A DNA stretch of 64,000 nt, from IMG/VR virus record IMGVR_UViG_3300023110_001773, positions 62,001-126,000 of that record. One strand, given 5' to 3'. Both the position numbers and the translations under genes were made by a program. Shown here piece after piece: positions 1 through 64,000 of this stretch (the stretch's first letter is position 1; the number at the start of each line of letters is the position of its first letter). The DNA is from a virus. Below the pieces are notes generated by a model. The model searched no databases, was not told the DNA's origin, and saw only the letters and a list, made by a program, of their open reading frames with translations.

Positions 1-404
1 TCACTACATATCCAAGGGACGAATAAAATTTTTCTTTCATCTAACGTTATCTCCGTAACTTCTGGGTAGACATGGATATTGTCATACTCCTTCAACAACA
101 ATTCCAAAGAGTTTACGTCATTGGTATTTTTATAATATGTGTCATGATTGCCTGGAATCATGTGCAAAGTCATACCAAGGCGTTGTGCCTGCCCAAAAAA
201 ATACTCCTTGCATGATTTGAGTGTGTTGAAGTTTACAAACTTCCTTCTATCAAACGCATCACCCAAATGTACAATAGTATCTATATTGTTTTCTTGTAAA
301 TATGGAAAAAAATACTCATCATAGAATTTCTTAAAATACGCATCAAACGCAAGACTGTCTGATCTAGCACCAAAGTGCGTATCAGTAATTAGTGCAACCT
401 TCAT
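1..404 (-). CDS. 47: Recombination endonuclease subunit gp47 (SbcD/Mre11-like), N-terminal part
   Basis: The minus strand reads from an ATG at 404 out of the window, so only about 134 N-terminal residues are present. They carry the calcineurin-type metallophosphoesterase signatures in order: DTHFGAR near residues 8-14, HLGDAFDRR near 50-58 and GNHD near 92-95. In T4, gp47 pairs with gp46 as the Mre11/Rad50-like complex that resects DNA ends for recombination-dependent replication; gp46 is not in the window. The start codon overlaps the stop of the upstream gene (ATGA), so the two are probably translationally coupled. Family assignment is firm; the T4 gene number is inferred from the phage context. 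Confidence 0.88.
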   Translation of the reverse strand, partial: MKVALITDTHFGARSDSLAFDAYFKKFYDEYFFPYLQENNIDTIVHLGDAFDRRKFVNFNTLKSCKEYFFGQAQRLGMTLHMIPGNHDTYYKNTNDVNSLELLLKEYDNIHVYPEVTEITLDERKILFVPWICS

Positions 405-1387
405 GCAATAGCCTTATTCATCATGTGTGCAAACATGTCATAGTATCCACCCTTTGATAGTAGCACACTCTCATAGTTTCTTCTGTATTCAGAAAGTTTA
501 TCTGCCATAACAGACGGGTTCTTTAGTTCGATAACCTTTTCTCTAAAATCTTCAAAGTCCTGCACCCTTTGCCAGTCATCAATATTATATGTATTATTCT
601 CATCATAGTTCTGGTAAACAAAAGGAATCATACCAATCGCCAGGGCCTCAACATACCTTGAAGTAGTGGCGGTAGGGTCTTTCCAGTTGAAACAAAGTGT
701 TGATCGGCATGGTTCTAGTTTTGGGTACAACTGATTCCAATTTTTAATCCACGCAGACTGTCTTTTCATTCCAGAGGGAAACCCACCTATCAAAACAGTA
801 GAGATGTCTGGGTCTCTGTAAATCTTTCGCAATACTTTGCCACGATCACACCCGTCTTTCATTCGACCCCAATAACCAAAGTCGTGGTTATGTGTTCGTC
901 CAAACATTTCAGATATTGCATTTTCAAATCTATCACGAATAAAATGATACTTCATTCCGTGGATGTTGCCTGGAAAATCAATTTCATCTATGACAACAAA
1001 TTTTTTGACGTTTGGCAGAAAACTCCTATAAAGTTCTTCGGTGTCACCTCTGTCACTTCTCCAAATGATCACTGTTTTACCATCAAAGAAAGGTGCAATC
1101 TTTTCAATATGGGACTGAGACTTTGCCAAGTCTTTGGGGTTCATTTGTAACTCACCATGATATCTAAACTCACTATCACTAGGAATTACAATTACATCTG
1201 CCCACTCAATAGACTCTGGTGTACGGACTGGTCGAGTATGGTCAAAAGAAATATTGTATGTGCCATACTCATGTTGTGGATTATTTCTCATCCACTGTAC
1301 ATAGTTCTCCAAGAAACTATCCAACACAGTTTCCAGTGGGCCATTGTACTTTACATTAGATCGCAATCTGGCACAAGCAATTTTCAT
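401..1387 (-). CDS. Glycosyltransferase-like protein (GT-B type C-terminus), function unproven
   Basis: This 328-residue protein is not an obvious T4 core gene. Near residues 240-265 it has the pattern TSRYVEALAIGMIPFVY, which resembles the donor-binding region of GT-B and exostosin-type glycosyltransferases (conserved E followed by a small-residue loop and a P). It sits in a tightly overlapping set: its stop overlaps the gp47 start, and its start overlaps the stop of a nucleotidyltransferase. A sugar- or polyol-transfer role fits that neighbour but is inference. No membrane segment or signal peptide is seen. It could instead be an inactive relative. Confidence 0.5.
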   Translation of the reverse strand: MKIACARLRSNVKYNGPLETVLDSFLENYVQWMRNNPQHEYGTYNISFDHTRPVRTPESIEWADVIVIPSDSEFRYHGELQMNPKDLAKSQSHIEKIAPFFDGKTVIIWRSDRGDTEELYRSFLPNVKKFVVIDEIDFPGNIHGMKYHFIRDRFENAISEMFGRTHNHDFGYWGRMKDGCDRGKVLRKIYRDPDISTVLIGGFPSGMKRQSAWIKNWNQLYPKLEPCRSTLCFNWKDPTATTSRYVEALAIGMIPFVYQNYDENNTYNIDDWQRVQDFEDFREKVIELKNPSVMADKLSEYRRNYESVLLSKGGYYDMFAHMMNKAIA

Positions 1388-1779
1388 GATAACTTCACTC
1401 GGTCTCGCAAACTAGTGGAAGAAAAAGAGTGTTTCCTATTGGTGAATACAACAGGTATGTTTAATTCGTCACCAGTAAATCTTTTGTCCCTATAATCTTC
1501 ACCGACAAACCGTACATCAATTTTTTTAGTGACAAGAATATCCATCAGGCATGTCTCACTTGAGTACGGAATAATTTCATCCACATACTTCAACCCGTCC
1601 AGTTGTATAAATCGTTCGTATACAGACTGCACCGGCGAGTTCTTACCTTTTCTGTCTAAGCTGGGGTCAATCTGCAAACCAACAATCAAGTAATCACATT
1701 TGCTTGATGCCTCTTCCAGCATCACAACATGTCCAGCGTGCAACAAATCAAATGCACCACAAGTAAATCCAACTATCAT
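1384..1779 (-). CDS. Cytidylyltransferase-like nucleotidyltransferase (TagD/GCT type)
   Basis: The protein has 131 residues, the usual length of glycerol-3-phosphate cytidylyltransferases. It begins with the nucleotidyl-transferase fold signature: GAFDLLHAGH at residues 8-17 contains the HxGH motif, and SSTSLR at 120-125 matches the C-terminal (I)SSTxxR motif. Family members make CDP- or ADP-activated alcohols and sugars from NTP plus a phosphate ester. Both ends overlap neighbouring genes by 4 bases (ATGA type), which suggests co-translation with the glycosyltransferase-like gene downstream. The substrate cannot be read from the sequence. Confidence 0.82.
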   Translation of the reverse strand: MIVGFTCGAFDLLHAGHVVMLEEASSKCDYLIVGLQIDPSLDRKGKNSPVQSVYERFIQLDGLKYVDEIIPYSSETCLMDILVTKKIDVRFVGEDYRDKRFTGDELNIPVVFTNRKHSFSSTSLRDRVKLS

Positions 1780-2888
1780 CGTATAATATCTATCTTATCA
1801 ATCGTGTCACGGTTCCATACCTCCAACTCTTTTCTTATTCTACCATCAGAATGGAGGTTGTTGTATCTCTTGGTGGCCAGTTTCTTCCACCACTTAATAA
1901 TTTCTGGCAGTTCAAATCTATCAAAGTTTTCTGCCTTTGTCAATGTGTCTGTTTTTCCAAGTAACACATCTTTCACGTTGGAGTATCCATACTCTGACAT
2001 GTAAAACCGTTTGTTTGTTGTTACATCAGTGGATGATTTGATAGTGTCGGTAAATCTTTTGTACTCTTCGGCATCATGTTCCTTGAGAGATGCCTTAACA
2101 ATCCCAACCATCTTGGTTTGATACTTTAGTTTGCGACTAGATGCACCCTTGTGAATCAAAGGTTCTCCGCCGTTTCTTTCCTCAAACCAATCTCTTAGGT
2201 GAAAGTATATATCTTCACCCATAGTCAACAAAAATGATGACATGGTGTCACCCTTGTATCTTAGATAAGGGCGCATACCATCATACATAGATGCACCCTT
2301 TATGTTGCCATAAAGAGATGTCGTCTCAAACAAACAAAACTCCGTGTCATACTTCTTGTTCAACATCCTGCGAACATCATGGGAACAACAGATTGCAGCC
2401 ATGAGTTTACCCCCAAGATAGTTGAAACCAAAAGGTTGAACGGGCACAATGTTGAACCCCATGATTGCACGTTGGTTGAAAATTCCCAGATCGGGAACAC
2501 CGCCGAGGTAGTCGTTTCTGGGTTTTGAGTTGATGAGGGGGGAACCCATCTTAATAAACCCAACGGCTTTATTGGTGTTTGTTTCTTTGACAATCAGTTT
2601 AAGAGTTTTACCTGGCGCCTCATCGGGGGAAAACGAAGCGGTCATCTCCAACATCTGATCAAAGATTTCATTGTTCATTTGAACAACTTCAAAGTCCAAG
2701 TCCTCAGGCGGTGTGTCCCATAACTGAAACATATCGTCTTCAACACTCATACCAAACAGGGGCGGAGGCAAAGCCTTCACCCGTTCAATTTTTCTTGCAC
2801 GAAAGTAATCGTCTATCCTTCCAAACTTGGAAAAATAATCAATAATTAGCTTGCTCGCATACAGCGAGTCTTCTTTGGATAGAATCAT
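1776..2888 (-). CDS. DruA/DUF4338-like protein
   Basis: This 370-residue protein has a central block (about residues 142-220) that resembles the DUF4338 family, the family of the Druantia component DruA. NYLGGKLMAA at 156-165 is followed by ETTSLYG at 188-194, where the family has an LLETF-type strand, and then by RYKGDT at 210-215. The N-terminal 100 residues and C-terminal 150 residues are not recognised. It overlaps both neighbours by 4 bases. DUF4338 proteins occur in anti-phage loci and near transposases, but the biochemical role is unclear. The assignment rests on recognised pattern spacing, not on an alignment. It could be an unrelated GNAT-like protein. Confidence 0.45.
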   Translation of the reverse strand: MILSKEDSLYASKLIIDYFSKFGRIDDYFRARKIERVKALPPPLFGMSVEDDMFQLWDTPPEDLDFEVVQMNNEIFDQMLEMTASFSPDEAPGKTLKLIVKETNTNKAVGFIKMGSPLINSKPRNDYLGGVPDLGIFNQRAIMGFNIVPVQPFGFNYLGGKLMAAICCSHDVRRMLNKKYDTEFCLFETTSLYGNIKGASMYDGMRPYLRYKGDTMSSFLLTMGEDIYFHLRDWFEERNGGEPLIHKGASSRKLKYQTKMVGIVKASLKEHDAEEYKRFTDTIKSSTDVTTNKRFYMSEYGYSNVKDVLLGKTDTLTKAENFDRFELPEIIKWWKKLATKRYNNLHSDGRIRKELEVWNRDTIDKIDIIR

Positions 2889-3427
2889 ACAGCAGTCATG
2901 AATTGTGGAATAGGTCTATTAGTCCACTTAGAGAAGTGTGCTTTGTATTTGCGATAGTAAGCTTGATATGCTTCAACAAAGTCATCACATTTTACATCAT
3001 CTGGCATTGCTTGTGGTATCTCGGTCATTGGCCCGTCTGGAATATTTCTTGGTACTGACTTGAGTACATCACCGAGTTTTGTCCAACATGCATGTTGTTT
3101 ACCATAACGATGTGTATATTCTTTTGCAAGTGATTCCCACAACCCATACAACCAGATATAGTTTGCCACGGTGGTTCTTGTCCAGATGGCAGTAGGATGA
3201 TTGATGTGAGATGCTTTATACAATGTGTTTTCCATCATATCATCTGGATGTTTCCATCGCTTGATGTTTCTACCATTAGCAGTTTTGCCAAGATAGATAG
3301 TACCATCTAACACACGATGTGCAGTAGACAACAGTTGTGGATATTCAATGTTCATTTTCACAACGTGTTTGTCGTTGTGAAGTTTTGCAGCTACAGTGTA
3401 GTTGCGGTCAAGTCCAAATGCATTCAT
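2885..3427 (-). CDS. Conserved phage protein of unknown function (DKHVVKM type)
   Basis: The 180-residue protein has the N-terminal block NDKHVVKMNIEYPQLLSTAH (residues 18-37), a pattern I associate with a family spread through T4-like marine phages without an agreed function. Several conserved His, Trp and Tyr residues (HPTAIWTRT near 77-85, YIWLYGLWE near 90-98) suggest a helical, possibly enzymatic fold. A GGGGG stretch before the ATG supplies a Shine-Dalgarno-like site. Its stop overlaps the start of the DruA-like gene. No function is proposed. Confidence 0.75.
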   Translation of the reverse strand: MNAFGLDRNYTVAAKLHNDKHVVKMNIEYPQLLSTAHRVLDGTIYLGKTANGRNIKRWKHPDDMMENTLYKASHINHPTAIWTRTTVANYIWLYGLWESLAKEYTHRYGKQHACWTKLGDVLKSVPRNIPDGPMTEIPQAMPDDVKCDDFVEAYQAYYRKYKAHFSKWTNRPIPQFMTAV

Positions 3428-3478
3428 AATATATACCCCCTAGTATTTGTATCATTATACATATGTTGAGAGCAGATG

Positions 3479-4069
3479 TCAAGAGTCTTTTAAAGCGTTA
3501 ATTTTTTCTTTAGCTAAGTCCATTGCTTCCTTGTCATTGAAGTATTTTGGTCTGCGTTTCGGAACATTCTTAGATTGATCGGCAAATTTCTCGTTCATCT
3601 TATCAGACTCTTCAATTTGTTTCTTCATATATTCAAGAAATTCATTTGATCCACCGTCCTCTCCGAGTTCATCTAGAATACCATGCAAATCGAGACTCTG
3701 AATGTATCGATATTTTGTATCTAGTTGTTTCTTTTCTTTTTGAATACGCCGAAGAAAAGCATAATAAGTGATCTGTGTAAAATACGCAAAGGGGTTCTTG
3801 GATTTTTCTGGGTCGAAGTTATGAATATATGTGATACAATTTTCAATACCATCAAGGATCATTTCTTCTCGGAAGGTGTAGTTTACAAAGTTAGATTTGT
3901 AAGCCAAGTGATTTGCAATCTTAACGAAACACTCACCGATGTAATTTGACACTCTCGGTTTAGGTTCGCCTTTCTTTTCGGCTTCATTTACTTGTTCTCT
4001 GTATTCTATCATTGCCGCCAAAAACTCTTTGTTGTTGACGTAATGTCTGTTCTCAGTTTTTTTGCTCAT
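3479..4069 (-). CDS. 55: Late-transcription sigma factor gp55
   Basis: The 196-residue protein matches T4 gp55, the small sigma-70-related factor that directs host RNA polymerase to TATAAATA late promoters. The region around residues 60-120 (EEMILDGIENCITYIHNFDP, then NPFAYFTQITYYAFLRRIQKEKK) corresponds to sigma region 2, which binds the core enzyme and the -10 element. It depends on the co-activator gp33 and the sliding clamp; a gp33 C-terminus lies at the far end of this window. It has its own near-consensus sigma70 promoter at 4100-4128, so it should be expressed before the late genes it controls. Confidence 0.9.
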   Translation of the reverse strand: MSKKTENRHYVNNKEFLAAMIEYREQVNEAEKKGEPKPRVSNYIGECFVKIANHLAYKSNFVNYTFREEMILDGIENCITYIHNFDPEKSKNPFAYFTQITYYAFLRRIQKEKKQLDTKYRYIQSLDLHGILDELGEDGGSNEFLEYMKKQIEESDKMNEKFADQSKNVPKRRPKYFNDKEAMDLAKEKINALKDS

Positions 4070-4099
4070 AATAAAAGTCCTTTAATACTTTATAACACA

Positions 4100-4128
4100 A
4101 GTATAATTTATTTTATAATAAATGTCAA
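4100..4128 (-). promoter_or_regulatory. Sigma70-type promoter of gp55
   Basis: On the minus strand TTGACA (4128-4123) is followed by exactly 17 bases and TATACT (4105-4100). This is consensus at -35 and one base from consensus at -10. Initiation would fall near 4093, about 24 bases upstream of the gp55 ATG at 4069. It is a host-sigma promoter, which suits a gene needed ahead of late transcription. Confidence 0.8.
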
Positions 4129-4145
4129 TAGTGTTTTGAAAGCCC

Positions 4146-4174
4146 TTGACAGGTGCTCAAAAAATCATTATAAT
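4146..4174 (+). promoter_or_regulatory. Perfect-consensus sigma70 promoter directed antisense
   Basis: On the plus strand TTGACA (4146-4151), a 17-base spacer and TATAAT (4169-4174) form an exact consensus promoter, with initiation expected near 4181. Its -35 box lies 17 bases from the -35 box of the gp55 promoter, so the two are divergent. Downstream, the plus strand holds no real gene for about 20 kb, so the product would be antisense to the 134-residue gene and perhaps uvsW. No clear plus-strand terminator was found. Confidence 0.7.
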
Positions 4175-4184
4175 TAGGATGTGC

Positions 4185-4209
4185 CATTAAGGGATATTAA
4201 GCCTTAATG
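4185..4209. other. Inverted repeat (8-bp stem) at the gene end before gp55
   Basis: CATTAAGG (4185-4192) and CCTTAATG (4202-4209) form a perfect 8-bp stem around a 9-base loop. On the minus strand the hairpin overlaps the stop codon of the 134-residue gene. On the plus strand it lies just after the predicted start of the antisense transcript. No U-tract follows on either strand, so a terminator role is weak; an mRNA-end stabiliser or the 5' end of the antisense RNA is possible. Confidence 0.4.
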
Positions 4210-4608
4210 AATTTGATCATTTCCTTTATCTTTTAAAGAATTCATAAATTCTTCTATGGACAAACCGTCTTCAAATTCTGGTTCAAAGTCGTCCATGGCG
4301 TCCATAAAATCCAACCCTTCTTTTTTGTCTTCCATATACCCCTCGGTCATCTTGTAGAATCCCTCTTCATAATGCTGACTGAGCGGCGAAATAGAAATAA
4401 TTTTATCTTGTTTAATAGAATAAAATTCGGAGTCGGTGAAAGCAATCCAAGGGCGCAAAGACAAAGCTTCATGTGTGGAGTTAATTTTTACTCTAGTAAC
4501 TTCTAGAGGTATGGTTGTTTCTAGATGTGTTTCTGATTCAGATACAATACCAGCAATAAGCTGCATGCCGTTATCTAAACAAATAATACTAGGTTTGCAT
4601 TTTACCAT
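4204..4608 (-). CDS. Conserved T4-like phage protein with acidic C-terminal tail
   Basis: The 134-residue protein begins with a beta-rich stretch (PSIICLDNGMQLIAGIVSE, residues 6-24) that resembles small Sm-like or OB-like barrels found beside uvsW in marine T4-like phages. It ends in a strongly acidic tail from residue 92 (EDKKEGLDFMDAMDDFEPEF and beyond). The function is unknown; the fold suggestion is inference. Its start overlaps the end of uvsW by 20 bases, so it is translated with that gene. It is the gene facing the perfect antisense promoter at 4146. Confidence 0.7.
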   Translation of the reverse strand: MVKCKPSIICLDNGMQLIAGIVSESETHLETTIPLEVTRVKINSTHEALSLRPWIAFTDSEFYSIKQDKIISISPLSQHYEEGFYKMTEGYMEDKKEGLDFMDAMDDFEPEFEDGLSIEEFMNSLKDKGNDQIH

Positions 4609-6076
4609 TAGAGTCTATCCTTATAACTTTGTATTCAAAATTTTCTTCATTGTATAATTTAATTCTTTCAAGGACATGATTTAAAGTATAGTTCTTTTTT
4701 GACTTCCATGATAAATCATCACCAACATCAAACAAGTTACAACTTGACTTGTCGTTCCCCTTTCTCAACCCCCTACCAATAGACTGCAAGTTTCTAATCC
4801 TGCTTTTACTTGGAGAGGCAAACACTACATTGTGTAGGTTTCTAATATTTATACCAGTAGAAAATGTACCATATGAGGCTACAATTATAGTGTCTTTTGA
4901 TTGTTCCGTCAACTCACGAATCTTCTCCCTTTGTTCCGTCTCAGTGCCTCCGAAAACAAAGTACACCGATTTATCAGTCATTCCTTTTATCATCTTGTAT
5001 AAGACATCGCCGTGTTTCTCTACATACTGATATAAAACCAACGTATTGCCCTTCTGAGAGGTCGCCAGCTTCGCCAGGATGTCATTGCGTTCTGGGTTAG
5101 ATACTAGGAAGTCCATTTCCTCTTGATAAGACATTTTGGATACAAGTTTTCTTTGTTCATCTGGGTATCCAATTATCATACAGATGATTTTAAGTTCTGC
5201 GAGTTCCTTTTTGTCCATCAATTTTTTGGTTGAGGTCACCTTGAATACTGGCCCAAACACACCCTCTAAGACAAGTTTGTGTGTCTTTGTGCCGTCTAGC
5301 GTACCAGTAGTACCTATTCGGAAACGAGCGTTTTTACATTTGTCCATGAGTGTCATCAAAGACTTCGCTTTGAATAAGTGTGCCTCATCACCGTAGACCA
5401 CATCAAACTGACTGAACCATTCTTGTGGAAATTTGTATATAGATTGCCATGTAGAAATAACTACATCGGCGTTGTTGGATTTTTCTTTCCCGCCATAAAT
5501 TCTGTGACAGTGTTTTGCCACGTTGAACCCGTTGTTACTTGAGTAGTCTCGGAAGTCACCGTACATTTGTTCTACCAGTGAGGTGGTGGGTACTACGATC
5601 AACTGTTTGCGCCCCAGAGCTTGATGATATCTAATCAACGAGTAAATGATAAGTGACTTACCAGATGCAGTCGGCGACAACAACAGAGTCCTACCAGAGT
5701 TTATCGCCTCATGAATAGCAGACTGTTGGTAGTCTCTGGCCTGAATAGGTTTCTTTTGACTGTGAAGTTTAAGGACATTACAAAACTCGGATACTTCTTC
5801 TTTAGAAATCTTTTCACCGAATGGTTCAAGATCGATCTGAATCTCATACTCTAATTGTTTGGCAAACTTAATAAGATAGGGAACCAAACCAATATAGAGT
5901 TCGGCCTTGTTCACATTGTACAAACGAATTTTGCCATCCCAATACTTGTTTCTATAGGATGGCATAAACTTGGCGCCAGGTACTTCAAATGTAAAGAAGT
6001 CTGATATCTCCCGTCTGATACTATCAGATGCTTCTACATAAACATGAACGTTGTCTTTTTGTTTTACCCAGATCAT
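4589..6076 (-). CDS. uvsW: UvsW recombination helicase
   Basis: This is a superfamily 2 helicase like T4 UvsW, which drives branch migration and replication-fork regression and unwinds R-loops. Numbering from the chosen start, the N-terminal 110 residues match the UvsW DNA-binding region (KYWDGKIRLY near 44-53). Walker A SPTASGKS lies near 134-141 and the DEAH box near 230-233. The helicase C-domain motif QSIGRGLRKG follows near 434-443. I chose the ATG at 6076 because it overlaps the uvsY stop as ATGA and gives a T4-like N-terminus. An upstream in-frame ATG at 6103 would add nine residues and overlap uvsY by 31 bases. Confidence 0.92.
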   Translation of the reverse strand: MIWVKQKDNVHVYVEASDSIRREISDFFTFEVPGAKFMPSYRNKYWDGKIRLYNVNKAELYIGLVPYLIKFAKQLEYEIQIDLEPFGEKISKEEVSEFCNVLKLHSQKKPIQARDYQQSAIHEAINSGRTLLLSPTASGKSLIIYSLIRYHQALGRKQLIVVPTTSLVEQMYGDFRDYSSNNGFNVAKHCHRIYGGKEKSNNADVVISTWQSIYKFPQEWFSQFDVVYGDEAHLFKAKSLMTLMDKCKNARFRIGTTGTLDGTKTHKLVLEGVFGPVFKVTSTKKLMDKKELAELKIICMIIGYPDEQRKLVSKMSYQEEMDFLVSNPERNDILAKLATSQKGNTLVLYQYVEKHGDVLYKMIKGMTDKSVYFVFGGTETEQREKIRELTEQSKDTIIVASYGTFSTGINIRNLHNVVFASPSKSRIRNLQSIGRGLRKGNDKSSCNLFDVGDDLSWKSKKNYTLNHVLERIKLYNEENFEYKVIRIDSNGKMQT

Positions 6077-6516
6077 ATGAGCCCAGATTGCATTTTCGTC
6101 CATTCAACAGCAGTCTTGATATCCCAACCTCTGCCATTCAAACTGCGAAGTACTCTGTCTAGAAAATCAACAGTAGTCTCTAGGTAGTAAACTTTATCTT
6201 GTTGTTTGATAACATCTGAATCACTGTCTAGTTGATCTCGCATATCAGACCTAAGAATGGCATTTTTTCTCCAAGGTTCCCACCCCAGAGAATCAAGTTC
6301 TTCTTTGGAAAGTTCTCCACGATAGTAATCTGACTTTACTCTTTCAAGTCTTTTTAAGTCAGCGACTGCCTTTCGGAGTTGGAGTTTTGTGTTTGCTAGA
6401 ATCGTTACATACTTTGAGTGCAGTATGGGAGTCCTAGTTGACTCCCCACCCAAATCTAATTCATCAAGTTTGCAATCTTCAGCCCACATAGACTGAAGTT
6501 CAATAAGTGTAGCCAT
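6073..6516 (-). CDS. uvsY: UvsY recombination mediator
   Basis: The 147-residue protein corresponds to T4 UvsY, which displaces gp32 and loads UvsX recombinase on single-stranded DNA. It shows the long charged helix in the middle (KLQLRKAVADLKRLERVKSD near residues 45-64, then LSKEELDSLGWEPW) and the C-terminal amphipathic segment (VYYLETTVDFLDRVLRSL near 108-125) used for hexamer assembly. It lies directly upstream of uvsW, as in T4, with an ATGA overlap. Confidence 0.85.
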   Translation of the reverse strand: MATLIELQSMWAEDCKLDELDLGGESTRTPILHSKYVTILANTKLQLRKAVADLKRLERVKSDYYRGELSKEELDSLGWEPWRKNAILRSDMRDQLDSDSDVIKQQDKVYYLETTVDFLDRVLRSLNGRGWDIKTAVEWTKMQSGLI

Positions 6517-6532
6517 AATAAATTAACCAAAT

Positions 6533-7120
6533 TTAACCAACAGATTTAATATTATATATTCGATATTTAAAGGAAGCTAATCCAACAAAGTAAGGGGAGT
6601 CTCCTGCTGACTGATCAAAGTCCAGTCCAGACAAAGCAACTGGAAACGCATCTCTGAAGACAATCTCTATGTTAGGATTGTCATTTGAATCTAAGACAAA
6701 TAAACTAGCATCACTTACTTGGGCAATTGCTTCTTGTTTATCTTTCCTAGCACTCTGCGTTCTCCATTTTTGAGTATTAACATAGTCGGTGAACTGTCTG
6801 TGTTTTTCTGGGAATCCAAGACCAATCATCCAGTTATACAACTCTTTATAATTTGTCATATCCTCTTGAATCAAAAAACGAATGTTTAAATCACCAAAGG
6901 TAATTTTGTCGCCTGGATATGGAATATCAGATAATGGGGTATTCTGTACTGGAAACCCCATATTTACATCTGGAATGTTTGCTCCCTGACAAAAGAATGC
7001 AACATGCGGGATGTTATGCACTTGGAATTTAAATCCATTCGGCCGCAAATAGTCTAATTCTGAACCAGACTGAGAAGTATATGTGCCGTTATTTACCGAA
7101 ATGGTTGGAGTGTAAGCCAT
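6533..7120 (-). CDS. Tail-tube-like structural protein (gp19/gp54-type fold)
   Basis: The 195-residue protein shares the tube-fold features of the two other tube-type proteins in this window: an N-terminal NGFKFQVHNIPHVAFFCQGA strand pair (residues 28-47), a central FQ/NWM helix region (KELYNWMIGLGFP near 91-103) and the C-terminal NIEIVFRDAFPVALSGLDFD (150-169). It lies between capsid and uvsY, where marine T4-like phages often carry a tail-tube or tail-completion protein. It could be a gp3-like tail terminator, but this is not settled. Its start overlaps the lipoprotein stop (TAATG). Confidence 0.6.
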   Translation of the reverse strand: MAYTPTISVNNGTYTSQSGSELDYLRPNGFKFQVHNIPHVAFFCQGANIPDVNMGFPVQNTPLSDIPYPGDKITFGDLNIRFLIQEDMTNYKELYNWMIGLGFPEKHRQFTDYVNTQKWRTQSARKDKQEAIAQVSDASLFVLDSNDNPNIEIVFRDAFPVALSGLDFDQSAGDSPYFVGLASFKYRIYNIKSVG

Positions 7121-7473
7121 TAAAGACCTCTATTCTGTTTAGGATGCCATCTTCCATACATACAGTGAACCAACTCATGACCTATAAATTCTGGTTGATA
7201 GGACACCGCTGGGTCAATGATATAAATGGTGCAGTTGTTTGTAGCTGGTGACACTTTTCCAAATGCTGCAACCTTCTTCGCAGTCTCTTTGTCCATGTGC
7301 TTAGAAGCTTCCTTTTCCATGGCTTTTTCACTTTCTAGCACCACAATCGTGACACCCAAAGAAGTCTTTTCATACTCCTTTTCCTCAAAATAATAATCGT
7401 CTGCACCCTTTTTCGGTGATTGGTCACACGATGCAAGGAAGAGTAACAACACTGGCAGTATTAATTTTTTCAT
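7120..7473 (-). CDS. Small lipoprotein with HExxH metal-binding motif
   Basis: The 117-residue protein starts with a classic lipoprotein signal: KK, a hydrophobic core and the lipobox LASC at residues 13-16. It should therefore be lipidated in the cell envelope. The C-terminus carries GHELVHCMYGRWHP, where HELVH (99-103) plus H110 could form a zinc site of a gluzincin/metzincin-like peptidase. The protein is very short for a peptidase. A late promoter ends five bases before the ATG and no Shine-Dalgarno is present. Lysis, superinfection exclusion or envelope modification are possible roles; none is shown. Confidence 0.7.
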   Translation of the reverse strand: MKKLILPVLLLFLASCDQSPKKGADDYYFEEKEYEKTSLGVTIVVLESEKAMEKEASKHMDKETAKKVAAFGKVSPATNNCTIYIIDPAVSYQPEFIGHELVHCMYGRWHPKQNRGL

Positions 7474-7478
7474 GCCAC

Positions 7479-7486
7479 TATTTATA
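7479..7486 (-). promoter_or_regulatory. T4-type late promoter TATAAATA, lipoprotein gene
   Basis: An exact TATAAATA reads on the minus strand and is separated by only five bases from the ATG at 7473. In T4 such boxes start transcription about 5-7 bases downstream, so the mRNA would begin at or next to the start codon. Confidence 0.6.
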
Positions 7487-7501
7487 ATGATTGTGAGCCA
7501 T

Positions 7502-7528
7502 AAAAAAAGGGACTCCGAAGAGTCCCTT
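7502..7528 (-). terminator. Rho-independent terminator after gp23
   Basis: Read on the minus strand this is GGGACTC, a UUCG tetraloop, GAGTCCC and then a run of seven T. The flanking AA/TT pairs extend the stem. It lies about 30 bases beyond the capsid gene stop at 7558. A second weaker hairpin (ATCCC/GGGAT near 7535-7548) comes just before it. This should end most capsid transcription before the lipoprotein gene. Confidence 0.92.
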
Positions 7529-7557
7529 AAAACGATCCCTTATGGGGATTCTTTTTA

Positions 7558-8832
7558 TTACATCAGGTTAGTAACCTTGACTGAACGGTAGTACTGGTTA
7601 CGATCAGCAGTGAAAGTATCTGCGTCAGTAGCACCACCATCAGTAGTAGTGACGTAAGGGTTAGCAATCATACCGTAACGAGTCTTGAAGCCAATCTTGG
7701 GCTGGAAGGTGTTAGGATCGATTGCCCGTACCATCTGGAGAGGTACATAGGGGCAGTAGAACAGACCGGCGTCATAAGGTGAAGTACCCTTGTAACCCGC
7801 AACGTAGAACTGAGCAGAAGCACCAGTGTTTGCAGAGTAAGGATCAATGTATACCTTATAACGACCATTTAGTACACCAGCAAAAGTGTTACCAGTGTCG
7901 TCAACATTCAGGTTCGTGTTCAACGCAGGGTTGTAATCAAGTACACCAGCCATAGACAGGGCAGAAGCAACATCTGAAGAACAGATGATGAAGTTACCCT
8001 TCCCTCTACGAGTGTCTTGTGCAATTACGTTAGCATCTCTTTCGATGTTGAAGAGAAGACCCTTGAATCTTTCAACAGACCAGCGACCATTTGAATCTAC
8101 GTCAAGGTCGAAAGTACCAGGCGTTGCAGTAGAAGCAGCACCAGTCTTAGCGACTTTGTAGATTGTACGGATCACTTCACGGTTGATTTCAGCAAGGATT
8201 TCCTGAGACAGAATGTTTGACAACTCTGACTCAGCGTCCAGACCGTGAACTGCCTTGAGGTCTTGCGCCAATTCGACAGTGTATTCTGCCTTCAGAGCAC
8301 GAGACTTAGCAGTTACAGTGGTCTTCTCGATTGAGAATGCCATCTGGTTCAGTGTAGTACCACCCGAATCACCGAATACTTCAGCGGCGTCACGAGTTAC
8401 ACCAGTACCCGTGGTGTAAGCACCATCAACGGGGTTAGAACCAGCGTGAGTACCAGTACCAGAGAAGTCTGTGTCAGCTTCGTTGAACAGAGCTTCATCA
8501 CCAGTCTGTGAATCATAATGCGACTTCATCGCAAAGATCAGACCAGTAGGGCCAGTCATAGGTTGAACACCAGCAACGTCATATGCCATCAGGTTAGGCA
8601 ACGCACGGCGAACGAGAGAGATCAGGATCGGATCGTAGGTATCGATCTCACCAGACATGTTGTTAGCGTGTACCGCTTCAGAGAAAACGGCTTTCTCTTC
8701 ACGGAGAGCCTTTTCTTGGTTCTCCAGAATTACAGAAGTTACTGCCTTACGATAAGGGTCAGTAATCTCTTGCAGATCGGGATGATCCAGAACAGGACTC
8801 CACTTTTTTTGGATTTCTTCGGAAAGATACAT
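7558..8832 (-). CDS. 23: Major capsid protein gp23
   Basis: The 424-residue protein matches the T4-like major head protein. The N-terminus (SEEIQKKWSPVLDHPDL) and the region SLVRRALPNLMAYDVAGVQP (residues 69-88) are typical of marine gp23. The region up to about residue 65 probably contains the prohead propeptide removed by gp21, although the cut site was not fixed. AGGAGAC lies before the ATG and a late promoter stands about 40 bases upstream; a strong terminator follows. gp23 heads the gp23-gp22-gp21-gp20 head-assembly series. Confidence 0.95.
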   Translation of the reverse strand: MYLSEEIQKKWSPVLDHPDLQEITDPYRKAVTSVILENQEKALREEKAVFSEAVHANNMSGEIDTYDPILISLVRRALPNLMAYDVAGVQPMTGPTGLIFAMKSHYDSQTGDEALFNEADTDFSGTGTHAGSNPVDGAYTTGTGVTRDAAEVFGDSGGTTLNQMAFSIEKTTVTAKSRALKAEYTVELAQDLKAVHGLDAESELSNILSQEILAEINREVIRTIYKVAKTGAASTATPGTFDLDVDSNGRWSVERFKGLLFNIERDANVIAQDTRRGKGNFIICSSDVASALSMAGVLDYNPALNTNLNVDDTGNTFAGVLNGRYKVYIDPYSANTGASAQFYVAGYKGTSPYDAGLFYCPYVPLQMVRAIDPNTFQPKIGFKTRYGMIANPYVTTTDGGATDADTFTADRNQYYRSVKVTNLM

Positions 8833-8872
8833 TGTAGTCTCCTTGATTTTGGTTTTTGTTTTTACCTAAGTT

Positions 8873-8880
8873 TATTTATA
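8873..8880 (-). promoter_or_regulatory. T4-type late promoter TATAAATA, gp23
   Basis: An exact late-promoter box on the minus strand lies 40 bases before the gp23 ATG, leaving room for a leader with the Shine-Dalgarno GGAG near 8839-8844. Confidence 0.85.
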
Positions 8881-8886
8881 AAAGTT

Positions 8887-10107
8887 TTACTTTTTGATTT
8901 GTTTTGAAATAGCCTGAGCATACTTATTGATAGATGAACTTTCCTCAAGGAAACTAGAGTCAACTGTATCAGTCAACTTTTCATCTTCAGTTTCAACACT
9001 TTGTTTGGGGAAATAGTTTTCCTTAACAACGGAAACCTTTTCAGCGAACAACTCTGAACTACCGAAGTCTACATCAACAAGAAGTGAAGACAGTTTTTCT
9101 GATTCTGTCATTGTCAAATCTTCTGAGGCCTCAGCGATGATTTTCTCACGCATCATTGTCTCTTTCTCAGAAGAAAGGGCAACTTCACGCTCGATACTCT
9201 CGTTGAGTTTTGACTTTAGTTCTTCGATTTCGCTTTCCATTTCACCAAGTACATCGTACTTTTCTTCGGGCACTTCAATGTAGTGTTCGGTGAAAACAGT
9301 TTTCAGAGACTTGATAAAGTCTTCTGTAATTTCTGTGCGGAGACCACGCTCAATGGCGAGCTCGTTCTCTTTCATCCAGTTCTCAGCAACATAGTTGAGG
9401 TAAGAATCAATTTTCTCAACCATTTCTTCTTTGAACTGTTCTTTCTCGGCAGCAAATTCTTCAGCAAGTTCTGCCTGAATTGATTCGATCTCATTGGCAA
9501 GGCGAGCAGTAACAACTGTCTCGAAAAGATCAGCAGCCTTAACCTTGAAGTCTTCTGAAAGATGTTCTTCGTCAGCAAACAGATTCATGATGTCGCCTTC
9601 AAAAAGATTTTCGGAATCGTCTTCTTCTTCTTCGATTTCCTCTTCTTCTGCAACAACTTCTGTTTCTTCCTCTTCAGAATCAACTTCTTCTTCTGAAATT
9701 ACTTCGTCTTCCTCAGACTCTTCTACTTCTTCTCTTGCAACGTTGCCCTTAGATGAAGCCTGTGCAACTACTTTGCGGGGGTCTTCTTCATCTTCAAAGT
9801 TGGGGGCATCGCCTGCACCTTGGTTTGTAAGCTCACCAGACTGACTCATCTTGTCAGCAGCAGCCTTACCTACAGAAGATGTCAAACCACCATGCTTGTC
9901 ACCTGTACCAGAAAGGTCTTGCATTTCTGGTGAAGGGTTAGAACTGCCTTGTGTAGGATTCTTGGAATCACCAGGCGTTGCATTGGGCTTCAGATTTTCC
10001 GCCGCAGCCTTCTCTTCCAGTTCATTGACTTCTTCAGCAAGGTCAAGAGCTTCTTCAATCTCTTTGCCTTTCTTGAGAAAGTCTCTGATTTTACTTTCTA
10101 CGCTCAT
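8887..10107 (-). CDS. 22: Prohead scaffold core protein gp22
   Basis: The position between gp23 and gp21 and the composition identify the internal scaffold gp22. The 406-residue protein is very acidic and helical, with a Glu-rich low-complexity stretch at about residues 122-170 and long coiled-coil predicted regions at about 195-320. In T4 the scaffold shapes the prohead and is then degraded by gp21. It is longer than T4 gp22 (269 residues), mostly because of an N-terminal Pro/Ser/Gly-rich insert at about 38-110. A late promoter lies just upstream. Confidence 0.85.
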   Translation of the reverse strand: MSVESKIRDFLKKGKEIEEALDLAEEVNELEEKAAAENLKPNATPGDSKNPTQGSSNPSPEMQDLSGTGDKHGGLTSSVGKAAADKMSQSGELTNQGAGDAPNFEDEEDPRKVVAQASSKGNVAREEVEESEEDEVISEEEVDSEEEETEVVAEEEEIEEEEDDSENLFEGDIMNLFADEEHLSEDFKVKAADLFETVVTARLANEIESIQAELAEEFAAEKEQFKEEMVEKIDSYLNYVAENWMKENELAIERGLRTEITEDFIKSLKTVFTEHYIEVPEEKYDVLGEMESEIEELKSKLNESIEREVALSSEKETMMREKIIAEASEDLTMTESEKLSSLLVDVDFGSSELFAEKVSVVKENYFPKQSVETEDEKLTDTVDSSFLEESSSINKYAQAISKQIKK

Positions 10108-10142
10108 GATTTTCTCCTTTGAGATTTTGCGTTACTGATAAT

Positions 10143-10150
10143 TATTTATA
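10143..10150 (-). promoter_or_regulatory. T4-type late promoter TATAAATA, gp22
   Basis: An exact box on the minus strand lies 35 bases before the gp22 ATG at 10107, with AAGGAGAAAAT as the Shine-Dalgarno in between. It overlaps no coding sequence (gp21 ends at 10156). Confidence 0.82.
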
Positions 10151-10155
10151 CAAAA

Positions 10156-10809
10156 TTATATTTTAGATAGACGATCTAGGAATGAACTAAACACTGCAAG
10201 TTTCTGTTCCTCCAGTTCACGAGAACTAGACTTTTTAATAACAGATTGTGCAATGTCCATTTCTCTTTCAGTCCATACACCGTTTATCATCATCCATTCT
10301 TTGTTCTCCATAATACCTCTAACAAAGGCATCTGGAGCAGAAGGGTCTGCCACGATATCAGCAGCAGTCGAAAGAACAAAATCATCTTGTACTTCGTTGA
10401 TGCCGTTCTTCTCTTTAAGTGAACCAAGACCTCTTGAACTCACTCCGAGTTGTGCGCCTTCATCCATTAAATTCTTAACGATATTCCCCATAGGAGTGTC
10501 TAGGATTTTTGCCTTGCCAATCCAGTTATCGCCATCTTCTTTCAAAGAAGTAATCATATGAGATACACGATCTAGATTCAGAGTCGGGCCTTCTGGATGA
10601 CCCAGTTCACCCATCGCTCTCTTCTTGTCGATCTGTTCGGTTCGGTATCTATCTACTTCTTTACGCATAATCTCCTTGGGATAAGAACGATTATTGCGAT
10701 TGGTGATATTAGATTGCAAGAAAACACCTTCAATGTAAAGGTTTCTCTTACCATTTTTTTCTTCTGAGATATATTGAATATCTTCAGTAACTTCCGTAAT
10801 TAGTTTCAT
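10156..10809 (-). CDS. 21: Prohead protease gp21
   Basis: The 217-residue product (start chosen at 10809, MKLITEV, whose ATG overlaps the upstream stop as TAATG) is the T4-type herpesvirus-fold serine protease that processes the prohead. The conserved GELGHPEGPTLNLDRVSHMI holds the catalytic His at 71, and LGVSSRGLGS holds the Ser at 124 or 125; these correspond to T4 His85 and Ser140. A longer reading from 10878 adds 23 residues of Arg/Ser-rich sequence that overlap the upstream gene and look non-native. Confidence 0.92.
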   Translation of the reverse strand: MKLITEVTEDIQYISEEKNGKRNLYIEGVFLQSNITNRNNRSYPKEIMRKEVDRYRTEQIDKKRAMGELGHPEGPTLNLDRVSHMITSLKEDGDNWIGKAKILDTPMGNIVKNLMDEGAQLGVSSRGLGSLKEKNGINEVQDDFVLSTAADIVADPSAPDAFVRGIMENKEWMMINGVWTEREMDIAQSVIKKSSSRELEEQKLAVFSSFLDRLSKI

Positions 10810-11195
10810 TAGCCTAGGTCTCCTTGATCTTGATGTTGCTGCGGGCCAAAACCAGAAACCTTTGACAACTCCAACCAAAGAACTGCATCACCGTTTGAAA
10901 TTGCTACGTCAATGTCTTGATCATTTTCTGTGTTCTCTACCCAACCATACCAATCGGTGAAACCAGTGCCGTGGACATGCATGATATCAACACTGTTACG
11001 AGAGATAGTTACTGAGGCGTTTTTGTCACAGTTCCAATGTACTCTTGTGATATTAACTTCTGGAGAAGTGGCGGTCTCGGTGGATTTTTTAATATCTACG
11101 TCAAGATCAATAGAACCACTATCCCCACCAGTACCAGAACAACGAACAACGGCCTGTACTTGGGTCAGTTTTAAATTGGATTTAGCGAATGCCAT
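10809..11195 (-). CDS. Putative virion-associated protein of unknown function
   Basis: The 128-residue protein is predicted to be mostly beta (alternating hydrophobic and polar residues such as GSIDLDVDIKKS and VEINITRVHWN-type strands). It carries a central HVHGTGFTDWYGW segment near residues 71-83. It lies inside the head-assembly series between gp21 and a gp67/68-like position and is coupled to gp21 by a TAATG overlap. No family was recognised. A head decoration or core role is inferred only from position. Confidence 0.6.
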   Translation of the reverse strand: MAFAKSNLKLTQVQAVVRCSGTGGDSGSIDLDVDIKKSTETATSPEVNITRVHWNCDKNASVTISRNSVDIMHVHGTGFTDWYGWVENTENDQDIDVAISNGDAVLWLELSKVSGFGPQQHQDQGDLG

Positions 11196-11207
11196 CTATC
11201 GTCTCCG

Positions 11208-11552
11208 TTACTTTTTCTTGTGGTTACCGTGAGATGATTCTTCAATCACCTCAAGAGCATATGTTTCGCAGTGCTCAATACCATGTTCAAACATGACTTT
11301 GTACCACCAAACGTTTCCGTTAGCATCTGGTTCCGCATGTTCACCCATAATTGGTTTTCCTTCACCAAACTTGGGATGTACCACCTTTGTAGCACACATG
11401 TGAGTCAGTTTAGGTTCTTCGGAACCACCCTGTTTGGGTGGAGTCTTATCCCCTTCGATGCCATCTTCAGCAGGATGGTTTGCAATAGGTTCTTCTTTTG
11501 AAACCTTCTCTACGGGTTTAGCTTCTTCACGGAAATCTCTAAACGTCTTCAT
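11208..11552 (-). CDS. Small head-region protein (MKTFRDF type)
   Basis: I start this at the ATG at 11552, giving 114 residues beginning MKTFRDFREE. The longer reading from 11633 lies mostly inside the preceding gene and looks out of character. The N-terminal MKTF-like helix is common in small proteins of marine T4-like phages. The middle is Pro/Glu/Lys-rich, and the C-terminal half (MCATKVVHPKFGEGKPIMGE, then WWYKVMFEHGIE) resembles a small beta-barrel domain of the kind that follows 'VxHPkFGxG' (SH3-like). The function is unknown. Confidence 0.6.
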   Translation of the reverse strand: MKTFRDFREEAKPVEKVSKEEPIANHPAEDGIEGDKTPPKQGGSEEPKLTHMCATKVVHPKFGEGKPIMGEHAEPDANGNVWWYKVMFEHGIEHCETYALEVIEESSHGNHKKK

Positions 11553-11820
11553 CTGACTCTTCCTCTGATTCTTCTGGGGTTGCTTCCAAACCCATCTTCT
11601 GCATTTCTGGATCATTAAAAATAGCAGGAGCAATTTCGGATTTTCTTACCGCAAGCATGTCATCAGCACGTTTGTTCATCATTGCAAAAAAATCATCATT
11701 AGCACCAGCGAGGTCACCATCAGCCCATTTATCCATCATCTGTCTGATAGAATCTTGAGGACTAACCTCGTCCTGTACTTCCAACTCTACTGTTTCTGCT
11801 TCACTCATTTGAATCTCCAA
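11539..11820 (-). CDS. Prohead core-type small acidic protein (gp67/gp68 position)
   Basis: The 93-residue acidic protein, with an acidic C-terminal tail (EESEEESDEDV), occupies the place between portal gp20 and protease gp21 where T4 has gp67 and gp68. The central helical part (SIRQMMDKWADGDLAGANDD, residues 24-43) resembles the small core proteins annotated in marine T4-like phages. Identity with gp67 or gp68 is by position and character only. It overlaps both the portal stop and the next start. Confidence 0.55.
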   Translation of the reverse strand: MEIQMSEAETVELEVQDEVSPQDSIRQMMDKWADGDLAGANDDFFAMMNKRADDMLAVRKSEIAPAIFNDPEMQKMGLEATPEESEEESDEDV

Positions 11821-13309
11821 TCACATTATCTTCTGGTTGACTTGCTCCAATCTGTTTGTCCATCAAAGCAATTTCTTCATCGGTAAATCTCAAGATGTTT
11901 TTCTGAACATACTCTTTACTGAACAACTGTCCAACGAAAGGTGCAACGTTATTCAAAATTTCTATTCTACTTCTCAAAACCTCTTGTTCTTTTGACTCTG
12001 TATAGTAAGCATCTGACGCAAACTTATACTGAATACTTTCTCGCAATTCTGGCCATTCTGATTCATTTATGACTCCTTTGAGTATCAACTGAGTCTTTAA
12101 TAGATCATCAAACACACCAGAAAATCTTCTTCTTAACTTAGAAATAAACTTTGTAAACTTTAATTCATCTCTAGTAATCTCAGCAGATCGACCAAAGTTT
12201 AATCCAGTTTGTTGTTCTAGTCTAGAGATAGGAACGTTAAGAGATTGATACAACTTCTTCTGGAAGTAGTTTACGTCTTCAATCTCACCCAAGTTTTGTC
12301 CACCAGGCAATGTTTGAATCTCCGTACCTCTGCCACCTTCTTTTCGTGGTAACCAGAAATCTTCAAGCATTGACATGAACTTCTTGTCGTCTCTAATTTC
12401 TCCAGTCTCGGAATCGTAAACCAACTTATTACGATACCTATTCATAACATCTTTTAGATACTGTTCCGCCTTATTAGTAGGCAGGTTGCCAACATCTATA
12501 TAAAAAATTCTTCTTTCTGGAGAACGTGTGATACGATAAATCACTACAGCATTCTCCATCATCCTAAGTTGGTTAGCAGGACGAATTGCCTTGTGCAAAA
12601 AGGACAGAGGTATATTTCTGTCCTGATCTACTAGACCAGATGTGCAATAACACACCGCATCTTTACTAACCTTGATTGCTTTGTCGTTAGCAACATCTGT
12701 TTTATACATCTGGTTGCTATTCAGAGCAATACCTTTTTCATCATAAACAAAATACTCGTTGACTTCTTTTACCAAAGTTACCTGAGTCTTTGCATCTTTT
12801 TCCTTTTTAATTTCCCTGACCTTTCGGATTTTCCTTGGGTCAACGTATCGAATGTCTTTAATCCCATCTTTGGGTTTAGTACCATCCACTACTTTGTGGA
12901 AATAAATTCTACCATCAATGTACCATCGTCTGAAATAATCTTGAGCTTTAGTATTAAAATCCAAGATAGTCATGATATTGTTAAACTCTTCCGCAATAGC
13001 CTTCTTGACAGTGGCCGGTTGAGAAACATTATCCAGATCGATCTGTACTGGTTTTTCATCATCAAAGTTTGATATAGCATCGTTGACCACATCTTCAATA
13101 GCTGCGTCAACATCTCCCATCATGGAGATATCTCTATATCTTTTAATTAGCTGACTTTCATTATTGGCAGTACCTTCAATATCAAAGTATGTGCCGTAAT
13201 ATCCACCAGCCTTAATAGCCTCAAGCGATCCGTCATCATGGGGAGCTACGAAAGACTTCTCTCCCTTAGATGGTTTGGATCGCTCGATTGTGTATCCAAA
13301 CAATTCCAT
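11801..13309 (-). CDS. 20: Portal vertex protein gp20
   Basis: The 502-residue protein is the T4-type portal, the dodecameric ring at the packaging vertex. Typical gp20 features are the DVDAAIEDVVNDAI segment (about residues 67-80), VVIYRITRSPERRIFYIDVGN (255-275), the DFWLPRKEGGRGTEIQTLPG segment (about 316-335) and a C-terminal clip/crown with the RDELKFTKFI helix. Its length is close to T4 gp20 (524). It precedes the core and protease genes as expected. Confidence 0.94.
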   Translation of the reverse strand: MELFGYTIERSKPSKGEKSFVAPHDDGSLEAIKAGGYYGTYFDIEGTANNESQLIKRYRDISMMGDVDAAIEDVVNDAISNFDDEKPVQIDLDNVSQPATVKKAIAEEFNNIMTILDFNTKAQDYFRRWYIDGRIYFHKVVDGTKPKDGIKDIRYVDPRKIRKVREIKKEKDAKTQVTLVKEVNEYFVYDEKGIALNSNQMYKTDVANDKAIKVSKDAVCYCTSGLVDQDRNIPLSFLHKAIRPANQLRMMENAVVIYRITRSPERRIFYIDVGNLPTNKAEQYLKDVMNRYRNKLVYDSETGEIRDDKKFMSMLEDFWLPRKEGGRGTEIQTLPGGQNLGEIEDVNYFQKKLYQSLNVPISRLEQQTGLNFGRSAEITRDELKFTKFISKLRRRFSGVFDDLLKTQLILKGVINESEWPELRESIQYKFASDAYYTESKEQEVLRSRIEILNNVAPFVGQLFSKEYVQKNILRFTDEEIALMDKQIGASQPEDNVIGDSNE

Positions 13310-13335
13310 AATTTACCCTAGTTACTGAGACTATA

Positions 13336-13851
13336 TTAAGCTACATCGTAGGATGTATACTGGAAAGTCACCGTAAACTCTTCAAAAATATCATTTTGTG
13401 CATAGTTCAATGCGATTTCTGACATCTGAATCGGAAACGCATTGCGAAGGGTGTAAACACCACCAGGCAATACAGCGTCATTTCGATCTAGATGTTCAAC
13501 AATAACATCCGTTTGGTAATCACGAGGTGTAAGAACACCAGTGTTGTCTTCACGATTATTCATTCCGTCCATCCATTGTTCAAATGGTGTTCTAAGACTG
13601 AACTCAGAATCGTTTACAACCGTAATTGTCCACGGATCAAAGATACGTTCACCAGCCAACTTAACCTCACGACCCCTATACTGAATGATAGCGGGGTTTA
13701 CGTTGGATGCTGGTAACGCAGCGCCCGTTACAAGCAGACTATAAGAGGGATCAACACCAGCCACATAAGAGGGAAAACCAAGTTTCACTCTAAACTGGTT
13801 AGGTCTTGCACCTCCGGCGCCAAGTCTTGACTTAAACTCTTCAATATTCAT
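13336..13851 (-). CDS. 19: Tail tube protein gp19
   Basis: The 171-residue protein matches the T4 tube subunit (163 residues) that stacks as hexameric rings inside the sheath. It has the N-terminal NQFRVKLGFPSYV strand (18-30), the central FEQWMDG helix (89-95) and the C-terminal TLRNAFPIQMSEIALNY (133-149) typical of tube proteins. It sits directly downstream of sheath gp18, as in T4-like phages. Confidence 0.92.
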   Translation of the reverse strand: MNIEEFKSRLGAGGARPNQFRVKLGFPSYVAGVDPSYSLLVTGAALPASNVNPAIIQYRGREVKLAGERIFDPWTITVVNDSEFSLRTPFEQWMDGMNNREDNTGVLTPRDYQTDVIVEHLDRNDAVLPGGVYTLRNAFPIQMSEIALNYAQNDIFEEFTVTFQYTSYDVA

Positions 13852-13890
13852 CTAACTTTTCTCCTAACTTTCTGTTATTTATTCTTACTA

Positions 13891-15861
13891 TTAAGCGCCA
13901 AGTTCTTCAAACGAGATGCCAGTTCTAGTAGCAATAAACGTCAGCGTGATGAAGTTAATAGACTTAGCAGGTTTAACGTAAATGTCAGCTCTAAATTCAT
14001 TAGAGTCAACAACCTGTGGAGTGTTATTTGTCTCGTCACAAACTACACGGAAGTCGTAGATACCTCTGCGACCCTGTACGTCTCTCAAGAACGGTTCTAC
14101 CAGTGCAACAAACTGCGCTCTTGTGAATGCATCGTTGAATTCAAACAACTGGAATTTAGCAGCAGTTGCAATTGCTTTCTCAAGAACAATAAACAATCTG
14201 CGAACGTTGATTCTATTGAAGGCAGAAGGTTTACCCAACATAGTCTTGTCACCGAAAAGAACGATACCAGCTTCTGGTGTGTTCATTACGGGGTTAATTC
14301 CTCTAGAGTACAGTGTGTCTCTAGCAGCTTTTCTCGGAGACCATGCAAGTTTAATTGCATTTTTAATGATGCCACGATTCAAACCAGCAGGAGAGAACCA
14401 AGGATCATTCCCCTGATCAGTAACAACACAACAACCAGCAACGTCACCATTAAGGGGAACATATACATATCGGTCATTGTACTTGTCATACTGATATTTC
14501 CAACCACTATCGAAAACACCATAAGATGATCTAGTATAAGCACCAAAGTCGGCCTGACCAGTAATGTCTGTAAGTTCGTCACCCTCGTTATTAACAACAC
14601 TTGATCTCTGCGGCGAGATAAATGCAAGACAGTCTTTACGAACTTCAGCGATATTATCAAGAACAAAATCACCAACAGTTGTTGGATGTGCTGAAGTCAA
14701 GACAAGAGCAACATCAACCAATTCATCATTGGCGAACAGGAGGTATCCATCTTGAATATCTCCAGTTGCCGGATCGTCATCAACACCACCACTCAAAGAA
14801 AGAGACTGGTCTGTGTCACCTATCACCAAAGTGTCAAAGACGATTCCGCCAGAAGCACCAGCAGTACTTTCGCCCCAGTTTGAACCAACAGTAGGATGAT
14901 CCATCCACCAAATATACTTAGAACGATCATTGATTACGTTCTTGTAGTAATTGGTCTGGTTGAGATCGTCTTTAGCATCTCTTGCTTTAGAAACGCCTGC
15001 AAACTTCTCAAGGATAGTACCAGCACTACCACTGATGCCACCATCTTCATCGATGACAATTATGTGCATTTCATCGTATGAAGAACCGTTTTTCTCAGCC
15101 CAAGTTGTAGATGTGGGGATTGAATCAAACTCGTCTCTGTATACCCACTCCGATGTAGGAAGAGAAGCGGTAGCAGTCAAAACTACATCGGTTTCTCCAC
15201 CCTGACCATCGTCTTGTTTACAATTAAGAGTTACGGTTGGAGCAGTAATGTAACCGAAACCAGAATTGGTAACAGTGATGGCATTCACTACACCGGCAGT
15301 GATAGTTGCTGTTGCAGCGGCATTGATTCCACCAGCAGGAGCATCAGCAATATTTACTGATTCTACGCTGAGGATATCAACGTTGTTGGCCTGACTGCTA
15401 TCTACTGCAATACTTTTAATACTTGTAGTAGTGATTGAGGAAATGTCAGCCATCTCCACTTTAATGTTATTGCCAAGTGAACCAGCATATTTTGCAGCCC
15501 AAACACCGACAGAGGCAGCACCATTTGCAAACTGTTCTTGATAATTATCTTCGTTGGTGATCAAAAGGCCTGATGCGTCAGCAGTAGCATTTCTAGCAGC
15601 AGTCCCAACTTCTCTTACAGTTAAAAGATTTGATCCGTAAGCCAAGAAACTAGCAGCGGTCATAAAGTCATAGTAGACTTCGGTAGTAGGCCTACCAAAT
15701 CTTTCTACCAAATTATTTTCTGAATCAATTTGTACAATTTCGTGTACGGGGCCCCACTGAAAGTTACCAACAATTCCACCAATCGTAGTTGCGACTGCTG
15801 GAACAACGTTGGTAAGGTCTCTTTCTTGGACTAAGACGCCAGGTGAAATCTGGAAAGCCAT
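13891..15861 (-). CDS. 18: Tail sheath protein gp18
   Basis: The 656-residue protein is the contractile sheath subunit. It begins with the characteristic SPGVLVQERDLTNVVPAV and ends with the conserved YDFRVVCDETNNTP/ADIYVKPAKSINFI/ITLTFIATRTG segment. Residues about 155-235 form a surface insertion containing a GFGYITAPTV motif (201-210), the same small beta module seen in the neck and baseplate proteins here. A late promoter overlapping the end of gp17 lies 55 bases upstream, with the SD AAGGAGAAC. Confidence 0.95.
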   Translation of the reverse strand: MAFQISPGVLVQERDLTNVVPAVATTIGGIVGNFQWGPVHEIVQIDSENNLVERFGRPTTEVYYDFMTAASFLAYGSNLLTVREVGTAARNATADASGLLITNEDNYQEQFANGAASVGVWAAKYAGSLGNNIKVEMADISSITTTSIKSIAVDSSQANNVDILSVESVNIADAPAGGINAAATATITAGVVNAITVTNSGFGYITAPTVTLNCKQDDGQGGETDVVLTATASLPTSEWVYRDEFDSIPTSTTWAEKNGSSYDEMHIIVIDEDGGISGSAGTILEKFAGVSKARDAKDDLNQTNYYKNVINDRSKYIWWMDHPTVGSNWGESTAGASGGIVFDTLVIGDTDQSLSLSGGVDDDPATGDIQDGYLLFANDELVDVALVLTSAHPTTVGDFVLDNIAEVRKDCLAFISPQRSSVVNNEGDELTDITGQADFGAYTRSSYGVFDSGWKYQYDKYNDRYVYVPLNGDVAGCCVVTDQGNDPWFSPAGLNRGIIKNAIKLAWSPRKAARDTLYSRGINPVMNTPEAGIVLFGDKTMLGKPSAFNRINVRRLFIVLEKAIATAAKFQLFEFNDAFTRAQFVALVEPFLRDVQGRRGIYDFRVVCDETNNTPQVVDSNEFRADIYVKPAKSINFITLTFIATRTGISFEELGA

Positions 15862-15915
15862 GTTGTTCTCCTTCGTATTTTGGTTTAAATACTAATAAAT
15901 AGTGTTCCTGAGAAT

Positions 15916-15923
15916 TATTTATA
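15916..15923 (-). promoter_or_regulatory. T4-type late promoter TATAAATA, gp18
   Basis: An exact box reads on the minus strand and overlaps the last codons and stop of gp17 (stop at 15919). It lies 54 bases before the gp18 ATG. It lets sheath and tube be made at higher level than the terminase just upstream. Confidence 0.8.
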
Positions 15924-17547
15924 AAAAATCTTTTCTCTCATCTGCCCACATCCAGTAGTCACCATCAATGACCTCTGCCTCTACTTCAAGTCCATTTTCT
16001 ATGAACCCGAATGGAGTCAGATCGGTTTGTATTGATCTCATTTGAGCGTTATACAATCCTTCTCGTATATCTACATCTGTTAAGTCTTTGAAGAACTGTT
16101 GAGTTGATAGCCACGCAAACAAAACCATACACATGGCCAAGTCATCGTGATAACCTTCATCAGCAGAAAAGGAACCAGCCTTCTCTACGAATGTTGATAG
16201 TTCATTAATGCAATCAGCATCCCAAACTAAAAACTTACTTTCTTCTATTAAACTTTTTAAAGCAAGACAACCCTGCCTTTTTACAGCCTTCGATGTTCTG
16301 ACACCGAGAGTTGTCTGTTTTCCAAATCCAGGCGATACATACTGTTTATTTTTTTCTTGTACCGTACTAAAAATATTTTCGTATTCTAGTTCTTGGTGCA
16401 ATATGTCAACTACTTGTTGACCGATATCGTTATTCTCAATCAATACATACGCATTATTATAGTCTTTTGCCACTCTTGCAATAAAGTCTGGATACAGGAG
16501 CGGCGCCACCTTGTTGTCTCTAAACTTTCCAACAACACGGAAAGGCATTTCTGTAATATCAACAACAACAAAAGCAGAAAAATCTCCACCTATTCCCCTT
16601 GATGTGTCGGTTGTGATTACATAATATTTATTTTCTTTCGGTTCTTCATAAATGTCTAGTCCATCTTTCTTATATATGACCTCTTTGGAAGACATCATAG
16701 ACAGTGCTTTACCACTAATCAGAGTGTTGGTTGACCCCAAGAACTCACATAAAACTTCCTGATTGTACTTTACTTCACCGAGAAGTTTAAACTGTTCTTC
16801 TGCCCACTTCTCATCTCTGCCTGGGATTTCGGTGTAGTGGATGAACATATTTTTAAAACCATTGGTTCCCTTCTCCGATTCGTTCCAGAATTTCCAGAAG
16901 TGATTGTAACCCAACGGGGTAGATGTCAAAAGAATCTTTGTAGTTTCACCAGCAGAAATAGTAGGATATACGGAAGCAAAAAACTCATCCGCAATGTTGT
17001 TTGGAATGATCGCCGCCTCATCAATGTACAACCAGTTTACAGACTTACCACGAATACCAGATGTCGTTGTAGCAGAGGTGAATACCCGAGAACCATTCTC
17101 AAGATCAACGTCACCCTTGTTCCAAGTCTTTACGCCTTGTTGCATCCATATAGGCAAATTTTCATACATGATTTGATATCGAGACAGAACCTCTCTCGCA
17201 GCAGCGGTCTTGTTTGCCATGATTGCCACCATCTTGTTGTCTTGAAAGATAGTGTAATGCAAAATACAAGCAGCTGCGGTGATCGTTTTGCCTTGCTGAC
17301 GACCTTCCATCAAGATAGTCTTACGATTATTCATAATAAAATCAACTTTATTTTTCTGACAATCGTATAGTTTAAAAGGTTGCAAACCTCTATCAAGAGT
17401 TACAATCTTGCAATAGTTTTCTATGAAATAGATGGGGTCTTCGGAACACTTAACAAACTCTGTCAGTTGTTCTTTTGTGAAATCGTGTTGATATCCAACT
17501 GGTTTGAGATTTGGGTTTCCGTGATAGGAGGTATCAATCTGGCTCAT
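15919..17547 (-). CDS. 17: Terminase large subunit gp17
   Basis: The 542-residue packaging motor has the two standard domains. In the ATPase, Walker A GRQQGKT spans residues 82-88 and Walker B WLYIDEAA spans 172-179, with a coupling SATTTSGIRG nearby. In the C-terminal RNase H-like nuclease, acidic residues lie in TTDTSRGIGGDFSAFVVVDI (about 302-321), VLIENNDIG (about 367-375) and DDLAM (about 472-476). gp17 joins the prohead portal and fills it with DNA. It overlaps gp16 by 14 bases. Confidence 0.95.
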   Translation of the reverse strand: MSQIDTSYHGNPNLKPVGYQHDFTKEQLTEFVKCSEDPIYFIENYCKIVTLDRGLQPFKLYDCQKNKVDFIMNNRKTILMEGRQQGKTITAAACILHYTIFQDNKMVAIMANKTAAAREVLSRYQIMYENLPIWMQQGVKTWNKGDVDLENGSRVFTSATTTSGIRGKSVNWLYIDEAAIIPNNIADEFFASVYPTISAGETTKILLTSTPLGYNHFWKFWNESEKGTNGFKNMFIHYTEIPGRDEKWAEEQFKLLGEVKYNQEVLCEFLGSTNTLISGKALSMMSSKEVIYKKDGLDIYEEPKENKYYVITTDTSRGIGGDFSAFVVVDITEMPFRVVGKFRDNKVAPLLYPDFIARVAKDYNNAYVLIENNDIGQQVVDILHQELEYENIFSTVQEKNKQYVSPGFGKQTTLGVRTSKAVKRQGCLALKSLIEESKFLVWDADCINELSTFVEKAGSFSADEGYHDDLAMCMVLFAWLSTQQFFKDLTDVDIREGLYNAQMRSIQTDLTPFGFIENGLEVEAEVIDGDYWMWADERKDFL

Positions 17548-17968
17548 GGTCTATAACATTCTCATTTTTTTCATCACGAATTGCTTTAAGAATATCGCTG
17601 GTAGTACCAGCAAAAACTATATTATTTTGTGTTTTTATGAGGGGTTTCTCAACACCAGACTTGACATCTATGCGATTCTTTTTCTCTTGAATCTCCATGA
17701 CATCTTTTGCCTGTTCACCCATTGTCTTGATAATCTGACCAGCAACCTCGTATGCTCTAGGGTTATCGCTGTTCATTGCAACATTCAAAATGCCTTCAGC
17801 AGCCTGTTCGCTATAGGCCATTGCTTTCTCAAGAGTTTGTCTAGCCTTTTGGAAGTCGGTATCAACATCGTTGTTACCAGTTTCGGCCGGAGGTTTCACT
17901 TGATTGGTTTCCGTAGAAACCGTTTGAAATGTTTTATCTAGAGCGTCAAAAACTTTATTTCTGCTCAT
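17534..17968 (-). CDS. 16: Terminase small subunit gp16
   Basis: The 144-residue protein matches the gp16 family: a central pair of coiled-coil helices (DFQKARQTLEKAMAYSEQAA, about residues 38-57, and DNPRAYEVAGQIIKTMGEQA, about 67-86) that forms the oligomeric ring regulating gp17. I take the ATG at 17968, which is preceded by AGGTG at proper spacing; a GTG one codon earlier is possible. The gene lies immediately upstream of gp17. Confidence 0.88.
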   Translation of the reverse strand: MSRNKVFDALDKTFQTVSTETNQVKPPAETGNNDVDTDFQKARQTLEKAMAYSEQAAEGILNVAMNSDNPRAYEVAGQIIKTMGEQAKDVMEIQEKKNRIDVKSGVEKPLIKTQNNIVFAGTTSDILKAIRDEKNENVIDHEPD

Positions 17969-17976
17969 CACATCAC

Positions 17977-18978
17977 CTATTCATATACTTGTTCAAATTC
18001 TTCAATGAACCTATATGGTTCATCCTTGTATGGGTTTGGATTGTAGTTCGGTGGTTCCTCAAAGGCAACGGCAGGTGGTGTTATGTATCCAGAACCAGCA
18101 TCGTCAATGACAATTTTTGTCACAACTCCATTTGTAATTTCTGCGTGTGCTCTAGCGTTACCATCTATAGTTATATTAGGTGCGCTTTCTGTATATCCTT
18201 CTCCACCATATTCTATTTCAATTTGACTAACAGAACCGTTTTGTATAGATGCAGTTGCTACTGGCAAAGTACCAGTGACCTCAAACCCAAACTTGATATG
18301 TGGGCCTTGCATATCTGGATTTTCGTATGTTCTTGCAATAGACTTTTTGATGAAACCTTGGTTCTGTATAAACCCATAGTAATTAAGTTTCATCGTAAAA
18401 GTCAAAGACCACACAATACTTTGTCTTGCCGCAAAATCTCCTTCATACTGATCTTCAAAAGTTACGCTGTCCAGTACAATTTTTATGTCTCTTTTGATTC
18501 CCATTTCTGGTAGATCATTAACCGTCACACTAAAATCTGGATTGAAGTATGGTAGAATCTGTTCTACAATCTGTAGTGCATCTTCTTGGTTTTTAGAAAA
18601 AATATATAATCCCATTTGCATATCATATGGAGTAGATACGAAAGACTTTCTATATGTGTTAGAATCATCTCCATCACCAACAGCAATGGTTTTTTGTACC
18701 TGTGATATTTTTCTACTGGGATCAAAATTAAATCCAAGAATCTCAAACCCCATTCTGGGGAGAGATATTGCTACCTCACCTCTGGATTCTGCATCAGGAA
18801 CCTGTGCAATACGAGACAGAAATTTTTGTTTTGGTGAGTAAGCAAGAGGCACACGAAGATTCTGAGCAACATCACCATCGGCATTTCTTCTTTCTATCTG
18901 AATATTATTAAAGATAGTGCCGAAAGCTATGATTGCTTTCTTTGTATGTTTGTGATAAAATTGTCTATTCTGAAACAT
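17977..18978 (-). CDS. 15: Tail sheath stabiliser / neck protein gp15
   Basis: The 333-residue protein begins FYHKHTKKAIIAFGTIFNNI and continues with AYSPKQKFLSRI, typical of gp15, the hexamer that caps the sheath and joins tail to head. Residues about 240-300 are an added region with two GxGY modules (GGEGY at 258-262 and GSGY at 295-298), followed by a Pro/Tyr-rich end. T4 gp15 is shorter (272), consistent with this insertion. It overlaps gp14 at 18978. Confidence 0.9.
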   Translation of the reverse strand: MFQNRQFYHKHTKKAIIAFGTIFNNIQIERRNADGDVAQNLRVPLAYSPKQKFLSRIAQVPDAESRGEVAISLPRMGFEILGFNFDPSRKISQVQKTIAVGDGDDSNTYRKSFVSTPYDMQMGLYIFSKNQEDALQIVEQILPYFNPDFSVTVNDLPEMGIKRDIKIVLDSVTFEDQYEGDFAARQSIVWSLTFTMKLNYYGFIQNQGFIKKSIARTYENPDMQGPHIKFGFEVTGTLPVATASIQNGSVSQIEIEYGGEGYTESAPNITIDGNARAHAEITNGVVTKIVIDDAGSGYITPPAVAFEEPPNYNPNPYKDEPYRFIEEFEQVYE

Positions 18979-19724
18979 TATCTTAACTCACCAAATGGGT
19001 TGACTTCACTGAAATCAAGAATATCTTCTAAGTCTTGCAGTGTATCAAAATCTGTGTTGTCGGTATTGGCCAATGCTTTTTGTGCAGCAAATTCTTCCAA
19101 TATAAGAGTCCCATTATCTTCAAGTACCAATGCATTACCATCTTCAAGTAGAAACTGAAATGCCAACATATCGATTGACTGTTCATCTGCAACAACATCA
19201 AGATCGCCAATACCAGTGTCGATGATTTCAGAAGAGTACTCGAACAATTCGCATTGCAATTTGAACACATAAATCTTTCCTAATTGATAGAAAGGATTTT
19301 GAAATTCTACATATTTAATCTCAAAGATAGAACCAGTCTTTTCAAAATATAACAAGTCACCTTCTGCTGGTCTTGCGTCCAACTGAAAGTCTCCACCAGT
19401 AGTGACAACCATTTCTTCCCATCTTCTCTTTGACAGAACAAATGTTGCAGAATCTCTAATTTCTATACCAAATTTTGTAAATAAATCTCCCTCACCTTCA
19501 AACCCATCTACGTTTTCTAAATACATTTCTAGAGGATAGGCTTGTGTAAACTTAGACAATGCATCCTCATCAAGAATCAGGTCTCTGTTTACAATTGTTC
19601 TGGGAAGATAGTAAACATCGTGGCCGTAAATTTTGAGACTTTCAATAACTAAGTCTTCAACCAAACGTTGTTCGTTTGTTGTACCAGATGTGTTTCCAGA
19701 TTGGAAATAGAAGTTAGTAGCCAC
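18978..19724 (-). CDS. 14: Neck protein gp14
   Basis: The 248-residue protein matches T4 gp14 (256 residues), which with gp13 closes the packaged head. The N-terminal LVEDLVIESLKIYGHDVYYL (22-41) and the FELSKRRWEEM-like segment near residues 90-101 are typical. The C-terminal 60 residues are acidic and leucine-rich. It sits between gp13 and gp15 as in T4. Confidence 0.9.
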   Translation of the reverse strand: MATNFYFQSGNTSGTTNEQRLVEDLVIESLKIYGHDVYYLPRTIVNRDLILDEDALSKFTQAYPLEMYLENVDGFEGEGDLFTKFGIEIRDSATFVLSKRRWEEMVVTTGGDFQLDARPAEGDLLYFEKTGSIFEIKYVEFQNPFYQLGKIYVFKLQCELFEYSSEIIDTGIGDLDVVADEQSIDMLAFQFLLEDGNALVLEDNGTLILEEFAAQKALANTDNTDFDTLQDLEDILDFSEVNPFGELR

Positions 19725-19727
19725 GAT

Positions 19728-20687
19728 TTACCCCACCATGAAGGAAGGAGGCAACTCGTACTTTAATTGCATTTCTTCTTCTATCTGAGATATCTCTTGT
19801 ACTGCCTCTTGATAGATGGTTTCACCATTAAGAGTAACTCCGCCCGGCATTTGGATGCCTTGGAATTTTTTCATATTTTCACCCCACTGTTTCTTGATTA
19901 ATGCGGTTGCATATCTCTTTAGAAACATGTCATCGTAAACCTCGGTGTATTCACTGGGGTCTAATATTGCATAAGCTTCAGCTACAATATAGTCTCCAAT
20001 GTCATATGTCTCTGACAAGTCTGCATCAATATGCAGCTTGTTTGTTTTTCTGTTCCACCTAATCTGTCTTTCGTTTCGGAACAGTTGTTCAAGAGTTGTC
20101 ATGTGACTCTTTGTCATTGCGTAGTATGTGACATCAGCAGACAACAAGTTGTATAGATCATTCAGTGCAAACTGGTAGTCAACATCAAACAGTCCGTCTG
20201 ACTTTCCTCCCACCAAGGAACCAAACTTAAACAATCTTACAATATTTAGGATGTTATTGCTGATAGGGACATATCCATTCTCAATGTCCCCCTTAGTATA
20301 TGGGGTCGAAGAAAGAGTAGCAGTATAACCAGAAGTATTACCAGTGATAGTTTCACTGGCAGCCCAAGTTCCCTTACTTTCTTCTACGGAGATGTCGTTT
20401 CCGTCCAAGGATACTATATTCGCAGTGGCCCCAGAAGTATTCCCCGTGATTAGTTCACCAACATGAAAGTTGCTAGCCAAAGAAGCCTGTAGGTTTACAG
20501 TAGAACCCGTCAGTTTATGTTTGACGTAAGTTCTTTCCGTACCATCAAAATGATATTCTTGCCAAAATTGTAATGCGTCATCAATTCTGTCTGAGATTTG
20601 ATCTTCATCGACATTTATTTCAATGACGGGAAAACCAAGTCTTCTCAGACAGTAATCAATGAGCTCCTGGCGACTTGATAAAGCCAT
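19728..20687 (-). CDS. 13: Neck protein gp13 with inserted repeat domain
   Basis: The 319-residue protein is the gp13 neck component. The N-terminus (RQELIDYCLRRLGFPVIEIN, 6-25) and the central LFDVDYQFALNDLYNLLS region are conserved. Residues about 62-128 are an extra domain with two copies of an ITGNTSG motif (80-86 and 114-120) that is not part of the core fold. The gene starts the gp13-gp14-gp15-gp16-gp17 neck and packaging group. Confidence 0.88.
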   Translation of the reverse strand: MALSSRQELIDYCLRRLGFPVIEINVDEDQISDRIDDALQFWQEYHFDGTERTYVKHKLTGSTVNLQASLASNFHVGELITGNTSGATANIVSLDGNDISVEESKGTWAASETITGNTSGYTATLSSTPYTKGDIENGYVPISNNILNIVRLFKFGSLVGGKSDGLFDVDYQFALNDLYNLLSADVTYYAMTKSHMTTLEQLFRNERQIRWNRKTNKLHIDADLSETYDIGDYIVAEAYAILDPSEYTEVYDDMFLKRYATALIKKQWGENMKKFQGIQMPGGVTLNGETIYQEAVQEISQIEEEMQLKYELPPSFMVG

Positions 20688-20699
20688 TCAACTCTCCTA

Positions 20700-21887
20700 T
20701 CAGGAAGCATCAGCAGCGTATAGTCTCGCTTCAAGTTCTGCAATAGCTGCTTGAACGAATGCAGTCGTTGCAATCTGTGTAGTGTCAGTGCCTGTTGTAG
20801 CAGTAGGAGCGGTTGGAGTACCTGTCAGTGCAGGTGAAGCCAGTGCAGCCTTATCATCCAATTGTGTCTGAATATTGCTTGTTACACCATCAACATAGTT
20901 GAGTTCTGTTACAGTTGAAGTCAAACCTGTAAGTGTTACAGCAGTGGTCGCATTTGATGCTGTACCAGTCAAGTCACCAGTTACGTTACCCGTTAAGTTT
21001 GCTTCAACTGTTCCTGCGACAAATGTCTCAGAACCAATTGTCCACTTATCATTAGTTTCGTCCCAAAGGAATGTGACAGAAGTAGACCCACCACGAGAAA
21101 TACTGAGTCCAGCATCTTCCGTTGGACTTCCAGAGGTGAAGTTACTGTTAAGAACCAGAGTGTTGTCGGCAATGTTTACAGTTTCAGAGTTTACAGTAGT
21201 TGTTGTTCCAGAAACAGTTAAACTACCAGTAACAGTCATGTCATCATTAACCGTGACATTACCAGTTCCGTTACCACTCAATACCAAATTAGTATCGCTA
21301 CTATAAGTTGTGATCTGATTTACTTTGATATTGTTTGCAAAGGTAATATCGTTACCAGCAGAGTTGGTGATATTCTCACCGTCCGTAATCTGTAACGTAC
21401 CCTTAACTTGAATAACACCCGTACCAGTGGGATCAAATTCAATATCACCCGTACCAGATGTTTGTACACTAACATTCTGATTGGAGTCAGCAGAAATTGT
21501 AATTGTACCAGAGTTATCTGATACCACCTGTTGTCCGTTTACATACAGAGACCCCGGCCCAACATAGACATCTGCCCACTGTTTTGATGATGAACCGAGA
21601 CTTCTTGTGTTGTCTGCATCAGGAACGATGTCCTGATTTACCGATGAGAGAAATGTTCCAACTCTAGCATCCGTGTACCAAAGATTTGTAGAACCTTCAG
21701 TGATATCGTCTGTATCTGTAATTCCAGCAAGTTCCGAGTAAAGAGCGAGTCTAAATCCGCCTGCTGTTGAACCGTCATGAACACGCAACGTATTATTGGT
21801 AGTATCATAGGAAATCTCACCTTCTGCTCCAGTGAAGCTACCGTTCTGCGTTGCTGTTCCCCGTCTAAATTGTACCTGTGTTGGCAT
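20700..21887 (-). CDS. Tail-fibre-type protein with MtdN-like N-terminus
   Basis: The 395-residue protein starts with QFRRGTATQNGSFTGAEGEI (5-24), resembling the N-terminal domain of phage tropism determinants and many fibres. It continues with Thr/Ser/Gly/Asn-rich beta sequence, including LTVSGTTTTVNSETVNI (about 232-248). It ends with the common fibre tail DTTQIATTAFVQAAIAELEA. It is probably an adhesin or fibre shaft; trimerisation is inferred. A related module occurs in the next genes. Confidence 0.75.
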   Translation of the reverse strand: MPTQVQFRRGTATQNGSFTGAEGEISYDTTNNTLRVHDGSTAGGFRLALYSELAGITDTDDITEGSTNLWYTDARVGTFLSSVNQDIVPDADNTRSLGSSSKQWADVYVGPGSLYVNGQQVVSDNSGTITISADSNQNVSVQTSGTGDIEFDPTGTGVIQVKGTLQITDGENITNSAGNDITFANNIKVNQITTYSSDTNLVLSGNGTGNVTVNDDMTVTGSLTVSGTTTTVNSETVNIADNTLVLNSNFTSGSPTEDAGLSISRGGSTSVTFLWDETNDKWTIGSETFVAGTVEANLTGNVTGDLTGTASNATTAVTLTGLTSTVTELNYVDGVTSNIQTQLDDKAALASPALTGTPTAPTATTGTDTTQIATTAFVQAAIAELEARLYAADAS

Positions 21888-21914
21888 AGTAGTTTCTTCC
21901 TATAATCTTATAAT

Positions 21915-22142
21915 CTAAAATGTTCCACCATCTAGCGAATCTACCTGAGCGCCAGGTATAGTGGCACTAGAATTAAGATTATTTAAATCCGCTCTGAGAT
22001 GTTCTATTCCTCCCTGAGTAGTACCATCGTGTACTACCAGAGCCTTTTTGGTTGTGTTGATAGTTATCTCGCCCTCTGCACCAGTAAAACTGGCGTGTTG
22101 GGTCGTAGTACCTCTTTTAAACTGAACTTGCGTGCCAGCCAT
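21915..22142 (-). CDS. Small MtdN-like single-domain structural protein
   Basis: The 75-residue protein is almost only one N-terminal fibre module (QVQFKRGTTTQHASFTGAEG, 5-24), closely similar to the start of the 395-residue protein downstream. It ends in VDSLDGGTF. It could be a separate cap or adaptor that shares an interface with the longer fibres. The function is inferred from similarity within the window. Confidence 0.65.
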   Translation of the reverse strand: MAGTQVQFKRGTTTQHASFTGAEGEITINTTKKALVVHDGTTQGGIEHLRADLNNLNSSATIPGAQVDSLDGGTF

Positions 22143-22154
22143 CTCTCTTTACCC

Positions 22155-22463
22155 TTATGATAATGCGCCCAAATCTTCGGTTGCTAAAGTACCAGTAGGT
22201 GTCGTTTTGCAATCAAAACTATTTTCAATAATTACTCCAAAAGCATCTGAATCTGGGTTGGTCAAACCACCATAGTCACCAGTTGGAAAGACTAAATTTG
22301 GATCACTTATGGAAAAATTTGCAATAGTAACAATATTATCAGCAGAGTCACGAACAAAAATCTTTTTATCAGCGGTATTTACTGCAACCTCACCCACCAC
22401 CAAATCACTGGTAGTTGGTAAAGAAGATGCAGTTTCGCTTCTTTTTAATTTAATCGTTGCCAC
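22155..22463 (-). CDS. Small fibre-module structural protein
   Basis: The 102-residue protein starts MATIKLKRSETASSLPTTSD and carries the LVVGEVAVNTADKKIFVRD pattern (21-39), another version of the fibre N-terminal module also seen in the 462-residue protein. The C-terminal half (residues 50-102) is different and not recognised. Its start overlaps the upstream gene's end by 14 bases, so it is translationally linked. Confidence 0.6.
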   Translation of the reverse strand: MATIKLKRSETASSLPTTSDLVVGEVAVNTADKKIFVRDSADNIVTIANFSISDPNLVFPTGDYGGLTNPDSDAFGVIIENSFDCKTTPTGTLATEDLGALS

Positions 22464-22719
22464 TTATCTCTCCAGCAGAAAAATTAGCAGGTTGTTTTTT
22501 AAATTGACTTGGAGGAGAAACTTTCGGTGTTTTTTCTTCAACCTTTTTTGGTTGTACTAAAACCTTTTCCTCTGTCTCTTTATTTTCAACCGTCTCCAAT
22601 CTAGTTAGTTTTAAATTTGCAAACTCTAATTGAGATTTCAACAAAATGTTTTCTTGTTGTAACTCATTTACTTTAGTAGCCAATTTGTTCACATAAGTTT
22701 GTAAAAATTCTTCATCCAT
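22450..22719 (-). CDS. Small coiled-coil protein of the fibre cluster
   Basis: The 89-residue protein has an N-terminal heptad-like coiled coil (TYVNKLATKVNELQQENILL, residues 8-27, continuing to about 50). A Lys/Glu/Pro-rich linker and a short tail follow. It may be an assembly factor or trimerisation element for the neighbouring fibres; this is inferred from context only. A strong G6/C6 hairpin lies just upstream of its start. Confidence 0.6.
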   Translation of the reverse strand: MDEEFLQTYVNKLATKVNELQQENILLKSQLEFANLKLTRLETVENKETEEKVLVQPKKVEEKTPKVSPPSQFKKQPANFSAGEISGND

Positions 22720-22741
22720 TATATGTCTCCATAATATTAAT

Positions 22742-22760
22742 GGGGGGATAAACTCCCCCC
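22742..22760 (-). terminator. GC-rich hairpin between fibre genes
   Basis: GGGGGG (22742-22747), a seven-base loop and CCCCCC (22755-22760) form a strong hairpin on the minus strand, just past the stop of the 462-residue fibre gene. The following sequence (ATTAATATT) is AT-rich but not a clean U-tract. It may act as a partial terminator or a processing/stability element that sets different levels for the fibre and the genes after it. Confidence 0.55.
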
Positions 22761-22770
22761 GTCAATTTAA

Positions 22771-24159
22771 TTAGTAAGAACCGCCATCAATAGCAAGTTC
22801 TACCCACTCTGGTGTCCCATTGTTAGAACGTAGGTAGTAACCATCAGCTCCAGCAGCAGTAGCCTGAATTGCACCAGTACCGTTACCAAAAAGAATACCG
22901 TTGCTGGTCAGTGTAGTAGCACCAGTACCACCATCGGCAACTGCGATTGCGGCAGACAGACCAGAAACAGTACCACTGGTCAAGTTGCCTTCGATGTTAG
23001 CAACCAATGTTGCAACTGCATAACCAGTTGAACCAGTGTCTACTGTAGTAGTAGGAGCAGACTGAGAGTCCTTAAACAGTTTCCACTTACCACTGTCAGA
23101 CGCATCACGGAACAGACCAGCGTACAGGTCTTGTGAACCAGATGTGTCATACAGACCGTAGAAACCAACGTCCACTGAGTCGGATGAATTGTTGCCAGAA
23201 GCCAACTTGAACAGCGGGTCAGTAACGTCCAAGTTTGTGGTGTTTACTGTGGTAGTTGTACCGTTTACAGTAAGGTTACCAGAAACCGTCAAGTTACCAC
23301 CAACAGTCGGGTTAGTTGCAAGACCAACCGTGACTTGGTTGTTAGAAACCGCAGTTGTTACTTCGTTCGCAGTACCAGCAAAGGTAAGAGTCTCACCACC
23401 GTTTACCGTATCAGTTGTACCACTGTCAGCAGCGACATCAAAAGACGTTGCAATCGCAGCGGTAGTTGCAGCAGTGATACGACCCTGTGCATCAACCGTG
23501 ATTACGGGAACAGCAGTTGTAGAACCGTAAGATGAGGCAGTAACACCAGAAGCAGGCATACTGATTTGACCGCCAGACTTAGAAAGAGTGGAGTCAACAC
23601 TAATTGCAGCCTGTGCTCTTGCGTCTGTGTAGTAGAGGTTAGTAGAACCTTCTGCTAGGTCATCGGTATCGTTGTCAGAAAAATCGTCAGCATCAGCAGC
23701 AGGAGCCCAACTTGTACCATTGTACTTCAGTACTTGACCAGAAGTCGCACCAGATGTTGAAACGTCACTAAGGTTGTCAATTGCAATGGTGATATCAGCA
23801 GAACCATCGAAAGACTGACCAGCGATGTTACGAGCAGTTTCCAAAACTGTTGCATCTGAAGCAGTACCATTTAGGTCAGCAGTAATAGTACCAGCAGAGA
23901 AGTTACCAGAACCATCTCTCTTGACAATCTTACTTGCAGTATTTGCATCAGTAGCACCATCTACTGCATCGGTATAGTACTTACCACCGATTGCATGAAT
24001 AACCTGTTGTGAACCAGAATCAAGAGACTCAATGTACAGTTTGGCGCCCGCACCATCTCCAGACTGATCTTCTGCATAAGCAAGTTCTCCCTGCACCAAA
24101 TCACTGGTGCCTGGAGCAGCGCTTCCACTCGATCTTTTGATTTGAATTGTTGTTGCCAT
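22771..24159 (-). CDS. Large tail-fibre-type structural protein
   Basis: The 462-residue protein starts with a fibre module (TTIQIKRSSGSAAPGTSDLV, 3-22). Repeat-rich Thr/Ser/Gly/Ala beta sequence follows, including DLAEGSTNLYYTDARAQAAI (about 167-186) and LTVSGNLTVNGTTTTVNTTN (about 294-313). Both also occur in related form in the 395-residue protein. It ends LAIDGGSY, echoing the DGGTF ends of two small neighbours. This is most likely a trimeric fibre or whisker; receptor specificity is unknown. Confidence 0.72.
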   Translation of the reverse strand: MATTIQIKRSSGSAAPGTSDLVQGELAYAEDQSGDGAGAKLYIESLDSGSQQVIHAIGGKYYTDAVDGATDANTASKIVKRDGSGNFSAGTITADLNGTASDATVLETARNIAGQSFDGSADITIAIDNLSDVSTSGATSGQVLKYNGTSWAPAADADDFSDNDTDDLAEGSTNLYYTDARAQAAISVDSTLSKSGGQISMPASGVTASSYGSTTAVPVITVDAQGRITAATTAAIATSFDVAADSGTTDTVNGGETLTFAGTANEVTTAVSNNQVTVGLATNPTVGGNLTVSGNLTVNGTTTTVNTTNLDVTDPLFKLASGNNSSDSVDVGFYGLYDTSGSQDLYAGLFRDASDSGKWKLFKDSQSAPTTTVDTGSTGYAVATLVANIEGNLTSGTVSGLSAAIAVADGGTGATTLTSNGILFGNGTGAIQATAAGADGYYLRSNNGTPEWVELAIDGGSY

Positions 24160-24201
24160 TTAGTTTCTCCCAATTAAGGTTTGTTTTTTGTTATCTAAAA
24201 T

Positions 24202-24432
24202 TTAAAAAGTTCCACCATCAATACTGTTTACTTGGACATCTGCCGAAGTCAGTGGAGCAGCTTCCCAATTTCCTGAAGCGGCATTATAAACAAGAGTCTC
24301 TCCATCCTGTGCGTCAGTAACATCAACACCAGCAAGACCTTCTATTCTAGTAGAAGTCTGAGTTTTAGAGTTAGTAGTAGTAGTAACTCTTTTTGTAGAT
24401 GTGGGCGTATTAACCCTTACTCTGACTACCAT
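24202..24432 (-). CDS. Small structural protein ending in DGGTF
   Basis: The 76-residue protein has a Thr/Arg-rich N-terminal half and the C-terminal NAASGNWEAAPLTSADVQVN (50-69), resembling the 'YNGTSWAPAADADD' segment of the large fibre. It ends SIDGGTF. The start codon overlaps the previous stop (TAATG). It probably belongs to the same fibre assembly; no further function can be given. Confidence 0.6.
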   Translation of the reverse strand: MVVRVRVNTPTSTKRVTTTTNSKTQTSTRIEGLAGVDVTDAQDGETLVYNAASGNWEAAPLTSADVQVNSIDGGTF

Positions 24433-24758
24433 TACCTAGTTACCTCTGGGGTTACTGTAATAATGCCTTCTAATATCCTCAGTGTTTCCGAGGGGTCTTC
24501 AATTTCTAAATCATAAACATATCTACCAGCTTTCAAAGCACTTGTTTGTGCTGAAGTTAAACTCATTGTAACTTCTCCAGTCAAATCAACTTTGCTCGTT
24601 GTAAAAGCTGTATAAGTATTAGTATAATAACTCTTTCTAAGTTGAGCTCTAGGAGTATATAAAGACAAGTCTTTTGGACTCCCATCATCATTAGTTAGGT
24701 CAATCGACAAGGCAAAAGTTGTTCCCTGATCAATTACCAAATTTTGTACAGTAGCCAT
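24432..24758 (-). CDS. BppU/Ig-like structural protein
   Basis: The 108-residue protein (VIDQGTTFALSIDLTNDDGS near 8-27, LKAGRYVYDLEIEDPSETLR near 76-95) has the pattern of small immunoglobulin-like phage proteins related to the N-terminal domain of baseplate upper proteins. It is probably virion-exposed. A late promoter lies 23 bases upstream of its ATG, so it heads the fibre operon. Confidence 0.68.
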   Translation of the reverse strand: MATVQNLVIDQGTTFALSIDLTNDDGSPKDLSLYTPRAQLRKSYYTNTYTAFTTSKVDLTGEVTMSLTSAQTSALKAGRYVYDLEIEDPSETLRILEGIITVTPEVTR

Positions 24759-24781
24759 TTATGATTCCATCTTTTACAAGT

Positions 24782-24789
24782 TATTTATA
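24782..24789 (-). promoter_or_regulatory. T4-type late promoter TATAAATA, fibre operon
   Basis: An exact box reads on the minus strand 23 bases before the ATG at 24758. The plus-strand island starts 15 bases away at 24804, so this 45-base gap is the divergence point between the fibre operon and the glycosyltransferase island. Confidence 0.75.
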
Positions 24790-24803
24790 AGAAAAAGAAA
24801 CTT

Positions 24804-25532
24804 ATGAAATCCGTGATAACATTGAAGTTTGGAGACAAATATAACTCCAACGATGTCAATTGTATTTATGATAATTCAAATATTTACAGACATGTCTGTA
24901 TCACAGACGATCCAGCAGGATTAAATCCCAACATAGAAATTATACCAATAGATTCTGATACCGATGGATGTTGGGAAAAAATAAAAATTTTCAAGAATGA
25001 TTGGGTTGGGGATTGCCTCTATCTAGACTTAGATGTTATAATACAGGGTAGTTTAGATAGGTTGTTTAATCACTGTTCAACACCGACAATATGTTATTGC
25101 TATTGGAAAAATAAAGATACTCATGAAACCAAGAATAGAAGATACCAACGAGAGATGCCATACCTTGGAAATGGACTATCAACTGATCCGTGGATGCAAA
25201 AATGGAAAGGTCTTTATAATTCCAGCGTAATGGTTTGGAATGGGAATGATGCAAGATACATTTACGATCATTTTGAAAAAAATGATGAATATTTCATGAC
25301 TAAATATTGTGGTGATGATAGATTTTTATATCATGAAAATATGTTTGACAATGTATTTCCAAAAGGATTAATCTATTCGTTGACGGGAGGCGTAGATTTA
25401 GACACGGACGTATCTCCAAGAGGGTATCAAATAAAACCAGACTATCCAATAGTTTTGTTAAACGGTAACGAACCAAAAGAAGAATTGAGAAAAAAATATT
25501 ATGATGCACTTTCTCTGCATGAAATGGGGTAA
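24804..25532 (+). CDS. GT-A-like glycosyltransferase, island copy 1
   Basis: The 242-residue protein is the first of four paralogs. It has the N-terminal KFGDKYNSNDVN (residues 8-19), the acidic LYLDLDVIIQ (about 72-81) whose DLD resembles the metal-binding DxD of GT-A enzymes, and LYNSSVMVWN (about 137-146). It is the most diverged copy (KFG instead of KWG). The last 29-32 bases overlap the next gene. The substrate is unknown; modification of a host envelope or virion glycan is inference. Confidence 0.68.
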   Translation: MKSVITLKFGDKYNSNDVNCIYDNSNIYRHVCITDDPAGLNPNIEIIPIDSDTDGCWEKIKIFKNDWVGDCLYLDLDVIIQGSLDRLFNHCSTPTICYCYWKNKDTHETKNRRYQREMPYLGNGLSTDPWMQKWKGLYNSSVMVWNGNDARYIYDHFEKNDEYFMTKYCGDDRFLYHENMFDNVFPKGLIYSLTGGVDLDTDVSPRGYQIKPDYPIVLLNGNEPKEELRKKYYDALSLHEMG

Positions 25533-28224
25533 CAAATACTCGGCAGAATATGTAAACAATTTACGCAAGATGGTTCAACAGAACTATACGAAACGCCACA
25601 AGTTTATTTGTTATACCGATGACCCAGATGGAATAGACAAAAATATAACCATTAGATCAATTCCCAGAGTTGACCCACTTCATCCAGACTATTGGTTTGG
25701 CAAAGAGAACTGGTGTTGGGATAGGTCGAAATTCTTAGTATTAAACTCTCACCGATGGTTAAAAACCAAGGGGCCTTTTTGTTATTTAGATTTGGATGTT
25801 GTAATTCAAAACAACATCGATGAAATCTTTGATCTTTCATCTACTCCTCACATGTTGTATTCTCACTGGGAAGACCCCAGAGTACTAAAAGACAGACGTT
25901 TCACTGACATTAGAGGTAGTCTGTACAATTCTAGCGTGATGTTGTGGTGCAATGATGAGGGAGAAAAAATTTACAATGATGTTCTAAAACACAAGAACAC
26001 CGTATTTAAAACCTTTTGGAAGGGAACCGATAACTATTATCCATATCGTGAACACGATGTGGTTGGTGATAATTATTGGTCTTTCCTTCCGTCTGATTGG
26101 GTATACTCTTACAATAGAGGACAACAATATCCAGATAATGTGACAGAACATCTGTATAGAGAAACGGCAAAGTTTTGTATATTTGATAACCCAGTTGTAC
26201 CAAGCAAAGGTCAATTCATAAAACCACATGAAGTCAAAGACTATAACATTCTTATACACTGGCATGGGAAAACTGAGTTTGAAAAACTTTGGATGCCAAA
26301 GTTTCCAGAAAATTTCTTTACTAAAAATAAACACACAGAAAGAATTGATACTCTGATAAATGATGCAAACTCTTACGATCCTTTTGTAAAACAGATTGAA
26401 TCCAGACACCTAGAAACCATCAAAGAACTTGATGGAGACTTGATTTCAATGCACAAGAAATTCTTGGCAGACTTTCCCACCGATCCATTTTTGTTGGACG
26501 GAGATGAATCTTTATACTGGAACAAAGATGTAAATGGAATCTATGATTTCTATAAGGAAAGATATGTTTACAAGATGCACAAGGTTGTCTTTGATGTTCT
26601 TATTGATAAGTTCTACAAGGACTTACCAAAAATAAAAGAGGATTGGGAAAAGTACAACGACAAGTTTGATAGCATTAAGAACTGGTCTCAGTTTGATTCT
26701 ATGACGGATGACACACTAGAAAAAAACTACATGGATCAAAAGATCGTAAGCAGACTCAGACATATGTTGGATGAGAATGATCTGACATCTTTATCAAAAC
26801 AAATGATAGAGTACTTCCCAGAGTTAGAAACTCTGAAAGAGGACACCATTCCAAATATCAAGGAAAAGTTCCCAGAGTTAGAAAAAGAAATTTCAGACTT
26901 CACATTTATTAGAAGAATAGAATCTCATCACAGAAAAATAATTAAAGAGATATATGAAACTGGTGATATGATTTCTATGCACAAAAAGTTTTTGGCTGAT
27001 TTTCCAGAAGACAAGATATTGCAGAACGGAGATCAATCACTGTATTGGAATAAAAACGTTGATGGAATCTATGACTTCTATAAAGAAAGGTATATATCCA
27101 GACAACACAAAATTGTTTATGAAGAAGCAAAAGAATATGGGCCGGTGAGATACTTCTGGAACATCAGCTGGCTACAGTGTTTTGCACTGTATCGTAGACT
27201 GTGGCATAAAAATGAACTGCCAAAAATAAAAAAAGAGTTCATGAAAAATGTTAGAATGTATGGGATGCAAAGATTATTCTGGGATGCAGATGACGGTGAC
27301 ATCCAGAGTTTATACCGCAGATACTACATAGACAATCTAAAAGAGTTGTTCTACAAACAAGATTATGAAGCAGTATTTGAAAGACTGTATAACATCATGC
27401 CAAAGGATGAACTTTTGGGAATCTTGAAACAAGATAACATATCAGACGATACTCTAGTTAAGTATTTCCAAATGCATGGGGAACAGTACTCTGATATGTA
27501 TCGAGGACTATATGAAGATGGAGCCCCAGAAGGAGCCTTGGTTCAATTAAGTAGCAAAAGAAACGATACCAATGACCCGTACAATGATTTATTCTTAACA
27601 GAAAACGAACATACAATCTCATCTATCAGAAAGATTTTCGATAGGTATAGAGTCAATTGGGTTACGCTTATGTGTGAATTGTCAGACCCTACCAAATCAG
27701 AACACTTTGAGGAAATCTGTAAATACTTCCAAGACAATGGGATTACCGTTACGGTTCAAACATATGATCAAACGTTTATCAAACCAACTTGGGTTGATAA
27801 AATAGAATATATCGATCATCCGCAACAGACGGAAAACATTCCCATAGTACAAGAAACTATCGCCAGTGACATCCCCGTAAACTTGGAAACGTTAAAGATG
27901 TTCAAACAAAAGGACGAGGTTCGTAGACCAAAACCAAAGGCGAAGAAGTCCGAGGCAGTCTGGTGCGATGCAAGAAAGAGTGGATATTTTTATGTTAGTG
28001 CTGACAGTGGCGCATATCCGTGTGCCTATATAGCAAGAGATGTATTAGAAAGTAGATTATTACCCTATCATCCACTTGACTACACATACAATTCGCAGTA
28101 TAATAGTTTAAAGAATTTTACTGTTGGCGAGATAATTTATAGTAACGACTTTGAAAATGTTAGTCAGAGTTTAAAAAGAAACCCCCTGACTATTTGTAAT
28201 AAAAAATGCGGAGGGTGTAAGTGA
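25501..28224 (+). CDS. Chimeric protein: GT-A-like domain, repeated middle region, SPASM-like C-terminus
   Basis: The 907-residue protein begins with a full paralog of the GT-A-like domain (KWGNKY at 8-13, LDLDVVIQ at 96-103, LYNSSVMLW at 141-149). Two copies of a roughly 65-residue unit follow (about 299-362 and 473-537, each with ISMHKKFLADFP and YDFYKERY). Residues about 705-760 resemble a single beta/alpha unit of a radical-SAM barrel. The tail has C822, GAYPC at 837-841 and Cys 899, 903 and 906, spaced like a SPASM iron-sulphur domain. No CxxxCxxC SAM motif is present. The start may be 25501 or 25504. Confidence 0.7.
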   Translation: MMHFLCMKWGNKYSAEYVNNLRKMVQQNYTKRHKFICYTDDPDGIDKNITIRSIPRVDPLHPDYWFGKENWCWDRSKFLVLNSHRWLKTKGPFCYLDLDVVIQNNIDEIFDLSSTPHMLYSHWEDPRVLKDRRFTDIRGSLYNSSVMLWCNDEGEKIYNDVLKHKNTVFKTFWKGTDNYYPYREHDVVGDNYWSFLPSDWVYSYNRGQQYPDNVTEHLYRETAKFCIFDNPVVPSKGQFIKPHEVKDYNILIHWHGKTEFEKLWMPKFPENFFTKNKHTERIDTLINDANSYDPFVKQIESRHLETIKELDGDLISMHKKFLADFPTDPFLLDGDESLYWNKDVNGIYDFYKERYVYKMHKVVFDVLIDKFYKDLPKIKEDWEKYNDKFDSIKNWSQFDSMTDDTLEKNYMDQKIVSRLRHMLDENDLTSLSKQMIEYFPELETLKEDTIPNIKEKFPELEKEISDFTFIRRIESHHRKIIKEIYETGDMISMHKKFLADFPEDKILQNGDQSLYWNKNVDGIYDFYKERYISRQHKIVYEEAKEYGPVRYFWNISWLQCFALYRRLWHKNELPKIKKEFMKNVRMYGMQRLFWDADDGDIQSLYRRYYIDNLKELFYKQDYEAVFERLYNIMPKDELLGILKQDNISDDTLVKYFQMHGEQYSDMYRGLYEDGAPEGALVQLSSKRNDTNDPYNDLFLTENEHTISSIRKIFDRYRVNWVTLMCELSDPTKSEHFEEICKYFQDNGITVTVQTYDQTFIKPTWVDKIEYIDHPQQTENIPIVQETIASDIPVNLETLKMFKQKDEVRRPKPKAKKSEAVWCDARKSGYFYVSADSGAYPCAYIARDVLESRLLPYHPLDYTYNSQYNSLKNFTVGEIIYSNDFENVSQSLKRNPLTICNKKCGGCK

Positions 28225-29039
28225 GAGTAAATTATGTATGTTGCAAGTGGGGAACAAAGTATGGCCCGCACTTCGTCAACAGATTAAAAGAAATGGCGAA
28301 AAGAAACACGCCAGAAGAATTTGAATTTTATTTTTATTGTTACACGGACAATTCAGATGGATTTGACTCTGACATCAATGTTATACCATTTCCTGATATT
28401 CCTAATATTCATCCTAAGTATTGGTTTGGGACTGAAGATTTTAAGTATGGTATGGCACGTTGCTGGGATCGTCCTAAAACTTTTGTTTTCAATACTCATA
28501 ATTTTGCTGACGATAAACCTACTGGGCGCTTTGTTTTTTTTGATCTTGATGTTATTATCCAAGGTGATCTTACACCTGTCCTAACATACAACATGGAAAG
28601 ACCCACTAAGATGAAGTCTTGGTGGCAAGACCCAAGACCGATGACCACACGGCAATTTAAATTGGCCCACGGTGCATATACGAATGGTTCTTGTCAAGTG
28701 TGGTCAGATGATCAGTGTGAGTGTATCTGGAATGATGTATTAGAGAATCAAGAAAAAATTTGGTTCACATACACCGATGGAACCGACAACTATCACTCTT
28801 GGAAATGGGGTAGGTACGGCGAAGACTTGTGGGATCACTTCCCTTCTTGGATGGCATACTCATATAACCGTGGTAGGTCATGGGATGAAGATGATTTGAA
28901 CGTTGGAATCTACAGACCAAACTGTATCATATGTGTGTTCAATGTTGATCTTTTGCCTTTTGAAGACAAAAGTAGAGGTCACACAAAACAAGATGAACTC
29001 GCAGACCCTCAACTACTAAAACATTGGACTGGTGAATGA
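28221..29039 (+). CDS. GT-A-like glycosyltransferase, island copy 3
   Basis: The 272-residue paralog uses a GTG start that overlaps the previous stop by four bases. It has CKWGTKYGPHFVN (8-20), a Trp-rich HPKYWFGTEDFKYGMARCWD segment shared with copy 2, FFDLDVIIQ (about 106-114) and a TNGSCQVW segment where others have NSSVxxW. The later FPSWMAYSYNRG matches copy 2 closely. It is probably a metal-dependent sugar transferase; donor and acceptor are unknown. Confidence 0.68.
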   Translation: MRVNYVCCKWGTKYGPHFVNRLKEMAKRNTPEEFEFYFYCYTDNSDGFDSDINVIPFPDIPNIHPKYWFGTEDFKYGMARCWDRPKTFVFNTHNFADDKPTGRFVFFDLDVIIQGDLTPVLTYNMERPTKMKSWWQDPRPMTTRQFKLAHGAYTNGSCQVWSDDQCECIWNDVLENQEKIWFTYTDGTDNYHSWKWGRYGEDLWDHFPSWMAYSYNRGRSWDEDDLNVGIYRPNCIICVFNVDLLPFEDKSRGHTKQDELADPQLLKHWTGE

Positions 29040-29710
29040 ATATTTACACTGTTAAATGGGGCAACAAATATATTGCTTCTCATGTAAATCAACTCTATGA
29101 GAGTTGTAAGCAACATATAAGTTGCGACTTTGACTTCTATTGTCTAACAGAAGATTCAAAAGACCTAGACCCCGCTATAAAAGTATTGTCATTTCCAGGC
29201 GGAAACAAACTAGAAAAGTGGTGGAATAAGATGTATCTGTTTGATGATACTATTGTTACACAAAAAGGCGAAAAGATGTTCTTTGACTTGGACGTAATCA
29301 TCCAAAAGAACATCGATGATATTGTAAACTATGATCCAGAAGATTGTCTGTGTTTTGTAAAAACATGGTGGCACGATCTAGAAACACAGTACAGGGACAC
29401 TAGACACATTCCACACAAGTACACTGACTTGAACTCATCTGTGTTGCGCTGGAATGACAGTCTAAATACTAGAGAACTGATCGAATATTTTAACAAGTAT
29501 AAGAAACAAATACTGTGGTACTATCGAGGCCTTGACAACTTCTTCTACAACAGAAGGGTGGTAAAAACAAAAATGTTTCCACTAGGATGGGTGTACAGTT
29601 TTAATCAGGGATATGTTTTTCCGCATGACATAGAAAGACATACATACAGAGAACTACCATATATTTGTATATTTGACTCAATGGGAAAAAGTGAAGATGT
29701 TAAATTCTAA
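29036..29710 (+). CDS. GT-A-like glycosyltransferase, island copy 4
   Basis: The 224-residue paralog begins YTVKWGNKYIASHVNQLYES (4-23) and has MFFDLDVIIQKNIDDIV (about 81-97) and LNSSVLRWN (about 134-142). The ATG overlaps the preceding stop (ATGA). The end overlaps the methyltransferase-like start by 14 bases. It is the shortest copy and ends soon after the YRELPYICIFDS block, the point at which copy 2 continues into its extra region. Confidence 0.68.
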   Translation: MNIYTVKWGNKYIASHVNQLYESCKQHISCDFDFYCLTEDSKDLDPAIKVLSFPGGNKLEKWWNKMYLFDDTIVTQKGEKMFFDLDVIIQKNIDDIVNYDPEDCLCFVKTWWHDLETQYRDTRHIPHKYTDLNSSVLRWNDSLNTRELIEYFNKYKKQILWYYRGLDNFFYNRRVVKTKMFPLGWVYSFNQGYVFPHDIERHTYRELPYICIFDSMGKSEDVKF

Positions 29711-30380
29711 TTTTATCAACAACTATAAAAACTGGGGCGAAGCTCTACATATTATCGAAAAGAAAATGCCACATAAACTGGCAGACTTCAGACAATCTTT
29801 GTCGGAAAATAATATGGAAGCTAGTGTCTGGTGTGTAGAAGAACTAAAAAAATATCTTGAGGAGTATTACACAAAAACTGGCAACCTAAGAATTCTAATT
29901 CTAAACTCTTGGTTGGGGATTCCTATGGTTCCTCTTCTCTGTGAAAATCTAGACGTATCACAGATTCACATGGTTGACTTGGATGAAGAGTCAATCGAAC
30001 TGTCAAAAATTTTTCATAAACACTACGCCCAAGAAAAATTTGTCAACATCCGTCACTGGAATCTTGATGTACCATTTGAATTTGAAAACTTAAACAAGAT
30101 TGAAGTTGATGTGGTAATTTGTATTCATACTGAACAGATGTATCCTCTGCAAGAACTCAATGGAAAAAATGCACAAGCGGTTTATGCAGTACAGAATTCA
30201 AATGTGGTAGAAGAAATGTACGGTATCAACTGTGTCGGATCAATTGAAGAGCTGAAAGAACAGATGGGAATATCCGAAACTGGATACGAAGGAACAAAAC
30301 AACAGACATACTTCTCTTGGGAAGGAAAGAAAGAATATGATCGTTACATGATCATCGGGCAGAGAGAGGGTTTCTTTTAA
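29697..30380 (+). CDS. SAM-dependent methyltransferase-like protein
   Basis: From the ATG at 29697 the protein has 227 residues. A Rossmann-type nucleotide-binding pattern is visible: LRILILNSWLGIPMVPLLCE (about 65-84) in place of motif I, IHMVDLDEESIELSKIFHKH (about 90-109) with the acidic end of strand 2, and VDVVICIHTEQM (about 136-147). These match class I methyltransferases, although the glycine loop is not canonical. It is the last gene of the island and converges with the next gene, the stops overlapping by four bases. An upstream start at 29673 would lie further inside the preceding gene. Confidence 0.62.
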   Translation: MLNSNFINNYKNWGEALHIIEKKMPHKLADFRQSLSENNMEASVWCVEELKKYLEEYYTKTGNLRILILNSWLGIPMVPLLCENLDVSQIHMVDLDEESIELSKIFHKHYAQEKFVNIRHWNLDVPFEFENLNKIEVDVVICIHTEQMYPLQELNGKNAQAVYAVQNSNVVEEMYGINCVGSIEELKEQMGISETGYEGTKQQTYFSWEGKKEYDRYMIIGQREGFF

Positions 30381-30982
30381 CCCTCGATGTCCTCTACCAT
30401 CATTTCCCACATAGTTTTGTCGGGAATAACAAACCCTATTGTTTGTCTTGGACTATTTGATCCAGCACAGTGCCAATAGGGTTCTTCCTCTTTACCACCA
30501 TAATATCCAACCTTTGCAGACCAACCAGGCTGGTCATTGATCGTTTTTATTTTACCATCTTCTAGGTGTTTAAAAAATCCACCCCCGTCACTATGAGACA
30601 GAAGTATGTTATAGCCTGGACAATCCCAGTTATTGTGCCAAGACATAAATCCACCTACGGGATAATAAACGTGGACTGCGGTAAACTTTGCACCAAGATA
30701 TGCTGATAGATTTTTGCTGAAGTCTAAAGATTTTTCTCTGGCTTCTTTTGGAACCTTTGCAGTTAGGTGAAAGTCACATACCTTAGCAAACTCTGGCGGG
30801 CCTTTATGTTTGTTTCCCTTTGACATAACTTCATTAAGATATTCTTGAGAGCAATAATATTCCATATCATTGTCTCCAATCCGTCTCTCATCAAAAGATA
30901 GATCAAAGTTTTTTTTGTTGAACCAAACAATGTAGTCTTCAAGAATCTTATTTAATTCTTGATTGATGGTTATGGTTTGCAT
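30377..30982 (-). CDS. 2-oxoglutarate/Fe(II) oxygenase-like protein
   Basis: The 201-residue protein has a jelly-roll pattern of phage 2OG oxygenases: HVYYPVGGFMSWHNNWDCPG (104-123), then NILLSHSDGGGFFKHLEDG, and YWHCAGSNSPRQTIGF (169-184). H116 and H171 would be the metal histidines and R179 the 2OG-binding arginine. The acidic ligand of the HxD motif is replaced by N118, although D120 is close. The substrate may be a phage or host protein, or a nucleic acid. It may be inactive. Confidence 0.6.
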   Translation of the reverse strand: MQTITINQELNKILEDYIVWFNKKNFDLSFDERRIGDNDMEYYCSQEYLNEVMSKGNKHKGPPEFAKVCDFHLTAKVPKEAREKSLDFSKNLSAYLGAKFTAVHVYYPVGGFMSWHNNWDCPGYNILLSHSDGGGFFKHLEDGKIKTINDQPGWSAKVGYYGGKEEEPYWHCAGSNSPRQTIGFVIPDKTMWEMMVEDIEG

Positions 30983-31667
30983 TTAAAGTTACTCTTCCCA
31001 ATGTATAATGAGTGATAACAACATCTTGTCCCACAAGTTCTTCTGGTCTTTGACCCATACAAAAGTTCCATCTGGCATCTGGTTCTGGGAACTCACCAAC
31101 TTTTATTTTATCTTTGTGGTCTGTTTTATTTAGTAGATACCACATAGTAAAGGTATCCCAAGGTTTCACCATGTGCGTGTATGGACTAGGATCATAAGAT
31201 GGTTTTATTTGTTCGCAATAATACTCATACCAATCATCCATGAGGTCAACTGTTTTTGCGTTCTTTTTATAAACAAAAACACCACAGTGATAAACCATTT
31301 CTTCCGTATCATTTAGTTTTGTTATTTTAGCATTGTATGGACGATTTTTGGTAAAGATAATATCGTTGTTGCCTATAAAACCAAAGACATCTTTGATATC
31401 TTCATGTTGAATGTAAGTATCACAATCAATATACATGGTGATATCATATGGAGTTCTTGACAAAGCCCACAACTTTGTTCTAACATGATTGGGGATGTCA
31501 GTTATAATATGATCAAAGATTTCGTGGTCTTCTTCTTCAATCCATTCTTCTAGTGCGAATAAAGTTATTCTTGCTTCTGGATTAAAGTCGAGGAGCGAAA
31601 GAGCTGACTCTTTGGCGGCGAGATAATATTCTTTTCTCACCGTTGCAACGTATAGATATCCGTTCAT
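30948..31667 (-). CDS. GT-A-like glycosyltransferase
   Basis: The 239-residue protein has a nucleotide-sugar transferase pattern: YVATVRKEYYLAAKESALSL (6-25), ITMYIDCDTYIQ (about 75-86), whose DCD corresponds to DxD, and HCGVFVYKKN (about 122-131). It differs from the four-copy family on the other strand by lacking KWG and NSSV motifs. It overlaps the oxygenase-like gene by 35 bases, so the two are probably made together. Confidence 0.68.
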   Translation of the reverse strand: MNGYLYVATVRKEYYLAAKESALSLLDFNPEARITLFALEEWIEEEDHEIFDHIITDIPNHVRTKLWALSRTPYDITMYIDCDTYIQHEDIKDVFGFIGNNDIIFTKNRPYNAKITKLNDTEEMVYHCGVFVYKKNAKTVDLMDDWYEYYCEQIKPSYDPSPYTHMVKPWDTFTMWYLLNKTDHKDKIKVGEFPEPDARWNFCMGQRPEELVGQDVVITHYTLGRVTLNANHNHQSRIK

Positions 31668-32101
31668 TCAGAATTAGAGATAGCTTCTTGTAATAAAAGT
31701 GTTGCGTAAGCCTGAACCTCAACAACGGTTTTAGCTTTTCTAAGAAGTTTTTTTAATTCTTTGTTGGGAGATTCTTTGATTAGATCAATCTCAAATGCTT
31801 CAAGTTTCATCTCAAAGAGAGTTTCTTGTTTGATCCGATTGATGTGAACTTCTCTAGCTTCTTCAGCCTTCTTTCGATCTTCATCTAAATTTTCTTCATA
31901 AAGTTTGGTATTCTCATCAAGAACTTCTTCACCAAACTCTTCCATGATATTATCAAAATCTTTATTGACAAGACCCTCTTCTGGGTTGCCAGCATTAATA
32001 TTACATTGATGATATCTTTCTCCGACAAGAATTTCACACCATACTCGGCGAGTTTCTTTATCGACCCATCTAGGATTTTTGTACTTGGGGAGGTCTGACA
32101 T
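31664..32101 (-). CDS. Conserved charged protein of unknown function
   Basis: I start at the ATG at 32101 (MSDLPKYKNPRWVDKETRRV), which is preceded by GAGGA at ideal spacing. A start at 32113 would consume that site. The 145-residue protein has a short N-terminal domain with Cys24 (CEILV) and a long charged helix to the C-terminus. Such proteins follow the tail-fibre region in marine T4-like phages, but no function is known. Its stop overlaps the start of the glycosyltransferase. Confidence 0.6.
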   Translation of the reverse strand: MSDLPKYKNPRWVDKETRRVWCEILVGERYHQCNINAGNPEEGLVNKDFDNIMEEFGEEVLDENTKLYEENLDEDRKKAEEAREVHINRIKQETLFEMKLEAFEIDLIKESPNKELKKLLRKAKTVVEVQAYATLLLQEAISNSE

Positions 32102-32118
32102 AATATTCCTCATAATGT

Positions 32119-32154
32119 AAAAAAATAGTGAGTGTCACCACAACACTCACTATT
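32119..32154 (-). terminator. Rho-independent terminator after the fibre protein at 32170
   Basis: On the minus strand a perfect 12-bp stem (AATAGTGAGTGT with ACACTCACTATT, seven-base loop) is followed by seven T. It lies between the stop at 32170 and the next start at 32101, and should end transcripts from the large baseplate and fibre operon. Confidence 0.9.
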
Positions 32155-32169
32155 ATATATGTCAATTGA

Positions 32170-33144
32170 TTAAGCGGTTCTCAAGAAAAGTTGTTTTGTT
32201 TCTTGTGTAGAAGATGAAGACTGAATCGTAGCACCAGCATAGTAACCAGTATATGTACCAGAATAACTACCAGCATAAGACCCGTTTAAATATCCAGAGA
32301 AGAATCTGTCATAGTAACCAGTATATGTACCAGTATAACCACCCGCATAATTTACATTTGTAATATCTTTGAGGTTGTCTGTCATTGTTCCACCCATTTG
32401 AACCCATGTGCCTGGGTCTGTGGGCGAACCAGTCTGAACAAGATATGTTCCTACACCAGAAGAGATAATTCTGTTTCTAAAACTATTATCCAGCGTTTCT
32501 ACATCAGCAACTGACATTTCTGTGACATTACCAAAGTCATCAGATTTTAACAGGAGATTACTATCAGTACCAGCATTAGTGGTAACACCAGTTTTTTGCC
32601 ACAAATAATATGAGACAGTTGTGCCATCTGTCTGAGTATCAGTGATAGTATATCTAGCAGTCCACGTTCCTCCAGCCGGAGAAGATGTGTCAATTTTATA
32701 CTGACCTACAGTATTAGCATCTTCTGATACCATCGCATTAATAACAATATCTAAAATTTCTGTGTCAATTTCTCCATCACTACTTTCTTCTACTCCAGAC
32801 CCATTCCATCTCAAAGGTCTGGTAGGATTTTCTGATAAAACAGTATTCACCTGACCGAAAGTGTTTGTAGTAGTGCTAATAGCGCCACTTGCTGGATGAG
32901 CTCCAACCGATTCCTGTCTCACTCTATCCGAGAAAGAACCAATGTTAGTAACTCCAGCAGAAAGACTTCCAGTAGTTACTACGAGTTCGGCAGTACCAGT
33001 TCCATCAGTATCAGTTGCAAACTTTGATGTAATAACACCAGCAATTTGGTTTGCAATTTCGGTATTAGTAAGCTCACGAAATCCTTGCAAACCATCTGCG
33101 GCAGCTGGATATGAACCTGCTTTTAGTGTTATTGGGCCAGCCAT
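32170..33144 (-). CDS. Virion structural protein with Tyr-Gly repeat tail
   Basis: The 324-residue protein starts MAGPITLKAGSYPAAADGLQ and is rich in Thr, Ser and Gly beta sequence. Residues about 265-304 are a low-complexity Tyr/Gly array (YTGTYTGYY, SGYLNGSYAGSYSGTYTGYY), followed by a short Ser/Thr/Gln tail. It lies in the fibre part of the late region and is probably an adhesin or whisker component. No family name is given. Confidence 0.65.
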   Translation of the reverse strand: MAGPITLKAGSYPAAADGLQGFRELTNTEIANQIAGVITSKFATDTDGTGTAELVVTTGSLSAGVTNIGSFSDRVRQESVGAHPASGAISTTTNTFGQVNTVLSENPTRPLRWNGSGVEESSDGEIDTEILDIVINAMVSEDANTVGQYKIDTSSPAGGTWTARYTITDTQTDGTTVSYYLWQKTGVTTNAGTDSNLLLKSDDFGNVTEMSVADVETLDNSFRNRIISSGVGTYLVQTGSPTDPGTWVQMGGTMTDNLKDITNVNYAGGYTGTYTGYYDRFFSGYLNGSYAGSYSGTYTGYYAGATIQSSSSTQETKQLFLRTA

Positions 33145-33155
33145 CTATAAACTCC

Positions 33156-34001
33156 TTAGTTAATCAATGTACCACTAGAGTTGAACACAGCGAGTCCACG
33201 ATGTCTGATCCAATCTGTAGTATCTTTGCATGTCAAAGTAAATGTTGTATGTGCGGGCAAAGTTACCGCAACGTTAGAACTTCCGCCATTGATCGTATCA
33301 GATGTATTCGGATACAATTTACAATCGGTTGAAGTTGTGTTAGCAACAACAATAGTAAGTCCAGCTGCAGCAGCAGGAAGTTTTACACCCTGAGAAGAAG
33401 AACCAACAGTAGTAATTGCGTTGAAAGTTTCTGTGAGTGCAGTAGCATCTCCTTGGGAAGTACCAGCAGAAGAAACAGAAGCAGTTACACCAACCTTCAA
33501 GTCTCCAAGAAGTGAAGCAGTACCATTGATAGTAAAGTCTTCCACGTTGTTACCACCAGAACCTACCTGTTGCCAAGCACCAGTTCCAGTACCAACAAAC
33601 TCAGAACCATTGTCTGTCACCAGTTCAACGGCTGCGTTTGCGGCGCCACCATCAATGGTCTCAGTAGAAGTGGGATAAACTTTGATAGTAGCACCACTAG
33701 TATTGTAGATATTGATGATCAAACCAGCAGCAGCTGAGGGAAGTACAACACCTTGATTCGCAGAAGCGGTTTCGACAATATTATAAGTTTTTGTGATTGC
33801 AGTTGCAGTTCCCTGAGTAGTACCAGCAGCTGTAACAGAAGCAGCAATGCCAAATGTTACATTTCCAGTAGCACTTAGAGTACCAAAAGAAGCGTTATCA
33901 CCAGACTCATATTTGTCGTTGTTTAGGTTGGTAAAGTTTGTATCCACTTCGGTGTTAGTAAGTGGAGACCCTTTTGCTGACCTTAAAGTAATCGTAGCCA
34001 T
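33156..34001 (-). CDS. Fibre-type structural protein with tandem duplicated domain
   Basis: The 281-residue protein starts with the fibre pattern ITLRSAKGSPLTNTEVDTNF (4-23). Two copies of a roughly 95-residue domain follow (about 51-145 and 172-270). Each has an ASV-AGT-QG start, a QGVxLPxAAAGL strand and a P-T-S-x-T-I-(D/N)-GG-x-N-A-V segment. The duplicated domain suggests a repeated binding or shaft unit of a fibre. The receptor is unknown. Confidence 0.65.
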   Translation of the reverse strand: MATITLRSAKGSPLTNTEVDTNFTNLNNDKYESGDNASFGTLSATGNVTFGIAASVTAAGTTQGTATAITKTYNIVETASANQGVVLPSAAAGLIINIYNTSGATIKVYPTSTETIDGGAANAAVELVTDNGSEFVGTGTGAWQQVGSGGNNVEDFTINGTASLLGDLKVGVTASVSSAGTSQGDATALTETFNAITTVGSSSQGVKLPAAAAGLTIVVANTTSTDCKLYPNTSDTINGGSSNVAVTLPAHTTFTLTCKDTTDWIRHRGLAVFNSSGTLIN

Positions 34002-34009
34002 TTTAGTCC

Positions 34010-34276
34010 CTATCTGTCATTTTTGTTGTAAGAATTTAAAAACGTGCTCAAGAGGTTTTTCATTTCTTTGAGTTCTTCTTTCAAACTATTTATATCATTT
34101 GACATTTCGGAAATTTGTTTTTTTCCTCTAATGTCAGAAGCTATTTTTCTTTTATATCGTTGAAGACCAGCGTGATCCACAGATAAAAGAGCACCAGAAT
34201 GAGGGTCTCTGGTATACTGTTCCGAAGATACTTCGTTATCCATCATTGGTCTATTCATTGACTTATTTATACTCAT
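34010..34276 (-). CDS. Small coiled-coil structural protein
   Basis: The ATG at 34276 overlaps the stop of the gp10-like gene (TAATG) and gives 88 residues (MSINKSMNRPMMDNEVSSEQ). The C-terminal half is a coiled coil (SEMSNDINSLKEELKEMKNL near residues 53-72). An alternative start at 34258 (MNRPMM) lies five bases after a TATAAATA box, so a shorter 82-residue form could be made from a leaderless late mRNA. The longer reading from 34297 is unlikely. The function is unknown; it may help fibre or baseplate assembly. Confidence 0.6.
   Translation of the reverse strand: MSINKSMNRPMMDNEVSSEQYTRDPHSGALLSVDHAGLQRYKRKIASDIRGKKQISEMSNDINSLKEELKEMKNLLSTFLNSYNKNDR
34264..34271 (-). promoter_or_regulatory. 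TATAAATA late-promoter box inside a gene start
   Basis: An exact box reads on the minus strand within codons 2-5 of the small coiled-coil gene and lies five bases before an in-frame ATG at 34258. It could fire a leaderless mRNA for the shorter form and for the fibre genes downstream. It may also be a chance effect of the SINK codons. Confidence 0.45.
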
Positions 34277-37200
34277 TACACTGCACCAGCCTGACAAGCA
34301 ATCATTCTAAGTTGTTTTGCTTTTGGCACTAAAGAAGTATTTTCTGCACAGAAAACGATCTTACACTGGAAATATTTGAATTGAACAAATTCTGCTGTAT
34401 CTATTGTTGCAGTCATTGTAGCCTGTGTACCACGATATTGCCAAGTAATAGTACCATCGGTAGCAGTACCACTGGTATGAGTAGGTTCGGAACCAGACAC
34501 AGCAGCAGTTATACCTCCAACAATTGCTTCATATGTGTTTCCACCGTAAGCAACCAATTGACCAGTTTGATACGTCTCAGCAAGTTCATGTTCGTATCCA
34601 ACTTGAATAGTAGGAGCAACGCCATTATATCCAGAGCCTGGGTTTACAATTTCCACTTCATTTATTGCACCAGAACTCAAAGATTTTATTGCTACATCAC
34701 CACCCCCAGATATGAAAAGAGGAACCTCTTGAATAGAAGCATAACCACTGCCGCTGTTAGTAATAGTAACAGCAGAAATCCTATCAGTGTTATAAGAAAA
34801 CTTTCCTTCAGCATTTAAAGCAGAACTGGGAAGTTTGTAATCCAAATCAATAAATGAAGTTTTTGCAGCAGGAGCTCCATTTGGATTTGCTTCATCATAT
34901 TCCATTTCAATCCAATTTAATTCTCTCCTAATATCAGAATCATCATGTGGGTGCAATCCTCTAAAGTATACTTTTGCACTAGACCCAGGCGGAGTAAACA
35001 GAGAAACAGAAAGTTTTATGTCGTCCGCTTCCTGACCATCAGCGAGTCTAACTATCTTACTGATAAATCTGGATTTAGCCTGACCACCCAAAGGAGTTTC
35101 TTCATCAGTAAAAGTATTATTAATAACGTTTTCTCGTACAATAGCAGAAAATCTAGAAGGATTTAGAATTGGAGATACATTTGGATTCGTATTAGTCAGA
35201 ACAACATGATGTCTATAACTCTTCTTAGACCAAATATCAGTACCAGTAAATCCTAATTCTTCACTCAAAGAGTAAATAGCTGCTTCTCTGGAAGTGTCGG
35301 TAAATAGAGTTGGTGTCATGTTTACGAATTCATTTCCACGAGTATTCGTACCAGTGGAGTTTGTGACGGCTCTGCCAATAGCTATATCGGTTTCAATAAA
35401 CTCTTTTACAGTCATTGATGTTCTAGATGTATTAATAATCTTTTTGAGTCCAGCCTGTTGAATATACATGGACTTCCTATTCACTTGATCACACCACCAA
35501 AGTTCATCTGCTCTTGGCAACAAAGTGGTGTCTCCGTCAACAAGAATATCATCTACATCAAACAAGTTGGTAGATTCTGGTAAAATGAAATCGTATCTAT
35601 TTTTTTGATTATCAATCTTTTTCATTCTCATTGATTTGATTGAAAGATTTATTTCAAATCCAGCTCCGCCTCCACTAGTTGTGGATTGTATGAAAGTATT
35701 GTTTGATCCATCGGTAGAACCAAATGTATAGGGTTTCGCCTCAAATGAGTCTTTTGATCCATCGTGATACTGTATCGGTTTTACAGCAGTAACAACACCA
35801 CCACCAGTACCCAGACCACTGTCAATCTCGGTTACCTCAAATATGATACCCTTTGGACATCTGTTTCTAGATGTATCAAGAGTTATGGTATCTCCGACTG
35901 CGTAATTGACACCACCTTCATTGATAGTGTGGTTGAAACTATACCAAGTTCCAGGCCTAGATGGGTCTGGTTTTCCTCCAGTGAATTCTTCACCGATCAC
36001 AAATTCTGCGTGTTCGTTGACAACTTCTACCGTACCAGTACCAGTGGGGAAAGTATTAGCATACATAACAAACTTGATGTCTTCACCTTGGTGTGGTGTC
36101 CACGTTCTGTTGTTAGAAGAAGTAAACAACATACCACTGTATGTTTCATCAGCGGTAACTCTATCCGATTGAGTACCAATCTTATTTTCGCCTAACTTAG
36201 ATACCCAAATATTGTAATTCGGGTTGTTGTTTTGTGGCAACAGTACAAATGCATACTCTTCTGTTGGGTCTAATACAACTGGTCTACCATTGATGTTACT
36301 GTTTTGACCAGTGACTCCCACGGCGTAAGTTTGATCTCCAAAATAGAATGTAGTAGCGTATTGCGCCCTAAAATCAAAATTGGTTGCATTACCACCAGAA
36401 ATATCTGGTGTAGTTTTTACTGCCTGATGCGACAAAGTACATGTACCTAAAATTTCTTTGGTCGGATATCCGTTCAGACACTTTCTTATTTCCATTGTAA
36501 TACCGCCAATGGTGGGCTGAACAACACCAGTACCAGTACCAGCCTGAGTTGCGGTAAATATTGTACCCACATCACTACTAGATGCTCCAACATCAGCCCA
36601 ATCGGTGTTTCCAGATTCTACAATTTTATATGATCTGCCAATTTTGAGTTCTGTAGCCGATACGTCAGAAAACAGAAGAGTTTCTGGCAAAGTTACTCCA
36701 TCTTTTTCGCCTGGTCTTTCTCTAAAGAATACTTTTACCTGAGACAAGAAAACTGGCGTAGGAGAATTCTCAACAGTGAAAGATTGAGCTATTGGATCAC
36801 CAAACTGCCTAGGTGGATGGAAAATAAATTGCGGTTGAGTAACATCGATGTTAGCTTCTAGGTCGTCAATAGATACATTTATTTCTGCATTGGTGTTTTT
36901 CACATCAGTAACAACAGTACCTACAGTAGAAGTTCCACCATCTACGGCTGTAGTGCCATACTCTACTGTATAAATTTCAGCAGTCAAACTAACTTCTTGA
37001 GTTGCTTGATGCAAACCAAAAGCGGAGTATTGATTTTCTGCTTGAGTGGTAATAAAGTTATCTCTGTTTTGAGGATCGTCTACTACCCAGATTCTTCTGG
37101 TTCCCACTGGGAATCTATTGCCAGGCAAATCAAGTATGAAGGCAGCATCTCCGCCTTCATTCGTAATAATATCTGTTCTGATAGTTGGTGGATATATACA

Positions 37201-40200
37201 CTGTTCAAATACAGAACCATCTCCCTGAGACCCAGATGCCCAGACCGAAGTAAGACTATCAAATCCACTATTTAGCGATTCTGTTTCGTCTGTAGTGTCA
37301 ATATAATCTTCTACATATGCGGGAGCACAAAACTCAGTAACATTATCATTATCAAAGTAAACATACAATCTGGTGTTTGGTTTCATTGCTGTAACACGAA
37401 CACCAATTTTTTTGTTTCTCATGTAAGGAAGTAGACTTACATCTCTAACAACATTACCAATATTAAATTCAAGAGAACCGGCAGATGTAGCAGAAGCATT
37501 CAACAAATAGTTAGTAGTTGAAGCTTGAATGTCTTGTGTAGTTACAATTTGGTCATAACTACCATTTACATTAACCTCACCAGAGATAGAAACATCTATC
37601 TGTCCCTCACCAACCTGTTCCCACATACCTCCACCACCAACAGGAACCATTGTTTGCGGGAATCCACCAGTTATGGGAGCATCAGCTGAGACTTGGAATG
37701 AACCGTCATTCCCTTGAGTGATGTCAACTGTGTTGGTTGTCTGGTTACTTGCCCCTGGCACGAATTGTTGTGAGGGGTTACAAGGAGTACCAGTATTTAC
37801 AACAGCACCCATTTCAAAAGTAGTACTAGAACCAACAATGTTTTGTGATGCATTGACACTAGCTGCAACCGCCTGAGCACCAGCTTGGTTACTAGCAGTC
37901 AAGTTCATTGGTTGTAGGTTTGATGTTTCTGCCCAGTTATCCGATCTGGGGAACAACTCCATTTTACCAGTGTAGTTAAACAATAGTTCACCAACACAAT
38001 TTCTAGTTTTTGTGGCAAATCTGTTTTCTAAAAGATCAGCTATTTCATATGGTCGTGTGATATGTTGTCCCATATAAGACCAACCACTATTTCCATAGTT
38101 GGCATTCAACATCAAGGATATTTCCGACTCATCAAAGTTTGGCGCCATCTCTTTTTTCATAGAGTTGTAAGCAGCATTGTAAGTTGGATCAGCGATATCA
38201 CTTAGTAGATCACTGTCAAATGGGTTTACATATATACCATTTTTAAATCTATCGTTATTATTTGCGTCTAGGATAACCTTATCTTTTGCAGCCATTTCCA
38301 TAAGAGACAGTGCTAGGTAATATTCCAGCCTACCAATTCTCTTTTCGATGGCACCAATATCCTTCATTGTATATCTTCTTGTTTGTCCCTTCAAGAAGAA
38401 ACCAACAGATTTTTCTACTACTCCAAACTTAACAGCAAGATTTCTAGCTATAGATGGATATGGAGGAATCCTAATCTCAGCGATTTGCATCCCCTCTTTC
38501 AATACGGGGGGTCTAGAGGGTATGTCAGAAACACCCTCTACTATTTTCATCGTTCCATTTTTACTAATATAAAGTCTATCTGTTCTTGGCAGATAATACT
38601 CAACATCGGTAGTAAATGGAGTAGACGTAATCGGGTACTGAATTCCGTTTGTTGGGAGTTCTAGTTCCTCTGTCTTGTATGGATTCTGTGTTGCAGCTGC
38701 AAGAATGCTCGCAGAAACAGCAGTATTTTTTACATATGGTCTAAAGTCAATACAGTCTCGCAGATCATAAGTACCAAGTTTTTGTGATCTGTAATATGGA
38801 ATTTCAAATGTGTATATTCCAGTAGAACCAGTATCATCTACTGGATACGAATCAACGGCAAAGTATGTTCCGTTTGAACTGCTATAGTCTGGAACAAAGT
38901 GACTTAATTTAACTGTAATATACTTGTTAGTAGTATTGAGAGTTGAACTGCCCTTTTTAACTAATTGGGCGTGGCCATAATAGCTATCTCGCTGGCCATT
39001 ATCCAAAACAAATTCGTCTTTGAAATCAACTGGATCATCGTCATCATCCAAATATGCATTGTTATCTGAATCTGTGATATAAACCGATACTATTTCCTTC
39101 ACATCTGTAATACCAAGACCCCACGGGCCATTAGCTCCACCGGCATTATCATTTGTACGAATTTTGACGTATCTATTAATATTGTAGTTTTTCTGAACTG
39201 GTTCAGCATCAACCACTTTCAATTTTACTTGAATGTAAAGATCAACAGCTCCACTTACGGTTCCAAGGTCAAAGTCCATCTGTTGAGTGGTATGTCCAAC
39301 TACCATTGATGGAGTGAGTCTAACCTGTTGTCCGGCCGAATAGGCAGTGCCATTAATAGTGACAACATTTTTGGTAACTACATAGAAAGAATTGTCCAAC
39401 TCTCCTTGTGTGGGAGAACTAGAATAGGGTAGGGTTACTTCTGATCCCAAGGAAGAAGTTGAAATCTCAAAAGTTCCATCACCGAGAGTTGAAATATTAA
39501 ATTCTTCGGTGTAATAATACTGCGTATCGAGAGTACCAGCACCAGCAGCATATAGAGTTTTAGTTGCCATCCAAGATACTGGGAACACCATTCTATTTTG
39601 TTGCGATGCCTGTAAGAAGGCAGAATCCCCTAATCCGTCTCCGTTTAAATCATAGAGAAGTAAATCGGCAACACCGTTGTTTCCGTTGGGATCATTATAG
39701 AAAAGAACTCTAGCATCTTTGAGATCACCTCCACGAAGTTTTACATCATAAACAAAAATTCGGTGTACAGCACTAGCTGTTCCAATAGTTCCACCAATGT
39801 GTTTTACACTGCGAACTCTACACGTTCCGAGAACGGTGGCAGGAGCAGAAGTAGAACCAAAAGAACCACTGCCATAATTGTTTGGATCACCGTCCCCAGT
39901 AGCAGCGTAAGCTGGACTTAGGTTCGGACTAACCCCATAGTGTCCAAGTTGTACTTGAGCGCCTTGTTCTAAGTTCCAATTACCAACAACTTCAACACAA
40001 TCGAAAAAATTACCATAAGACAAAGAGACATCTAACGCTTCTTGAATTTTTGTTGACGTTCCTTTTCTTATTTTGACATAATTGTTTTGTATGAACTCTC
40101 TGCGATACCCGTCAACATAAGCAATGCCTGGGGATACCTTAGCAACTACAAAGTTTGGATCGCCTGGGTCTGTTGCATCGGTTGCATAATGATATCCATC

Positions 40201-41556
40201 ATTGTCAATTCTATAGGAGTCTCCACGGTATTGAAAAACAACACTTCCAGAAGTTGCAGTGCCTTCGGTGTGGGTTGGTGGAATTGTATGATCAGAGGTG
40301 CCATTACCATTGACTACCTCGTAGAGATTTCCATTGTGGTTTACAAATGTTCCTCTAGCAAAAGACTCATCAGTGCTAAGGTTAAAAGTAACGCCCCTTA
40401 CGGTTCTAAGGTGTTCGATGATTTCTAACGTGAATGGATTAATAACATAATCACCAGATTCTTCACTGGTTCTTCTAGCTAAAGTTTTTCCTAGTTCAGA
40501 AAGTTCTTTTAATTCTTCATTTAGTTTTTTCTGAAGTCTTCCGTTTACAATTTTATAAACAGAAGTAAAATTTTCTGGAAATTCATAATAGGTAAATTCT
40601 ACGGAACCACTTGTTACGGAACCAGAAAGATGTACTGGAGCTCCATCACTAGAAGGAGAAGTACCAGCAGAAGTAACCTCGTAAATATTTCCTTCGTAAG
40701 CAACATGGTCACCAAGTTTGTAGAAAGTACTATTAGCGTATTCACTACCAAAAGGAACCTTTGTAAGTGTGGTAGTAATTTTTGTTCTATCTGCGCCAGG
40801 TGCATTATAATTAAATGCGCCAGTAGCTGGATCAAGAAGAGTGCCATCGTCATCAGATGTTACAATTTCTTCGTTTAGAACTACACCCAGAAAGTAGTTG
40901 ACTTTTGCTGTATATGGGTCTAATCTAATTTTCTGTGTTTCGTGTTTAATAAAACGACCTTGTGCATACAATACGCCTTCTGGCATACTGAAGTCCAAGA
41001 TCATACCATAAAAGTTGTTTGTGAAACTGGTTAAATCAGTATCAGTATTTACAACAAATGTATCACCATTTCTATCAGAATTTGTACTTACAACAGTAAG
41101 GGTTTCTCCAGAATCAAATCTTTTATTGATACCGTCTCCCCTGAGTTCTTCGTTCCCCTTCACATACTGAAGGTAGATAACTTTTTTGTCGGTAACTTCT
41201 GTTTGAACGCCAGTTTTTACATCGTAGACAATCGCTTCTATACCAGTCGTAGAACCTACAAGTTTGTCACCAATATAATTTGCAAGAGTATCATTTGAGA
41301 CCGTACTTCCGTTTGAGTCCGTATCGTTGATCTTCACATAATCAACAATTAGGGGTTCTGCCTCGCAACCACGAACAGCTGCACCATCTACAAATACATA
41401 ATCAGCAAAATCTTTTATGGTTTCATAAAAATAATCTTGCATCTGTGTAAGTTCACGAGCCTGAACAGCAACGCCAGGCTTAAAGACAACTCGATTGAAT
41501 TTTTTATTCGGATCGAAATCGTCATAATATGGAGATACGTTTAGATTAATTGCCAT
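34276..41556 (-). CDS. 10: Giant gp10-like baseplate wedge / DUF4815 protein
   Basis: This 2426-residue protein begins MAINLNVSPYYDDFDPNKKF and VQARELTQMQDYFYETIKDF (31-50), the DUF4815-type start of the gp10-like protein of marine T4-like phages. Extra modules include GNxYEV units (about 279-330, about 400-450 and in the last 100 residues), a YKIVESGNTDWADVGAS-type module in the C-terminal half and two GSGY modules near the end. It is about four times the length of T4 gp10 and probably merges wedge-pin and fibre-attachment roles. Identity with gp10 is by N-terminus and position. Confidence 0.72.
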   Translation of the reverse strand: MAINLNVSPYYDDFDPNKKFNRVVFKPGVAVQARELTQMQDYFYETIKDFADYVFVDGAAVRGCEAEPLIVDYVKINDTDSNGSTVSNDTLANYIGDKLVGSTTGIEAIVYDVKTGVQTEVTDKKVIYLQYVKGNEELRGDGINKRFDSGETLTVVSTNSDRNGDTFVVNTDTDLTSFTNNFYGMILDFSMPEGVLYAQGRFIKHETQKIRLDPYTAKVNYFLGVVLNEEIVTSDDDGTLLDPATGAFNYNAPGADRTKITTTLTKVPFGSEYANSTFYKLGDHVAYEGNIYEVTSAGTSPSSDGAPVHLSGSVTSGSVEFTYYEFPENFTSVYKIVNGRLQKKLNEELKELSELGKTLARRTSEESGDYVINPFTLEIIEHLRTVRGVTFNLSTDESFARGTFVNHNGNLYEVVNGNGTSDHTIPPTHTEGTATSGSVVFQYRGDSYRIDNDGYHYATDATDPGDPNFVVAKVSPGIAYVDGYRREFIQNNYVKIRKGTSTKIQEALDVSLSYGNFFDCVEVVGNWNLEQGAQVQLGHYGVSPNLSPAYAATGDGDPNNYGSGSFGSTSAPATVLGTCRVRSVKHIGGTIGTASAVHRIFVYDVKLRGGDLKDARVLFYNDPNGNNGVADLLLYDLNGDGLGDSAFLQASQQNRMVFPVSWMATKTLYAAGAGTLDTQYYYTEEFNISTLGDGTFEISTSSLGSEVTLPYSSSPTQGELDNSFYVVTKNVVTINGTAYSAGQQVRLTPSMVVGHTTQQMDFDLGTVSGAVDLYIQVKLKVVDAEPVQKNYNINRYVKIRTNDNAGGANGPWGLGITDVKEIVSVYITDSDNNAYLDDDDDPVDFKDEFVLDNGQRDSYYGHAQLVKKGSSTLNTTNKYITVKLSHFVPDYSSSNGTYFAVDSYPVDDTGSTGIYTFEIPYYRSQKLGTYDLRDCIDFRPYVKNTAVSASILAAATQNPYKTEELELPTNGIQYPITSTPFTTDVEYYLPRTDRLYISKNGTMKIVEGVSDIPSRPPVLKEGMQIAEIRIPPYPSIARNLAVKFGVVEKSVGFFLKGQTRRYTMKDIGAIEKRIGRLEYYLALSLMEMAAKDKVILDANNNDRFKNGIYVNPFDSDLLSDIADPTYNAAYNSMKKEMAPNFDESEISLMLNANYGNSGWSYMGQHITRPYEIADLLENRFATKTRNCVGELLFNYTGKMELFPRSDNWAETSNLQPMNLTASNQAGAQAVAASVNASQNIVGSSTTFEMGAVVNTGTPCNPSQQFVPGASNQTTNTVDITQGNDGSFQVSADAPITGGFPQTMVPVGGGGMWEQVGEGQIDVSISGEVNVNGSYDQIVTTQDIQASTTNYLLNASATSAGSLEFNIGNVVRDVSLLPYMRNKKIGVRVTAMKPNTRLYVYFDNDNVTEFCAPAYVEDYIDTTDETESLNSGFDSLTSVWASGSQGDGSVFEQCIYPPTIRTDIITNEGGDAAFILDLPGNRFPVGTRRIWVVDDPQNRDNFITTQAENQYSAFGLHQATQEVSLTAEIYTVEYGTTAVDGGTSTVGTVVTDVKNTNAEINVSIDDLEANIDVTQPQFIFHPPRQFGDPIAQSFTVENSPTPVFLSQVKVFFRERPGEKDGVTLPETLLFSDVSATELKIGRSYKIVESGNTDWADVGASSSDVGTIFTATQAGTGTGVVQPTIGGITMEIRKCLNGYPTKEILGTCTLSHQAVKTTPDISGGNATNFDFRAQYATTFYFGDQTYAVGVTGQNSNINGRPVVLDPTEEYAFVLLPQNNNPNYNIWVSKLGENKIGTQSDRVTADETYSGMLFTSSNNRTWTPHQGEDIKFVMYANTFPTGTGTVEVVNEHAEFVIGEEFTGGKPDPSRPGTWYSFNHTINEGGVNYAVGDTITLDTSRNRCPKGIIFEVTEIDSGLGTGGGVVTAVKPIQYHDGSKDSFEAKPYTFGSTDGSNNTFIQSTTSGGGAGFEINLSIKSMRMKKIDNQKNRYDFILPESTNLFDVDDILVDGDTTLLPRADELWWCDQVNRKSMYIQQAGLKKIINTSRTSMTVKEFIETDIAIGRAVTNSTGTNTRGNEFVNMTPTLFTDTSREAAIYSLSEELGFTGTDIWSKKSYRHHVVLTNTNPNVSPILNPSRFSAIVRENVINNTFTDEETPLGGQAKSRFISKIVRLADGQEADDIKLSVSLFTPPGSSAKVYFRGLHPHDDSDIRRELNWIEMEYDEANPNGAPAAKTSFIDLDYKLPSSALNAEGKFSYNTDRISAVTITNSGSGYASIQEVPLFISGGGDVAIKSLSSGAINEVEIVNPGSGYNGVAPTIQVGYEHELAETYQTGQLVAYGGNTYEAIVGGITAAVSGSEPTHTSGTATDGTITWQYRGTQATMTATIDTAEFVQFKYFQCKIVFCAENTSLVPKAKQLRMIACQAGAV

Positions 41557-41565
41557 CTTTTTTCC

Positions 41566-43173
41566 CTAGAACGTAAAAATTAATTTTACGGTTTCAACTT
41601 GATCCTCATCTCTGGTGATCGGTTTTCTGTTATCGAAGTATAGTAATTCACCAGAACTAGTATCTATTTCTGGTTGTGTGAGAGTATTACTATTTATAGT
41701 CAATCCAGAGATGTCCTTAGTAATATTTGTGAGAAGATCAGAGTTTGATATTCCAGCAACCGTTTCCAAAAGATATACGGTATCATCTGTACCATCGGTA
41801 TTTCCGTCTCTAACTTGAGTAACAACAAATTCCCCATTACTTTCTGTAGATATAATATCATCTGGTTCATAACTAGTGGGGGCGTTTGTTCCAATAGTCC
41901 AGCAAGAACTACCAGTTGCTTCTGCAAACAGTGTAGTTGTATCGTACTGATAAATATTTTTTAACAGACCAACCTGCCTGTAATCATTGCCAGTTACTAA
42001 GTCTTGTGAATCATTATCAAATGAAACGGTAATACCTACTCTTCTAGCAAACAATTCTTGTTGTGGATTTGCACCGTGACCAGCCCAAGGAGAAATTATT
42101 ATTCTGAAGGATGCTCCACTACCTCCGCCAGAAACCTGATTTAAAACAACATTTGCTTTCGTATATCCGCTGCCTGGATTCGTAATAGAAACAGACTCTA
42201 CATTTCCGTTTGAGTTTATAAAAATAGAAGCATCGGCACCTTCGCCATCTCCTTCGATGGTAATAGTAGTATCTCCGTTTACATAATCAGAACCAAGATC
42301 AGTAATTAATATATTGTCAATTGTTCCACCAACTGCTGTGCTTTCTACAGCGGTCTGCAAGGTGGGACTTTCTGTTGACCCCAAATTAGCATCAGCCCTT
42401 GCAATGCTAGTATACCCACCGCCGGTTAGAACAACGTCAGCAAAACTATATCCATACCCACCATTGGTAATATTTATTGCACTAACAGCACCACCAGAAA
42501 CGGTTGCAGTAGCTACTGCACCAACACCATCTCCCTGTATGGTAACAATAGGAGAAGAAGTATATCCAGTTCCACCATTGCTTATAGTTATAGAATCTAT
42601 CTCACCATTGATATCAAATGATGGTTCTCCAGACCCAGATACTTTTCTAACTGGCATGTAATTGTCCGATAGAAATTTAGTTCTGTCGGAAGAACCGATT
42701 TGAAACATAAATTTCCACTTATAACCATCAATAGATTCAAATATTTCTGTACCTGTTCCATCTGGTTTTACTGTACTAGCAGTGTTGGAATTATTATCCA
42801 TACACTTATAGACATTATAATCATCTGTAAGCACATAAAAATTTGCATCTTGTAGATTGTCAGCACCAGAATTACTAAGATTTTCTGGACTTAGTGCATC
42901 GTCATACTTATCATAAACCGTGCCACTTACCCAATCTATTCTTCTAGCAAGCATGGCTACATCGGCGTTTTGGACTTTCTTTACAAAAAGAATGTCACGC
43001 CTAAACTGAGAAATATCAACCCGATTATCATAAGATGTGTCGGGTGATGTATCTGTTGTCCAAGTTTGAGTACGAGAGGCCGCTAGATAATATCTATCAT
43101 TTCCGTTGTAGATATCTCTATAAAACGACCTAGCTTGTTGTACCCTAGCTTGGTCTCGTATTAATATAGCCAT
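41566..43173 (-). CDS. 8: Baseplate wedge protein gp8 with GxGY modules
   Basis: The 535-residue protein matches gp8 (SFYRDIYNGNDRYYLAASRT at 17-36, FYVLTDDYNVYKCMDNNSNT near 130-149, SIDGYKWKFMFQIGSSDRTK near 165-184). T4 gp8 has 334 residues. The extra length is mostly a run of four small beta modules at about residues 205-355 (GGTGY, GGYGY, GSDY, GSGY), after which the core resumes (SPWAGHGANPQQELFARRVG). It functions in the wedge with gp6, gp7 and gp10. Confidence 0.88.
   Translation of the reverse strand: MAILIRDQARVQQARSFYRDIYNGNDRYYLAASRTQTWTTDTSPDTSYDNRVDISQFRRDILFVKKVQNADVAMLARRIDWVSGTVYDKYDDALSPENLSNSGADNLQDANFYVLTDDYNVYKCMDNNSNTASTVKPDGTGTEIFESIDGYKWKFMFQIGSSDRTKFLSDNYMPVRKVSGSGEPSFDINGEIDSITISNGGTGYTSSPIVTIQGDGVGAVATATVSGGAVSAINITNGGYGYSFADVVLTGGGYTSIARADANLGSTESPTLQTAVESTAVGGTIDNILITDLGSDYVNGDTTITIEGDGEGADASIFINSNGNVESVSITNPGSGYTKANVVLNQVSGGGSGASFRIIISPWAGHGANPQQELFARRVGITVSFDNDSQDLVTGNDYRQVGLLKNIYQYDTTTLFAEATGSSCWTIGTNAPTSYEPDDIISTESNGEFVVTQVRDGNTDGTDDTVYLLETVAGISNSDLLTNITKDISGLTINSNTLTQPEIDTSSGELLYFDNRKPITRDEDQVETVKLIFTF
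41691..41698 (-). promoter_or_regulatory. Possible late promoter inside gp8 for the gp10-like gene
   Basis: An exact TATAAATA reads on the minus strand within the 3' part of gp8, about 135 bases before the gp10-like ATG at 41556. It may boost the giant gene, but a chance match inside coding sequence cannot be excluded. Confidence 0.4.
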
Positions 43174-43195
43174 TAGGCAAACTCCTAATTAATTA

Positions 43196-43645
43196 TTAGG
43201 AGTCGCTTACGGTCAGCGTCCAAGTAATTTTTAACGTATCCGCCGCTGCTTTATTCACAACTGAAAATACCGTCCGGCAAAGAAGAGTACCGCCAGTAGA
43301 GTTGTTCAAGATACCAGCTTCAACAACAGCACCAGTACCAGTGCCAGCAGGAAAATCTCCAACATAGGTTACTGCATTACTCGTAACTGTGGTGGACGTA
43401 AGTGTAACCCGACCAAGTTCACCACCAAGAGCAGTGTCGCCAGATGCGGCAGCAGTGGTGTCTGAACCAATAGCCATGTGAGACATAGCAGTGGCGGTTG
43501 CATCTTTCATACGAGATGCGATATAGTCAAGACCATCAGCAACAACAACGTTGGTTGTGTCTTGAGTGTGAATCAGGTTTCCGTCCTTATCGAACTGTTC
43601 GATAGTGAGTTTACCCTTTGCATTAAAGGCACTAGATTGTAACAT
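43196..43645 (-). CDS. Small virion structural protein
   Basis: The 149-residue protein (NAKGKLTIEQFDKDGNLIHT at 8-27, then GLDYIASRMKDATATAMSHM at 38-57, MAIGSDTTAA and GGELGRVTLTSTTV) resembles a small beta-rich structural protein found in many myo- and podophages, usually of undefined tail or fibre role. It has its own late promoter about 41 bases upstream and the SD AAGGAGAAC, suggesting high late expression, unlike its large neighbours. Confidence 0.7.
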   Translation of the reverse strand: MLQSSAFNAKGKLTIEQFDKDGNLIHTQDTTNVVVADGLDYIASRMKDATATAMSHMAIGSDTTAAASGDTALGGELGRVTLTSTTVTSNAVTYVGDFPAGTGTGAVVEAGILNNSTGGTLLCRTVFSVVNKAAADTLKITWTLTVSDS

Positions 43646-43685
43646 GTTTGTTCTCCTTTGGGATTTTGTTTTGCCTTGATTTACT

Positions 43686-43693
43686 TATTTATA
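43686..43693 (-). promoter_or_regulatory. T4-type late promoter TATAAATA, gene at 43196
   Basis: An exact box on the minus strand lies 40 bases before the ATG at 43645, between the stop of the gp7-like gene and this gene, with a good Shine-Dalgarno downstream. Confidence 0.82.
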
Positions 43694-43700
43694 AAACTTT

Positions 43701-46700
43701 TTAAAAGTTTACTACAGTATCCGCCACATAATCTTCCGCAAAATATGTTAAGTCTACTGTGAATGATTGTGATATGAGACTACCCTCATCATCAACATTA
43801 AATATATCCGACTTCGTATTTGTAGATTCAAATGCAGTCAAATCATTTAATCCAATGGTGTCAGTCGATAAAGTTGTAATATCAAAGTTGTTTATCGAAT
43901 CTCCAGCAGAGAAAGTTTGTGCTGGAATGACTCCAATATTTAGTCCATCGATTGTATCCGCAGTAGAGAATGCGTCAGATAAAGTTGGTTGAGCCTCTAT
44001 AGAAACTGTTTGAAGAACTCTTAGAGAATCGGACTGGATGGTGGTTATATCAAATGATGTTGAATCATCTACGTCAAAAGTATCTGTCAAATTCTTTCCA
44101 AACGATTCTATGGACAAGTCTTGTATAACAGCAACTCTATTTTCTTGTAATTTTTCTTTGAAAAGTTCAACCGCATCATCTTCCATCGTAACGGAATCAT
44201 CTACTAGTCTTCCTCTTTCAAAGAGAATAGATGTGTCATCCAACTCTACAGAATCAGATGGATTTCTAAAGAATACGAAAGACAGAACAAGCGAATCATC
44301 GATTAGAATCGTCTCCCCACTTGGAAGGGTTCTTCTTACATAATCGTCATCTGGATTGGCATGCTGGAAGAAGTAGGGATCGCCAAGCGCTGTGCCGTCA
44401 GAAGTAGCATAGAGAGTATCTACTGCACTGGCGCCTCCCGTGACTTCAATCTCAACATTCAACGAGGTAATTACATCGTTAATTTGGAATAGTTCTGTTC
44501 CTCTCTCTGGGTCTTGATTAAGGAACTGTACATAATCCTCCAAGAAATAGTCTGTTGCATATCCACCAACGTTGGTGGAATCGAACACCATTTCAATATC
44601 TTTATAAGGATTTCCTAGTAACACATAATCTTCTAAGAAGTAGTCACCAGTTTGAAGTCTCTCCACATAGTCATCATTTTCATTTGGATATCTAAAGAAG
44701 TATGGATCACCAAGCGTTGAACCATCAGAAGTAGCATAGAAGTTTTCTACTTCTGTACCCTGAAAGGTATATGGCCCAAACTCTGAGTTAGCTCCAACGC
44801 CATCTGATCTGACAGCATGTATATCCAGTTTATTAACAACACTTGCAATATTTTGTCTATCAGCAAAACCATCGCCTGGGAATATGGACTCTATGACATC
44901 GTTCTTAGAAAAATCCCTAGTAACATCTTCGTCAGAAATTAATACCGTTTCAATATCTGGATACTTGAAGAACATGTAGACATCTGTTTCGACATTAAAA
45001 TTGCCAGAGAGATCAACAGATTGTCTTATTTGTAAATTACCAAAAAGTCCAAATCCAATTGGGTGAGCAGCTCTTCTTACATAATCATTCCACTCTGATT
45101 GTGGTCTTTCGCTTTCAATTTCATAAGAGAAGTTTTGATAAATTCTATTATCAAACAATCTGTTTGCATCCGATAAGAAACTTCCTGCGTCTTCGTATAC
45201 TCCAGCAAGTAGTGCATTAAATCCAGTTGTTAAATCAATAACACAAGTATTGCCAGTATTCGAAGTAATATTGAATTGGAAGTCGGCACGGAAGAATCCA
45301 ACACCAACTGCGATAATATCAAAAGCAGATGGATATCCATTGGAGTCAACTTTTGATATTTTGATATATCCTTTATTATCAATGCCAGTTAAAGTATAAT
45401 CTTCAGCAAAATAATCAATAGCATAGACACCAAGAATGTCTCCAGTCTCGGAAATTTTAAATGTTTGTCCTACTTTAAAACCACCGTTGGTTGTAGAAGA
45501 ACCTTCTGCAATAGAATTAAATGATGCAGAATTAAGAACTCTGGATGGATAGGCTCGAATATTAAAGAACCCAGACTCCCCCTCAAGAGTAATATAAGTT
45601 AAAATAGAAGCAACATTTATTGCTAAATCTGGTCTGTTGTTATATCCTCTACCCTGTTGATTAGCAACAAAGACAGTTGAAGTAATTGTACCATCTGTTA
45701 GTCGAGTATCAATTACTGCATTAGAAGAAATGGTGTCTAAAGAATTTGGTCGTATTGTAACACTTGGGTTTGCACTAAATCCAGTACCGCCATCCAAAAT
45801 TAAAACATTATCAATCTTACCAGAAGATATTTGATCTACTTTAAATTTTACAGATGGCGTACCACTTCCACCAAAAAATGTGGTGGGTATTTCAATTATT
45901 TCGTTTGGTTGAAAGTTGGTTCCATTATCGACCACAGTAATATTGGAAACAGAATTTCCAGAAATAACAACAGTGAATTCTCCTCCAGAACTATCCGTTG
46001 TTTTGTGCGAATCAAAACTTACAAATCTAAATTTAGAAGTCCCATTTAGTTCATCACCAGATTCATGTGTTGGGCCAGTACCAACAGAATCGGTGGTTCC
46101 TTCGTTCACCGTGACGTATATTTTTGAGTTTGCTTTTACATATGTGCCGACTTCATACACGGTATTGTTAGTATATTCAACATCAAGATAACTTTCATAG
46201 TCTGCATCGGTTACAGTGTAAATCCCGTCTACAACAGAAGAACTGGGGTTTTCAAATGATCCATTAGAACCAGTACCAGTTATTGTAGATATTTCGCCAG
46301 ATACATAAGCTAGCAGTTGTTCGTCATATCCAGATTGACCTACTCCAGGCCCAACGATATCGAAAGTGGCGGGAAGATCAAGAGTCAATTCATATACTTG
46401 TGGGGAAGTATATGATATCTTTTTAACTCGCTGAACAGTAGTAGTTTTTTTATAGTAATTTGTTGCGGCGCCTTCGGATACAGCATAATGAATGTCAATT
46501 CTTTTTCCCTGCAAATCATCTACATTTGGGACTTGAGCCTCATAAACCTTTACGACATAATCTTGTCTCCATCTGTTTGAGGACGGCCTTAAAACAAATT
46601 GTCCAGAATTTCTTAAAGAAACATTTTCATTATACAAAACTTTGAAAAGGTATTTCGTAGCTTCCACACTACCCTTAGCAGTGTAGAAACTATTAATATC

Positions 46701-47564
46701 TTTTATTACTCTTGATAATTTCGCTGCTTGATTTAATGGAAAGTCTTTAGCATAATCATGGAAAAATTCTCTGATAAAATTATCATCAGTGTTTATACTT
46801 CCATCATCATTAAAATCAACATCGAGTTTTGATAAAAAATCTTGGAGTACTTTTAACGGGCCGTGTTTAGTATTGTCAATTGAGTTCGTTTGTTCCATGA
46901 ACTCATAATATTTTTCAAACAGAGTTTTGAAGAGGGGAAACTCTTCTTGTAATACTTCTGGAATTTGTTCGCCAACAAATGGAGATATTTTTGGTTGAGC
47001 ATAAACATAGTTTTTAAAAACTTTATCAATTTCTGTACTAAATGTAGCTCCTGATCCATTATTGATTTTTACAATAGATGCAATAATTTCTGGATCATCT
47101 TCCATCCCACCCATCTCAATTGGGTCGATAGTAATCCTATCTCCTTCTCTGTATAGTGCATTACCATCATCATTGGTTGAAAAAGTAGAGTAACCAAATT
47201 CGTCAACAGTTATGTTTACTGTCAACCCAGAACCGTCAGCAGAATCAGTAGTGGTTGGAATGCCGATATATGTACCAGCATCAATTTCAGTGCTGGGATC
47301 AGATATCAGAGAGTAATCAGTAGGAAATCCGACAACATAGGGGACTGGTGCTTCGATGTACCCATCACCGTCCTCTATAATATTAACTTCAGTAATACTT
47401 CCCCCAGTAACAACTACCTCTGCAACAGCTTGAACAGGTTCATCGTTGCTGCGATCTGGAGGAGGAATGATAAGTGTTGGGGGTTCAGAATATCCTGAGC
47501 CAGATGTTACAACAAATATCTCTTTGATGTATTCCTTAAATGTAGGGACTGTATGATTACTCAT
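43701..47564 (-). CDS. 7: Baseplate wedge protein gp7-like, repeat-rich
   Basis: The 1287-residue protein lies between gp6 and gp8, where T4 has gp7 (1032 residues). A conserved core is seen at about residues 190-345 (EVLQEEFPLFKTLFEKYYEF, then KYLFKVLYNENVSLRNSGQF). The N-terminus carries GSGY and GDGY modules, a third module pair follows at about 560-640, and a GNxY-type module lies near 480-525. The C-terminal third has repeated YATSDGxxLGDPYFF and YFxEDY units and is very acidic. Assignment to gp7 is by position and core pattern. Confidence 0.75.
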   Translation of the reverse strand: MSNHTVPTFKEYIKEIFVVTSGSGYSEPPTLIIPPPDRSNDEPVQAVAEVVVTGGSITEVNIIEDGDGYIEAPVPYVVGFPTDYSLISDPSTEIDAGTYIGIPTTTDSADGSGLTVNITVDEFGYSTFSTNDDGNALYREGDRITIDPIEMGGMEDDPEIIASIVKINNGSGATFSTEIDKVFKNYVYAQPKISPFVGEQIPEVLQEEFPLFKTLFEKYYEFMEQTNSIDNTKHGPLKVLQDFLSKLDVDFNDDGSINTDDNFIREFFHDYAKDFPLNQAAKLSRVIKDINSFYTAKGSVEATKYLFKVLYNENVSLRNSGQFVLRPSSNRWRQDYVVKVYEAQVPNVDDLQGKRIDIHYAVSEGAATNYYKKTTTVQRVKKISYTSPQVYELTLDLPATFDIVGPGVGQSGYDEQLLAYVSGEISTITGTGSNGSFENPSSSVVDGIYTVTDADYESYLDVEYTNNTVYEVGTYVKANSKIYVTVNEGTTDSVGTGPTHESGDELNGTSKFRFVSFDSHKTTDSSGGEFTVVISGNSVSNITVVDNGTNFQPNEIIEIPTTFFGGSGTPSVKFKVDQISSGKIDNVLILDGGTGFSANPSVTIRPNSLDTISSNAVIDTRLTDGTITSTVFVANQQGRGYNNRPDLAINVASILTYITLEGESGFFNIRAYPSRVLNSASFNSIAEGSSTTNGGFKVGQTFKISETGDILGVYAIDYFAEDYTLTGIDNKGYIKISKVDSNGYPSAFDIIAVGVGFFRADFQFNITSNTGNTCVIDLTTGFNALLAGVYEDAGSFLSDANRLFDNRIYQNFSYEIESERPQSEWNDYVRRAAHPIGFGLFGNLQIRQSVDLSGNFNVETDVYMFFKYPDIETVLISDEDVTRDFSKNDVIESIFPGDGFADRQNIASVVNKLDIHAVRSDGVGANSEFGPYTFQGTEVENFYATSDGSTLGDPYFFRYPNENDDYVERLQTGDYFLEDYVLLGNPYKDIEMVFDSTNVGGYATDYFLEDYVQFLNQDPERGTELFQINDVITSLNVEIEVTGGASAVDTLYATSDGTALGDPYFFQHANPDDDYVRRTLPSGETILIDDSLVLSFVFFRNPSDSVELDDTSILFERGRLVDDSVTMEDDAVELFKEKLQENRVAVIQDLSIESFGKNLTDTFDVDDSTSFDITTIQSDSLRVLQTVSIEAQPTLSDAFSTADTIDGLNIGVIPAQTFSAGDSINNFDITTLSTDTIGLNDLTAFESTNTKSDIFNVDDEGSLISQSFTVDLTYFAEDYVADTVVNF
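44341..44750 (-). repeat. Diverged direct repeat encoding YATSDG...GDPYFF units
   Basis: Two similar DNA segments near 44341-44420 and 44661-44750 encode matching blocks with LYATSDGTALGDPYFF and FYATSDGSTLGDPYFF, followed by DDYV-R. The copies differ at many positions, so the duplication is old. Between and around them lie the YFLEDYV units. Confidence 0.7.
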
Positions 47565-49470
47565 CGCTTACTCTTGGAACCATTGTTACGTTCAAACCTT
47601 TGCGAATATTATTTACAACATCTTCGGCAGCATCATCTAGTTGAAGGATGATGTTTCTCGCTGGTTGTGCAAAAACAGCATAATCCGCTTCCTCTGTTGT
47701 TCTAACAAGAATATCGGTAGAGATATTTTTAGAAGATTCGTGTGGAGTAGAGACAACTCTGAAAATACTATTTCCAGCACCACTAATTGAGTCTATTCTC
47801 AAATCAACTATATCAAGTGCTCCAGTATCATAGTCAATAGTCCCAACATTTTTGTCTACAATTTCGCCCCTTATTTTTGTTTTCAATTGCAGTATACCCC
47901 TACCACTGTACACTGGTGCGATAACATCTGGGTTTGGTTTGTCGCACAAAAATACTTCTACTTTAGAACCGTTTAAATCAGCAGTAAAATAATTTGATCT
48001 GATAGACAGAGGTAAAATTTTGTTATTAAATTTTGGTTCATATCTCGCAACACCACCTAAGACTGGATTCAATTTCTTAATCAATCTCATTTCAATTCCA
48101 GTTGCAACGATAGATTCTGAAATAGCATCGATATCTTTTGTTAATCTAGAATAATAAAAATTCTTTTTTAGAGCATTTACGTTCGTCTCAAAATGATTTT
48201 CTGTTCTTTGAACAATTAGTGACTTCAAAGAATCCGATGACAACGTGGTTAATTTTTGGTCGTATGTAACGCTCGCATTGATACCAATATAAACATACTC
48301 TGGATCAACAAATTCTGGTGTCAGTCCAATAGGCATTCTATCATTAAGAACAGAATTTCTTATATTTTTTTTATCGTCTTCAGTGATAACAAAATTATCT
48401 TGCGGCTGCATAGAAATAAAAACCTTTCCATAAATGGGTGGGATATTATCTTCTCCGCCCCAAACGGCAACCGATTTAATATTTGGATTAGACTGTTTTA
48501 TGGTAGATTCGTAGTCAGTTTTAGTTATTGTTCTACCCTTAGAAGCATTAAATCTTGGTGCATTGAATCGAATACTATCGGCTGTTTCTGCGGCAAATCC
48601 ACCAGCAGATGCAGAAATAAGTTCACTACTTACACTTTCGCCAACGGCAGAAATTGCAGACGGGTAATTAAAAACTCTAGCACCATTTCCGTCTGCACCA
48701 TTTGACACAACATAATCAACGATTACAATGTTTCCAACTTCTAATGATTTGCCAAGAACATCATCACCAAAAACGATTTGATAGTGTCCATCAGTTCTTT
48801 CATCTAAATAGAAAACTTTAGATGTAGATGTGACATCCAAAACATTGTCAACGATGTTGAAGGTTTCTGTAGATGCGTTGCGAGTAGAAGTCTGAACTTT
48901 GACCCTGATTGTCGTGGTGTCGATGTTATCATTTTCAAGAACAATTGGGCCAGAAGTAGTGGTGTTAGTAATAATCTGAGAAGTTGTGGTTCTAGTTCCT
49001 TCCACCAACCGTATGTTTTCAAATCTAAAAGCAGATACCCCATCGACAACACTCTTGGTCACCGTATAATCATCTTGGGGGACAAACGATCTACTTTTTC
49101 CATTCACTGTGCTGGAAAATACACTGTCTCTTGGCAACTGTAATGTACTACTTGTATAAGAAGCCGGGGGTCGAACAGTAAGATTAATTGTTGCTACGGA
49201 AGACCTAGTTGACCTTGGAGTATAACCCATAGTCTTAGCAATAGATACTACAGAATTTCTTCTTACAGCAGAATCAAGAAATGCCTCGTTTGCCACCATG
49301 TGGGCCAACACTGCATTATAATGTGTATTATAAGCAAGTAGGTCTACCAAAGTAGATAGACCAGAAGCTTCAAAACTATAATCAGAAAACTCGTCCTGAT
49401 TTTGCAAAAAGACTCTTAGATTCTCTCTAATGTCAGCATAGTCTAATTCGGTGACATTTTTAACTGGCAT
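47557..49470 (-). CDS. 6: Baseplate wedge protein gp6
   Basis: The 637-residue protein matches T4 gp6 (660), the ring-forming wedge core. The N-terminal LRVFLQNQDEFSDYSFEASG (18-37) and LAYNTHYNAVLAHMVANEAF (48-67), with RRNSVVSIAKTMGYTPRSTR shortly after, are typical. The later FNAPRFNASKGRTITKTDYE segment matches the gp6/J-like family. It is followed by gp7 and preceded by the PAAR and gp25 genes, as in other contractile-tail baseplates. Confidence 0.92.
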   Translation of the reverse strand: MPVKNVTELDYADIRENLRVFLQNQDEFSDYSFEASGLSTLVDLLAYNTHYNAVLAHMVANEAFLDSAVRRNSVVSIAKTMGYTPRSTRSSVATINLTVRPPASYTSSTLQLPRDSVFSSTVNGKSRSFVPQDDYTVTKSVVDGVSAFRFENIRLVEGTRTTTSQIITNTTTSGPIVLENDNIDTTTIRVKVQTSTRNASTETFNIVDNVLDVTSTSKVFYLDERTDGHYQIVFGDDVLGKSLEVGNIVIVDYVVSNGADGNGARVFNYPSAISAVGESVSSELISASAGGFAAETADSIRFNAPRFNASKGRTITKTDYESTIKQSNPNIKSVAVWGGEDNIPPIYGKVFISMQPQDNFVITEDDKKNIRNSVLNDRMPIGLTPEFVDPEYVYIGINASVTYDQKLTTLSSDSLKSLIVQRTENHFETNVNALKKNFYYSRLTKDIDAISESIVATGIEMRLIKKLNPVLGGVARYEPKFNNKILPLSIRSNYFTADLNGSKVEVFLCDKPNPDVIAPVYSGRGILQLKTKIRGEIVDKNVGTIDYDTGALDIVDLRIDSISGAGNSIFRVVSTPHESSKNISTDILVRTTEEADYAVFAQPARNIILQLDDAAEDVVNNIRKGLNVTMVPRVSDE

Positions 49471-49482
49471 TTTTTTATCCTA

Positions 49483-49794
49483 TTAAATTATACTTACTGT
49501 TGGACTTAGAGTTTTCGGCGGCGGGCCAGAATCAATTCCTCCGCCGCATGTAGCTGTTGTTGTTGCTATTGCAACTCTAAGTCCAGCGATAGTGACTGTT
49601 GCTTTTGCACATGTAGACGGATCAATTGTTATTGTCCCTGTGTGACTACCGTGTGGTGCAACAACACTGCCTTCTAGAATTGGAACAGAACCACTTATTG
49701 TGACCCCCGCAGCTGCAGCTGCTGGGTTTGGTGTAATTGCCGCAACACCCTGTCCATCTTTTATAACACCAGGCGCAACCCAAACAAATGACAT
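49483..49794 (-). CDS. PAAR-like spike tip protein
   Basis: The 103-residue protein has the glycine/proline/threonine-rich repeat form of PAAR tips (AAAGVTISGSVPILEGSVVA near 27-46, VVAPHGSHTGTITIDPSTCA near 44-63). In such proteins three loops place metal-binding His/Cys at the tip of the gp5-type spike; H48, H51 and two cysteines (near 62 and 83) could serve. Its start overlaps the gp25 stop. It would cap the trimeric spike encoded at 51161. Confidence 0.75.
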   Translation of the reverse strand: MSFVWVAPGVIKDGQGVAAITPNPAAAAAGVTISGSVPILEGSVVAPHGSHTGTITIDPSTCAKATVTIAGLRVAIATTTATCGGGIDSGPPPKTLSPTVSII

Positions 49795-50192
49795 TATCGC
49801 AACCTCTCCAGAACAACACCCATAGATTGTATTTGTGTAATACCAATGACATAAAATCTAATTTCAACATCATATGTGTGTTGATCAATATTTGGCGTAC
49901 ATATAACCTCTTCTACTTTTACTCTCGGTTCATATGTAGTAATAGCATTATCTATTTCATTTGAAAGCATACTTGCAGTACTTCTACCAAAAGGTTCAAA
50001 TAACATTCTTCTTATATTAGAACCGTACAATGGGTCAAATGGTTTTTCATAAAACTGGGTATTCATTAATATTTTTAAAGCTTGTTTGACCGCCTGAACA
50101 TCCAATTTCTTGGAAATGTCCTTTGTATTGGGATTCATCGAAAACGATAGATCGATGTCCTTGTAAAGTCTTGTCGGTGTATTGATAGGCAT
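49794..50192 (-). CDS. 25: Baseplate wedge protein gp25
   Basis: The 132-residue protein is the gp25/GpW family sheath-initiation subunit: VQAVKQALKILMNTQFYEKP (32-51) followed by FDPLYGSNIRRMLFEPF (52-68) is the conserved helix and loop; the EPR-type motif (YEPRVKVEEV near 91-100) is complete. A TATAAATA box lies five bases before the ATG and no Shine-Dalgarno is present. Confidence 0.92.
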   Translation of the reverse strand: MPINTPTRLYKDIDLSFSMNPNTKDISKKLDVQAVKQALKILMNTQFYEKPFDPLYGSNIRRMLFEPFGRSTASMLSNEIDNAITTYEPRVKVEEVICTPNIDQHTYDVEIRFYVIGITQIQSMGVVLERLR

Positions 50193-50197
50193 AGTAT

Positions 50198-50205
50198 TAT
50201 TTATA
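50198..50205 (-). promoter_or_regulatory. T4-type late promoter TATAAATA, gp25
   Basis: An exact box on the minus strand sits five bases before the gp25 ATG and just before the stop of the upstream gene at 50210. Transcription would start essentially at the ATG. Confidence 0.65.
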
Positions 50206-50209
50206 ACCC

Positions 50210-51148
50210 TTAACAGTCAGTCCAAGAACATTTTCCATCAGCTTTTTGATCATATTTGTCATAATAGTCATGAACTTTATCTATTGAAAATCCTAGTTTC
50301 GCAAGAATCTCCTCTATCCTAGATACGAATGGAGAAGCTCCCTCCATAATAATTTCTTTAATGTCAATCTCTGGGCCTTCTAAACCAAATTCCGCAACAC
50401 GAATTTTTATTTGTGCGGTCTTTGAGTCTTCCCATTGAGGAAGTTCTTTACAAAGTCCTGTGAGATCACCGCCGAGTCCTTGTAAGAACCCCTTTGGATC
50501 ATCCAGTATTGCATCAATTACTGCATCACTGTTTCCATACTTGTTCTTTAGCTGTTGAATCTTCTGATAATACTGAAAAGTGTCATATCCAAATGCGATC
50601 AGACCATTTAATTCATCGCCGAACGGCAATTGTTTACGAAGTGAATCAAGCAAAGCAGTAGTCGATGGTAAGTCTTTTCTAATAGATGCCAATAACAATG
50701 CATATTCTACTTTGAATTTTACCTCAACAGCGGCAACACCAAAAAAATTACAAATCTTATCTGTAAGTTTATCTACTATAGCATCGAATTTATCACTGAG
50801 TTCATCGATCTTATCTGATAGTTCTTGAAATTGTTCTCCAATAGCATCACATCTAGCTTCTTGATCTCTAATCGCCTGTTCACCCTTCAAAAGATCGTCA
50901 TATCTCTCAAATTGTGCAAATTCTTCATCGGTATAGTCTAATAACTCTTTGCCAAGATTGAGTGGGTCGGTGATGTCTGGGCCGGGGTAGTCATCCGGCA
51001 AAACTTCTTGACTTCTTATAATCTCAATATTCGCTTGAGCTTCAGATAACTTATTGATACCTTCGGATTTTGCCTGATCTATGGCAGCCTGTGCTTCACT
51101 TTTAGCCTTATTGGTAGCGTCCTTAACAAAATCGTCAATGTAACCCAC
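50210..51148 (-). CDS. Coiled-coil protein of the baseplate hub region
   Basis: The 312-residue protein has an Ala/Lys/Glu-rich N-terminal helix (DATNKAKSEAQAAIDQAKSE, 10-29) and a second heptad-like coil (about 95-135, EQFQELSDKIDELSDKFDAI). A mixed helical C-terminal half ends KCSWTDC. It lies between the spike gp5-like gene and gp25. No family was recognised; it may be a hub-associated or chaperone protein. Four Cys are spread along the chain. Confidence 0.65.
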   Translation of the reverse strand: MGYIDDFVKDATNKAKSEAQAAIDQAKSEGINKLSEAQANIEIIRSQEVLPDDYPGPDITDPLNLGKELLDYTDEEFAQFERYDDLLKGEQAIRDQEARCDAIGEQFQELSDKIDELSDKFDAIVDKLTDKICNFFGVAAVEVKFKVEYALLLASIRKDLPSTTALLDSLRKQLPFGDELNGLIAFGYDTFQYYQKIQQLKNKYGNSDAVIDAILDDPKGFLQGLGGDLTGLCKELPQWEDSKTAQIKIRVAEFGLEGPEIDIKEIIMEGASPFVSRIEEILAKLGFSIDKVHDYYDKYDQKADGKCSWTDC

Positions 51149-51160
51149 AATATTCTCCCG

Positions 51161-53338
51161 TTATCCTATTGATACCGTAGCACCAGTAACAATTGTTGGA
51201 CTGGTGATAATACCAAGAGTTGTTGTCGCAGTACCAAACATTGATGCGGCTCCACCAGCAGTGACCGTAACAGCACCACCAGCGGTAACAGAAACAAATG
51301 CACCAGAAGCTACAACACTTCCTGCACCAGATGTCATTGTAGCAGTACCAGCAACAGCATTTGCAAGATATGCACCAGCAGTAACGTTGTTTGCCATGCC
51401 ACCAGCAGTAACATTATTTGTTATCCCGCCAGCAGTAACGTTACTGAGTATTCCTCCGGCAGCAACGTTATTTGCAATACCTCCAGCAATAACAGTATTA
51501 AATTGACCACCAGCAACCACGGTGTTATATTGTCCGCCAGCTTGAACGGTGTTTATCATTCCTCCAAGAAGAATGGTATTGAACATACCTCCAGCAGTCA
51601 CAAAGTTCTGAATGCCTGGAATCAAACTAAATACACCAGTATCAACCCCTTGAATATTGTTAATAGCAATACTAGCCTGTCTTGTTGCGTAGCCTGGTTT
51701 CAACAAAATAGAAGCGGCTCCAGTAAATGAGGCAGTAGGGCCAATTTTCTCATAAAGATCAGCAGTAGCACTCAAGTTATATCTAGCAGTAGCGATACTC
51801 ACACTGGGTGCTGGGTTAAATGGTAAAAATGGGTCTGGATAAAGTTGTCCAGTGGCAATAGATACATCTTGTTGTGCAAACAATTCTAGTTTGGATACCG
51901 ATTTTAATAGAGCAGTTGGATCAGCTTTAACGGTAGGATCAAATAACATATCACGGAATGCGTCAACGTCCAACTCATATCTCGGGTACACATTAATCTT
52001 ATGGTTTCCGAATGTGATGTCTTTTCTGTCCTGAGTAGCAATAGTTTTCCATTTCCCCTTTACTCGCCAGTTTGCTTGTCCAACGACTCTTAGAGAATCG
52101 TTTCCAACATAGGCAAGGTCTGGGTCTTGAGAACCCACTTGAACGTTTCTATTTTTTCTGATGTGATGATGCATGGTACTTTCAGTATCAATCTCTTCCG
52201 TACCTTGAATCTTGCTAATCCTACTACCACGAACAGTTTGAAAAGCATGACCACTAATGTGTTCTACTTTGTTACCTTTGATGTTTAAGTAATAGTCACC
52301 ATCCACGGTCATGCTGTAATCACCCCGAACATAAATTAATTTGTTCTTCAAATCAATTACATAATTGTTCCCAACAACCTTTTCTACTTTGGTTCCATCT
52401 GGTTGAATTTCTCTGAAAGTGCCAGCCTTGTGCATTTCATGAATTCGTTCTGCACCAAGTGTATCATCAACCTCAAATATATGTCCGCTCTCGCTTTCAT
52501 AAACGTGGTTGTAGGGGTACTCAGACTTAGATTCTTCTGGGTCTGCGTTTGGGTCTGGTGGGGTAGATTGTGGATGTGGTTCATTCCAACTTCTAGGTCT
52601 ATACTTTGGGTCTTTGATTTCCAGTCTTTCGCCACTGCCATCATCTGGGTGAGTAAATCCTTTTGGAGTAGTTCCTCCGCTGGCTAGACTTGCATAAGCC
52701 ATGGGAATGTCTTTTATTCTCGTTTCTCTTTTCGATTTCAAAGACCAATGTTCTTCTGCCCACTTTCTCTCACTGTGGTTTCTAGAAAGACGAGAAGAAT
52801 CGGCTTCTTCTAAAATATTTTCTCCAACGTCCTCCCCACCATCTTCGTCATACTCTGGTGTTTCCCTCGGTCTACCGCTAGCATGGGTATCTGGGCCTGG
52901 GTCTTTTCTATTTGTTACTTTTCTTTTGGGATACCTATAGTGCGGATGAGTTCCTTTTGGATCAAAGAAACCAACCAGACTTCTATCAATATCAATTACT
53001 GGGCCCGTATCATCTTCTCTTGGCAAATAAGAAGCAACACCAAGTGATCCCATAATGATTGGGATTTGTCCGTTATCACCATCTGCAAAAAATCCAACAA
53101 CAGCAGAACCCTCTACCAAACCAGTAGGAGAGTGTCCTATACCAGAAATGCCAGCAGAAGTAATTGGTTGCATTGGTACTGCCCAAGGAAGATGTGCAGT
53201 TGGAAGTCTCTCTTTACTCTGGGTATGGTGTCCAAAAATACGCACACGATAACGTCCCAACTTTGCTGGGTCATCTCTATCTTCTACGATACCCTGCCAC
53301 CAAGTAAACTTTGGATATTTTATATCTTTTCTAGCCAT
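51161..53338 (-). CDS. 5: Central spike protein, gp5-like without lysozyme domain
   Basis: The 725-residue protein has an N-terminal OB-fold (FTWWQGIVEDRDDPAKLGRY at 11-30, and VVGFFADGDNGQIPIIMGSL near 80-99) like gp5 and VgrG. A long linker (about 130-300) and a DGDYYLNIKGN-type region near 340-360 follow. The C-terminal beta-helix contains nine nonapeptides of the form AGGxxNxVx at residues 582-662. The lysozyme domain between OB and helix in T4 gp5 is not seen. It would bear the PAAR tip and stand on gp27. Confidence 0.85.
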   Translation of the reverse strand: MARKDIKYPKFTWWQGIVEDRDDPAKLGRYRVRIFGHHTQSKERLPTAHLPWAVPMQPITSAGISGIGHSPTGLVEGSAVVGFFADGDNGQIPIIMGSLGVASYLPREDDTGPVIDIDRSLVGFFDPKGTHPHYRYPKRKVTNRKDPGPDTHASGRPRETPEYDEDGGEDVGENILEEADSSRLSRNHSERKWAEEHWSLKSKRETRIKDIPMAYASLASGGTTPKGFTHPDDGSGERLEIKDPKYRPRSWNEPHPQSTPPDPNADPEESKSEYPYNHVYESESGHIFEVDDTLGAERIHEMHKAGTFREIQPDGTKVEKVVGNNYVIDLKNKLIYVRGDYSMTVDGDYYLNIKGNKVEHISGHAFQTVRGSRISKIQGTEEIDTESTMHHHIRKNRNVQVGSQDPDLAYVGNDSLRVVGQANWRVKGKWKTIATQDRKDITFGNHKINVYPRYELDVDAFRDMLFDPTVKADPTALLKSVSKLELFAQQDVSIATGQLYPDPFLPFNPAPSVSIATARYNLSATADLYEKIGPTASFTGAASILLKPGYATRQASIAINNIQGVDTGVFSLIPGIQNFVTAGGMFNTILLGGMINTVQAGGQYNTVVAGGQFNTVIAGGIANNVAAGGILSNVTAGGITNNVTAGGMANNVTAGAYLANAVAGTATMTSGAGSVVASGAFVSVTAGGAVTVTAGGAASMFGTATTTLGIITSPTIVTGATVSIG
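51353..51595 (-). repeat. Nine tandem 27-base repeats of the spike beta-helix
   Basis: The DNA codes nine consecutive 9-residue units (AGGMFNTIL, LGGMINTVQ, AGGQYNTVV, AGGQFNTVI, AGGIANNVA and so on). Each corresponds to a 27-base period with frequent CCAGCAGT/AACGTT on the plus strand. The consensus is AGGxxNxVx, a triple-stranded beta-helix-type repeat. Confidence 0.85.
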
Positions 53339-53340
53339 AA

Positions 53341-54741
53341 TTATTTCTGCTCGTGCGAGTCCCTGATAACTTCCAGTTTCATTTTATGTTCAAATGCATC
53401 ACCAAACATAAAGTCGTGGCGAATGCCTATGATCTGATATAATCCAGATAATTTTTTATCTAGTTTCAAACTTTCTGGGGGATTTTCTCCCTTTTCTTCT
53501 GGGTTTGGAAATTGCAAATAAACCAACATACCCAAGTCAACATCTGTCCTTCCGTTTACATTAATATCTATTTGGTGTCGTGTCAGTTCAGCAATAGCAC
53601 TATCTCGGAAAGAAATATTTTCAAAATGGAATTTGTCATATCCAAATTCTTTATCATCCCACAAATTGTGATTACCCATAGCAACATTAACGTTTGAAAA
53701 TGGATGAAACATAATACCAGAGTGGATGGGGTTTACCCTTTGTTTGTCATATAGATGATAGAAACTATCATATGTAAAATCTAATAGCGCCTGATTACCT
53801 TTGACCTTAGGCAAGTTTCCATTGGGTACACCAGCTTGATTAGGCGTGTAATCAAACATCATTAGATATGGCATTCTTTTTCCCATATCAAATCCAACCG
53901 TAAGACTTCCCATATATCCAGTATTTAAATCATGGTAAATGTCTGTAAATGTTGGATGAGATACCCCATCCATAACCACATATTTTTCGTGAATCCAAGG
54001 GTGAATGTAGTTATACGATGGTTCTCTGGAGTCACCCTCCGACCTTTCCATCTGTTCAGAAACATAGTTAAAACAGTCATATACCAGTCTGTTCGATTTG
54101 TATATATGAGCCATTTTTGATAAACTAGTACAATAGTTTTTCTTGTCACTCTGGAAAAAGAGTGTGTTTGGCATATACTCTGGAGAACCTTTTGGTGCGG
54201 CCTGTCGGCAAACGTAATTCATACATTTAAACCCAGACCAATAATTCGCTACAAAAACAAACTCTTCTCTCTTGAATTCTAAACCAAAAAAATCTAATCC
54301 CTTGTCTACAGCAATAAACTCGTCATAAATCTGTTGTAATACCGCTTTTGGTTTTCCATCAAATCTTTTTGTTGCAACCATACTAGAATCACGATAAGCT
54401 TCTTCGGATGACAATCTAAGAGTATACATAGATTCTCTATCTTCTTTCAAAACTCTGTTGGTAATTCCAGTTACAACAAAAGTATATTTTAAAGGTGTGA
54501 CTCCCTGTTCAGATTGAAACTCCACAATAACCTTTTCGGTTCCTCTGAGTTTTAATCTTCTTACTAAGTTTTTTGCATCACCAATAGCCAACTCCCCAAA
54601 AATGCCTTGGGTTAGTACGTTTTCAAAAATGGTTAATTGTCCAGCAAAGTTCTGTAAATCTTGTGTACCACCCTCTCCCACCAACTTGAAGACGTTTGGT
54701 CTAAATCGGCCAGGAACGGTTCTGGGTTTTGTATTCGACAT
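53341..54741 (-). CDS. 27: Baseplate hub protein gp27
   Basis: The 466-residue protein lies between spike and gp53 and has the gp27-type arrangement. The N-terminal tube-like domain includes GQLTIFENVLTQGIFGELAI (34-53) and VTGITNRVLKEDRESMYTLR (90-109). A central insertion (FFGLEFKREEFVFVANYWSG) and a second tube-like domain with VDLGMLVYLQFPNPEE and LSGLYQIIGIRHDF near the end complete it. It trimerises and joins the gp5 spike to the tail tube. Confidence 0.85.
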   Translation of the reverse strand: MSNTKPRTVPGRFRPNVFKLVGEGGTQDLQNFAGQLTIFENVLTQGIFGELAIGDAKNLVRRLKLRGTEKVIVEFQSEQGVTPLKYTFVVTGITNRVLKEDRESMYTLRLSSEEAYRDSSMVATKRFDGKPKAVLQQIYDEFIAVDKGLDFFGLEFKREEFVFVANYWSGFKCMNYVCRQAAPKGSPEYMPNTLFFQSDKKNYCTSLSKMAHIYKSNRLVYDCFNYVSEQMERSEGDSREPSYNYIHPWIHEKYVVMDGVSHPTFTDIYHDLNTGYMGSLTVGFDMGKRMPYLMMFDYTPNQAGVPNGNLPKVKGNQALLDFTYDSFYHLYDKQRVNPIHSGIMFHPFSNVNVAMGNHNLWDDKEFGYDKFHFENISFRDSAIAELTRHQIDINVNGRTDVDLGMLVYLQFPNPEEKGENPPESLKLDKKLSGLYQIIGIRHDFMFGDAFEHKMKLEVIRDSHEQK

Positions 54742-54743
54742 AA

Positions 54744-55250
54744 TTAAGCTCTAAGCAATGATTCGTATTGTCTTGCAAACGAAATGATATATTCTTTTTT
54801 TACTAGAAAAATATTTCTTCGTTTTTCATTTTCTTCTACTTCGTGTTCAAAGTTTGTTATAGGAACAATTTGTCCACCAACTCCATCCAAGTGATCAAAG
54901 TCTACTTGGATGTCTGTCCCAGCAAATATATAATGGTGGGCCTCGTTTAATCTTTCTGAACTTCCATATTTTGCCAAAGCCCAGTCTCTAAGTTCTTCCG
55001 CCGGTTTTAACCAGTCATGATAAGGATTAATAATATCATTTACCAAAAGTATAGTCCAATAATATTCAACATGTCCGTAGTAATCGTATGAAATTTGCCA
55101 CGGAGTCTGACCATCTCTCAAAGTGATTTTTTCAAGTATCAAAACCTCATCGATTCTTTCGTTCGGTGCAACCCTACGAAAAATATCAGGGGTATCTATT
55201 TCAACCCCATCAATAACATAGTTTCTTCTAGGAAACCTATCAAAGAACAT
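54744..55250 (-). CDS. 53: Baseplate wedge protein gp53
   Basis: The 168-residue protein matches gp53: YFDRFP-type N-terminus, and the LysM-like segment DGQTPWQISYDYYGHVEYYW (47-66) continuing TILLVNDIINPYHDW (67-81), the classic gp53 signature. The C-terminal part (RRNIFLVKKEYIISFARQYE) is also typical. It joins wedges around the hub and lies with gp27 and gp48 in the same minus-strand block. Confidence 0.92.
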   Translation of the reverse strand: MFFDRFPRRNYVIDGVEIDTPDIFRRVAPNERIDEVLILEKITLRDGQTPWQISYDYYGHVEYYWTILLVNDIINPYHDWLKPAEELRDWALAKYGSSERLNEAHHYIFAGTDIQVDFDHLDGVGGQIVPITNFEHEVEENEKRRNIFLVKKEYIISFARQYESLLRA

Positions 55251-55261
55251 TGTATCTACTC

Positions 55262-56302
55262 CTACTTAATATCTTTTCTATCTCTGAGAAGAATTTCTTT
55301 AAACATCAGAGACAAGGTAATTTCTGTTGGCGCACCACCTTCAAAACTAGTCATAAAACCATTGTGTCCATAGTCTACTTTCATATCAGTAAGAACACAT
55401 GTGTTAAGTTCATTCAACCAAGTGTTTTTCTTATTGTCGTATCGATATTCGATTTGAAATTCTGAAGGATATCTTAAAAATATTTTTTCTTTTTCTGGGT
55501 GCATGTGATATTCTAATTGATATAAAATATCTTTGACAGTTGCAGATTCAGCGGCAGATTTCGGAGCAAATTTAAATTGCATCGGAAAACTTCTGAAGTT
55601 CATGGTTTTAAATAATTGTTCTTTGAAGGGGTTTTCTACTTTTCTAGTAAATACTTGAATGCCATCGGAAACTGGAAGATTGATTCCCAATTGTTTTCCT
55701 ATGTTAAATATAGAAGCTAACTGTCTTGTTGCGTACTCAGAGCCCGTCCCAACATTTTTAGAAATGCTTTCCAACACATCATTCATAGAAGCATCTTTTC
55801 TAAACTGTTCTATAGCTGCACCAAGAAGACCAAAATCAGTAGCATCCCACTGAGCAGAGATTCTGTTTTCTGGTGCATTTGTCATGGCCAAAGTAATAGT
55901 ACCAGCAGCGGTTGTTCTTCCTTGACTGAAATTCCTCATAAATCCAGCAGCAGCCTCAGAAGCGGTACTGACAACTGCTTCTCCAACACTCAATCCACCA
56001 CCCTCTGCACTTGTTGCAGCATTGAAATTACCAGCAGCACTCTCTGCGGAACTGGCAGCACCGGCAGCACCATCAGGATTAATTCCTCCAGTGCCGCCTT
56101 TGTTAGTCCTTATGGAAATGTGTACAGTATGCAAGTAATTTCCACTGGCAGCATCACTCGGCCACTGGTGAGAAAAAAAATCAGTTGCAGTACTTTCTAC
56201 AGTATTTCCAGTATCATTTCCAACACTGCTAACATCACCAGTACCTTCAGCGGCACTGGTTGATGGAGTTGTTGATACTGCGCCTGGAGTTGTATCTGGC
56301 AT
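55262..56302 (-). CDS. 48: Baseplate tail-tube cap protein gp48
   Basis: The 346-residue protein has a low-complexity Ser/Thr/Gly/Ala N-terminal half. The C-terminal domain is clearly gp48-like: NPFKEQLFKTMNFRSFPMQF (about 223-242), LEYHMHPEKEK (about 264-274), FLRYPSEFQIEYRY (276-289) and NTCVLTDMKVDYGHNGFMTS. gp48 with gp54 forms the platform that starts tube polymerisation. A late promoter lies 36 bases upstream. Confidence 0.9.
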   Translation of the reverse strand: MPDTTPGAVSTTPSTSAAEGTGDVSSVGNDTGNTVESTATDFFSHQWPSDAASGNYLHTVHISIRTNKGGTGGINPDGAAGAASSAESAAGNFNAATSAEGGGLSVGEAVVSTASEAAAGFMRNFSQGRTTAAGTITLAMTNAPENRISAQWDATDFGLLGAAIEQFRKDASMNDVLESISKNVGTGSEYATRQLASIFNIGKQLGINLPVSDGIQVFTRKVENPFKEQLFKTMNFRSFPMQFKFAPKSAAESATVKDILYQLEYHMHPEKEKIFLRYPSEFQIEYRYDNKKNTWLNELNTCVLTDMKVDYGHNGFMTSFEGGAPTEITLSLMFKEILLRDRKDIK

Positions 56303-56338
56303 GATTGTATTACCTAAATAGTTATTTGGTTATGGGAC

Positions 56339-56346
56339 TATTTATA
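56339..56346 (-). promoter_or_regulatory. T4-type late promoter TATAAATA, gp48
   Basis: An exact box on the minus strand overlaps the first base of the divergent gp4 ATG (56346) and lies 36 bases before the gp48 ATG. The two transcription units therefore share a 43-base divergent region. No equally good plus-strand late box was found for gp4. Confidence 0.78.
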
Positions 56347-56786
56347 TGCCTTATAGAAAAGATTTGCATCAAGGACGATTTATTCCTAAAAATCCTAAGA
56401 AATATCGTGGAAATTCTAACCAAATCATATATCGATCTGGATATGAGTTGAAATTCATGAATTGGTGTGACATGAATCCAGATGTTAAGTTCTGGTCTTC
56501 AGAATCAATAGTAATTCCCTACAAGTCTCCTTTAGATAAAAGAGTACACAGATACTTTGTTGACTTCTACGCCAACATCAAAGGAAAGTCATATCTAATA
56601 GAAATCAAACCCTCTAGATTTACAAGACCACCAGAACCAAGAAAGAGAACAAAAAAATATCTAGAAGAAGTGGCTCAATGGGGAGTCAATGAAGCCAAGT
56701 GGAAATCTGCAAAAGAATTTTGTCTTGATCGGGGGTGGGAATTTAAGATAATCACAGAAAAGGAGTTGGGAATCTCTTATAAATAG
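56346..56786 (+). CDS. 4: Head completion nuclease-like protein gp4
   Basis: The 146-residue protein matches T4 gp4 (150 residues), which completes the head-tail joining vertex and has a restriction-endonuclease-like pattern. IIYRSGYELKFMNWCDMNPD (28-47), VDFYANIKGKSYLIEIKPSR (71-90) contains D72 and ExK (E86, K88), and VNEAKWKSAKEFC follows. It opens the plus-strand group gp4, gp2-like, gp54, gp26, gp51. Confidence 0.9.
   Translation: MPYRKDLHQGRFIPKNPKKYRGNSNQIIYRSGYELKFMNWCDMNPDVKFWSSESIVIPYKSPLDKRVHRYFVDFYANIKGKSYLIEIKPSRFTRPPEPRKRTKKYLEEVAQWGVNEAKWKSAKEFCLDRGWEFKIITEKELGISYK
56778..56785 (+). promoter_or_regulatory. T4-type late promoter TATAAATA, gp2-like gene
   Basis: An exact box on the plus strand lies over the end of gp4 and six bases before the ATG at 56792. 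No Shine-Dalgarno fits in the gap, so the mRNA would be leaderless or nearly so. Confidence 0.65.
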
Positions 56787-56791
56787 TGTTC

Positions 56792-57361
56792 ATGGCAAAC
56801 CCATTTGAACAAATAAGAGCCAATTCTAACGATCAATCAAAATCGTATAATTGGTACATGAACCAAGTTAGGAACGTTGCGAGAGGAATTAATAATCCTA
56901 GTACAGCGATGTCTTCTAGCATTGCAAAAAGACAAGGGTCATATGACATCGGTTCTATGTATTTGTTTAGATATGATGCAAAACACAAAAGTAAGTTGCC
57001 ATACTTTGACGCATTTCCTCTGTGTCTACCATTTGAACCAACCAACGATGGTTTCTGGGGAATGAATTTACATTATCTACCATATCTTTTACGAGCAAAA
57101 CTGTTGGGCAAATTACTGGAAACCATGAACGATCAGAAACTCACATCACAGTCTCAGATGTCATACAATTGGGATTTGTTGAGTAGTGCGGCCAGATTTC
57201 CAGAAGTAAAACCCTGTGTAAAAAGATATCTGAATACTCAGATGCGTAGTTCTTTTTACAGGATCGATCCATTGGATTGGAAGGCTGCAATCTTTTTGCC
57301 AGTAGAAGATTTCAATACTAGTAAGAGCAAAGTATTTTCAGATTCTAGAGGAATAATGTAA
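56792..57361 (+). CDS. 2: DNA end protector-like protein (gp2 type)
   Basis: From the ATG at 56792 the protein has 189 residues (a GTG at 56786 would add two). The segment MYLFRYDAKHKSKLPYFDAF (about 53-72), then GMNLHYLPYLLRAKL and PCVKRYLNTQMRSSFYRIDP and KAAIFLPVEDF resembles the protein called DNA end protector in marine T4-like phages, which shields packaged genome ends. T4 gp2 itself is longer (274). The neighbour gp4 supports a head-completion role. It overlaps gp54 by one base at 57361. Confidence 0.55.
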   Translation: MANPFEQIRANSNDQSKSYNWYMNQVRNVARGINNPSTAMSSSIAKRQGSYDIGSMYLFRYDAKHKSKLPYFDAFPLCLPFEPTNDGFWGMNLHYLPYLLRAKLLGKLLETMNDQKLTSQSQMSYNWDLLSSAARFPEVKPCVKRYLNTQMRSSFYRIDPLDWKAAIFLPVEDFNTSKSKVFSDSRGIM

Positions 57362-57957
57362 TGAGTCTTAGTAGATTCTTGGGTCACGTTCAAGGAAACG
57401 ACTTAGCAAGAGCAAACAGATTTGAAGTAGAAATTTATGGGCCTGGTAGCGGAAGGTTGCCATCACTATTATGTGAAGAAGCTCAGATACCAGGCTTGCA
57501 AGCACTGTGGTCTCCAACAAAAATAGGAATGTGGACTGAAAACAGAGTTCACGGCATGGAATTTTTTGGGGAATCAGCTGCATTCACTTTCTATTGCGAC
57601 ACGGACTGGAATGTAAGATCGTATTTTGAAAACTGGATGCAACAAGTAGCATCTTTTGAAACCAAAGAACCAAAATATCAAGACACCTATGTTGGGGAAG
57701 TTAAAGTAAAAGTACTCAACAGAAGAGACAGTGAAAGAAAATCTTGGACTATGAAAGAAGCCTTTCCAAGACTATTGAATATTATTCCAGTAGCTCAGGG
57801 TGGCGATGGCATTGTAAGAGTGACAGTAACGTTTGCATTTAGAAGTTGGGAAGCAGGCGGCGGTGGCGGTTCAAGTATTGCGGATATTTACGACACGATC
57901 ACTGGTGGTGGAAACGTGAGAGAGAAAATGAGAGATGTATTGGACAAAGTTTTTTAA
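57361..57957 (+). CDS. 54: Baseplate tail-tube initiator gp54
   Basis: The 198-residue protein is a tube-fold protein: ARANRFEVEIYGP (16-28), LLCEEAQIPGLQ (36-47), FTFYCDTDWNVRSYFENWMQ (75-94) and WTMKEAFPRLLNIIPVAQGG (129-148), with a Gly-rich C-terminal tail (GGGGG) and a helical end. It matches gp54, which with gp48 forms the ring from which gp19 polymerises. T4 gp54 has 320 residues, so this version is compact. Its start is coupled to the preceding stop (TAATG). Confidence 0.82.
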   Translation: MSLSRFLGHVQGNDLARANRFEVEIYGPGSGRLPSLLCEEAQIPGLQALWSPTKIGMWTENRVHGMEFFGESAAFTFYCDTDWNVRSYFENWMQQVASFETKEPKYQDTYVGEVKVKVLNRRDSERKSWTMKEAFPRLLNIIPVAQGGDGIVRVTVTFAFRSWEAGGGGGSSIADIYDTITGGGNVREKMRDVLDKVF

Positions 57958-57977
57958 TTAATTGGAGTTTTTAAATT

Positions 57978-58673
57978 ATGGGATTACCTATTACAGAATA
58001 CCCGCTAGTTGAGGTTTATGTTTATTCAGAAAAAAAGAAGGTCAATTTCAGACCATTTTTAGTAAAAGAAGAAAAACTATTAGTATTTGCAGCTGAAACT
58101 GGTGAGGCCATGGAAATGATAAAGGCCTCCCAGCAGATTGTCACCAACTGTTCTTTTGGAAAAGTTAAGGGTGATGAGATACCAATTTTTGACATGCAAA
58201 ATATATTTCTTGAACTTAGAAAAGCTTCTATAGGAACAGATATTGAAGCGAGGTTTGGATGCGGTCATTGCGAAAAGAAAACCAATGTTACAATTGATTT
58301 AAACAGGTTTAAACTAAAAGAAAGTGAAGATCATTCTCCAATTGTAAAACTAACAGATGAAATGTCTGTCGAAATGAGGTATCCGAAATCGGAAGAACTC
58401 AAAGAGATTGCAGGCAAAGAATCCGATGCAGATATCTATGAAGTATCATCAAGGTGTATAGAGAAAATTTTTATTAAAGATGAAGTCTATGAAGAAATTA
58501 GTGACGGGGATAAAAGAGAATTCATTGACAACATGCCCCCAACACAGTTTCAAAGTATTAGACAATTCTTTGAGACAATGCCGGTATTAGAAAACAAAAT
58601 AGAATTTATTTGTAATGGTTGCGGTAGAGAAAATTATGCATTTATGAATGGGTACATGGATTTTTTCGTATAA
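57978..58673 (+). CDS. 26: Baseplate hub assembly protein gp26 (chaperone-type)
   Basis: The 231-residue protein matches the gp26 family: PLVEVYVYSEKKKVNFRPFL (9-28), VKEEKLLVFAAETGE, and a zinc-ribbon-like pair FGCGHCEKK (about 93-101) with CNGCGRENY (about 211-219). In T4 gp26 acts in hub assembly and is not certain to be in the virion. The reading frame ends GYMDFFV and stop, with a T TTT TTC heptamer over the last two F codons. A -1 shift there would fuse gp26 to gp51 and give a 289-residue product. Confidence 0.85.
   Translation: MGLPITEYPLVEVYVYSEKKKVNFRPFLVKEEKLLVFAAETGEAMEMIKASQQIVTNCSFGKVKGDEIPIFDMQNIFLELRKASIGTDIEARFGCGHCEKKTNVTIDLNRFKLKESEDHSPIVKLTDEMSVEMRYPKSEELKEIAGKESDADIYEVSSRCIEKIFIKDEVYEEISDGDKREFIDNMPPTQFQSIRQFFETMPVLENKIEFICNGCGRENYAFMNGYMDFFV
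58661..58667 (+). promoter_or_regulatory. -1 ribosomal slippery heptamer T TTT TTC
   Basis: In the gp26 frame the codons are TTT (58662-58664) and TTC (58665-58667) preceded by T, an exact X XXY YYZ heptamer. Slippage by -1 re-pairs both tRNAs perfectly at the first two positions and continues as RINLFHENLENYF into gp51. The zero-frame stop follows only two codons later. No strong downstream stem-loop is obvious by eye. Confidence 0.75.
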
Positions 58674-58846
58674 ACCTCTTCCATGAAAATCTCGAAAACT
58701 ATTTCAAAACCAACTTTTTATTGATGCAAGAACATAAATATAGTTTAACAGAGATTGAGAATTGGATGCCTTGGGAGAGGACAGTTTACATTTCCATGCT
58801 AGTTCAACACTTAAAAAAGAAATCAGAAAAATCAAAGAGTCGATAA
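58661..58846 (+). CDS. 51: gp51 (hub assembly factor), expressed probably as a gp26-gp51 frameshift fusion
   Basis: In the -1 frame relative to gp26, 59 codons run from the slippery site to a stop at 58844. The translation contains YFKTNFLLMQEHKYSLTEIE and NWMPWERTVYISMLVQHLKK, the gp51 signature (KYSLTELENMIPWER type). No ATG, GTG or TTG start exists upstream within this frame: it is closed by a stop at 58625, and the only ATG (58724) would remove the conserved NLFHENLENYFKTNF region. Expression by frameshift from gp26 is therefore the best reading. It is followed by the ATG of the tape-measure candidate. Confidence 0.8.
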   Translation, partial: FFRINLFHENLENYFKTNFLLMQEHKYSLTEIENWMPWERTVYISMLVQHLKKKSEKSKSR

Positions 58847-60562
58847 ATGGCGCCATTTTTTACTAGTTTGTTGGGATTTGGGTCGAGAACAATCGGCGGC
58901 CTTGGCCGTGCAATAATGAATCCCATAAAGAAGGTTGGGGGTCTGTTAGGAAACGCTGGCAAGGCTGGTGCTTATTATGGACTAGGAAATGCACTTTTTG
59001 GTGGCAACAACAACGAAGAACAAATTCAATCCGGCGGTTCTGGTGGCGGTGAAATGGGTGGATTCGGTGGAACCGTATCCGGCGCAACACCAGTAAGTAC
59101 CGCAGCCTCTGCAACAAGTGCTTTGTCAGATGCAGATAGTTCTGATCCAGTCGTAAGACAATTACAGGACATCGAAAGAGTCTTAGTATCAATCAAAGGT
59201 GATACATCCCAATTTGTTGGGGGAATGTCAAGAGCCGCACAAGCTGGCCCAAATAAAAATGCGTTGAGAAATATGTTCGGCCGCAGTGGTGGTGGTATTG
59301 GCCCCGCAGCTGCTGGTGGACTTGGACTCGCTTCACTTTTTGCATTGGGTATGGCCGGCAAGATGGGAGACAATGACAAAGGTGATACCGAGGCAGGAAC
59401 TCAAGAAAGATTCGATGCCACCATAGGAAATGAATTAGAAGATTTCGGCGCCACCGCTGGGATGAAGGCGGCAGGAATAGCAGCTGGTGCAGCTGGAGAA
59501 AGAGCATCAAAGGCAGCTATAGAAGCAGGAGCAAACAGAGCAGGAAAAATGGCCGCCTCTACTATAGACACAAGTACTGGCGGGGTGAAATTTGATAGAA
59601 ATGGTACTGCAATTAATAAAGCTGGAGATGAAGTACATGGAGCAGCAAAAGAATCTGCAAGACAATCAATGGAAAAACTCCAGAAAGAAGCAGCAGAAGC
59701 AGCTTCAGAAACAGCTGCAAAAAATCCACAAATAGCAGCGAAGATAACAGCATCTATCGCCAAAAACCTTGGTCAAACTGGTGCGAAAGTTTTACCATTT
59801 GTAGGAGCAGGGTTTAACCTAATTTTTGCAATGGAAAAGGCTATAGCAGGGGATTGGAAAGGAGCTGCATTAGAAACTGCTGGTATGATTCCTTTTGCCG
59901 GAATAGGTGCTGACGTTGGTTCCTTGGTAAGAGATGTCTATAAAGACGTATATGATGTATTCCCAGAAGATGACTCAGAGAATTATGAGGAACGATTCCC
60001 AGAATTATTTAACATGGTTACTAGTGCTATTGCTGACTTGATGTCCTCTAACATGGATAATGCTGTAAATGATCTAGAAGCAGTAGAGGCTAGACCAGAA
60101 GTTTCAGATCGTATGACTGGTAGACGGCGAGGACGAGCTCTAGAGAGACAAAGATCATGGGACAACAAATATGGAAATACACACAATGCAGATGGTAGTG
60201 TAAAAGCAGAACTATTAGAAAGTGCGGTGGAAGCAAGAATAGATACCAATCCTGATCAAACTACTAGTATGATGGATGCAGCAATCGAAACTGGACAAGA
60301 AGCTCTTGGTGGATTGGGAGTTGATGTTCCCCTAAATGATTCTGCTAGAGTAGAGGATATGACTACATCAAGTTTTGAACAGACCAATGCATCATCTAAT
60401 GATGCTCTAGTAGCTGCTCTTGGTGGAATGCCTGGGGCAACAGCTCCAGTACAAGGCGGACAGGGAGAAATCTCTGTACATGTGTCTTCTCCAAAAACAA
60501 GTTTCCCACAGTCAAATTCTGAATTGACTTGGATAAACAGCAACGCATCTGGATTTGTTTAA
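58847..60562 (+). CDS. 29: Tape-measure candidate (gp29 position)
   Basis: The 571-residue protein directly follows the gp26/gp51 pair and is similar in length to T4 gp29 (590), the tail-length ruler. It is Gly/Ala-rich and largely helical (KKVGGLLGNAGKAGAYYGLG near 27-46; AALETAGMIPFAGIGADVGS near 342-361). A long central Ala/Glu/Lys helix region (about 245-310) and a flexible Ser/Gly tail follow. There is no clear sequence match to T4 gp29, so the call rests on order and composition. The start is set by the immediately preceding stop (TAAATG). Confidence 0.55.
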   Translation: MAPFFTSLLGFGSRTIGGLGRAIMNPIKKVGGLLGNAGKAGAYYGLGNALFGGNNNEEQIQSGGSGGGEMGGFGGTVSGATPVSTAASATSALSDADSSDPVVRQLQDIERVLVSIKGDTSQFVGGMSRAAQAGPNKNALRNMFGRSGGGIGPAAAGGLGLASLFALGMAGKMGDNDKGDTEAGTQERFDATIGNELEDFGATAGMKAAGIAAGAAGERASKAAIEAGANRAGKMAASTIDTSTGGVKFDRNGTAINKAGDEVHGAAKESARQSMEKLQKEAAEAASETAAKNPQIAAKITASIAKNLGQTGAKVLPFVGAGFNLIFAMEKAIAGDWKGAALETAGMIPFAGIGADVGSLVRDVYKDVYDVFPEDDSENYEERFPELFNMVTSAIADLMSSNMDNAVNDLEAVEARPEVSDRMTGRRRGRALERQRSWDNKYGNTHNADGSVKAELLESAVEARIDTNPDQTTSMMDAAIETGQEALGGLGVDVPLNDSARVEDMTTSSFEQTNASSNDALVAALGGMPGATAPVQGGQGEISVHVSSPKTSFPQSNSELTWINSNASGFV

Positions 60563-62064
60563 GATAAAAGTTTTTTAGTAATATACTCATCGACATGACC
60601 GAGTATATATTTACTTCTTCTCTCCATGTGAACTTCAGTTGCAAAGTCTTCCCACTTGACACTGGGATCAATAAAGAACTTATCATACATGAATGGGTCT
60701 ATTAGATTCTTTGCCTGATACTGTGAGAACTCTTCTGCACAAAACTTCATAACCTCGTGTAGATTGGTGCAATCATTTTCCCACGGCAGATAGTATCCAG
60801 ATTCTTTGACATAGTTGTATAGGGTCTCGTAGTATGGATTTCTACTCTTTGACCAATCAATCGGATCATCTGGAAACTCTGTTCTGCGGTATCCAAACTT
60901 ACTCCAATCACGATCAAACTCAGAGTTGTGATTCAATGTCTCTACATTGTTCTGCAAGTCTTTGATCATCAGTACATTCATGTGATAACTGTTTCTGTTC
61001 CAGTACTGCGATAACCACTTGCCAGTGTCCCTCAGATCGTCCACAGTCTCGTGTGGGAGTCCGGCGATAAGAGAGATATGTCCTTTGTAGAATCCAGCGT
61101 TCTCTCTGAAATACTCATCGACCTCTATCAAACCTTCTTTGATTCTACCACTGTCCATACCTTTGCCGATGGACTTGGCAGACTCATGTTTCATAGACTC
61201 GACACCATAGAAGTGTGAGGTGATACCCATCTTGATTAGATTGTCCCAATCTTGTTTGCGAGACACAATAAGATCAGCTCTAATATAGGCAGTCATCTTG
61301 GGTGTAAAGGGAAGTTTTTCTATGACGTTGGCAAACTTCTCAATCTTCTGTGAACTATCGTTGAAGGTTTCATCCAGAACAATATAATGTTCTGTACCCC
61401 ACTTGTCATAGTTTTCCAACATCTCATCATATACACTCTGTGCTGTGCGTGAGTAATCACCCTTAACTCCGAGAACAGGGAAACTACAGAACTTGCATTT
61501 GAACTTGCATCCACGGGCAAACTCTAGTAACAGAATTTCTCTGGGGTTGATAAAGTCTGTATCCTTGTAAGACACCGTGAGATCGTCTTTCGGAAAGGAC
61601 TTGTAGTTGACGTAACAGTTTATTACACGATTGGTATGGATAGGTTCTGGCCCACCTTTGAAGTGATCTATGAGTGCAAGTATTGCATTCTCACCGTAAC
61701 CGTAAACATACCAATCCATCTCCAATTCTTTCATAGAGTTGTTTTGACTGCCTGCAACAAGGGGAATGCGTGGATAAGTTTCTCGTAACCATTTTACGAG
61801 ACCGATAACGCTTGGACTATTTAAAAAGAAGGTAGAACCAAATCCGAAAAATAAAAATTCATCATCAACTTTACGAGAAATATATTTTTTTAATTGATCC
61901 AAACTCCATCTTTGAACGTAGTCAATGACTTCGACATCATATCCGTGTTGACGTAAAAAGGTGCTTATTTTGTGGCCGCCAGATGAACGCCTGATACTGA
62001 TCTTGGAACTATCAAAGTCTAATCCCAAATCTTCAAGTTGTCCACCAAAAATAATACTATGCAA
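60559..62064 (-). CDS. B12-type radical SAM protein
   Basis: The 501-residue protein has an N-terminal B12-binding-like domain (about 25-140, including GGHKISTFLRQHGYDVEVID) and then a radical SAM core with GCKFKCKFC, giving C186, C190 and C193 (CxxxCxxC). Later TIM-barrel pieces YIRADLIV and GHISLIAGLPHET match the family. The start is a TTG at 62064, with no ATG upstream before a stop. It converges with the tape-measure candidate and follows the gp32 terminator. The substrate is unknown; methylthio- or C-methyl transfer are family roles. Confidence 0.8.
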   Translation of the reverse strand: MHSIIFGGQLEDLGLDFDSSKISIRRSSGGHKISTFLRQHGYDVEVIDYVQRWSLDQLKKYISRKVDDEFLFFGFGSTFFLNSPSVIGLVKWLRETYPRIPLVAGSQNNSMKELEMDWYVYGYGENAILALIDHFKGGPEPIHTNRVINCYVNYKSFPKDDLTVSYKDTDFINPREILLLEFARGCKFKCKFCSFPVLGVKGDYSRTAQSVYDEMLENYDKWGTEHYIVLDETFNDSSQKIEKFANVIEKLPFTPKMTAYIRADLIVSRKQDWDNLIKMGITSHFYGVESMKHESAKSIGKGMDSGRIKEGLIEVDEYFRENAGFYKGHISLIAGLPHETVDDLRDTGKWLSQYWNRNSYHMNVLMIKDLQNNVETLNHNSEFDRDWSKFGYRRTEFPDDPIDWSKSRNPYYETLYNYVKESGYYLPWENDCTNLHEVMKFCAEEFSQYQAKNLIDPFMYDKFFIDPSVKWEDFATEVHMERRSKYILGHVDEYITKKLLS

Positions 62065-62079
62065 ATCAGATTACCAGAT

Positions 62080-62109
62080 AAAAAAAGGGCGCCATTATTT
62101 ATGGCGCCC
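62080..62109 (-). terminator. Rho-independent terminator after gp32
   Basis: A perfect 9-bp stem GGGCGCCAT/ATGGCGCCC (62087-62095 and 62101-62109) with a five-base loop is followed on the minus strand by seven T. It lies 21 bases after the gp32 stop, ends the highly expressed SSB transcript and separates it from the radical SAM gene. Confidence 0.93.
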
Positions 62110-62129
62110 AAAGAGGAGACGACTATATC

Positions 62130-63044
62130 TTAGTCATCATCAGCCAGTCGGGAGAAATACGACATAGCATCTTCATCATCAGATGTGGCAACTGTGACTG
62201 TATCTGTAGATGCGGTACTTTCCGCAATAAAGATATCGTCTTCAATATCATCAGTCTGACTAGAAACAGTAGATGCAGGACTTACTGATACACTACCTTT
62301 TAGAACACCATTGAGTTTATCTTTGAGTTCATCATAAGACTTGAAGTTACTAGGATCAACAATCTCATTCAAAGAGTACTGTTGTTCCCAGATCGCATCA
62401 ATAGCCTCATCCGAGTCGGCAATGGGACGAACCCTAGAAGCAAACTTAGATTTGTCATAGTTACGATAACCAGCAACGTTCCTTGCAACAAGTGCAAAGT
62501 CTACACCTTCCCACGGATCAAACGGATTGATCGGATCATCGGAAGGAACGGTGGGTTTGATAACGTCTTGAATCATTTCAAAAATTTTCTGTCCATACCT
62601 GTACAAGAAAACTTTGCCTTCATTTTCTGGGTTGGCGGGATCAGAAACAACCAAAATGTTTGAGTAATAATTCAAACGGCGTTTCTGTTTGCGAGCGATT
62701 TCCTTATCGGCCTCTACACCAGAGTTCCAGAGTTGGGTGTTCAATTCTGAAACGGGGTCAGGTTGGTTCAGAGTTGTAAGAGAGTTTTCGATATACCACT
62801 TACCAGTAGGGCCTTGGAAACCATGTGTCCAAAGACGTACCCAATAACTGTCCTCGCCCTTGGAGGGGGGAAGGAAACGAATTACGGCAGAACCATTACC
62901 AGCCTTGTCAACGGAAAGTTTCCATTCTTTGCCAGTATCGTTTGATTCTGTAGTGGTGGTAGTTGACATTTTCTCAACCTGCTTAAGCAGGGTATCGAAA
63001 CTGCCACGACTCTTACGAAGATCAGAGATAGAATTTGCAGACAT
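62130..63044 (-). CDS. 32: Single-stranded DNA-binding protein gp32
   Basis: The 304-residue protein matches T4-like gp32: basic N-terminal assembly segment (ISDLRKSRGSFDTLLKQVEK, 6-25), an OB-fold core (WKLSVDKAGNGSAVIRFLPP near 42-61, YWVRLWTHGFQGPTGKWYIE near 67-86) and an acidic C-terminus (DDEDAMSYFSRLADDD, 289-304) used to bind replication proteins. A SD AAGGAGCAAC precedes the ATG. It is adjacent to gp59, which loads the helicase on gp32-coated DNA. Confidence 0.93.
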   Translation of the reverse strand: MSANSISDLRKSRGSFDTLLKQVEKMSTTTTTESNDTGKEWKLSVDKAGNGSAVIRFLPPSKGEDSYWVRLWTHGFQGPTGKWYIENSLTTLNQPDPVSELNTQLWNSGVEADKEIARKQKRRLNYYSNILVVSDPANPENEGKVFLYRYGQKIFEMIQDVIKPTVPSDDPINPFDPWEGVDFALVARNVAGYRNYDKSKFASRVRPIADSDEAIDAIWEQQYSLNEIVDPSNFKSYDELKDKLNGVLKGSVSVSPASTVSSQTDDIEDDIFIAESTASTDTVTVATSDDEDAMSYFSRLADDD

Positions 63045-63064
63045 ATGTTGCTCCTTTGTGCGGT

Positions 63065-63256
63065 TTATTTACTATCGTGTTTACTGTATATTTTGCTTTT
63101 TGCGGTTAGTGACTCGGCGAACTCATCACTATCATATACATCTTCATCATATAACAAATGTTTGTACTTGTCAAGCCTAGTTTTGCCTTCACTAGAAACT
63201 CGATGAATACGTTGTTCCTTTTGGTTACTACCTCGGGAACTTTTTGACTTACTCAT
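63065..63256 (-). CDS. Small basic protein between gp59 and gp32
   Basis: The 63-residue protein is hydrophilic and Lys/Ser-rich (MSKSKSSRGSNQKEQRIHRV), with a central acidic YDEDVYDSDEFAESL stretch. It overlaps the gp59 stop (ATGA) and has an AGGAAG site and a late-promoter box just upstream. Marine T4-like phages carry small proteins here, but I recognise no function. Confidence 0.6.
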   Translation of the reverse strand: MSKSKSSRGSNQKEQRIHRVSSEGKTRLDKYKHLLYDEDVYDSDEFAESLTAKSKIYSKHDSK

Positions 63257-63855
63257 TGATGTACTTCCTTATTTATAACATCTTTAAGCGGTGTTGCAAC
63301 AGACTTCATATTGTCTGTCAGTCTAACGAATGGACGGTACTTGGTTATACACATAGACGCATCTTCAAGCAATATGTCATTCGCATTCATATCGACAAAG
63401 TTAAAAATCTTATCTAAGATTGTCATTGTCTCTATATTAATTATATTACCAAAAAAGAGACGAAATGTCAAGGGGTGTTTTCCATTAATTGAAATAAATG
63501 GGTCGGCGATTTCTTCCTTTTCCATGTCGAGTAGAATTCTGTCAATATCTTGTTTAAACTGATATTCTCTTTTGACTTTTCTGTTCTGCCACTGATCGTA
63601 TCTTCTTGCAGCATCAACATCAAACAACCCACCCCATTTCTCTCCAGAGACAAAATTAGCAACAAGGAAATTAATTATTTCCTCACGAGAATAATCTCTG
63701 GCAAGTTTTTTAATAGAAACGAGGTCTTTTCTTTTACGAAATGTTTCTTCTTTGACTCTTACTTTTCCTTTATACTTTACTATGTCATAATTCTTGGTTG
63801 TAAAGTGCAATTTGATTGCAAGGTAAAGTCGATAAACTTCAAACGGTTCTATCAT
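63253..63855 (-). CDS. 59: Replicative helicase loader gp59
   Basis: The 200-residue protein aligns with T4 gp59 (217 residues): YRLYLAIKLHFTTKNYDIVK (8-27) and YKGKVRVKEETFRKRKDLVS are the HMG-like N-domain, and INGKHPLTFRLFFGNIINIE plus TMTILDKIFNFVDMN the C-domain. It loads gp41 helicase on recombination intermediates covered with gp32. It overlaps the gp33 stop by ATGA. Confidence 0.9.
   Translation of the reverse strand: MIEPFEVYRLYLAIKLHFTTKNYDIVKYKGKVRVKEETFRKRKDLVSIKKLARDYSREEIINFLVANFVSGEKWGGLFDVDAARRYDQWQNRKVKREYQFKQDIDRILLDMEKEEIADPFISINGKHPLTFRLFFGNIINIETMTILDKIFNFVDMNANDILLEDASMCITKYRPFVRLTDNMKSVATPLKDVINKEVHQ
63270..63277 (-). promoter_or_regulatory. Late-promoter box TATAAATA before the gene at 63065
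   Basis: An exact box on the minus strand lies inside the 3' end of gp59 and 13 bases before the ATG at 63256, with AGGAAG between. It could supply late transcription of the small protein and gp32. Confidence 0.6.
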
Positions 63856-64000
63856 ATTGGCAGTTTAGATGTCTTCTTTGCTTTTAACAAATTGAGGTTT
63901 TGAGCCTCGGCAGTAATCTTTTCTTTTAAAGACGGTGTAAGAAGTTTCTTAATACTTTCAATTTCTACTTCATTGCGAACACAAAAATCTGTTAGTACGT
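63852..64000 (-). CDS. 33: Late transcription co-activator gp33, C-terminal part
   Basis: The window edge cuts this gene; 48 C-terminal residues remain. VLTDFCVRNEVEIESIKKLL followed by TPSLKEKITAEAQNLNLLKA matches the C-terminal half of T4 gp33 (FLEENSIPETQFAKFIPSGI, IIEKIQSEAIDENLL), the factor that links gp55-RNA polymerase to the clamp. The order gp33, gp59, gp32 is the T4 order. The extreme clamp-binding end (KTSKLPI) differs from T4. Confidence 0.75.
   Translation of the reverse strand, partial: VLTDFCVRNEVEIESIKKLLTPSLKEKITAEAQNLNLLKAKKTSKLPI

Follow-up and report, generated by a model that had tools for sequence, protein, structure and literature searches.

In phage lambda a short tail assembly chaperone, G, and its -1 frameshift-extended form, GT, act on the tape measure protein, as set out by Atkins et al. 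2016 (PMC5009743); T4 is still given there as the exception to the conserved G-T frameshifting. For T4-like phages, two papers cite the work of Vladimirov, Gautam and Davidson (2022, Virology 566:9-15). According to the citing text in PMC10885494, some T4-like phages dispense with frameshifting and have one gene for the short chaperone and another for the long fusion, and the citing text in PMC12846349 describes poly-T frameshift signals as known from the TAC-N genes of T4-like phages. As far as these citing texts go, the frameshifted T4-like tail chaperone is already known as a kind; it is credited here to the 2022 paper and is not a discovery of the present work.

Here we analyzed a locus of this family in a 64,000-nt stretch of DNA from a T4-like virus, referred to as the window. 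With the T4-like phages of the 2022 study, to the extent that the citing texts describe them, it shares the gene family, the poly-T site in TAC-N and the existence of a short and a long form, and it belongs to the frameshift type and not to the split type. Our reading is that gp26 and gp51 very probably constitute one tail assembly chaperone gene, from which -1 frameshifting yields gp26 (TAC-N) and gp26-gp51 (TAC-NC). It is based on the sequence anatomy, the phase of the site, its conservation, the missing gp51 start, homology, the tube-like neighbour and the predicted fold; that ribosomes slip, how often they do so, in which ratio the two forms arise and what each of them binds are inferred, with lambda as the model for the slip, its frequency and the roles. 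Our additions are incremental and consist of the breadth over IMG/VR contigs, a Shine-Dalgarno (SD)-like element and downstream structure in relatives, and a possible coupling to the next gene. The abstract of the 2022 study reportedly names genes 26 and 51 and describes conserved frameshifting in several T4-like groups, and the present work extends the published chaperone frameshift to a large sample of IMG/VR contigs.

Organization of the gp26/gp51 locus

The first gene of the pair, gp26, lies on the plus strand at positions 57978-58673 (231 amino acids plus stop), and its 3' end reads ...ATG GAT TTT TTC GTA TAA. A preliminary description of this DNA had noted an exact T_TTT_TTC heptamer near this end. 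We find it at 58661-58667, with a single sense codon (GTA) between the heptamer and the 0-frame stop of the short form (TAA, 58671-58673), and its phase in the gp26 frame is the one that a simultaneous -1 slip of two tRNA-Phe requires. As TTTTTTC occurs 16 times on the plus strand of the window, the motif by itself weighs little. The further claim that the -1 frame runs into gp51 is borne out, since this frame is open on the plus strand from 58628 to 58846 (gp51, TAC-C); its useful part starts at the heptamer, 58661.

Gp51 had also been described as having no usable start codon, with a single ATG at 58724. The second part does not stand, as further ATGs are found at 58766 and 58796 and the ATG at 58724 is preceded by a TTG at 58721; these two are the earliest ATG, GTG or TTG codons of the frame. 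The first part holds despite the extra ATGs, because the conserved LFHENLENYFKTNF segment of gp51 precedes every start-like codon of the -1 frame. On inspection of the sequence no ribosome-binding site was seen before 58721/58724, and an Rfam search of the gp26/gp51 region gave no match.

According to the proposed mechanism, the majority of ribosomes would terminate at 58671 and release gp26 (TAC-N, 231 amino acids). Some ribosomes would slip at T_TTT_TTC, the P-site tRNA-Phe moving from TTT to TTT and the A-site tRNA-Phe from TTC to TTT, both back by one base, and would read F-F-R-I-N-L onward through gp51. The predicted product of this -1 shift at 58661-58667, which also the homology to T4 gp51 points to, is the 289-amino-acid fusion gp26-gp51 (TAC-NC; 57978-58846, plus strand) with the junction DFFRINLF. 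The roles of lambda gpG/gpGT suggest, by analogy, that the tape measure protein would be bound by both forms through the part they share, and that tail tube subunits would be recruited by the long one. Gp26 is preceded by a tail tube-like gene of the gp54/gp19 type (57361-57957, plus strand), which matches the tail tube family phrog_45 (E 5.6e-30) and Pfam Phage_TTP_2 (E 2.4e-4, below the cut-off of that family), and gp51 is followed by an open reading frame (ORF) that is a probable tape measure gene by position.

Conservation of the slippery site in related phages

Relatives were collected from named phages and from IMG/VR loci located by gp26 sequence or profiles, and the heptamer was not used as bait; the IMG/VR loci are the best 80 of each of two profile scans. 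Before counting we set aside T4 and Dhakavirus C6, which are of the in-frame type, the loci L024 and L066, whose gp26 is truncated, and repeats sharing an identical last 90 nt. This resulted in 160 distinct junctions, the window among them; 155 have F-F or F-L at their end, and the five without F-F stand outside the 155 count. In all counts and P values kinship is handled by crude clustering alone (113 cluster representatives).

We observed T_TTT_TTN in 155/155 F-F/F-L junctions, window included, among the named phages and the best 80 loci per IMG/VR scan, and gp51 lies in the -1 frame in every one of these listed junctions. Conservation of the heptamer in relatives, which the preliminary description had proposed as a check, is therefore found, also after clustering: the site is present in 113 of 113 representatives among the matches listed, compared to 53.4 expected from codon usage. 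It is this conservation, and not the occurrence of the motif, that goes beyond chance. All 155 listed junctions have TTT as the first F codon (114.3 expected from codon usage), and the second codon of the site is TTC in 127, TTT in 21 and TTA in 7 of them. F-F is preceded by S, D, N, H or G, and the codon of this variable residue ends in T in 155/155 of the matches listed, with 100.4 expected. In the remaining F-F dipeptides of the same genes, again among the matches listed, T_TTT_TTY is used in just 12 of 157 cases. Site, phase and -1 ORF are kept in cyanophages and in phages of Methylophilales, rhizobia, Pseudomonas, Stenotrophomonas, Aeromonas, Vibrio, Cronobacter and Desulfovibrio. Five of six additional cultured phages carry the site as well (Methylophilales phage Melnitz, Sinorhizobium phiM7, Rhizobium RHph_I34, Pseudomonas Astolliot and Desulfovibrio 7757), and the sixth, PspYZU05, has a T4-type in-frame gene.

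The five junctions without F-F have no heptamer and belong to three Ackermannviridae (L008, L015, L018) and two Vibrio phages (L016, L017). In the Ackermannviridae (L008:3690-3740, L015:3690-3740, L018:3650-3700) gp26 ends in ATT TTC ATT TAA or GTT TTC ATC TGA, and a gp51-like -1 ORF that has no early start begins at the gp26 end, which points to another kind of slip, perhaps involving a single tRNA at T_TTC. In the Vibrio phages K469 and D532 (L016:3600-3640, L017:3580-3620) an ATG overlaps the gp26 stop (TAATG), which suggests reinitiation rather than frameshifting.

Start codons and coding in the -1 frame

Next to the site itself we considered the start codons of gp51. Among the matches listed, the -1 frame of 66 of the 155 loci offers gp51 no ATG, GTG or TTG, neither upstream nor up to 30 nt from the heptamer. 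The other listed loci have an ATG within 30 nt (55), only a GTG or TTG at that distance (31) or an upstream start only (3). An ordinary gp51 start in relatives had been named as an observation that would speak against frameshifting; such an ATG does occur in these 55/155 listed loci, but all 55 retain the slippery site. In loci with an in-frame ATG, separate initiation of gp51 may add to the fusion or replace it in some cases, judging from the sequence.

By the stricter measure of no ATG, GTG or TTG from the upstream stop to +45, the -1 frame is start-less in 57 of 154 listed loci. The post-slip peptide in these 57 has R in 46 cases, followed by I, L or V in all, and its sixth residue is L in 45; among the codon positions the third varies most. 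A conserved -1 peptide with variable third positions indicates that the segment is protein-coding without a start, and such a segment is consistent with frameshifting. The +1 frame contains stops in the same stretch in 145/154 loci and the -1 frame in 0/154, the latter partly by construction, as gp51 was found as an open frame by profile. In the annotated relatives that we fetched, no joined gp26-gp51 coding sequence is given and gp51 is either a separate gene or omitted, so that annotation would gain from a simple rule by which gp26 is joined to the -1 frame where its F-F codons read T_TTT_TTN. The record of Cronobacter phage LPCS28 leaves gp51 unannotated although the -1 ORF exists (L005:3681-3878).

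Relation to T4 gp26 and gp51 and predicted fold

Gp26 matches PF12322 (T4_baseplate) with E 9.9e-52 and 176.2 bits, compared to a curated cut-off of 24.5, and phrog_150 with E 3.8e-55. Gp51 matches phrog_634 with E 2.9e-26, PHROGs having no curated cut-off. In a profile search of the whole record phrog_150 spans both frames, covering its positions 5-237 in frame 0 and 226-281 in frame -1, and matches nothing in the record beyond these two frames of the gp26/gp51 locus. The 165,637-bp record, which may be incomplete, holds one PF12322 locus, and no second PF12322 gene with an in-frame gp51 domain, as in the T4-type split, was found in it.

T4 gp51 aligns in a single frame with residues 24-275 of the predicted fusion (BLASTP E 3e-7) and covers phrog_150 positions 13-280. 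T4 gp26 matches the short form of the window (E 3e-6) and stops at phrog_150 position 235, and both T4 proteins belong to PF12322. As T4 gp51 corresponds to the whole fusion and T4 gp26 to the short form, T4 makes both forms from two genes. These are separate, divergently oriented in-frame paralogs, in contrast to the frameshift form and the one PF12322 locus of the window. T4 gp26 retains F-F but codes it as TTC TTT, so that the slippery site is lost, whereas the window has TTT TTC. We do not put forward the T4 pair of short and long paralogs as a new insight, since it is already contained in PMC10885494, whose citing text refers to Vladimirov 2022. The in-frame type is shared with T4 by five further fetched phages (L019, L181, L182, L183, L188). 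One of them, RB43 (L181:3001-4294), departs from the divergent T4 layout: its long in-frame form and its short paralog are tandem genes of the same strand. According to a T4 review (PMC3004832), T4 gp26 and gp51 are hub assembly chaperones and gp51 is absent from the final particle, and genetic studies cited in it place gp26 in the hub, which counts against a purely transient chaperone role. T4 gp26 (L004:5803-6429, minus strand) also weakly matches phrog_1140, the baseplate hub distal subunit (E 9.4e-4), and this may hint at a distant relation to gp28.

Among solved structures, sequence search with the gp26 profile or T4 gp51 detected no relatives, and fold comparison alone gave one. An AlphaFold2 model of gp26, built from 59 sequences, has a mean pLDDT of 87.9. 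Residues 1-85 of the model match the HK97 tail assembly chaperone 2ob9_A at rank 2 (Z 6.7, rmsd 3.8 over 84 residues), behind the uncharacterised 3fgx_A (Z 7.2), and the entry after 2ob9_A drops to Z 3.4. The match is modest, with Z under 8, and Foldseek against the PDB alone ranks 2ob9 sixth at a non-significant E of 1.5. A comparison with predicted viral structures gave baseplate hub proteins of the gp26 type as its best matches. The likeness to HK97 is structural only, involves a predicted gp26 fold and compares a 2OB9 chain of 107 residues with 231 residues of gp26; the model thus gives modest support to a TAC fold of the short form. The lambda G/GT pair is alike in having a short and a -1 extended form; gp26 differs in its extra C-terminal part beyond the TAC-like domain. 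Taken together, the conserved heptamer, phase and -1 ORF, the frequently missing gp51 start, the two-frame family model and the HK97 fold match agree with the earlier proposal that gp26 and gp26-gp51 are the chaperone pair of this phage. We also noted two CxxC-type cysteine motifs in gp26 (window positions 57978-58670), both missing from six cyanophage-type sequences aligned with it, and a weak resemblance of its later part to small zinc-binding domains (NrdR, ZitP; Z 3.1-3.4).

Stimulatory signals

A GAGG at position -10 relative to the heptamer is present in many of the relatives, and its spacing resembles that of the dnaX frameshift stimulator. The E of the E-G codons at this place is encoded by GAG in 69 of the 113 cluster representatives among the matches listed, compared to 32.4 expected. 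The mean anti-SD pairing in the listed matches is -6.75 versus -5.35 in synonymous shuffles, and it is stronger than the own null in 107/155. Where a gp51 ATG follows the heptamer, its spacing from the GAGG element would be too large for ordinary initiation. Downstream of the site, folding beats synonymous controls among the matches listed (mean z -1.65, 61/154 below -2), compared to a mean z of -0.35 and 33/465 below -2 in control windows; a first stem 3-10 nt past the heptamer with an MFE at or below -10 is present in just 41 of 154 listed loci. In the titles and abstract openings of the literature searched, neither an SD-like element nor a hairpin at the gp26/gp51 site was found as a topic.

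These stimulatory signals vary among relatives. In the window the SD-like pairing is weak (-3.8 versus -2.8 for its own synonymous null), and no downstream stimulatory hairpin was found, the 66 nt folding less than synonymous controls (MFE -2.0, z +1.5). Locus L021, whose gp26 is 54% identical, is similar downstream (E -1.9, z 1.5). Going by these values, the slip efficiency in the window may be low.

Alternative explanations

Gp51 could be a protein of its own, translated from an internal start (TTG 58721 or ATG 58724) or through termination-reinitiation, so that no fusion arises. The start codons within 30 nt of the heptamer at many listed loci (ATG in 55/155, GTG or TTG in 31 more), the annotation of gp51 as its own gene in several records and the heptamer-less TAATG junctions of Vibrio K469 and D532 are in line with this. 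However, 66 of the 155 listed loci have no ATG, GTG or TTG upstream or within 30 nt, the -1 frame peptide ahead of any start is conserved, and in the window initiation at 58724 would remove the conserved LFHENLENYFKTNF and would proceed from a site before which no ribosome-binding site is seen. As separate initiation also leaves the synonymous conservation of the heptamer unexplained, we regard it as highly improbable.

The site is at the same time a T run, made up either of six T with a closing C or A or of at least seven T, on which slippage of RNA polymerase instead of the ribosome might produce mRNAs in the gp51 frame. Polymerase slippage usually takes place on runs of eight or more, however, and here the run is short and closed by C or A in 134 of the 155 listed junctions. 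A codon phase fixed as T_TTT_TTN and, in many relatives, a GAGG at -10 together with a folded downstream segment, which act on ribosomes, make this explanation exceedingly improbable. A sequencing or assembly error that broke one in-frame gene might be suspected from the uninterrupted gp51 of T4-type phages, but its probability is negligible and it is already refuted by the comparative data: a 100% identical gp26 occurs in two other IMG/VR records, whose junctions were collapsed into one distinct junction, and the frame relation is the same in 155/155 F-F/F-L junctions among the matches listed.

The gene downstream of gp51

In the window the gene following gp51 is a 571-amino-acid ORF (58847-60562, plus strand) whose ATG stands immediately after the gp51 TAA, with weak anti-SD pairing (-2.4), and which is probably the tape measure protein, mainly by its position. 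It matches phrog_23178 (named peptidase, E 2.6e-8); no Pfam family matched it, and the PHROG of the T4 tape measure gp29 gave no match in the record of the window. Equivalent ORFs of Vibrio R10Z and ACG-2014f weakly match tape measure PHROGs (E 5.8e-6 and 3.3e-7).

For 139 loci with a complete gp51 and a long following ORF, taken by its place, we recorded the first ATG of that ORF, beginning the search 30 nt ahead of the gp51 stop. This ATG falls no more than 30 nt from the stop in 132 of the 139 listed loci. The large ORF is preceded by a small one in Melnitz, phiM7 and RHph_I34. We consider it possible, though unlikely, that the same slip also gates the level of the tape measure protein through translation coupled to gp51 termination. 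With such coupling only frameshifted ribosomes would feed the tape measure candidate where gp51 has no own start, and one event would set the levels of long chaperone and tape measure relative to the short chaperone.

In cyanophage MED4-213 the gene after gp51 (L012:3881-5764) contains a VanY-type peptidase domain. Its match to a tape measure PHROG (E 8.4e-13) was discounted because the VanY domain covers the same residues. With this peptidase domain, the gene in the tape measure position of MED4-213 may combine functions.
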